Assembly (NCBI GenBank): GCA_022730075.1 | Contig: DZBX01000006.1 | Span: 1 to 34,380 of the forward strand | Direction of reading: 5' to 3' | Source of the DNA: Rhodanobacter sp. | GTDB lineage: Bacteria; Pseudomonadota; Gammaproteobacteria; Xanthomonadales; Rhodanobacteraceae | DNA length: 34,380 bases | Shown: positions 1-34,380 of the stretch, one piece after another | How the letters are laid out: each line of letters begins with the position of its first letter | How positions within the stretch are numbered: position 1 is the stretch's first letter | Program-made: the position numbers and the translations under genes | The notes under the pieces: model-generated | What the model was told of the DNA's origin: nothing | Seen by the model: the letters and a program-made list of their open reading frames with translations, nothing else | Database searches by the model: none

Positions 1-427
<427 letters not shown>

Positions 428-428
<1 letters not shown>

Positions 429-1144
429 TGGCGCGCATCAACCTACTTCCCTGGCGTGCGGAGCGGCGCAAGCAGCGCGAACGCGAATTTTTCATGCAGC
501 TTGGCGCGGCGGCGGCGGTCGCATTGGTGTTGGTGATTGGCTGGTCGATGTGGATGGGCATGCGCATCGACAACCAGACCGATCGCAACGCCTACCTGCA
601 AGGCCAGATCACGCAACTCAAGGCCGAGAACGAGCAGATCAAGAACCTCGACAAGGTGCGTGACCGCCTGCTGGCGCGCAAGAAAATCATCGAGGATCTG
701 CAAGCCAATCGCTCGCAGATGGTGCATCTGTTCGACGAACTGGTGAAGCGCACGCCGCCGTCGGTGCGGCTGACCTCGATGGCGCAGAAGGGCGAACAAC
801 TCACCCTGGATGGCGTCGCGCAGTCCAACGCGGCGGTGGCCGATTACATGCGCAACCTCGAAGCCTCGCCATGGCTTGGCGCCGCCGATCTGCAGAAGAC
901 CGAGAAAAAGGCTGGTGATTCGCGCATGCCTTACGATTTCGGACTCACGGTCAAGCTTGGCATGCCGAAAAACGCCGCTGCCGCTGAAGCCACGAGCAGT
1001 TTGGCATCCTTGCCGATCCCGGTCGTGCCGGGCGCACCGGCCAGCGCGGGTACGGCCAAGGCGTCCACGCATGCGGCAGTGCCTGCTGCGCCCGCGAGCG
1101 TCGCGAGCCATGTTGGCAGCGCCAAGCCAGGAGCGCAGCCGTGA
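428..1144 (+). CDS. pilN: Type IV pilus assembly protein PilN
   Basis: PilN is a bitopic inner-membrane protein. Its cytoplasmic N-terminus binds PilM and its periplasmic domain pairs with PilO. The 238-residue product begins MARINLLPWR, which carries the INLLPWR motif that docks into PilM. A single membrane helix follows at about residues 25-43, then a coiled coil (about 50-95), then a ferredoxin-like periplasmic domain to about residue 180. The last 50 or so residues are an Ala/Pro/Ser-rich tail that typical PilN proteins of about 200 residues lack. The start ATG overlaps the pilM stop, and the pilO start overlaps this stop (GTGA). Confidence 0.95.
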
Positions 1145-1794
1145 GTTTCCTCGACGATTTCCGCAGCCTCGACCGCAACAACATCGGCGCATGGCCGAAC
1201 ACGGTCAAGACCACGTTCACCGTGCTGGTGCTGGTGGTGATTCTTTTCTTTGGCTGGTGGTTCCACATCAGCAACCAGCAGGACAATTTGACCTCGCTGG
1301 CCAGCCAGGAAGATCAGCTCAAGCAGCAGTTCATCAAGGAACAGGAGCGCGCGGTCAACCTCGATGCGCTGAAGAAGCAACTCGCCGAGATGCAGGACAT
1401 GCTGCGTCAGATGTTGCGCCAGCTGCCCAGCAAGACCGAAATGCCCGAGTTGCTGGTGGACATTTCGCAGACCGCGCTGTCGGCCGGGTTGCAGACCGAC
1501 CTGTTCCAGCCCGAACCGGAAACGGTGAAAGAGTTCTATGCCGAAAAGCCCATCAAGCTGAAAATGATCGGCACCTACAACCAGTTCGGCACATTCATCA
1601 GTGGGGTTGCTTCGCTGCCGCGCGTGGTGATCCTGACCATGCACGATGTGTCGCTCAAGCCCCTGCCGGCCGCGGCCGGAAGCAAAGTTCCCAGCGAATT
1701 GCTGCAGCTCGAGGGCACGGTACGCACCTATCGCTATCTCGAGGAAGACGAAGGCGGCAAGGACCATGTTGAAGTCAGCAAGGGAGGCAAGTGA
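1141..1794 (+). CDS. pilO: Type IV pilus assembly protein PilO
   Basis: PilO is the inner-membrane partner of PilN; the heterodimer forms the periplasmic alignment collar that reaches PilP and the secretin. The protein has 217 residues. A cytoplasmic N-terminus (MSFLDDFRSLDRNNIGAWP) is followed by one membrane helix at about residues 23-42, a coiled coil at about 45-90 (rich in Q, K, E and L) and a ferredoxin-like domain. The segment GTYNQFGTFISGVASLPRVV is typical of the PilO core. The start is GTG, overlapping the pilN stop by four bases, and no in-frame ATG lies near enough to replace it. PilP starts one base after the stop. Confidence 0.95.
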   Translation: MSFLDDFRSLDRNNIGAWPNTVKTTFTVLVLVVILFFGWWFHISNQQDNLTSLASQEDQLKQQFIKEQERAVNLDALKKQLAEMQDMLRQMLRQLPSKTEMPELLVDISQTALSAGLQTDLFQPEPETVKEFYAEKPIKLKMIGTYNQFGTFISGVASLPRVVILTMHDVSLKPLPAAAGSKVPSELLQLEGTVRTYRYLEEDEGGKDHVEVSKGGK

Positions 1795-1795
1795 C

Positions 1796-2314
1796 ATGAT
1801 CAAGCTGCTTGCCCGATTGCTGGTGGTCTGCGCGGTTCTGGTGGTGCTCGCGGGTTGCACGCGCGGTACCTCCGACCTGCACGCGTGGGTTGCGCGGGAA
1901 AAGGCCAAGAGTGGCCCGCCATTGCCGCCGCTGCCGGTCATCAAGACCTTCGAGAGCTTCACCTACAACGATCAAAACATGCGCGACCCATTCAGCCCGA
2001 GTCCTCTGGAAACGGGTGGCTACAACAGCAATGGTCCGCGTCCGGATGCCAATCGTCCCAAGCAGCCGCTGGAAATGTTTCCGCTGGACTCGCTGAAGAT
2101 GGTCGGCACCATCGGTACGGGGCCTGGCGCACAGGCCTTGATCAAGGATCCGACTGGCGTGATTCATCGCGTCGTGATCGGCAATTACATGGGCCAGAGC
2201 GACGGACGGATCACCAAGGTCACGCCCGATCAAGTCGATCTGACCGAATTGGTACCGAACGGCAATGGCGGCTGGATGGAGCGCAAGGCCGAAATCGCGA
2301 TGAGCGAGCAATGA
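1796..2314 (+). CDS. pilP: Type IV pilus lipoprotein PilP
   Basis: PilP is an inner-membrane lipoprotein that bridges PilN/PilO to the periplasmic N0 domain of the PilQ secretin. The 172-residue product has a short signal peptide that ends in the lipobox LAGC, so Cys21 would be acylated. A proline-rich linker follows (PPLPPLPVIKTF), with the conserved segment MRDPFSP at about residues 61-67. The C-terminal beta domain contains LDSLKMVGTIG and GVIHRVVIGNYMG, typical of PilP. The start ATG lies one base after the pilO stop, with a GGGAGG Shine-Dalgarno sequence inside the end of pilO. Confidence 0.95.
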   Translation: MIKLLARLLVVCAVLVVLAGCTRGTSDLHAWVAREKAKSGPPLPPLPVIKTFESFTYNDQNMRDPFSPSPLETGGYNSNGPRPDANRPKQPLEMFPLDSLKMVGTIGTGPGAQALIKDPTGVIHRVVIGNYMGQSDGRITKVTPDQVDLTELVPNGNGGWMERKAEIAMSEQ

Positions 2315-2330
2315 GGACCCTGTGGGGGTG

Positions 2331-4613
2331 ATGTACATGACGACGCAAGCCATTCGCAAGAACGCATACACCTGGCGCACCCGCATGGCCGCTCTGCTGG
2401 CTGTGCTGCTGCTCGCTACGCTGCCCATCGGGGCGCAGGCTGGCACCCTCAAGGGTATGAGCTACCAGTCCCTGCCCGGTGGCAAGGTGGATGTCACCCT
2501 GCAATTCGACGGGGTGCCGCCGCAGCCGAGGATATTCACCACCGACGACCCACCACGCATCGCGGTGGATCTGGATGGCACCTCGTTGGCGCTGGCAAAG
2601 AGTCGGCTCAATGTCGGCAGCGGGGCGACCTCCAGCGTCACCGCGGTCGCCGCGGGCGGGCGCACGCGCATCGTCGTCGACTTGTTTCAACACGCCAACT
2701 ACACCACGCATGTTGACGGCGACAAGCTGATTCTCGCGATCGGCAGCGGCAATGGCGGTGCACTGGCGTCGAGCGCGATGGGCAATCCGAGCAAGGTGCT
2801 GCCGAACAGCCATTCGCTGGCCATCGCCAATATCGATTTCCAGCGCAACAAAGAGGGCGCCGGACAAGTGATCATCCGCTTCAGCGGCGCCGGCGCCAAC
2901 GTCGACATGCACCGCTCGGGCGATCACATGGTCGTCGATTTCGCCAACGCCACGCTGCCTCCGAAGCTGGCGCAGCGGCTTGATGTGAACGATTTCGCCA
3001 CGCCCGTCACCAGCATCACCACGCGCCCCGTGGCCAATGGCGCGCGCATGGACATCGCCGCGCGCGGGACGTTCGAGCCATCGGCGTACCAGAGCGGCGA
3101 CGAGTACGTGGTCGAGATCGCGCCCAAGCAGGTCCAGAAAGCTGCCGGTGTCATCGGCGATGTCAACAGCGCGGAACCCAAGTACACCGGTGCGCGCGTG
3201 ACTTTCAATTTCCAGGACATCCCCACGCGCTCGGCGCTGCAGTTGATCGCCGATGTGTCCAACCTCAACATCGTGGCCTCCGACAGCGTCGGCGGCAGTG
3301 TCACCTTGCGTCTTGTCAATGTGCCCTGGGATCAGGCGCTGGCGGTGATCATGCGTGCCAAGAGCCTCGGCATGCAGCGCGATGGCAATGTCATCTGGGT
3401 GGCACCGCAGACCGAATTGGCGGCGTATGAGCGCGCCAAGGCGGAAACCCGCATGCAGGCCGAGGAAGCCGCGCCGCTGGTCACCGACTACATCCCGATC
3501 AGCTATGGCAAAGCCTCGACCATCGCGCAGTTGCTGACGCAGAAGAGTTTGCAGAACACGGCAAGTGGCGGCGCCGGTGCCAACGCCAACCGCGGTTTTC
3601 TGTCCTCGCGCGGCAGCGTCACCTTCGACAATCGCACCAACACCTTGATCGTCAGTGACATTCCGCAGAAGATCCGCGAGATTCGCGCGCTGGTCGCGGT
3701 GCTGGATCGCCCGGTCAAGCAGGTGCTGATCGAATCACGCATCGTGATCGCCAGCAACAGCTTCACGCGCGAGCTCGGTGCGCAGTTCGGCGCCAGCGGG
3801 TTCATGACCAACCCGAGCGGACAACTGCTATCCACGGGTTCGTCGATCGGCAGCGACGGCACTGCGGGTCTGATCAACAGCGTCGCGGCGCAGAATACGG
3901 TGACCGCGCAGAACCAGCTCAACCAGCAGTACGCGGCGCAGACCGGCGGTACCGCGCCGCAGCCCACTTTGCCACCGGCCATCACCTTTCCGGGTGGACT
4001 CAATGTGAACTTGCCGATCGCGAGTCCTGCCGGCAGCTTCGGCTTGGCCATCCTGGGTTCCAACTACCTGCTCAATCTGGAGCTGCAGGCGGCGCAGACC
4101 GAGGGCAAGAGCGAAACCATTTCCAGCCCGCGCGTGATCACCGCCAACCAGCAAATGGCGACCATCAAGCAGGGTCAGGAAGTTGGCTACGTCACCTATC
4201 AGAACGCACCAGGTGGTGCGGCAGGCGCGGGTGCTGGTACCGCGACAGTGCAGTTCAAGAACATCGTGCTGCAGTTGCAGGTCACGCCGACCATCACCGC
4301 CGATGGCCGTATCTACCTCGAGCTGGATGTGAAGAAGGACGATCTGGCGGGATTCATCAACAATCCCGGCGGCGGGCAGGTTCCAGAGATCGACACACGC
4401 CAGATCCAGACGGGTGTGCTGCTCGACAACGGCCAGACCGTGGTGCTCGGTGGCATTACCGACGTGACCAAGAGCAATACGATGACCAAGGTGCCGCTGC
4501 TGGGCGATATTCCGGGCCTCGGCGCATTGTTCAGGCAGACCAGTCGAAACAATACCAAGGATGAACTGCTGATCTTCGTCACGCCGCGGATTCTCGACGA
4601 CAGTCTGAAATAG
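2331..4613 (+). CDS. pilQ: Type IV pilus outer-membrane secretin PilQ
   Basis: PilQ is the secretin ring through which the pilus crosses the outer membrane. The product is about 760 residues. It has an N-terminal signal peptide ending near AQAG, two AMIN domains that bind peptidoglycan (about 40-260), a secretin/TonB short N-terminal domain (VTFNFQDIPTRSALQLIADV), an N1 domain, and the secretin core. The core shows VLIESRIVIA, the VxxGxxVPL-like run VVLGGITD...KVPLLGDIPGLGALF, and the closing LLIFVTPRIL. The start is uncertain: GTG 2322, ATG 2331 and ATG 2337 are in frame, with GAGGA and GGGGGT upstream. I chose 2331. A rho-independent terminator follows, so this ends the pil operon. Confidence 0.95.
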   Translation: MYMTTQAIRKNAYTWRTRMAALLAVLLLATLPIGAQAGTLKGMSYQSLPGGKVDVTLQFDGVPPQPRIFTTDDPPRIAVDLDGTSLALAKSRLNVGSGATSSVTAVAAGGRTRIVVDLFQHANYTTHVDGDKLILAIGSGNGGALASSAMGNPSKVLPNSHSLAIANIDFQRNKEGAGQVIIRFSGAGANVDMHRSGDHMVVDFANATLPPKLAQRLDVNDFATPVTSITTRPVANGARMDIAARGTFEPSAYQSGDEYVVEIAPKQVQKAAGVIGDVNSAEPKYTGARVTFNFQDIPTRSALQLIADVSNLNIVASDSVGGSVTLRLVNVPWDQALAVIMRAKSLGMQRDGNVIWVAPQTELAAYERAKAETRMQAEEAAPLVTDYIPISYGKASTIAQLLTQKSLQNTASGGAGANANRGFLSSRGSVTFDNRTNTLIVSDIPQKIREIRALVAVLDRPVKQVLIESRIVIASNSFTRELGAQFGASGFMTNPSGQLLSTGSSIGSDGTAGLINSVAAQNTVTAQNQLNQQYAAQTGGTAPQPTLPPAITFPGGLNVNLPIASPAGSFGLAILGSNYLLNLELQAAQTEGKSETISSPRVITANQQMATIKQGQEVGYVTYQNAPGGAAGAGAGTATVQFKNIVLQLQVTPTITADGRIYLELDVKKDDLAGFINNPGGGQVPEIDTRQIQTGVLLDNGQTVVLGGITDVTKSNTMTKVPLLGDIPGLGALFRQTSRNNTKDELLIFVTPRILDDSLK

Positions 4614-4641
4614 AATTCCGGATCGACGCGAGCAGATGATG

Positions 4642-4665
4642 AGGCGGCCTTCGGGCCGCCTTTTT
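4642..4665 (+). terminator. Rho-independent terminator of the pil operon
   Basis: A perfect 8-bp stem, AGGCGGCC/GGCCGCCT, is closed by a TTCG tetraloop and followed by a run of five T. It lies 29 bases after the pilQ stop, a classic intrinsic terminator. Confidence 0.93.
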
Positions 4666-4669
4666 CTGT

Positions 4670-4691
4670 GGTGCGCCCGGCAGGGCGCACC
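4670..4691. repeat. Perfect 9-bp inverted repeat after the terminator
   Basis: GGTGCGCCC (4670-4678) and GGGCGCACC (4683-4691) are separated by four bases. The hairpin has no T run on the plus side, so it is not a second classic terminator. It may support termination or protect an mRNA 3' end. The DNA from 4692 to about 4870 holds nothing else that I can recognise. Confidence 0.6.
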
Positions 4692-4877
4692 TGCTTGGAT
4701 GTGAAAGTCCTCTATCCACCCGGCAATGGGAAGGATGAGCGGAAGGCAAGGGCGTTTCGGGCGACCGGACGTCTGCAGGAAGCCGGAAGCAAAACGCTGG
4801 CCTGACGAACAGGAAGCGGATACGAGGCGACACGTTGGGGTGAGGCCCGTGATCGATGTGCCGACGCGCGCATGTTC

Positions 4878-4886
4878 TGGTATAAG
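4878..4886 (+). promoter_or_regulatory. Extended -10 promoter of the feo operon
   Basis: TGGTATAAG fits an extended -10 element (TGn followed by TATAAG). No good -35 hexamer lies 17 bases upstream, as is common for extended -10 promoters. Transcription would start near 4892, inside the adjoining Fur-like site, so the in-frame ATG at 4872 cannot be the feoA start. Confidence 0.6.
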
Positions 4887-4887
4887 A

Positions 4888-4908
4888 TGCGAATAATTCC
4901 TATCCGCA
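4888..4908. promoter_or_regulatory. Probable Fur box
   Basis: This 21-bp imperfect palindrome has arms TGCGAATAAT and CTATCCGCA-type sequence, with seven of ten positions paired. It resembles the GATAATGATAATCATTATC-type Fur operator in its TGCGAAT form. It overlaps the predicted transcription start of a ferrous-iron uptake operon, where iron-loaded Fur would be expected to repress. The call combines sequence fit with context. Confidence 0.55.
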
Positions 4909-4916
4909 AATGCCGC

Positions 4917-5246
4917 ATGTCCGCCATTTTGCCCGTTGCGCGCACTTCACCGCCTGTCGCGCCCGATCACACAGAACCGTGCGCGTTGCCGCAGGCATTG
5001 TCGACACTACCGCGTGGCGCATGTGCCGAGGTGCATGACCTGCAGGGCGGAGCAGGTGACGATGCATTGCTGGTGCGCCTGGCAGCACTGGGTTTCGTGG
5101 CGGGAGAATCGGTGCGCGTGCTTGCCCATGGGCCCATCGGCCGCGAGCCACTTCTGATACAGGTTGGACATACACGTTTCGCGCTGCGCCGTCGCGAAGC
5201 GGAGCGGATCATGGTCCTGCAGCGTGCGGATCAGGGGCGGCGATGA
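4917..5246 (+). CDS. feoA: Ferrous iron transport protein FeoA
   Basis: FeoA is a small cytoplasmic SH3-like protein required for Fe2+ uptake by FeoB. The 109-residue product has a non-conserved N-terminus of about 35 residues and then the FeoA domain: LSTLPRGACAEVHDL, a segment with LAALGFVAGESVRVLAHGPI, and the ending LLIQVGHTRFALRRREAERI. FeoA proteins are often about 75-85 residues, so the true start might be a later GTG or TTG. ATG 4917 was chosen because an earlier in-frame ATG (4872) lies upstream of the promoter. No clear Shine-Dalgarno sequence precedes 4917. The stop overlaps feoB as ATGA. Confidence 0.88.
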   Translation: MSAILPVARTSPPVAPDHTEPCALPQALSTLPRGACAEVHDLQGGAGDDALLVRLAALGFVAGESVRVLAHGPIGREPLLIQVGHTRFALRRREAERIMVLQRADQGRR

Positions 5247-7072
5247 ATACGGCGATGGATACATTACGCATCGCCTTGGTCGGTAATCCGAATTGTGGCA
5301 AGACCGCACTGTTCAATTTACTTACTGGAAGCCGACAGAAGGTTGCCAATTACGCGGGCGTGACCGTCGAGCGCAAGGAAGGCAGCTATGTCTCGCCATC
5401 CGGTCGCAGCGTGCATGTATTGGACTTGCCCGGCGCCTACAGCTTGGCGGCAACCTCGCCGGACGAAGTCATCACGCGCGAAGTGTGCCTGGGTACACGT
5501 CCAGAAATCTTGCCCGCGGATCTGATCATCTGCGTGGTGGATGCCACCAATCTGCGCCTGCATCTGCGTTTTGCCATGGAACTGCGTGTGCTGGGTCGGC
5601 CCATGCTGCTGGTCTTGAATCAGATGGATGCTGCACAACGGCGCGGCATCCGCATCGACGTTGCGCAATTGGCATGCGAACTGGAAATGCCCGTGGTGCC
5701 AACAATCGCCGTGCGTCGTGCAGGCGCTGCGGCGCTGGTGTCAATGCTGGATGGCCCATTGCCGGCGCCGCCCTCTGCACCCCCGGCTGACTTGCACGCG
5801 GAGGTTCGTCGGATCATGCGTGGCACGGTCGAGATGTCCGCAGACATGAGTCGGATCGAAGATCGGCTCGACCGCGTGTTGTTGCATCCGGTAGCCGGCC
5901 TGTTGATTCTTGCGGCCACGCTGCTGTTGATGTTTCAGGCAGTGTTCGCCTGGGCGCAGCCGCTGATGGATGCCATCGAGTGGGCGGTGAACGCGCTCGG
6001 CGCGTGGGTGCATGCGCTGATGCCGACTGGCGCGCTGGCCTCATTGCTGGGCGATGGCGTGATCGCTGGTGCCGGCAGCGTGCTGGTGTTTCTGCCGCAG
6101 ATCCTGATCCTCTTTCTATTCATCCTGCTGCTGGAGGAATCCGGTTATCTGCCACGCGCAGCGTTTCTGCTCGATCGTCTGATGCGCAGTGCCGGACTCA
6201 GCGGGCGCGCCTTCATTCCGCTGCTTTCCAGCTTTGCCTGTGCGGTGCCTGGCATCATGGCTGCGCGCAGCATCGAGAATCCGCGCGAGCGCCTCGCCAC
6301 GATCATGGTGGCGCCGTTGATGACCTGCTCGGCACGATTGCCGGTCTACGCGCTGCTGATCGCGGCTTTCGTGCCGCAGCGAGATGTGTGGCACGTACTC
6401 AATTTGCAGGGTTTGGTGCTGTTCGCGTTGTACGCGGCGGGCATCCTGTCGGCGCTGCTGGTGGCGTTCGTGCTCAAGCGTTTCGCCGGCCAGGGCGCCG
6501 ACGCGCACTTGCTGATGGAACTGCCAGCTTATCGCCTGCCGCGTCTGCGCAATCTCGCGCTCGGCTTGTGGGAGCGCATGCGCATTTTCATCAAGCGCGT
6601 CGGCGGCAACATCCTGGCGTTGAGCATCTTGCTGTGGTTTTTGGCCAGCTATCCGGCGGCGCCGGTGGGCGCCACGCTGCCAGCCATCGACTACAGCTTT
6701 GCCGGACAGATCGGGCGCTGGCTGCAGCCGCTGTTCGCGCCGCTTGGTTTCAGTTGGCAGATTGTGGTTGCGTTGATTCCAGGAATGGCTGCGCGCGAGG
6801 TCGCCGTAGGTGCGCTGGCGACGGTGTACGCCGTGGGCACCGATGGCGGACAGAGCGCTCTGGCTGCAACGATCGCCACGCAATGGTCGCTGGCCACGGC
6901 GTTCGCCCTGCTGGCATGGTATGTGTTCGCACCGCAGTGCATCGCCACGCTGGCCGTGATCCGCCGCGAAACCAATTCGTGGCGCATCGTGGCGTGGACA
7001 ACCGGTTATTTGTTCGCGCTGGCCTATGCGGCAGCGCTGTTCACCTATCAATTGACGCGCTGGCTGACATGA
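5243..7072 (+). CDS. feoB: Ferrous iron transporter FeoB
   Basis: FeoB is the GTPase-coupled inner-membrane Fe2+ permease. The product has 609 residues, shorter than the 773-residue E. coli protein. The N-terminal G domain shows G1 GNPNCGKT (14-21), G2 Thr41 in GVTVERK, G3 DLPG (61-64) and G4 NQMD (126-129). After a short linker region the membrane part begins at about residue 215 and carries the two Gate-type repeats (for example GAGSVLVFLPQILILF, SFACAVPGIMAARSIENPRE and GMAAREVAVGALATVY). It overlaps feoA upstream and a small Cys-rich gene downstream, each by ATGA, so all three are probably one Fur-controlled operon. Confidence 0.96.
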   Translation: MNTAMDTLRIALVGNPNCGKTALFNLLTGSRQKVANYAGVTVERKEGSYVSPSGRSVHVLDLPGAYSLAATSPDEVITREVCLGTRPEILPADLIICVVDATNLRLHLRFAMELRVLGRPMLLVLNQMDAAQRRGIRIDVAQLACELEMPVVPTIAVRRAGAAALVSMLDGPLPAPPSAPPADLHAEVRRIMRGTVEMSADMSRIEDRLDRVLLHPVAGLLILAATLLLMFQAVFAWAQPLMDAIEWAVNALGAWVHALMPTGALASLLGDGVIAGAGSVLVFLPQILILFLFILLLEESGYLPRAAFLLDRLMRSAGLSGRAFIPLLSSFACAVPGIMAARSIENPRERLATIMVAPLMTCSARLPVYALLIAAFVPQRDVWHVLNLQGLVLFALYAAGILSALLVAFVLKRFAGQGADAHLLMELPAYRLPRLRNLALGLWERMRIFIKRVGGNILALSILLWFLASYPAAPVGATLPAIDYSFAGQIGRWLQPLFAPLGFSWQIVVALIPGMAAREVAVGALATVYAVGTDGGQSALAATIATQWSLATAFALLAWYVFAPQCIATLAVIRRETNSWRIVAWTTGYLFALAYAAALFTYQLTRWLT

Positions 7073-7314
7073 CGGCCTTGCTGCAAAACCTATGCGTGGG
7101 CTTGGTGGTGGGAGCTGCGGTGGCGGTTTTGTTGCGACGCTGCTTGCCGCGACAAGCCATGCGCAGGGCAGTCGGGCACGTGCTTGTGCGTGTGCCTTCG
7201 CATCGTGTGCGGGAGTTGGCGCGCCGTTTGCTGACGCCGTCCACGCCACAGCCTGCGGCGGGTTGCGGTGCTGGCTGTCCGAGTTGTGGCGGCTGCGCAC
7301 TCAAGAAGCGCTGA
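7069..7314 (+). CDS. Small Cys-rich membrane protein of the feo operon
   Basis: This 81-residue protein starts at an ATG overlapping the feoB stop (ATGA). It has one predicted membrane helix at about residues 8-23 (LCVGLVVGAAVAVLL), a basic arginine-rich middle (RVPSHRVRELARRLL), and a C-terminal cysteine cluster GCGAGCPSCGGCALKKR. The arrangement recalls the small FeoC or FeoB-associated Cys-rich proteins that follow feoB in other bacteria, although it is not the winged-helix FeoC of E. coli. The cysteines could bind iron or an Fe-S cluster and sense or assist FeoB; that is inference. The gene is real by its tight coupling and the sensible membrane-plus-cysteine design. Confidence 0.82.
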   Translation: MTALLQNLCVGLVVGAAVAVLLRRCLPRQAMRRAVGHVLVRVPSHRVRELARRLLTPSTPQPAAGCGAGCPSCGGCALKKR

Positions 7315-7385
7315 CGATATGCGCTGGCCGTGGCGCGGATATCCTGGTGTCGCGACCCCTCTGGCGGGTCTTGCGGTCTTGCTCC

Positions 7386-7413
7386 AAAAAGGCACCCGAC
7401 CGAGGCCGGGTGC
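7386..7413 (-). terminator. Rho-independent terminator of the peroxiredoxin gene
   Basis: Read on the minus strand, GCACCCG...CGGGTGC forms a 7-bp stem (7392-7398 with 7407-7413), followed by CCTTTTT. It lies 24 bases past the peroxiredoxin stop. It has no T run on the plus strand, so it would not end feo transcription by this mechanism. Confidence 0.8.
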
Positions 7414-7436
7414 GGATGGGGCGGGTACTGCCGCGA

Positions 7437-8084
7437 TTACAGCGATTTCTTGCAGAAGTACCAGTCGCTGCATTCATAACCTTCGCCGGCGCGTTTCTCG
7501 GCTGCTTCCTGCGTTTGCGGCGGCGGCACGATGACTTTGTCGCCGGGCTGCCAGCTCTCGGGGGTGGCCACGCCGTGCTTGTCAGAGGTCTGCAGCGCGG
7601 TCACCAGACGCAGGAACTCGGGAATCGAGCGGCCGTTGCTCATCGGGTAATAGACCATCGCACGCAGGATGCCCTTGTCGTCGATGATGAAGGTGGCGCG
7701 CACGGCCGAGGTGTCCGAGGCGCCGGGCTGGATCATGCCGTAGGCATTGGCCACGCGCATGGACAGATCCTCGATGATCGGGAAGGGGATCTCGACGCCG
7801 AACTTGTCCTTGATCGCGCGTGCCCAGGCGATGTGCGCGTAATTGCTGTCGATGGACAGCCCGAGCAGCTCGCAATCGAGTTTCTTGAATTCAGGATAGG
7901 CCTTGGCGAATGCCATGAACTCGGTGGTGCACACCGGGGTGAAATCGGCCGGATGCGAGAACAGGACCAGCCACTTGCCCTTGTAGTCGGACAGTTTCCT
8001 GGGGCCGTGGGTGGTCTTGGTTTCGAATGCAGGCGCTGGTTCGTTCAGGCGTGGCAGGACGGTGGGGCTCGCTGTCTCGTTCAT
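7437..8084 (-). CDS. Peroxiredoxin, Prx6 (1-Cys) type
   Basis: This thiol peroxidase would reduce H2O2 or organic hydroperoxides in the cytoplasm. The protein has 215 residues. The AhpC/TSA domain carries HPADFTPVC with peroxidatic Cys52, and the Prx6-type C-terminal domain follows (YYPMSNGRS, LQTSDKHGVATPESWQPGD). The tail ends YECSDWYFCKKSL, with two more cysteines at 205 and 211, as in bacterial and archaeal Prx6 proteins where they may resolve the disulfide. The start ATG at 8084 is preceded by CTGGAG at good spacing; an upstream in-frame ATG (8201) would add an unrelated extension across the promoter. The gene stands alone, with its own terminator and a palindrome upstream. Confidence 0.95.
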   Translation of the reverse strand: MNETASPTVLPRLNEPAPAFETKTTHGPRKLSDYKGKWLVLFSHPADFTPVCTTEFMAFAKAYPEFKKLDCELLGLSIDSNYAHIAWARAIKDKFGVEIPFPIIEDLSMRVANAYGMIQPGASDTSAVRATFIIDDKGILRAMVYYPMSNGRSIPEFLRLVTALQTSDKHGVATPESWQPGDKVIVPPPQTQEAAEKRAGEGYECSDWYFCKKSL

Positions 8085-8120
8085 GGGGTTCTCCAGGTGG
8101 GTGAGTCGGGTTTGCATTGA

Positions 8121-8136
8121 ATTAGCGATCGCTAAT
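8121..8136. promoter_or_regulatory. Perfect 16-bp palindrome upstream of the peroxiredoxin gene
   Basis: ATTAGCGATCGCTAAT is a perfect palindrome centred about 44 bases before the peroxiredoxin start, with a further half-site TTAGCGAT at 8146-8153. It sits where the core promoter should be and contains a T-N11-A dyad of the kind bound by LysR-type regulators. The regulator cannot be named from sequence; OxyR is one possibility given the gene. Confidence 0.6.
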
Positions 8137-8207
8137 GTTTGTAACTTAGCGATGCGCGGGCAATGGTGCCAATCGAATATTGCGATTCGTCCGATGGGCA
8201 ATGACTA

Positions 8208-9191
8208 TCATGCGATGGGGAAGCGCGCGCGAACTTCCTGCAATGTGGGTGCTGCGGTTGCGGCGCCGCGGCGTTCGGTGCTCAGCGCCGCGCAGCGACT
8301 GGCGTGCTGGACCGCGGCAAGAAACGGAGCGGACTCCGACCAGGTCCGCGCCGCGGCCAATGCGCCGCAGAATGTGTCGCCAGCGCCCGTGCTGTCGACC
8401 GGGCGGACCGCGCTCGCGGGCACACGCCCATGTGCGGTGGCGTCACCCAGGCGTGGCGCATCACGGTGGGCGATGAAGCAGCCTGCGGCGCCGAGCGTGA
8501 CGATCACGCTGGGCGTCGGCAGCTTGCCTGCAAGCGTGGCCAGCGCAGCATCGGGCAGCGTCGCCAGTGCGTCGGGGGCGACCGAAATTCCTGCCAGTCG
8601 CTGCAACAGGATCGCGAACTCGCTTTCGTTGGGTATCAGCACGTCGGCGGCGGCGAGCAGTTCGTCATCCACGTCCGCGTGCACGGGCGCCGGATTGAGC
8701 AGGGCGAGTGCACCGTGGCGTCGTGCCATGGACAGCGCCTCGTGGACAGGCGCGAGACCGGTCTCGAGCTGGCACAGCACGGCGCGCGCGGTCGTGAAGG
8801 TTCGCTGCTGCGCCCGCACATGCGCAGCAGCAAGCCATTCATTGGCGGCCAGATCGACGGCGATCAGGTTTTGTCCGTGCGTATCGACGAGCACACAGGC
8901 ATTGCCGCTGCGCGCGCCACGCACGGTTTGCCAGCGCGCATCGAGCTGCTCCTGCGAGGCGCTGCGTCGCGTGAGCGTGGCGATGTCATCCTCGCCCAGC
9001 GCCGCGATCAGGCACGTGGCCACTTGCTGACGTCGACAGGCGACCGCCTGGTTGTAGCCCTTGCCACCGGCGCCACTGTGGAAATCCAGTGCGCGCCGCG
9101 TTTCGCCGGGTTGTGGAAATCGCTCGCAGAGCCAGGCATGGTCACGGTTGCAACTGCCAACGACGATGACTCGCGCTGCTTTCATGTTCAT
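8208..9191 (-). CDS. PfkB-family carbohydrate kinase (ribokinase-like)
   Basis: This 327-residue cytoplasmic kinase belongs to the PfkB/ribokinase family, which phosphorylates sugars or nucleosides with ATP. The N-terminal signature HSGAGGKGYNQAVA (substrate-binding Gly-Gly motif) and the C-terminal DSTGAGDTFCGALAA, with catalytic base Asp272, are intact. NPAPVHADVDDELLAAADVL and IPNESE match ribokinase landmarks. The likely substrate is ribose, but related kinases differ by few residues, so no symbol is given. The start is ATG 9191 or ATG 9185. It lies between yraN and the peroxiredoxin gene on the same strand, 157 bases after yraN, so it may have its own promoter. Confidence 0.9.
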   Translation of the reverse strand: MNMKAARVIVVGSCNRDHAWLCERFPQPGETRRALDFHSGAGGKGYNQAVACRRQQVATCLIAALGEDDIATLTRRSASQEQLDARWQTVRGARSGNACVLVDTHGQNLIAVDLAANEWLAAAHVRAQQRTFTTARAVLCQLETGLAPVHEALSMARRHGALALLNPAPVHADVDDELLAAADVLIPNESEFAILLQRLAGISVAPDALATLPDAALATLAGKLPTPSVIVTLGAAGCFIAHRDAPRLGDATAHGRVPASAVRPVDSTGAGDTFCGALAAARTWSESAPFLAAVQHASRCAALSTERRGAATAAPTLQEVRARFPIA

Positions 9192-9272
9192 CGCACCGCG
9201 CTTGGACGGGCTGGCCACTGCAACGCGGCCATCCTCGGAAGGATAGTCGATTGCCGTGCGCACAATCGGAGT

Positions 9273-9303
9273 GCCGGTCGCGCGCGTCGTTGAAGCGACC
9301 GGC
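9273..9303. repeat. Perfect 9-bp inverted repeat between yraN and the sugar kinase
   Basis: GCCGGTCGC and GCGACCGGC are separated by 13 bases. No T run follows on the minus strand, so it is not a standard terminator for yraN. It may be an mRNA hairpin or an operator for the kinase gene, whose start is 82 bases downstream. Confidence 0.5.
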
Positions 9304-9348
9304 CAAGGTGCTGCGACCCGGCAACGCGCCTTCGGGGCACGCCCCGCG

Positions 9349-9729
9349 TCAGCAAGCTTCGAATGCCTGACGCACCCACTGGCAGCGGGCCGCGCTGACG
9401 TGCCCGTCATAGCCGACCACGTCGAAGCGGCAATTGCGCTGCGCGTGTGCCGGAAACGCAGCGAGGAATTCAGCTGCGGCACGCAACAAACGTCCCTGCT
9501 TGGCCGCGCCGACCGAAGCCAGTGCGCCGCCACCGAGCGGGTTGCCGCGCGTGCGCACCTCGACGAAAACCAATGTGGCGCCATCGAGCATGATCAGATC
9601 GATTTCGCCATGGCGGCTGCGGTAATTGCGCGCCAGAGGTTTCAGTCCGGCAGATTCCAGATGCGCCAGAGCCGCAGCCTCGCCTGCGGCACCAAGGCGT
9701 TGCCGCGGTGTTGGCGTGGCCGTACTCAC
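9349..9729 (-). CDS. yraN: YraN family protein (UPF0102, nuclease-like fold)
   Basis: This 126-residue cytoplasmic protein belongs to the UPF0102/YraN family, which has a restriction-endonuclease-like fold related to Holliday-junction resolvases; its cellular role is not settled. The core motif is complete: GAAGEAAALAHLESAGL, then NYRSRHGEIDLIMLDG and LVFVEVRTRG, giving the E...D...ExK-like metal site (here GEID and EVR). Its start is GTG (9729), overlapping the lpoA stop by four bases. The lpoA-yraN pair downstream of divergent rsmI is a familiar arrangement in Gammaproteobacteria. Confidence 0.93.
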   Translation of the reverse strand: MSTATPTPRQRLGAAGEAAALAHLESAGLKPLARNYRSRHGEIDLIMLDGATLVFVEVRTRGNPLGGGALASVGAAKQGRLLRAAAEFLAAFPAHAQRNCRFDVVGYDGHVSAARCQWVRQAFEAC

Positions 9730-11489
9730 TGCGTCGGCGTGCTCAGGTCCAACGTACCGACCATCGGCGTGGCCACGCCATTATTGAATTGCACCCAGAT
9801 CGGCGTGCGTTGCACATGGCCCTGCGCATCGACACTGAGTTGGCCGGTGGCGCCGGCAATGTAACTTCCCGGGTGTTGCTGCAGCCAGGCGAAGTAGGGG
9901 ACGAGCAGGTCCGCATCCATGCCGAAGGCGAACAAACGCGCGCCGCGCCCGGCGACCACTGGCAAATTGCGCATCAGGCTGGCGCGCGCCGGCAGTCCGG
10001 ATTGCGCGTCATACAGCCATGGCGCATCGGGAAACTGCACGCCATCCAGATCCCTGTTCAGTGCGTTGGGCGACCCAGCATAGACCTGCACGCTGGCGAA
10101 TACAGGCTGGCGCAACCGCGCGACACGAATCTGCGGCATCAGCAGGCGCGCGGTTTCCGGCGGGACGGCGATGAAAATCCCGCCATTGGCGCCCAGTCCG
10201 GGCATTGCATTGCGAATCTCGCTGGCGTAATTCACCGTGCCCTGCGGCAAGGTTTGCACCGTCAGTACGTCGCCGCCGCCGGCCTCGAACTGAACCTTGA
10301 ATGCCTGCGCGGCGCGCTGTTCATTGTCTGATCCAGCGATGAACACCACGGCGCTGCGAATGCCTTGTTGCAGCATCCGCGCCGCGGCCTGAGTGCCGTC
10401 ATCTGCTGGCATCAGGCCGAACTCCACGCTGCCCTGCGGCGGGTTGATGCTGCTGTCGGGATGATTCAGCGCCAGCACCGGTAGCGAGGGATTGCTGTTG
10501 AACAGGGCCGCGACGTCATTACGTGCCAGAGGCCCTACCACGAGTTCGGCGCCCGCACTCTCTGCTTGCTGATACGCGGCCAAGGTGCCAGCCGGGGTGC
10601 CCTGGGTATCGTACACGTGCAAAACGGGCCTGTGCTGCGTTGCCGGCGTATCGAAATAGGCAGTAAGAAACCCTTCGGCAACCGCTTCGCCTGCGACTTT
10701 CAGTGGGCCAGAGAGCGGCAACAGCAGGGCAACCTGGCGGTAGGCATGGAAACCCTCTTGCGTGGATTTGCCGCCTTGTGCGATGACGGTGCCGGCTGGG
10801 CGCATGAGCTGCGGCAGAGTCTTCGGCAGGGCACTGCCTAGCCGGTGCAGCGCGCGCCCCATCCAGGGCAGCATGGGATCGCCTGCGGGCAATTTCTGGG
10901 CCTGACTCAGCAGCGCAGGAACACCCAGCGTCATCAATGTGCGTTCGATATCGCGTGCGTTCTGTTGGCGCGCCTTGCCGGTCAGCAAGTCGTCCATGCG
11001 CACGCGCGCGCGCGCTGCCGTCCAGTGATCGCCCAGTGCGCTGGCCGCATCTGCTTGCAGGCGCGCTGCGCGCAAACCGAGCGGCGCGGGCAGCGCTCGT
11101 GGCAGCATGGCGGCGATGGCCAGCGCTTCCTGCGGATCGCGTGCCAACGCCAGTTCGCCTTTGAGCAGGTTGTAGCGCACGGCGTCCAGCCCGTGCAGAC
11201 GCGCGCCATCGACCGTGGCCAGCAATTGCGTGGTGCGCGCGGGCTGTCCTGCGACATACCACGCGTCTGCGGCGCGCAATCGGTAGTCATTGCTTTCCGC
11301 GCCACTCGGGTTTTGCGCGCTCAAGTTGGCCCAGGTGTGCGCGGCGCCGCGATAGTCACCGCGCTGGTACAAGGCATTGGCCTGTGCGTTGGCGGCTTGT
11401 TGTGCCGGGGTCGGTCCGGCGAGGGTGGCGCAGCCGGCCAGCAGCAGCAGCGACAGTGCGAGCAACAGAATATGCAACGAGCGCATCAT
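9726..11489 (-). CDS. lpoA: Penicillin-binding protein activator LpoA (LppC family lipoprotein)
   Basis: LpoA is an outer-membrane lipoprotein that stimulates the class A penicillin-binding protein PBP1a from the periplasm. The 587-residue product starts with a signal peptide whose lipobox LLAGC places the lipidated Cys at residue 20. A TPR-like helical N-domain follows (about 30-250: QANALYQRGDYRGAAHTW). The C-terminal part is a periplasmic-binding-protein fold typical of the family (VALLLPLSGPLKVAGEAVAE, VVGPLARNDV, VLALNHPDSS). It is somewhat shorter than the 678-residue E. coli protein, as usual in other groups. ATG 11489 and ATG 11486 are adjacent alternatives. It is divergent from rsmI. 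Confidence 0.92.
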   Translation of the reverse strand: MMRSLHILLLALSLLLLAGCATLAGPTPAQQAANAQANALYQRGDYRGAAHTWANLSAQNPSGAESNDYRLRAADAWYVAGQPARTTQLLATVDGARLHGLDAVRYNLLKGELALARDPQEALAIAAMLPRALPAPLGLRAARLQADAASALGDHWTAARARVRMDDLLTGKARQQNARDIERTLMTLGVPALLSQAQKLPAGDPMLPWMGRALHRLGSALPKTLPQLMRPAGTVIAQGGKSTQEGFHAYRQVALLLPLSGPLKVAGEAVAEGFLTAYFDTPATQHRPVLHVYDTQGTPAGTLAAYQQAESAGAELVVGPLARNDVAALFNSNPSLPVLALNHPDSSINPPQGSVEFGLMPADDGTQAAARMLQQGIRSAVVFIAGSDNEQRAAQAFKVQFEAGGGDVLTVQTLPQGTVNYASEIRNAMPGLGANGGIFIAVPPETARLLMPQIRVARLRQPVFASVQVYAGSPNALNRDLDGVQFPDAPWLYDAQSGLPARASLMRNLPVVAGRGARLFAFGMDADLLVPYFAWLQQHPGSYIAGATGQLSVDAQGHVQRTPIWVQFNNGVATPMVGTLDLSTPTQ

Positions 11490-11501
11490 GGGCCTGCACG
11501 A

Positions 11502-11525
11502 GCAAAGGTGGCCTTTGCGATGATA
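11502..11525 (-). promoter_or_regulatory. Candidate lpoA promoter with a palindromic leader
   Basis: On the minus strand a TATCAT -10-like hexamer (11525-11520) is followed by the 17-bp inverted repeat GCAAAGG-N3-CCTTTGC (11518-11502), which would span the transcription start. It could be an operator or a short hairpin in the 5' end of the lpoA mRNA. No clear -35 is visible. Confidence 0.4.
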
Positions 11526-11562
11526 GCGGAACGCGCACGCGGACCGCGCACAGGAGATCTGC

Positions 11563-12417
11563 ATGGCGACTGCAAGTGGCACGCTCTGGGTGGTGGCCAC
11601 ACCCATCGGCAACCTCGATGATTTGAGTGCGCGCGCGCGCGCGGTGCTGGGCGGCGTGGCCGCGATCGCCGCCGAGGACACGCGGCACACGCGCCATCTG
11701 TTGCGGCATCTCGGTCTGACCACGCCGCTGCTGGCCTTGCACGAACACAATGAGGCCGGGATCATCGAGGCGCTGCTCGCACGCCTCGGGGGAGGCGAGG
11801 ATCTGGCACTGGTCTCCGATGCGGGTACACCGCTGATCAGCGACCCGGGGTTTCGCCTGGTGCGCGCGGCGCGCGCTGCCGGCTTGCGTGTGGCGCCGGT
11901 GCCCGGTCCCGCGGCGCTGATCGCAGCGCTCAGTGTCGCCGGTTTGCCATGCGAGCGATTCGTTTTCGAGGGTTTCCTGCCTGCAAAGGCCGGCGCGCGT
12001 CGGCAGCGTCTGGCTGAACTCGCCGGTGAGGCGCGCACGCTGGTGTTCTACGAAGCGCCGCATCGACTCGAAGCGACGCTGGCCGATCTGGCCGCTGTTT
12101 TCAGTGCCGAGCGGCCCGTGGCGCTGGCGCGCGAATTGACCAAGCTGCACGAGACCGTCATCAGCACCACGCTGGGCCAGCTGATTGCGCGCGTGGCGGC
12201 GGATGCCGATCAGTGCCGCGGCGAGATCGTGCTGATCGTCGGCGGCAACGACGTCCAGGCGGCACAGGCGCTGGCCGAGGGCCGGCGTTTGTATGCGCTG
12301 TTGCGTACCGAACTGGCGCCGGCGCGCAGCGCGCGCATCGCGGCCGAGTTCACCGGTGCGCCGCGGCGCGCGCTGTACGTCGAATCCGGCACAACCGAGG
12401 CCGAGGTGCCATCGTGA
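11563..12417 (+). CDS. rsmI: 16S rRNA (cytidine-1402 2'-O)-methyltransferase RsmI
   Basis: RsmI methylates the ribose of C1402 in 16S rRNA using S-adenosylmethionine. The 284-residue protein shows the tetrapyrrole-methylase fold from its start: LWVVATPIGNLDDLSARA, AAEDTRHTRHLL, LVSDAGTPLISDPGF, VPGPAALIAALSVAG and FEGFLPAKAGAR. FYEAPHRL and ALARELTKLHE complete the family signature. The start ATG has CAGGAG eight bases upstream. It is transcribed away from lpoA and precedes rnpB by about 40 bases. Confidence 0.97.
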   Translation: MATASGTLWVVATPIGNLDDLSARARAVLGGVAAIAAEDTRHTRHLLRHLGLTTPLLALHEHNEAGIIEALLARLGGGEDLALVSDAGTPLISDPGFRLVRAARAAGLRVAPVPGPAALIAALSVAGLPCERFVFEGFLPAKAGARRQRLAELAGEARTLVFYEAPHRLEATLADLAAVFSAERPVALARELTKLHETVISTTLGQLIARVAADADQCRGEIVLIVGGNDVQAAQALAEGRRLYALLRTELAPARSARIAAEFTGAPRRALYVESGTTEAEVPS

Positions 12418-12459
12418 TGCGCGCAGGCACAGCGCGCATCATGCAGCTACACTTCCTGG

Positions 12460-12811
12460 TGGAGTCGGCCGGGCAGTCGCGTCGCGCAAGCGCCGAGGAA
12501 AGTCCGGGCTCCATAGGGCAAGGTGCCAGGTAACGCCTGGGCGGCGCGAGCCGACGGAAAGTGCAACAGAAAACAAACCGCCGAACGGTGTTGCGAGACA
12601 TGCGTGGCAAGGGTGAAACGGTGCGGTAAGAGCGCACCGCGCGTGGGGACAACGCCACGCGGCACGGCAAACCCCACCTGGAGCAAGGCCAAATAGGGAG
12701 GCGATGGCGTGGCCCGCGCCGCTTCCGGGTTGGCTGCTGGAGCCTGACGGCGACGTCAGGCCTAGAGGAATGACTGTCTAGAACAGAACCCGGCTTACGG
12801 GCCGACTCCTT
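12460..12811 (+). ncRNA. rnpB: RNase P RNA, bacterial type A
   Basis: This is the catalytic RNA that removes the 5' leader from tRNA precursors. About 350 bases are present. The ends pair as helix P1 (GGAGTCGGCC at 12461 with GGCCGACTCC ending at 12809). Conserved blocks are all recognisable: GAGGAAAGTCCGGGCTCCAT, CAGGTAACGCCTGGG, GGGTGAAACGGTGCGG, GTAAGAGCGCACCG, GGAGCAAGGCCAAATAGG, GAATGACTGTCTAGAACAG and AACCCGGCTTAC. A TACACT -10-like sequence lies at 12448. The P3 arm is short, as in pseudomonads. Ends are accurate to a few bases. Confidence 0.96.
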
Positions 12812-13235
12812 CTTCTCGATGTGCACACGCTCGACGTCAAGATCGCGCACCAGGCGATAAGGGTCGTCGAGTCGTGTGCCGTTTCCACCGCAATTAGTTT
12901 GCCAAGCCGGGCGCCTGGCTGCGGAAAAGCTGCACTGCCCGTGTCGCGACAGGCATCTGCGCACTCAGCACGGCGGCACTTCGGCAGCCACACATCCTGC
13001 GTTACTGCCAAAGCCTGGCCGGCACCATCCAAGGATCGGTTTGCAAACACCTCTCGCATCTGGCGTTATCGCATTGATCGAGGTCTATTCAGATCCCGTC
13101 GTCCACACCCGGGCATCGCATGCGAGTGTTTCCTGATTATTTTCAATGATTTCATAGGCATTGCGATGACTGCTTAGAGATTGCATGAAATCCTGAAGTC
13201 CGCCGATTAGTCCTTGATCTGCAAGGCAAAACCCG
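12812..13235. other. Stretch without a recognisable gene between rnpB and mraZ
   Basis: About 420 bases hold no ORF that resembles a known protein; the short ORFs here have no plausible Shine-Dalgarno sequence or conserved motif. The last 100 bases are clearly more AT-rich than the rest of the window, as expected of a regulatory region. They include an 8-bp inverted repeat, GATTTCAT (13148-13155) and ATGAAATC (13185-13192), separated by 29 bases. It may hold further promoters or a small RNA. Confidence 0.5.
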
Positions 13236-13264
13236 TTGACAGTCGCAAAACCTGAGACTAAGGT
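13236..13264 (+). promoter_or_regulatory. Promoter of the dcw cluster (Pmra)
   Basis: A perfect -35 TTGACA (13236-13241) and a -10-like TAAGGT (13259-13264) are separated by 17 bases. Transcription would start near 13271, about 30 bases before mraZ. It is the best sigma-70-type promoter seen upstream of the division cluster. Confidence 0.7.
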
Positions 13265-13298
13265 GGCGATTAGTGTAGAAACGTGGGGAAAGGTGGGC
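13264..13298 (+). promoter_or_regulatory. MraZ operator: 10-bp-spaced TGGGN-type repeats
   Basis: TGGCG (13264), TGTAG (13274), TGGGG (13284) and TGGGC (13294) begin exactly ten bases apart, each followed by five other bases. MraZ of E. coli binds three or four TGGGN direct repeats with this spacing to repress its own cluster. The last two copies are perfect and the first two degenerate. The array starts at the -10 element and runs into the mraZ ribosome binding site, so bound MraZ should block transcription. Confidence 0.8.
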
Positions 13299-13300
13299 AA

Positions 13301-13747
13301 ATGTTCCAGGGTGAAACCGCCATCACGGTAGATGACAAGGGACGGCTGGCGATTCCCACCGCTTACCGCGAGCTGGTTGCGCGCATCTGCGACAACCACT
13401 TGGTCAGCGCCTACAACCCATTCGAGCAAGGTTGCCTGTGGCTGTTTCCAGCCAGCGCCTGGGAGCAGGTACGCGATCAGGTCAATGCGCTGCCCAGCGT
13501 CAAGGCCGTGCATCGCGCGCTGCAGATGAAGTTGGTCGGTGCCGCCGCCGCGCTGGAGCTGGATAGCGCCGGGCGCGTGCTGCTGCCCGCCAGCCAGCGT
13601 GCGGCAGCCGGTATCGAAAAGCGCGCGGTGCTGCTGGGCATGGGCAACAAGTTCGAGTTGTGGAGCGAACAGGCACACGTCGCCAAGATCCGCCAGACCA
13701 TCGGCGAGGACGAGATCAGTGCGGACATGTCCGCGCTGAGGCTCTGA
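13301..13747 (+). CDS. mraZ: Transcriptional regulator MraZ
   Basis: MraZ is a ring-forming DNA-binding protein of the AbrB/SpoVT superfamily that represses the dcw cluster. It has 148 residues, the usual length. Both MraZ repeats are present: [20 protein letters not shown] at the start and [17 protein letters not shown] in the second half, each with the D(x)KGR or D(x)AGR DNA-contact signature. The start ATG 13301 was preferred to an in-frame GTG at 13283 because it gives the canonical N-terminus and has AAGGTGG upstream. Its own operator lies directly before it. Confidence 0.97.
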
Positions 13748-13774
13748 GCAGTGGTCACCCGAGGGGCCGCGATC

Positions 13775-14692
13775 ATGTCGGCAGGCGAACATGTCCCGGT
13801 CATGCTCGCCGAGGTGATCGCCGGGCTTGGCGTGCGCGCCGATGGGACCTATCTCGATGGCACCTATGGTCGCGGCGGTCATGCCGCAGCGATCCTGCAA
13901 CTGTTGGGGCCGCAAGGCAGCCTGTTGCTGCTGGATCGCGATCCCGAAGCGATCGCCGCGGCGCGCGCGCAGTTTGCCGATGATGCGCGCGTGCGCATTC
14001 GGCATGGCAGTTTTGCCGCGCTGGCCGAATGGGATGTTGCTCAGGGCGGGTTGGATGGCGTGCTGCTGGATCTCGGCGTGTCTTCGCCGCAGCTCGATCA
14101 AGCAGCGCGTGGCTTCAGCTTCATGGCCGATGGCCCGCTGGACATGCGCATGGACCCGACGCAGGGCCAGAGTGCCGCGGAGTTTCTGGCGCAGGCCGAT
14201 GCCGAGGACATCGCAACGGTGCTGTGGCGCTACGGCGAGGAGCGCATGAGTCGGCGCATCGCACAGGCGATCGTGCAGGCGCGTGCCGAGCGGCCATTGA
14301 CGCGCACCCTGGAGTTGGCGCAACTGGTGCAGCATGCGATCGGCCGGCGCGAGCCGGGCAAGCATCCGGCCACACGCACCTTCCAGGCCTTGCGCCTGCA
14401 CATCAATGGCGAGCTGGAAGCGTTGCAGCAAGGGCTGGCTGCCGCAAGCGCTTGCCTTGAACCGGGTGGGCGTCTGGCGGTGATCAGCTTTCATTCGCTG
14501 GAAGATCGCCTGGTCAAGCAATTCATTCGTGGCCCGGAGCTGCCGCGCGTCGGACGCGGCTTGCCGGCGCCGACGCCCGTGCCTGCCGTGCTGCGCGCGG
14601 TTGGAAGCAAACACTTCGCCAGCGCGGAAGAAGTGGCGCGCAATCCGCGTGCGCGCTCGGCGGTACTGCGCATCGCGGAGAAGCGCGCATGA
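13775..14692 (+). CDS. rsmH: 16S rRNA (cytosine-1402 N4)-methyltransferase RsmH
   Basis: RsmH (MraW) methylates N4 of C1402 in 16S rRNA, the same nucleotide that RsmI modifies on its ribose. The product is 305 residues from ATG 13775, which has GAGGGG eight bases upstream; an in-frame GTG at 13751 is an alternative. Signatures seen are [10 protein letters not shown], the SAM-binding [57 protein letters not shown], and the C-terminal [14 protein letters not shown]. The stop overlaps ftsL (ATGA). It lies 27 bases after mraZ. Confidence 0.97.
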
Positions 14693-14964
14693 GTGGCTTC
14701 ATGCTGCGCGCGCTGACCTGGGCACTGTTGGCGGTGACGCTGCTCAGCGCAATCGCGGTGGTGTGGTCGCGCAACGAAAATCGTGAGCTGTTCATCCGCT
14801 TGACGCGGCTGCAAAGCCAACGTGATCACCTGAATATCGAGTACGGACGCCTGGAACTCGAAGACGCCACCTGGGCCGATCCGGCACGCGTGGCGTCGGT
14901 GGCGCGCAATCAGTTGGGAATGGTCAATCCCGAACCGGCGCAAATCCGCATGGTGCGCGAATGA
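14689..14964 (+). CDS. ftsL: Cell division protein FtsL
   Basis: FtsL is a bitopic inner-membrane protein that forms the FtsQLB complex and activates septal synthesis by FtsW/FtsI. The 91-residue product has a short cytoplasmic start, a membrane helix at about residues 6-25 ([20 protein letters not shown]), then a leucine-zipper-like coiled coil ([18 protein letters not shown]) and the conserved end [19 protein letters not shown]. It overlaps rsmH and ftsI by four bases on either side. FtsL varies greatly in sequence, so position supports the call. Confidence 0.94.
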
Positions 14965-16718
14965 AGCCGTCGTCCAAGTCACCAGCGCCGGCCAGCCTGC
15001 GCCCGCGTGGTCCGCGCGTGCGCCGACGTCTGGCACTGGTCATTACCTTGTTGGTGTTGGTCGGGGTCGGCTTGTTGGCACGCGCCGTGGATCTGCAGGT
15101 CGTGCGGCGTGCGTTTCTGCAGCAACAGGGTGACATGCGCTTCCTGCGCGAGTTGCCGATCCCGGTTTCGCGCGGGAGCATTTTCGATCGCAATGGCGAA
15201 CCACTGGCGGTGTCCACGCCGGTCGATTCGCTGTGGGCCGATCCGCCCGTGCTGCTGGCGCATGCCGATCGCATTCCGCAACTGGCCAAGGCGCTGGGTG
15301 TCAATGCCGCCGAGCTGCAGCGCCGTCTCGAGCAGCGCTCGAACATGGAGTTCGTGTACCTGCGCCGCATGATGGATCCGGTCGCCGCGCATGCGGTGCT
15401 GGCGCTGAAGATTCCCGGCGTCAACAAGCAGCGTGAATACCGGCGCTACTACCCGACCGGTGATGTCGCCGCGCAGGTGCTGGGTTTCACCAACATCAAC
15501 GATCAGGGCCAGGAAGGCCTGGAGCTGGCCTACAACCACTGGTTGAGCGGCAAGCCCGGATTGCAGCGCGTGATCCGCAATCGCCTCGGGCAGATCGTGC
15601 AAAGCGTCGACCTGGTACGCGAGCCGGTGCAGGGTCACAACCTCACCTTGAGCATCGACCGCAGTATCCAGTACCTCGCCTATCAATACCTGTCGGAGGC
15701 CTACCTCAAGTGGCACGCGCGCGCGGCGTCCATGGTGATCATGGACGTGCGCACCGGGGGCATCCTGGCCATGGTCAATCTGCCCTCGTTCAATCCCAAC
15801 AACATCGCCGGCAGCACGCCACGTGACTGGCGCAACCGCGCGGTGACCGATGTATTCGAACCGGGTTCGGTGATGAAGGCGTTCACGCTGTCCGCGGCGC
15901 TGGATAGCGGCAAGTGGACGCCGACTTCGCCGATCAACACCACGCCCGGCTGGTACATGATGAACGGCTACACCATCCGCGACGTGGCCGACTTCGGCAA
16001 GCTGGACCTGACCCAGGTGATCCAGAAGTCCAGCAACGTCGGCGCCTCGCTGATCACGGCGACGTTTTCCGAGAAGCGCCTGTACGACATGCTGCGCGGC
16101 TTCGGTTTCGGGCGCAGCACCGGAAGCGGTTTTCCAGGCGAGGCTTCGGGCTTGCTGCCGGTGTACACCAGCTGGCTGCCGATCAATCGCGTCACCATTT
16201 CCTATGGCTACGGCCTCAACGTGACGGCGCTGCAATTGGCGCAGGGCTACGCGGCGCTGGCCGATGGCGGCGTATTGCACCACCCCACGTTCGTCAAGGG
16301 CGATGACAGCGCGCCGGTGCGCGTGCTGCCGGAGAAGTACGCCAGGGAAATGGTCGGCATGCTGCGCACCGTGGTCAGCCGGTTCGGTACCGGGTCCGCG
16401 GCGAGGATCGCCAACTACACCGTGGCCGGGAAGACGGGTACCGCTCACTTGGCTGGGGCCGGCGGTTATCTCAAGGGTGAGTACTACGCGGTGTTCTGCG
16501 GCATCGTGCCGGCCACCGATCCGCGCCTGGCCGCGGTCGTGGTGATGCGCGATCCCAAGCCCGACCATTACGGCGGCGTCGTTGCTGCACCGGTGTTCCG
16601 GCGCGTCATGGAGGGCGCGCTGCGCCTGCTCGACATACCGCCGGACAACGTGCAGCACTGGTATGGACAGACGCCACTGCCGGTCGCTGCGAGCAACGCG
16701 ACGGGAGGCACACCGTGA
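14961..16718 (+). CDS. ftsI: Septal transpeptidase FtsI (PBP3)
   Basis: FtsI is the class B penicillin-binding protein that crosslinks peptidoglycan at the septum, working with FtsW. It has 585 residues: a basic cytoplasmic tail, one membrane helix at about 23-42, a pedestal domain beginning with PVSRGSIFDRNGEPLA, and the transpeptidase domain. The three catalytic motifs are intact: SVMK with nucleophile Ser303, SSN at 357-359 and KTGT starting at Lys491. It overlaps ftsL (ATGA) and murE (GTGA). Confidence 0.97.
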   Translation: MKPSSKSPAPASLRPRGPRVRRRLALVITLLVLVGVGLLARAVDLQVVRRAFLQQQGDMRFLRELPIPVSRGSIFDRNGEPLAVSTPVDSLWADPPVLLAHADRIPQLAKALGVNAAELQRRLEQRSNMEFVYLRRMMDPVAAHAVLALKIPGVNKQREYRRYYPTGDVAAQVLGFTNINDQGQEGLELAYNHWLSGKPGLQRVIRNRLGQIVQSVDLVREPVQGHNLTLSIDRSIQYLAYQYLSEAYLKWHARAASMVIMDVRTGGILAMVNLPSFNPNNIAGSTPRDWRNRAVTDVFEPGSVMKAFTLSAALDSGKWTPTSPINTTPGWYMMNGYTIRDVADFGKLDLTQVIQKSSNVGASLITATFSEKRLYDMLRGFGFGRSTGSGFPGEASGLLPVYTSWLPINRVTISYGYGLNVTALQLAQGYAALADGGVLHHPTFVKGDDSAPVRVLPEKYAREMVGMLRTVVSRFGTGSAARIANYTVAGKTGTAHLAGAGGYLKGEYYAVFCGIVPATDPRLAAVVVMRDPKPDHYGGVVAAPVFRRVMEGALRLLDIPPDNVQHWYGQTPLPVAASNATGGTP

Positions 16719-18199
16719 ACGCTGCCGCGATGCGCGCCGATACGCTGCTCGATGGCCTGGCCGATGCCGGCGCGGTCGCCGCGATCGCGGTGCGCGGTTT
16801 GCAACTGGATTCGCGTCGCGTGCGGCCCGGTGAAGCCTTCGTCGCACTGCGCGGCACGCAGCATCACGGCATTCATTTCGCGCCGCAGGCGCTGGCCGCA
16901 GGGGCAGTGCTGGTGCTGGCCGAAGCGCCCGCACCGCTGGATGCCCCGCAGCTGCCGCAGGTGATCTGGGTTGACGAACTTGGCGCGCAATTGGGCAGCA
17001 TCGCCGCGCGGTTCTACGGCGAGCCTTCGCGCGCGCTGCGCGTGATCGGCGTGACCGGCACCAACGGCAAGACGTCGAGCGTGCAGTTGCTGACGCAGGC
17101 GCTGGAACTGCTCGGTCGGCGTGCTGCCAGCATCGGTACGCTGGGCGCGGGATTGCATGGCCGGCTCGATGCCAGTGCGCGCACTACGCCGGATGCCATC
17201 AGCGTGCAGCGGCTGCTGCGCGAATTCGCGGACGCGGGCGCCAGCGATGTCGCGATGGAAGTGTCCTCGCATGCGCTGCAACAGGGTCGCGTCAACGGCG
17301 TGCGCTTCAGTGTGGCCGCCTTCACCAATCTCACCCGTGACCATCTCGACTATCACGGCAGCATGCAGGCCTACGGCGCGGCCAAGGCGCGCCTGTTCGC
17401 GTGGCCCGAATTGCGCGCTGCGGTGCTGAATATCGACGATGCATTCGGCGCGCGCTTGGCGGCGAGCATGGCGCCGGGCATGCGTGTGCTGCGCGTCAGC
17501 GCGCTCGGTGATGCGAACGCGGAGTTGCGCGCCGAGGCCGTCGTCAGCTCGCCCAGAGGCATCCATTTCACCCTGCACACGCCATGGGGCAGTGGTGCAC
17601 TGCGCAGTCCGCTGCTGGGGCGCTTCAACGTCGACAATCTGCTGTTGGTGGCGGCGTGCCTGGGCGCGCTGCAATTTCCCTTCGTGCGCATGCTGGATGC
17701 GCTGAACCGGCTTGAGCCGATCCGCGGACGCATGAATCGCCTCGGTGGCACGGGTGCCCAACCGTTGCTGGTGATTGACTATGCGCACACGCCCGATGCG
17801 CTGCAGCAGGCATTGCGCGCGCTGCGCGCGCATTGCGCGGGACGCCTGTGGTGCGTGTTTGGCTGCGGCGGCGAGCGCGATGCCGGCAAGCGCCCGCAGA
17901 TGGGCGCGCTGGCCGCGGAGCTGGCCGACCGCGTGCTGCTCACCGACGACAATCCGCGCGGTGAGGACGGTGATGCCATCGTCGCCGCGATTCGGGCCGG
18001 CATGCCCGCTAATAGCGCGGTACTGGTCGAGCGCGATCGTGCTCGCGCCATCGCCATGGCCGTGCATGGGGCGCGTGTGGGTGACGTGGTGCTGATCGCC
18101 GGCAAGGGCCACGAGACCTATCAGGAAATCGCCGGCACGACGCGGCCCTTCGATGATCTGGCCGTGGCGCGCGCCGCGCTGGAGGCGCGTCCGTGTTGA
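16715..18199 (+). CDS. murE: UDP-MurNAc-tripeptide synthetase MurE (meso-DAP adding)
   Basis: MurE adds meso-diaminopimelate to UDP-MurNAc-L-Ala-D-Glu in the cytoplasm. The product has 494 residues. The ATP-binding loop GVTGTNGKT is at 112-120, the middle domain shows FTNLTRDHLDYHGSM, and the C-terminal domain carries DNPR at 412-415, the motif that marks meso-DAP rather than lysine specificity. EVSSHALQQGRV is also typical. The start is GTG, overlapping the ftsI stop, with GGGAGG upstream. A DAP-type Gram-negative cell wall is implied. Confidence 0.97.
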   Translation: MNAAAMRADTLLDGLADAGAVAAIAVRGLQLDSRRVRPGEAFVALRGTQHHGIHFAPQALAAGAVLVLAEAPAPLDAPQLPQVIWVDELGAQLGSIAARFYGEPSRALRVIGVTGTNGKTSSVQLLTQALELLGRRAASIGTLGAGLHGRLDASARTTPDAISVQRLLREFADAGASDVAMEVSSHALQQGRVNGVRFSVAAFTNLTRDHLDYHGSMQAYGAAKARLFAWPELRAAVLNIDDAFGARLAASMAPGMRVLRVSALGDANAELRAEAVVSSPRGIHFTLHTPWGSGALRSPLLGRFNVDNLLLVAACLGALQFPFVRMLDALNRLEPIRGRMNRLGGTGAQPLLVIDYAHTPDALQQALRALRAHCAGRLWCVFGCGGERDAGKRPQMGALAAELADRVLLTDDNPRGEDGDAIVAAIRAGMPANSAVLVERDRARAIAMAVHGARVGDVVLIAGKGHETYQEIAGTTRPFDDLAVARAALEARPC

Positions 18200-19566
18200 A
18201 CATGAGCCTCGACGAAGTGGCGATGTGGACGCACGGCAGCCTGCATGGTGTCGCGGCGCAGGTGCGTGGCGCCGGCGCGGATACGCGCGCATTGCAGCCG
18301 GGCATGTTGTTCGTGGCGCTGGCCGGTGAGCGCGTCGATGGCCACGATTATCTGGCCCAGGCCATGGCTGCAGGCGCGGCCGGCGCGCTGGTGACGCGCC
18401 GCATGGATGCGGCTTTGGCGCAGGTGCAGGTCGGCGACACATTGCGCGCACTCGGCGATCTGGCCAGCGCGACGCGCGCGCGCAGCACGGCCGAGGTGAT
18501 CGGCATCACCGGTTCCAGCGGCAAGACCACGGTGAAGAACCTGTGCGCCGCGATCTTCGCCGGCATCGGTCCCACGCATGCCACGCAAGGCAATCAGAAC
18601 AATGAAATCGGTCTGCCGCTGGGCCTGCTCAACATGCGCGAGGACACGCGCTACGCGGTGCTCGAGATGGGCGCAGGCAAGCCGGGTGATATCGCTTATC
18701 TGGCCGCCATCGCGCGTCCGCGCGTGGCCTTGGTCAACAACGTGGCGCCGGCGCATCTCGAGCGCCTGGGCAGCCTCGAGGGCGTGGCCGAGACCAAGGG
18801 TGCGATCTACGCCGCGCTGCCCGGGGATGGCACCGCCGTGATCAATGCCGATGATGCCTTCGCTGGTTATTTCAGCGCCCAGGCCGGCGCGCGGCGTGTG
18901 TTGCGTTTTGGCAGCACGACGGCGGCGGATGTCTATGCCACGCAAGTGCATTCCGACTTGAACGGCTCGCGCTTCGTGCTGCACACACCAGCGGGCACCG
19001 CGCCGGTCGAGTTGTCGCTGGTGGGCGCGCACAATGTGCACAACGCGCTGGCCGCGGCAGCGCTGGCGCATGCGCTGGGCGTGGCCCCGGCACAGATCGC
19101 GCTGGGACTGGCGCGGGTCGGCGCGCAAGGCGGGCGTCTCGCGCGTTGCGTCATGCAGGGCGGCTGGGTGTTGCTCGACGACACCTACAACGCCAATCCG
19201 GCCTCGGTCGCGGCCGCCATCGACACCCTGGCACTGGCGCCGGGCGAGACCTGGCTGGTGCTGGGCGATCTGGCCGAACTCGGGCCCGATGCGCAGGCAT
19301 TGCACGCCGAGCTGGGGCGCAAGGCGCGCGCTGCCGGCATCACACGCCTGTGGACGGTGGGCCATCTCAGCGCCGCGGCCAGCGCCGCGTTTGGCGTCGC
19401 GGCCAATCACTTTGCCGATCAGGCCACCCTGGCGGCCGCGTTGCGCAGCGCCATGCACCCTGGGGTCACGTGTCTGGTCAAGGGCTCACGCGCATCGGCA
19501 ATGGAGCGCGTGATCGCGCAACTGGAGCAGACGGGCGCACACGGGGGACATGCCGATGCTGTATGA
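18193..19566 (+). CDS. murF: UDP-MurNAc-pentapeptide synthetase MurF
   Basis: MurF joins D-Ala-D-Ala to the UDP-MurNAc-tripeptide, the last cytoplasmic ligase step. The 457-residue product shows [16 protein letters not shown], the ATP loop [12 protein letters not shown] (104-115), [26 protein letters not shown], and [16 protein letters not shown], all MurF-specific. Starts GTG 18193 (GGAGG seven bases upstream) and ATG 18202 are both possible; the first is preferred for its ribosome binding site. It overlaps murE and mraY. Confidence 0.97.
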
Positions 19567-20638
19567 ACTCGCGCGCTGGCTGAGCGGCCACATCAGCGCA
19601 TTCCACCTGTTCCAGTACATCACCCTGCGCACCATTCTGAGCGCACTGACGGCGCTGCTGATTTCTCTGGCGCTGGGGCCGACGCTGATCCGCCGCCTGA
19701 GCGCGCAGAAAGCCGGGCAGGTGATCCGCAGCGATGGGCCGCAATCGCATCTGAGCAAGGCCGGCACGCCGACCATGGGCGGCACGCTGATCATCCTGGC
19801 GGTGGTCATCGCCACGCTGCTGTGGGCCGATCCGTTCAACCGCTACGTGTGGGTCGTGCTGGGCGTGACGCTGGCCTTCGGCGCGGTGGGCTTCTACGAC
19901 GATTACAAGAAACTGATACTCAAGGACAGTCGTGGCCTGCCGGCGCGCTGGAAGTATCTGTGGCAGTCGCTGTTCGGGCTGGCGGCAGCGCTGACGCTGT
20001 ACTACACCGCCGATGTGCCCGCGGCCACGGCGCTGTTCGTGCCGCTGTTCAAGACCGTGGCCTTGCCGCTGGGATTCGGCTTCGTGGCCATCGCCTATCT
20101 GATGATCGTGGGGTTTTCCAACGCGGTGAATCTCACCGACGGTCTCGATGGCCTGGCCATCATGCCCAGCGTGCTGGTGGCGGTGGCACTGGGCATCTTC
20201 GCGTATCTCTCGGGTAACGCGGTGTTTTCGAGTTACCTCGACATCCCCGGTATTCCCGGCGCGGGCGAGCTGGCGATTTACTGCGGCGCGCTGGCGGGTG
20301 CCGGGCTGGGCTTTCTGTGGTTCAACACCTATCCGGCGCAGGTGTTCATGGGCGATGTCGGCGCGCTGGCCATCGGTGCGGCGCTGGGTTGCATCGCGGT
20401 GATCGTGCGCCAGGAGATCGTGCTGTTGATCATGGGCGGTGTGTTCGTCATGGAAACCGCCTCGGTGATGCTGCAGGTGGCCAGCTTCAAGCTCACCGGC
20501 AAGCGCATTTTCCGCATGGCGCCGATCCACCACCACTTCGAGCTGAAGGGCTGGCCCGAGCCGCGCGTGATCGTGCGCTTCTGGATCATCAGCGTGATGC
20601 TGATGCTGATCGGACTCGCCACCTTGAAGGTGCGCTGA
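19556..20638 (+). CDS. mraY: Phospho-MurNAc-pentapeptide transferase MraY
   Basis: MraY moves phospho-MurNAc-pentapeptide to undecaprenyl phosphate, making lipid I in the inner membrane. From ATG 19556 it has 360 residues, the same length as E. coli MraY, and about ten membrane helices. Active-site landmarks are [15 protein letters not shown] with the Asp pair, [19 protein letters not shown] and the loop [18 protein letters not shown] 19550 is an alternative but lies only two bases from the GGGGG ribosome site. The last base of its stop is the first base of the ftsW start. No murD lies between them. Confidence 0.97.
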
Positions 20639-21843
20639 TGTTCGACTTCGGCAGCCAGCGCCCGCAAGCCCAGCGCCGCTCCGGGCCGCGTGGACATTAC
20701 GACCGCTGGCTGCTGCTGGCGATCGTGGGGCTGGCGGCGTTCGGCATCGTCATGGTGGCATCGGCCTCGATCGCGGTCGCCGATGGCAGCCACCTCGGCG
20801 CGTTCTTTTATCTGAAGCGGCACTTGATATTCATCGCGCTGGGCGGCAGCGCGGGCTTCGTGGCCACGCGCGTCGAGCTGCGCGAGCTGGAAAGTCGCGG
20901 GTTCCTGCTCATGGCGCTGGCGATCATCTCCCTGCTGCTGGTATTCGTGCCGCACATCGGCGTTCGCGTCAACGGCGCGCGGCGCTGGCTGGATCTGGGC
21001 ATCACCGGGTTCCAGCCGGTCGAGGCGGTGAAACTGGCGGTGATCCTGTACATGGCCAGCTATCTGGTGCGCCACCGCAGCGCCGTGGAGACGAAATTCT
21101 CCGGCGCGATCAAACCAATCGGCGTGGGCCTGCTGATCGCGGTGCTGCTGCTGGCGCAGCCGGATTTCGGTTCGGCGCTGCTGATCATGGCGATCACCGT
21201 GGGCATGATCTGGCTGGCCGGTGCGCGCATGCGCTACCTGGTGCTGATGAGCACGCCGCTGATTCCCCTGTTCAGCTGGATCGCGGTCAGTCGCAGTTAT
21301 CGCGTCGAGCGCCTGACCTCGTTCCTCGACCCATGGAAGGATCCGTTCACGGACGGCTTCCAGCTGACCCAGGCGCTGATCGCGGTCGGGCGCGGCCATT
21401 GGTTTGGCGTGGGCCTTGGCGACAGCATCCAGAAATTGTTCTATCTGCCCGAGGCCTACACCGATTTCATCCTGTCGGTGATCGCCGAGGAACTGGGTTT
21501 TGCCGGCATCGTGCTGGTGCTGGGATTGTTCGCGCTGCTGGTCGGACGCGCGCTCATGCTGGGCCTGCGCGGGGTCGAGGTGGGCCAGCGCTATGCGGCC
21601 TACGTGTGTTTCGGCGTGGCCTTGTCGATCGGCATCCAGGCCGCCGTGTCGGTGGGCGTGAATCTGGGCGTGCTGCCGACCAAGGGCCTGACCCTGCCAT
21701 TGGTCAGCTCCGGTGGTTCGAGCGTGATCATGACCTTGATCATGCTCGGCGTGCTGTTGCGCGCCAGCTACGAAATCACGCGCGCCGAAGACGCACGCCG
21801 CCTGGGCGCCGCTGCCCCGCAGCTCACGGAGGCCTCGGCATGA
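20638..21843 (+). CDS. ftsW: Septal peptidoglycan glycosyltransferase FtsW
   Basis: FtsW is the SEDS-family polymerase of septal peptidoglycan and partner of FtsI. The 401-residue protein has about ten membrane helices. SEDS signatures include VNGARRWLDLG near the third-fourth helix, QPDFGSALLI with the catalytic-region Asp, RVERLTSFLDPW, GDSIQKLFYLPEAYTDFI, and LPLVSSGGSS. The start ATG shares a base with the mraY stop, and the stop overlaps murG as ATGA. Confidence 0.96.
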   Translation: MFDFGSQRPQAQRRSGPRGHYDRWLLLAIVGLAAFGIVMVASASIAVADGSHLGAFFYLKRHLIFIALGGSAGFVATRVELRELESRGFLLMALAIISLLLVFVPHIGVRVNGARRWLDLGITGFQPVEAVKLAVILYMASYLVRHRSAVETKFSGAIKPIGVGLLIAVLLLAQPDFGSALLIMAITVGMIWLAGARMRYLVLMSTPLIPLFSWIAVSRSYRVERLTSFLDPWKDPFTDGFQLTQALIAVGRGHWFGVGLGDSIQKLFYLPEAYTDFILSVIAEELGFAGIVLVLGLFALLVGRALMLGLRGVEVGQRYAAYVCFGVALSIGIQAAVSVGVNLGVLPTKGLTLPLVSSGGSSVIMTLIMLGVLLRASYEITRAEDARRLGAAAPQLTEASA

Positions 21844-22913
21844 GCGATGGGCGTCCGGTGATGATCATGGCCGGCGGCACCGGCGGGCATATCTTCCCCG
21901 GCCTTGCCGTGGCCGAGGTGCTGATCTCGCGCGCCGTTCCGGTGGTGTGGCTGGGTGCGGCCGACGCGCTGGAAACCCGTCTGGTGCCGGCACGCGGCAT
22001 CCGCCTGATGACATTGCCGGTACGCGGCGTGCGCGGCAAGGGCTGGAATGCGCGCCTGCGCGCGCCGTGGATGTTGCTGGGCGCGTTGCGCGCCGCCTGG
22101 GCCGTGCAACGCCGCGAGCGCCCGCGCAGTGTGCTGGCGCTGGGTGGTTATGCGGCCGGACCGGGTGGCCTGGCCGCGTTCTTGCGGCGCGTGCCCTTGG
22201 TGGTGCACGAACAGAACGCGCTGCCGGGGCTGACCAATCGCGTGCTCGCGCGTCTGGCGCGGCGCGTGCTGGTGGGTTTCCCGGATGCGCTGCCGCGCGC
22301 CGTGTGCAGCGGCAACCCGGTGCGCGCGGTGATCGCGGATTTGCCGCTGCCCGCGCAGCGCTTCGCTGCGCGCACGGGACGCGCGCGCTTGCTGGTGCTG
22401 GGCGGCAGTCAGGGCGCGCGTGCGCTCAATCTCGGCGTGCCGGCCGCGTTGGCATTGCTGCCCACAGCGGAACGGCCCGAGGTGTGGCATCAATGTGGAG
22501 CGCAGGCCGTGGAGGCGACACGCGTCGCCTACGCCGAAGCCGGCGTCGAGGCGCGTATCGAGCCATTCATCGAAGCCATGGAGCAAGCCTACGCGTGGGC
22601 GGATCTGGCGCTGTGCCGTGCCGGCGCGCTGACGCTGGCCGAGCTGGCCGCGGCCGGTCTCGGCGCGGTGCTGGTGCCATACCCGCACGCGGTGGACGAT
22701 CACCAGACGCGCAATGCCGCGTTCATGACCGGCGCGGGCGCCGCGCGCTTGTTGCCAGAATCCGCATTGAGCGCGCAAGCGCTGGTGCGGGAACTCGGCA
22801 TGCTGCTGGCTGACCGCGCACGCTTGCTGGGCATGGCCACGGCGGCGCGCGCCCTGGCGCGCCCGGACGCCGCCGCGCGAATCGCCGATGCCTGCCTGGA
22901 GGTGGCGCGATGA
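21840..22913 (+). CDS. murG: UDP-GlcNAc transferase MurG
   Basis: MurG adds GlcNAc to lipid I, making lipid II, at the cytoplasmic face of the membrane. It has 357 residues and the GT28 double Rossmann fold. The first glycine loop is [16 protein letters not shown], followed by [17 protein letters not shown] and the SGNPVR motif; the second domain shows [32 protein letters not shown] and the donor-binding [14 protein letters not shown]. It overlaps ftsW and murC by four bases each. Confidence 0.97.
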
Positions 22914-24352
22914 GCCCGCGTCGCCTGCAGCCGCACGAGGATTTCATGTACGCGTTCCGGCGCGTGCACTTCATCGGCATCGGCGGTGCCGGCATGAGCG
23001 GCATCGCCGAGGTGCTGCACACGCTGGGCTATGTCGTATCCGGCTCGGATCGCGCACGCTCTCCCGTCACCGAGCGCCTGACCGCGCTGGGTATCGAGGT
23101 GAGCATCGGCCATGCCGCCGCGCAGGTGCAGGGTGCCGATGCCGTGGTCGTCTCCAGCGCCATCGCAGCCGACAACCCGGAGCTGTTGGCGGCACGCGGC
23201 GCGCGCATCCCGGTGGTGCCGCGCGCCGAGATGCTGGGCGAATTGATGCGCTTCCGCCGCGGCATCGCCATCGCCGGCACCCACGGCAAGACCACCACCA
23301 CCAGTCTCACCGCCAGCGTGCTGGCCGAGGCGGGCTACGACCCCACGTTCGTGATCGGCGGGCAATTACTGGCGGCCGGCGCGCATGCGCGTCTGGGCGC
23401 AGGCGACTATCTCGTGGCCGAGGCCGACGAGTCCGACGGCTCCTTCCTGATGCTGGCGCCGGTGCTGGCCGTGGTCACCAATATCGATGCCGATCACCTG
23501 GCCAATTACGGTGGCGATTTCGCGCGCGTGCGCCAGGCCTTCGATGATTTCCTGCACCGCCTGCCGTTTTACGGCACGGCCGTGCTGTGCATCGATGATG
23601 CCGAGGTGACCGCGCTGGCGCGGCGCACGCCGCGCAGCACGCTGACCTATGGCACCGGCGCGGACGCCGACGTGCGCGCCAGTGGCATCGTGCAGCAGGG
23701 TGCGCGCATGCGCTTCGATCTGCACCTGCCCGGTCGTGCTGCCGCGCAGGCCGTGGATCTCAACCTGCCTGGCCGGCACAACGTGCTCAACGCGCTCGCT
23801 GCCGCGGCCACGGGCTGGCAACTGGGCGTCGAAGCCGAGGCCATCGCCGCGGCGATGTGCAAGTTCCAGGGCGTGGGACGCCGCTTCCAGCAGCGTGGCC
23901 AACTCGCGCATGCGCGCGGCCACGCGCTGCTGGTCGACGATTACGGACACCATCCCAGTGAGCTGGCCGCCGTGTTCGCTGCGGCGCGCGGAGGCTGGCC
24001 GCAGCGCCGTCTGGTGGTGGCGTTCCAGCCGCACCGTTATTCACGCACCCGCGATCTGCTGGATGACTTCGCGCGCGTGCTGGCCGAGGTGGACGTGCTG
24101 GTGCTGACCGAGGTCTATGCCGCAGGCGAGGAGCCCATCGCCGGCGCCGACGGACGCGCGCTGGCGCGTGCCGTACGTGCGCGCGGCAAGGTCGATCCGG
24201 TGCTGGTCGAGCGCGCAGCCGATTTGCCGGCGGCACTCGCCAATTTGCTCGAGGACGGCGATCTGCTGCTGTTGATGGGTGCTGGCGATATCGGTCAGGC
24301 AGCCAATGCCCTCGTGCGTGCCGGTCGGGTGATCGAGGAGAAGCAGGCATGA
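22910..24352 (+). CDS. murC: UDP-N-acetylmuramate-L-alanine ligase MurC
   Basis: MurC adds L-alanine to UDP-MurNAc, the first ligase step. The product has 480 residues. The N-terminal Rossmann domain shows [18 protein letters not shown], the ATP loop GTHGKTTTT begins at residue 123, and [23 protein letters not shown] and the C-terminal [12 protein letters not shown] with FQPHRYSRT are all typical of MurC. Overlaps of four bases with murG and ddlB show continued translational coupling. Confidence 0.97.
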
Positions 24353-25284
24353 GGCAGGTCGAGGACGCACGCGCATTCGGTCGCGTCGCGGTGGTGATGG
24401 GCGGCACGTCGGCCGAGCGCGAGGTGTCGCTGGATTCCGGGCGCGGCGTGCTGGCCGCGCTGCGCGCGCGCGGCGTGGACGCGCACGCCATCGACGGCAT
24501 CCCGGCGCTGCTGGATGCGTTGCGCGCCGGCCATTTCGCGCGCGTGTTCAACATCCTGCATGGCGCGGGTGGCGAGAACGGCCAGTTGCAGGGTGCGCTG
24601 GACTCACTGGGTGTTCCCTATACGGGTTCCGGCGTGCTCGGTTCGGCTTTGTCGCTGGACAAGGTTCGCGCCAAGCAGGTCTGGCTGGCGCGCGGCCTGC
24701 CGACGCCCGCCTTCGAGACCTTGCAGCGCGACGACGACGTGCATGCGCTGGCGCACAAGATCGGATTGCCGGTGGTCGTCAAGCCGATCTGGGAAGGCTC
24801 GAGCATCGGCGTCAGCAGGGTGTTCGAGGAATCCCAGCTCGAGGCCGCGGCTGAGCTGGCCGCGCGTTATCCGGGCGATGCGCTGGTGGAAAGGCTGGTG
24901 CGTGGCGATGAGTTCACCGTCGCCGTCCTCGGCGGGCGCGCACTGCCGTCGATCCGCATCGTGCCCAAGGGCGCGTACTACGACTATCACGCCAAGTACG
25001 TCGCGGAAGACACGCAATATTTCTGCCCGGGCTTGCAGGGTGCCGAGGAGACGTCGCTGGGCGCGCTGGCGCTGAGCGCGTTCGATGCGCTGGGCTGCAG
25101 TGGTTGGGGGCGCGTGGATGTGATGCGCGATGCGGACGGAGGCTTCCAGCTCCTCGAGGTCAACACCAATCCCGGCATGACCAGCCATTCGCTGGTGCCC
25201 AAGGCCGCCGCGGCCGCCGGCATGGACTTCGCCGCGCTGTGCTGGCGCATCCTCGAGACTTCATTCGGCCGGGGGATGGCATGA
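24349..25284 (+). CDS. ddlB: D-alanine-D-alanine ligase
   Basis: Ddl joins two D-alanines with ATP to supply the dipeptide used by MurF. The 311-residue ATP-grasp protein shows [33 protein letters not shown] (here HGAGGENG, where HGxxGEDG is usual), [32 protein letters not shown], the segment AYYDYHAKY, and the metal-binding [16 protein letters not shown]. Its place between murC and ftsQ matches ddlB of E. coli, although murB is not here. It overlaps both neighbours by four bases. Confidence 0.96.
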
Positions 25285-26039
25285 CGCGCGCCGGCGCCAT
25301 CCGGCTGAGCGGCTGGCTGCTGGCGCTGGCGGTGCTGGCCGTGCCGGTGGTCGCGGTGCTGCGCGGCTGGCTGGCGGCGGGGCAGTGGCCGGTGAAATAC
25401 CTCACCATCGATGCGCCGTATACGCACGTCGGCGCCGCCGAGGTCGCCGTCGCGGTGCAGCCGCTGCTGCAAAAAGGCTTTTTCGCGGTCGATCTGCAGC
25501 GCGTGCGCGCGGCGGTTGCGGCGCTGCCCTGGGTGGCCGCGGTCGAGGTGCGCAAGCGCTGGCCGAACACCCTGGTGATCAGCTTGCGCGAACACCTGCC
25601 GTGGGCGCGCTGGACCGCAGACCGACTGGTCGGCGCCGATGGCAGCGTGTTCAGCGTGCCCGCCGCGCAGATGCCGGCCGCGCTGCCGCAACTCAGCGGA
25701 CCGCCCGGCACCTTGCCCGAGGTAATCGCGTTTTATCGCAACGCCGCCGTGGCCTGCACGCCGCGCGGCCTGCATGTCGCCGGGGTGCAGTTGACCGCGC
25801 GCGGCAGCTACACGCTGGACCTGACGGGCGGCGCGCACATCGTGATCGGTCGCGACCAATCGCAACAGCGCCTCGGCCGGTTTCTGGCGGTATGGCCGCA
25901 GTTGGCGGCGCGCCACAGCCAGATGTTCGTCTACGCCGACCTGCGCTACGCCAACGGTTTCGCCGTGCGCTGGCCGGATGCGCCGGCGTCTGGCGCAACG
26001 CCAACGTCCCCTTCCACGCCCAGTGCAGGAAATACCTGA
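25281..26039 (+). CDS. ftsQ: Cell division protein FtsQ
   Basis: FtsQ is the inner-membrane divisome hub that recruits FtsL and FtsB. The 252-residue protein has a membrane helix at about residues 10-32, a POTRA domain ([20 protein letters not shown], ending in [19 protein letters not shown]) and the beta domain with the FtsQ signature [11 protein letters not shown]. The last 20 residues form a Pro/Ser/Thr-rich tail. It overlaps ddlB (ATGA) and is followed by ftsA after three bases. Confidence 0.95.
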
Positions 26040-26042
26040 GCC

Positions 26043-27263
26043 ATGAACCGACGCAGCGACAAGCAACTGGTGGTGGGGCTGGATATCGGCACCTCGAAGG
26101 TGATGGCCGTGGTCGGCGAATATTCACGCGGCGAACCGGTCGAGGTGATCGGCATCGGCTCACACGTGGTGCGCGGCATGAAGCGCGGCGCGGTGGTGGA
26201 TATCGAATCGACCATGCACGCCATCCGCGGCGCGGTCGAGGAGGCCGAGCTGATGGCCGGCTGCGAGATCCGCTCGGTGCATGCCTCGGTCTCGGGCAGC
26301 CACCTGGAGACGCTGAACTCGCACGGCACCGCGGCGATCCGCGAGCGCGAGGTCAGCGCCGCCGACATCGAGGCGGTGCTGGCGGCGGCCAGCGCCGTGG
26401 CCATCCCGGCCGATCGCAAGGTGCTCTACAAGGAGCCGCAGGAGTTCCGCATCGATGGCCAGGACGGCATCCGCCATCCGGTCGGCATGAGCGGCGTGCG
26501 TCTGGAGGCCAACGTGCACCTGGTCACCGGCGCGGCCAGCCCGGTGCAGAACCTGGTCAAGTGCATCGAGCGCTGCGGCATCACCGTGGACGCGCTGATT
26601 CCGGCCGCTACCGCCAGTGCACGCGCCGTGCTCACCGACGACGAGCGCGAACTCGGCGTGTGTCTGATCGACATCGGTGCCGGCACCACGGATATTGCCA
26701 TCTACGCGCAGGGCGCGGTGCGCTACACGCGCGCGCTGCCGGTGGGCGGCGATCAGGTGACCAGCGACATCGCCTTCGGCATCCATACGCCCACAGCCAA
26801 CGCCGAGGAAATCAAGATCAAGTACGCCTGCGCCTTGCCGCAGCTGGCGCACAGCGACGAAACCGTGCAGGTGCCCAGCGTCGGCGATCGTCCGCCGCGG
26901 CGCCTCGCGCGCCAGGCGCTGGCGCAGTGCGTGCACGACCGTTACGAGGAAATCTTCGAGATGGTGCAGGACGAGCTGCGCCGTTCAGGTCTGGACAACC
27001 TGCTCAGCGCGGGCGTGGTGCTGACCGGTGGCGCCGCGCCGATGGAGGGCGCGCTGGAGCTGGCCGAGGAGGTGTTCCACAAGATGGTGCGCGTCGGCGC
27101 GCCACAGCTGGTCGGCGGCAAGGCCGAGGCGGTCGCCAATCCGGTACACGCCACTGCCGTGGGCTTGCTGCTGCACGCGGCGCGCGGCGATGTGGCCATG
27201 CCCGCGGGCAATCTGGATCGCATGATCGGCCGGCTCAAGGGTTGGCTGGGGAAGAACTTTTGA
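26043..27263 (+). CDS. ftsA: Cell division protein FtsA
   Basis: FtsA is the actin-like protein that tethers FtsZ filaments to the membrane and recruits later division proteins. It has 406 residues. The phosphate-1 loop LDIGTSKVMAVVGE, the SHVA/1C region (HASVSGSHLETLNSHGTAAI), phosphate-2 IDIGAGTTDIAIY and adenosine loop VVLTGGAAPMEGALELAEEV are present. The C-terminal MIGRLKGWLGKNF is the amphipathic membrane-targeting helix. It starts three bases after ftsQ; a 202-base hairpin-rich gap follows before ftsZ. Confidence 0.97.
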   Translation: MNRRSDKQLVVGLDIGTSKVMAVVGEYSRGEPVEVIGIGSHVVRGMKRGAVVDIESTMHAIRGAVEEAELMAGCEIRSVHASVSGSHLETLNSHGTAAIREREVSAADIEAVLAAASAVAIPADRKVLYKEPQEFRIDGQDGIRHPVGMSGVRLEANVHLVTGAASPVQNLVKCIERCGITVDALIPAATASARAVLTDDERELGVCLIDIGAGTTDIAIYAQGAVRYTRALPVGGDQVTSDIAFGIHTPTANAEEIKIKYACALPQLAHSDETVQVPSVGDRPPRRLARQALAQCVHDRYEEIFEMVQDELRRSGLDNLLSAGVVLTGGAAPMEGALELAEEVFHKMVRVGAPQLVGGKAEAVANPVHATAVGLLLHAARGDVAMPAGNLDRMIGRLKGWLGKNF

Positions 27264-27291
27264 ACGCGCGCTACCGCCAGACAGGCCAAGC

Positions 27292-27416
27292 CCTTGCGTG
27301 CAAGGCCGGCATGCGCGGCAGGTGTCGGCGATCGACACCTGCACACCAGGCAATGCGATGGCACTGGAATGCCATCGGCGGCGGCAACGCCGCATCCCCG
27401 GGCAACGCCGGATGCG
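27292..27416. repeat. Tandem hairpins between ftsA and ftsZ
   Basis: Four or five consecutive inverted repeats fill this gap: CCTTGC/GCAAGG (27292-27305), GCAGGTGTC/GACACCTGC with a 7-base loop (27318-27342), CGATGGCA/TGCCATCG with a 6-base loop (27356-27377), GCGGC/GCCGC (27381-27393), and CGCATCC/GGATGCG (27391-27416; it shares bases with the previous one, so the two are alternatives). None has a T run. They would form structured mRNA ahead of ftsZ, and may affect stability, processing or translation of ftsZ relative to ftsA. Confidence 0.7.
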
Positions 27417-27465
27417 TGCGTTCGGGATTACCGCAAGCAGACGTTAATTCACTGGAGGACGGGAC

Positions 27466-28671
27466 ATGTTTGAAATGATCGAAAGAGCAATACCCAATGC
27501 AATCATCAAGGTGATCGGCGTGGGCGGCGGCGGTGGCAACGCCGTGGCGCACATGCTCGGTTGCGACATCGAGGGCGTGGAGTTCATCTGCGCCAACACC
27601 GATGCGCAGGCGCTGAAAAACTCGGGTGCGCGCCAGGTGCTGCAACTCGGCGCCAACGTCACCAAGGGTCTGGGTGCCGGCGCCAATCCGGAGGTCGGCC
27701 GCCAGGCCGCGCTGGAGGATCGCGAGCGCATCGACGAGGCGCTGGCTGGCGCCGACATGGTGTTCATCACCGCCGGCATGGGGGGTGGCACCGGAACCGG
27801 CGCGGCACCGGTGCTGGCGCAGCTGGCCAAGGAGCGCGGCATCCTGACCGTGGCCATCGTCACCAAGCCGTTCCCGTTCGAGGGTCGGCGGCGCATGCAG
27901 GTGGCGCTGAAGGGCATCGAGGATCTGGCCCAGCACGTCGATTCGCTGATCACCGTGCCCAACGAGAAGCTGCTCAGCGTGCTCGGCCGCGAGGCCACCA
28001 TGATCAGCGCATTCAAGGCCGCCAACGAGGTGCTGGTCGGCGCGGTACGCGGCATCGCCGATCTGATCACCCGCCCCGGCTTGATCAATGTCGACTTTGC
28101 CGATGTGCGCACGGTGATGAGCGAGATGGGCATGGCGATGATGGGCAGCGGCACCGCGCGTGGCGATGACCGTGCCCAGGCCGCGGCCGAGGCGGCGATC
28201 AGCAACCCGCTGCTGGACGACGTGAACCTGAATGGCGCCAGCGGCATCCTGGTCAACATCACCGCCGGCCCGAACATGACCATGCGCGAATTCGACGAGA
28301 TCGGTCGCGTGGTGCACGACTTCGCCGCCGAAGACGCCACCGTGGTGATCGGTACCACGCTGGACGCCGAGATGCAGGACGATGTGCGCGTCACCGTGGT
28401 CGCCACCGGACTCAACCGCAACGTGGCGCGCAGCACGCGCCCCGCGCCGCGCGAGGAGATGGTGACGCCGCAGCCGCGTCCGCGCCCGGTGATGTTGCGC
28501 ACCGGCACCGGGCCGGCCGTGGCCGCCGCCGTGCCTGCGCGCGTCAGCGTCAGCGTGCCGCGCGTACGCGCCGACGAGCAGGCCGATGCCGCGCAGCAAC
28601 CGGCCACGCCGCCGCCAGCGGGTTTCGACTACATCGACATTCCGGCCTTCTTGCGCAAACAGGCCGATTGA
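27466..28671 (+). CDS. ftsZ: Cell division protein FtsZ
   Basis: FtsZ is the tubulin-like GTPase that forms the division ring. The 401-residue product begins [20 protein letters not shown] and carries the GTP signature GGGTGTG at residues 106-112, exactly as numbered in E. coli. The T7 catalytic loop [11 protein letters not shown] is intact. A proline- and arginine-rich linker (about 320-385) leads to the conserved C-terminal peptide [14 protein letters not shown], which binds FtsA and ZipA. A strong GGAGG lies seven bases before ATG 27466. The long structured gap upstream sets it apart from the overlapping genes before it. Confidence 0.98.
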
Positions 28672-28702
28672 CCCGGTATCCGCTCGCAGGATTGCGACCG
28701 GT

Positions 28703-28746
28703 ACCCGTCGCCGCCGCCGCTCCCGTCCGCGGGGGTGGCGACGGGT
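28703..28746. repeat. 10-bp perfect inverted repeat after ftsZ
   Basis: ACCCGTCGCC (28703-28712) and GGCGACGGGT (28737-28746) are separated by a 24-base GC-rich loop that could pair further. No T run follows, so it is not a clear intrinsic terminator, but it could pause polymerase or protect the ftsZ mRNA 3' end. Confidence 0.55.
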
Positions 28747-28789
28747 CGTTGTCGCTGCCGGGACGCGGCCGGTATTTACTGTACTAAAA

Positions 28790-28813
28790 GGTTTACTTTA
28801 TCCTCCGTAAACC
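28790..28813. promoter_or_regulatory. GGTTTAC-N10-GTAAACC inverted repeat upstream of lpxC
   Basis: A perfect 7-bp inverted repeat with a 10-base spacer (24 bp, about two helical turns) lies in the AT-rich stretch 52 bases before lpxC. A poor -35/-10 pair (TTTATC 28797, TACATT 28820, 17 apart) overlaps it. The form suggests a dimeric regulator site at an lpxC promoter. No protein can be named. Confidence 0.5.
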
Positions 28814-28865
28814 CTGTGTTACATTTCGGCCCACTTTGGCAGCTGCCCCGCCAGGTTTAACAACA

Positions 28866-29777
28866 ATGATCAAGCAGCGCACTTTGAAAAATGCCATCCG
28901 CGCCACCGGCGTCGGTCTGCATACCGGGGACAAGGTTTACATGGCGCTGCGCCCGGCCGCGCCCGATACCGGCATCGTGTTCCGTCGCACGGACCTGCCG
29001 ACGCCGATCGACATTCCGTCGCGTTGCGAGTTTGTCGGTGACACGCGGCTGTCGAGCACACTGGTGCGTGACGGTGCGCGTGTGGGTACCGTCGAGCATC
29101 TGCTCTCGGCCATGGCCGGTCTGGGCATCGACAACGCCTACGTCGATCTGTCCGCGCCGGAGGTGCCGATCATGGATGGCAGCGCCGGTCCTTTCGTGTT
29201 CCTGCTGCAATCGGCCGGGATCGAGGAGCAGGCTATCGCCAAGCGCTTCATTCGCATCAAGAAGCCGATCAAGGTCGAGGATGGCGACAAGTGGGCGCGC
29301 TTCGAGCCGTTCAACGGTTTCAAGGTGGGTTTTTCGATCGAGTTCAAGCATCCGCTGTTCAGTTCGCGCACTTCGCGCGCGGAGATCGACTTTTCCACCA
29401 CATCCTTCGTCAAGGAAGTCAGCCGCGCGCGTACCTTCGGTTTCATGCGCGATATCGAGATGCTGCGCGAGCGCAATCTCGCCATGGGCGGCTCGATGGA
29501 CAATGCCATCGTGCTGGACGACTACCGCGTGCTCAACGAGGACGGCTTGCGTTACGAGGACGAATTCGTCAAGCACAAGATTCTCGACGCGATCGGCGAT
29601 TTGTACCTGCTCGGCCACAGCCTGATCGGTGCGTTCTACGGGCACAAATCCGGGCATGAGCTGAACAACCGCTTGTTGCGCACACTGATGGCGGATGCCA
29701 CGGCGTGGGAAGAAGTCAGTTTCGACGATGCCGAGCTGGCGCCGATTTCCTACGCGCATCCGGCGCAGGCGATCTGA
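28866..29777 (+). CDS. lpxC: UDP-3-O-acyl-N-acetylglucosamine deacetylase LpxC
   Basis: LpxC is the zinc deacetylase that commits UDP-3-O-acyl-GlcNAc to lipid A synthesis. From ATG 28866 it has 303 residues and the canonical start [20 protein letters not shown]. Zinc ligands are all present: His78 in EHLLSA, His237 and Asp241 in HKILDAIGD, with the catalytic His264 in GHKSGHELN. An in-frame GTG at 28836 was rejected because it adds an unconserved leader. The gene sits at the usual end of the dcw cluster, with AT-rich promoter-like DNA before it. Confidence 0.97.
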
Positions 29778-29840
29778 ACCGGGCACCAGACGTTGTGCCG
29801 GATTTGTGACGAAGGCGCCGGTTTTCGCCCATGCCTGCGA

Positions 29841-30290
29841 TCAGGATCCAGCGAGCGCGGCCAGAGCGATGAGGCGGGCCCGCAGTTCCGGGTCCGGAAT
29901 GGAAGCAGCGGCAGCGCGCAGATGGCGCGCGGCCGTGGCGGAAAGTGTCGGCCGTTGCGCTGGTTCCACCGGGGGGGCGGGCAGGGGAGCAACTTTCACG
30001 ATCAGTATGCGTGCACCCACCCCGAGGGTACGCGCCAGGCGCAGGATCGCGGTCTGCTCCATGCGCAGACGTGACGCCCATGTCGCACTGCTGGCGACGA
30101 ACACGATGCGCTCGCCGTGGATGCCGCCGAGCCTGACGTGTTCGGCCAGGGTGGGCAGCAAGTGTTGGCGCAGTTGCTGATCCAGTTTCCCCAGGGCCGC
30201 GGCCTTGGTGAACAAGCCGCCGAGGCTGCTGCAGTCCGCGACACTCTGCGGGCCGCGCACGCGGCGTGACTGCTGCGGGGGCGATTGCAT
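29841..30290 (-). CDS. dciA: DciA family replicative helicase loader (DUF721)
   Basis: DciA is the ancestral loader of the DnaB replicative helicase in bacteria that lack phage-derived DnaC. The 149-residue product carries the DUF721 domain: a helix GGLFTKAAALGKLDQQLRQHL followed by the KH-like core RIVFVASSATWASRLRMEQTAILRL. The C-terminal third is Ala/Pro-rich and helical. The gene lies on the minus strand, convergent with lpxC (63 bases between) and divergent from the M23 gene only 22 bases away. The DciA assignment is based on domain pattern and on its common location near secA and lpxC. Confidence 0.88.
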   Translation of the reverse strand: MQSPPQQSRRVRGPQSVADCSSLGGLFTKAAALGKLDQQLRQHLLPTLAEHVRLGGIHGERIVFVASSATWASRLRMEQTAILRLARTLGVGARILIVKVAPLPAPPVEPAQRPTLSATAARHLRAAAASIPDPELRARLIALAALAGS

Positions 30291-30312
30291 CTACCGGGAA
30301 CTCGAACTGTCG

Positions 30313-31254
30313 ATGATGAACATCATACTGGTCTCCGACGCGCGCAAGGCGCCGCGCAGCATCGATCTGCGCAATCCGCGCCAGCGCATGCTGGCACTGG
30401 GTGCGCTGCTGGGCGCGGTACTGGCCTTGGTCGGGCTGGGCGTGGCATTGAGCTGGCTGGTGTACAGCCCGCGCGATCACGCGCTGGCTGAAATACGCGC
30501 GCTGCGCATGCAGTTGAGCGCGCAGCAGGCCGAGCTCGGCAGCATGCGGCGCAGTTCGCAGCGGGATCTCAATGCCATGGCGGTAAAGCTGGGCCAGCTC
30601 GAGGCGCAGTCCTTGCGTCTGGGTGCGTTGGGCGAACGTCTGGCGCGGGCCGGAAAACTCGAGGACGGCGAGTTCAATTTCGACACCGATCCCGCGATCG
30701 GCGGACCGGAAGTCCCCCTGCAACAGGCCAGCGTGCTGCCGCAGGACATGGATCGCGGCCTCACCGCCTTGCGCCGGCGTTTCGATGCGCAGCAAAGCCA
30801 GCTCGACTTGCTGCAGCGCCTGCTGCTGGATCGCAAAGTCGATGCCGCGGCGCAGCCCAGCGGCATGCCGGTGGCCAACGGCTTCATCGACTCCTATTTC
30901 GGTCCGCGCAGCGACCCATTCACCGGCGGCCGCGAATTTCATACCGGGCTGGATATCGATGCGCCCGCGGGCACGCCGATCACCAGCGTGGCGCGCGGCA
31001 TCGTCAGTTTCGCCGGGGTGCGCAATGGCTACGGCAATGTGGTCGAGGTGGACCATGGCAACGGCTATCTGACCCGTTACGCGCACGCGGAAAAGTTGCT
31101 GGTGCACGTCGGCGAGGCGGTGCGTGCCGGGCAGGTGCTGGCGTTGGTGGGCTCCACCGGGCGGTCTACCGGCCCGCACGTGCATTTCGAAGTCTGGCAT
31201 CACGGCAAGGTCATCAATCCGCTGGCCTTCGTGCAGGCGCGGAGGCTGCGCTGA
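30313..31254 (+). CDS. M23 family metallopeptidase, membrane-anchored
   Basis: This is a probable peptidoglycan hydrolase or a regulator of one. The 313-residue protein has a basic cytoplasmic start, one membrane helix at about residues 28-52, a coiled coil (about 58-115) and a C-terminal LytM/M23 domain. Zinc ligands are intact: His210 and Asp214 in HTGLD, and His289-Val-His291 in GPHVHFEV, so it should be an active endopeptidase, unlike EnvC/NlpD-type proteins. SYFGPRSDPFTGG is a common entry to the domain. ATG 30313 and 30316 are alternatives. It precedes secA in related genomes; no secM is seen. Confidence 0.92.
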   Translation: MMNIILVSDARKAPRSIDLRNPRQRMLALGALLGAVLALVGLGVALSWLVYSPRDHALAEIRALRMQLSAQQAELGSMRRSSQRDLNAMAVKLGQLEAQSLRLGALGERLARAGKLEDGEFNFDTDPAIGGPEVPLQQASVLPQDMDRGLTALRRRFDAQQSQLDLLQRLLLDRKVDAAAQPSGMPVANGFIDSYFGPRSDPFTGGREFHTGLDIDAPAGTPITSVARGIVSFAGVRNGYGNVVEVDHGNGYLTRYAHAEKLLVHVGEAVRAGQVLALVGSTGRSTGPHVHFEVWHHGKVINPLAFVQARRLR

Positions 31255-31349
31255 GAGGCTGTGAATTTTTCAGCTTCTCAGCCCGGCCATGGATGGCCGG
31301 ACGCGCCGATGAAAATTCCTCATGGCGCGGAATTTTCACAGGCTCTGAG
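31251..31349. mobile_element. MITE-like or REP-like inverted-repeat element
   Basis: The 15-base ends CTGAGAGGCTGTGAA (31251-31265) and TTCACAGGCTCTGAG (31335-31349) are inverted repeats with 13 of 15 matches. Inside lie two more hairpins: CCGGCCAT/ATGGCCGG (31283-31300) and CGCGCC...GGCGCG (31302-31329), the latter also holding GAAAATTCC/GGAATTTTC. The 99-base unit encodes nothing and could fold almost throughout. The stop codon of the M23 gene (31252-31254) lies inside the left end. Terminal repeats starting GAGGCTGTGAA are reminiscent of IS ends, so a non-autonomous element is plausible but unproven. Confidence 0.55.
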
Positions 31350-31398
31350 CCCTGCGTCTGGATGCGTCGTGCCCGGGCCTTGAATTCGAGGTTTCGCG

Positions 31399-31415
31399 CC
31401 GCCATCCGATGGCGG
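31399..31415. repeat. Short hairpin in the secA leader
   Basis: CCGCCAT and ATGGCGG are separated by CCG. A TAGTAT -10-like hexamer follows at 31425, about 57 bases before secA, without a clear -35. The hairpin may be part of the secA promoter region. Confidence 0.35.
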
Positions 31416-31481
31416 GTACCGGCGTAGTATCCTTCGCCATTTGCGCGGCCTGGTCGCGCCACCGCCGCGAGCGAATTCCAG

Positions 31482-34235
<2,754 letters not shown>

Positions 34236-34380
34236 GAGGCTGGGAAATATCGTCCACCTCTGCGACCGCCAGACGCCCGTGCCGGCGGCGCGCTGTGGGT
34301 AAATCGGGGTTATTTGGCTCACCCGACTCCCCAAATGTGCCCACAACGCACCGGGTCGCGAACGCCCGGCGACGTTCTCG
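34236..34380. other. Region downstream of secA
   Basis: No gene is recognisable in the last 145 bases. The first bases, with the secA stop (GCTGAGAGGCTGGGAA, 34231-34246), repeat the junction found at the M23 stop with 15 of 16 matches. Imperfect inverted sequence GTGGG...GGGG / CCCC...CCCAC spans about 34297-34345. Confidence 0.4.

Follow-up and report, generated by a model that had tools for sequence, protein, structure and literature searches.

The window analysed here, a stretch of 34,380 nucleotides from Rhodanobacter sp., carries three consecutive feo genes on the + strand. The first, feoA, was placed at 4917..5246. Its product matches PF04023 (FeoA) with E=8.3e-16 on the frame 4872-5243; the open frame begins at 4872, and the sequence favours the ATG at 4917 as the start codon. 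The second gene, feoB (5243..7072), encodes 609 amino acids, scores 488 bits against TIGR00437 and matches PF02421 and PF07664. The FeoB chain ends in ...TYQLTRWLT, directly after the last common helix. The third gene (7069..7314), which we refer to as feoI-type (DUF6587), encodes 81 amino acids. Its ATG (7069-7071) overlaps the feoB stop codon TGA (7070-7072) in an ATGA arrangement, and the feoA/feoB junction shows the same ATGA overlap (5243-5246). Given this overlap, translation of the small protein is probably coupled to that of FeoB. Upstream of feoA lies a possible but weak Fur box (4886..4904, + strand; 12 of 19 matches to the consensus). It is one of six sites with at least 12 matches on the + strand of the window, the strand that was scanned.

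The initial annotation had described an 81-residue product at these positions that starts within the feoB stop codon, with a single membrane helix, an Arg-rich middle and a cysteine cluster; each of these features was borne out. The membrane helix (residues 4-22; 7078..7134, + strand) has a hydropathy of 2.31 over 19 residues and is predicted to run N-out/C-in. Downstream of it, 13 positively charged residues stand against one negative. The Arg-rich middle (residues 23-55; 7135..7233, + strand) contains two helices predicted by AlphaFold (28-39 and 45-55), and its amphipathic moment is marginal (p 0.02-0.04, uncorrected). The cysteine cluster C66-X3-C70-X2-C73-X2-C76, i.e. CX3CX2CX2C, corresponds to GCGAGCPSCGGC (residues 65-76; 7261..7296, + strand) and is predicted to be cytoplasmic. 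Six cysteines are present in the whole protein, of which C9 and C25 lie in or beside the membrane helix. The AlphaFold model is firm for helix 2-25, with a pLDDT of 96-97 for residues 1-20, and less firm for the helices at 28-39 and 45-55 (about 65-82); the cysteine tail is poorly predicted (about 50). Overall, the model reaches a mean pLDDT of 73 and a pTM of 0.37.

Four cysteines within 12 residues are not rare by themselves in this G+C-rich window, as 19 of its 299 open stretches of at least 60 amino acids reach the same density. For this reason, cysteine density was not used as proof of a real gene, and the frequency of such frames is also what could be said for a chance open frame without a product. 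The probability of that explanation is negligible in view of a family match, the linkage to feoB described below and a dN/dS of 0.34. The latter was calculated over 81 codons against the nearest homologue (L002, from the same genus, 59% identity), and 31 of the 68 base differences between the two genes fall on third codon positions. On these three grounds the open reading frame at 7069-7314 is a real gene. The genome that holds this nearest relative (G012; L002, L016, L017, L018) has a pair of identical feoI genes located on separate contigs; a third copy, which is broken, lies close to the start of a contig. This may be an effect of the assembly.

The small protein belongs to PF20228 (DUF6587), which it matches with 42.5 bits (E=1.1e-10), above the curated cut-off of 27, and over the family length (residues 2-79 on profile positions 2-81 of 82). 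It falls below the cut-off of PF12669 (FeoB_associated), also 27, with 13.6 bits and E=0.084. Searching NCBIfam with the window protein gave one chance-level match, and a search of solved structures gave no relative and one chance-level match (E=0.71). At E 0.01 or better, 84 of 91 distinct homologues match PF20228 and 10 match PF12669; two proteins (L039 and L050) bridge the families, matching both at E<0.001. A comparison of a DUF6587-type profile (59 rows) with a FeoB-associated profile (17 rows, a small and partly rule-chosen set of which 13 match PF12669) gave a probability of 96.9% and a score of 54.5. Block shuffles that keep the composition of helix and tail reached at most 22.0, and none of 100 scored as high as the real profiles. 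Like the window protein, PF12669 proteins have an N-terminal helix, a basic flank, a cysteine cluster and a gene that follows feoB, but they differ from DUF6587 in lacking most of the basic middle. Judged by this profile match, the two families look like one lineage, with the basic segment added in DUF6587. Their members stand under two unconnected Pfam names, and a literature search for DUF6587 by name found no paper.

Among the Feo accessories, FeoC of E. coli has a winged helix and a CX4CX2CX5C cluster. Compared with the [4Fe-4S]-type cysteine cluster of FeoC, the window protein, as read from its letters alone, has CX3CX2CX2C near its C-terminus. FeoC (PF09012) and the FeoI-type protein share the operon place after feoB and a cysteine cluster near the C-terminus, and one of 12 FeoC rows matches PF20228 weakly (E=0.0063). 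Furthermore, the third feo gene of Acinetobacter baumannii is listed as feoC in Table 1 of the available text of one study (PMC10483418). These points could suggest that the open reading frame is a diverged feoC. However, a membrane helix takes the place of the winged helix, the window protein has no PF09012 match at E up to 1, and the alignment between the FeoC and FeoI-type profiles spans only 10 columns of the cysteine tail (probability 52%). Descent from FeoC is therefore hardly tenable, and the earlier view that this is not a winged-helix FeoC is upheld. In the Acinetobacter loci that we inspected (L248:3363-3620, L056, L062, L065, L069-L071, L074 and L087), feoB is followed by a DUF6587-type single-helix protein and not by a winged-helix protein; the gene labelled feoC in the tabulated part of the Acinetobacter paper (PMC10483418) is probably a member of this family.

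The cysteines are conserved. After the helix, at least three are found in 91 of the 91 aligned homologues, three in 12 proteins, four in 66 and more in 13. The individual positions are occupied by cysteine in 79 (C66), 90 (C70), 76 (C73) and 86 (C76) of the 91 aligned rows, and the (3,2,2) spacing of the window protein is the commonest one (22/91). No column is fully invariant in the 91-row alignment, and C70 and C73 are invariant in a subset of 59 rows. Members of the Xanthomonas type carry CX2CX2C only. Past the cysteine cluster, 47 of the 91 homologues end in [LVI]x[FW], seen as PLxF or VKW, and this short motif is absent from the window protein.

For the linkage to feoB, genomes of named species were scanned with FeoB and not with the small protein. 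This yielded at least 596 stretches, at least 587 of them confirmed, from which the best 80 loci were kept; these hold the nearest FeoBs (59-69% identity), so that the following figure applies to that branch, and Stenotrophomonas is absent from them by name. In 79 of these best 80 loci, a single-helix open reading frame with a cysteine tail begins at the feoB stop, in line with the expectation that homologues follow feoB. In the remaining locus (L072) the contig ends 192 bases past feoB, and the start of such a frame is visible. A stricter script extracted 77 of the 80 frames, while L029 and L038 were recognised by eye. At control places in the same 80 loci, the helix-plus-cysteine rule was satisfied in 8 of 544 cases (1.5%). 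The start codon lies 4 or 1 bases before the feoB end in 37 of the 77 extracted frames. When 41 genomes were searched with the window protein, 15 gave a match, the window's own genome included, and the match follows feoB in all 15. PF20228 was found in at least four of the 274 genomes of the window's class, a lower bound as first-look candidates were only partly scored in many genomes (e.g. 19 of 56), and all four matches adjoin a FeoB_C match. Within the window's genus, three of 13 genomes contain a true FeoB and the same three contain the small protein; several of the other ten are incomplete (72-99%).

The genetic work on the DUF6587/FeoI family that we found in the literature is a study of Stenotrophomonas maltophilia (PMC9047314). 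According to the available text of that paper, FeoI (Smlt2212) is encoded by the third gene of a feoAB operon and has one predicted helix. In two-hybrid assays, pairing FeoB with FeoI-T18 raised activity about 42-fold above the controls, an interaction mapped to the membrane part of FeoB; binding between FeoA and FeoI was not seen in the experiments described there. In-frame deletions of feoA, feoB and feoI were made. The feoI deletion strain did not grow on ferric citrate in iron-depleted medium, a defect nearly restored by complementation, and the loss of feoI was harmless to growth on FeSO4 with ascorbate (PMC9047314). The window protein likewise follows feoAB as the third gene, is a predicted single-helix inner-membrane protein and is not a winged-helix FeoC. 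The likeness is judged from the place of the gene, the published description and relatives within the same bacterial family, not from the Smlt2212 sequence: Xanthomonas counterparts at the same place (L033, L034, L053) stand in the alignment of the DUF6587-type family, differing from the window protein by having three cluster cysteines where the latter has four. Taken together, we are nearly certain that the window protein belongs to the DUF6587/FeoI-type family and is a partner of FeoB. The suggestion of a structural partner of FeoB thus has support in print for S. maltophilia FeoI, as far as the available text goes (PMC9047314). The family of the gene is known, though little studied, and a likely counterpart and its partnership with FeoB are already in print for one species.

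The orientation of the protein in the membrane was predicted from charge. Among the 91 homologues, the mean charge is +3.6 over the 15 residues that follow the helix and -0.2 over those that precede it; the C-side charge exceeds the N-side charge in 89 of them, with two ties. In the class survey described below, the same bias was found in 23 of 24 FeoI-type proteins, two of which are also among the 91, and was reversed in one. By the positive-inside rule, this charge bias places the cysteine tail in the cytoplasm and the N-terminus outside, which we regard as very probable. A T18 tag on the C-terminus works only in the cytoplasm. The two-hybrid signal of S. maltophilia came from T18 fused to the C-terminus of FeoI, as stated in the accessible text (PMC9047314), and the predicted inside position of the tail agrees with this result. 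In contrast, TMHMM in the same study gave the reverse topology, with the C-terminus of FeoI outside (PMC9047314, available text).

Which accessory accompanies which FeoB was surveyed in the window's class. PF07664 (FeoB_C) was found at 124 places in 120 of the 274 genomes, and all 124 were taken (30 as loci, 93 fetched separately, plus the window). After dropping L236 (no core match) and L156 and L169 (both running off the contig), 121 had a readable feoB end. The helix-plus-cysteine rule was used for the counts, because the FeoI-type profile also catches FeoCs (24 of 54 loci with long FeoB); its control rate in this survey was 6 of 593 (1.0%). FeoC calls used a cut-off of E below 1e-4 and a profile whose rows had been picked by rule from this very survey; 12 of 12 checked rows match PF09012. 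A FeoI-type gene follows feoB in 25 cases (window included) and FeoC in 49; both together occur in none, and neither in 47, two of which have a contig end within 200 bases of feoB. Judging by the 47 of 121 ends that lack either gene, FeoB does not depend on these accessories. This either-or pattern of FeoC and FeoI-type genes was partly known before, and the count over 121 feoB ends is an addition. In the available text of Gomez-Garzon et al., PF12669 proteins occur in some species without feoC and PF12669 is fused to FeoB in some; a betaproteobacterial Feo system, thought to have been acquired by Xanthomonas, has a small cysteine-rich FeoC-like element (PMC8749426). Azotobacter vinelandii, according to the accessible part of a review, has one feoABC operon besides a single feoAB operon that comes with a FeoB-associated cysteine-rich protein (PMC10669500).

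The same survey showed a contrast at the C-terminus of FeoB: 24 of 25 FeoBs accompanied by a FeoI-type gene stop behind the last common helix, while 48 of 49 FeoBs with FeoC have one extra C-terminal helix. Single loci depart from this pattern. L206 combines the extra FeoB helix with a cysteine-tailed single-helix partner, and L223 is the opposite exception, having FeoC with an early-ending FeoB. The contrast would be explained if FeoI supplied in trans the last membrane helix that is absent from short FeoBs, and the predicted FeoI topology would fit such a role. Moreover, the tails of 59 long FeoBs scored 20.5 against the DUF6587 profile (shuffle maximum 18.9) and 28.4 against a PF12669-like profile (shuffle maximum 27.6; probability 82.6%), each with 60 block shuffles. 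However, the probability of the DUF6587 match is just 19%, and both matches span little beyond the helix. The extra helix also changes only twice on a FeoB tree of 133 rows made by a quick method, so that its coincidence with FeoI amounts to a single clade contrast; a Fisher test on the helix contrast counts loci of shared descent as if they were independent, and its p value does not speak for coupling. Outside the class, three of five Firmicutes loci (Enterococcus faecium, E. faecalis and Monoglobus) carry both the extra helix and a cysteine-rich protein, and Listeria and Subdoligranulum obey the rule. With two tree changes and a rule broken outside the class, replacement of a missing helix was dropped as the main explanation, and we consider it very improbable.

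The proposal of the initial annotation that the protein is a partner of this short form of FeoB was only partly confirmed. The nearest short FeoBs do have the partner, but other short FeoBs are without it (neither accessory was found at 22 of the 31 survey loci with a FeoB of the window's length class), and in the three Firmicutes loci a related protein accompanies a FeoB of longer C-terminus.

We therefore favour an explanation in which the protein is a FeoI-type subunit of FeoB with a cytoplasmic, iron-responsive cysteine site and a FeoC-like job, and we put the chances of this explanation as a whole at about even. The single helix would sit beside the membrane domain of FeoB, N-out/C-in, the basic segment would run along the inner face of the membrane, and the four-cysteine cluster would stand in the cytoplasm near FeoB. 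The four cysteines may form an iron-responsive site, occupied by either Fe(II) or an Fe-S cluster, which would sense iron or accept it; this site could keep FeoB stable or active under iron scarcity, as FeoC does elsewhere. The FeoC-like role is proposed by analogy, because only a short cysteine stretch is shared between FeoC and FeoI. The published phenotype would fit a role at low Fe(II), since ferric citrate with a chelator presumably is a low-Fe(II) condition and FeSO4 with ascorbate is not. FeoI seems not to be needed when Fe(II) is plentiful, given that the loss of feoI spares growth on FeSO4 in the experiments of the available text (PMC9047314). The metal-site mechanism of the cluster is put forward tentatively. 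Against it, members of the Xanthomonas type have CX2CX2C only, and the authors of the S. maltophilia study found no Fe-S site in FeoI, according to the part of the paper available (PMC9047314).

The same phenotype led these authors to propose that FeoI widens the substrate range of FeoB and that ferric citrate itself crosses the inner membrane. Such carriage is supported by the feoI deletion strain, which fails on ferric citrate but grows on FeSO4 with ascorbate (PMC9047314, available text). On the other hand, FeoB is known as an Fe(II) transporter, a cytoplasmic cysteine tail would be badly placed for periplasmic ferric citrate, and the medium with FeSO4 and ascorbate may simply supply more Fe(II). 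The authors themselves did not rule out dissociation followed by ferrous uptake, though they thought it not dominant, as the accessible text has it (PMC9047314). Transport of ferric citrate as such thus appears quite unlikely to us. Slightly better placed, yet still unlikely, is a role of FeoI as a pure assembly or protection factor of FeoB, for instance against the FtsH protease, with cysteines that serve folding or redox functions without iron. Binding of FeoI to the membrane part of FeoB (PMC9047314) and the shielding of FeoB from proteolysis by Salmonella FeoC (PMC9047314, PMC8749426), both as given in the available texts, are consistent with this role; that C70 (90/91) and C76 (86/91) are among the best conserved positions argues against it.

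An iron-responsive FeoI-type subunit would also bear on the wider question of the role of small FeoB accessory proteins, called open in the available text of Gomez-Garzon et al. (PMC8749426). Such cysteine-rich proteins were already termed FeoC-like there, the relation among FeoC-like, PF12669 and FeoC proteins being described as unclear (PMC8749426). Our additions are the argument for an inside tail, the joining of PF20228 and PF12669, and the either-or count with FeoC. Among the extra-helix FeoBs without a recognised accessory, five of 11 have at least two cysteines after the last common helix, compared with six of 48 among those with FeoC, where some of the cysteines lie inside the helix. 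Possibly, a single cytoplasmic cysteine site beside FeoB is common to many Feo systems and has been provided in evolution in exchangeable forms, on the winged helix of FeoC, on a single-pass FeoI/FeoB_associated subunit or on the tail of FeoB itself. The FeoI cluster would then hold Fe(II) or an Fe-S cluster close to the exit of the pore and do the work of FeoC; we regard this as a speculative reading with the odds against it. New in it is the single common site inside the cell. If the inside tail and the either-or pattern are true, simple cysteine mutants could show whether the cysteine site is the shared working part of the accessories.

Several individual loci are of interest in their own right. 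In L171, L181, L128, L129, L226 and L252, an extra-helix FeoB without recognised accessory ends its own tail in a cysteine pair or cluster. A FeoB encoded on a Pantoea plasmid, from outside the class sample, has a cysteine tail and no annotated FeoC, in an incomplete annotation. A search of plasmids with a Xanthomonas family member gave no match. Short feoAB pairs without feoI are found on plasmids, two from Acinetobacter and one from Sphingomonas (L239, L246, L249). The neighbours of the two Acinetobacter pairs are arsenic genes, or copper and cation-efflux genes, and hint at a possible part in metal tolerance.
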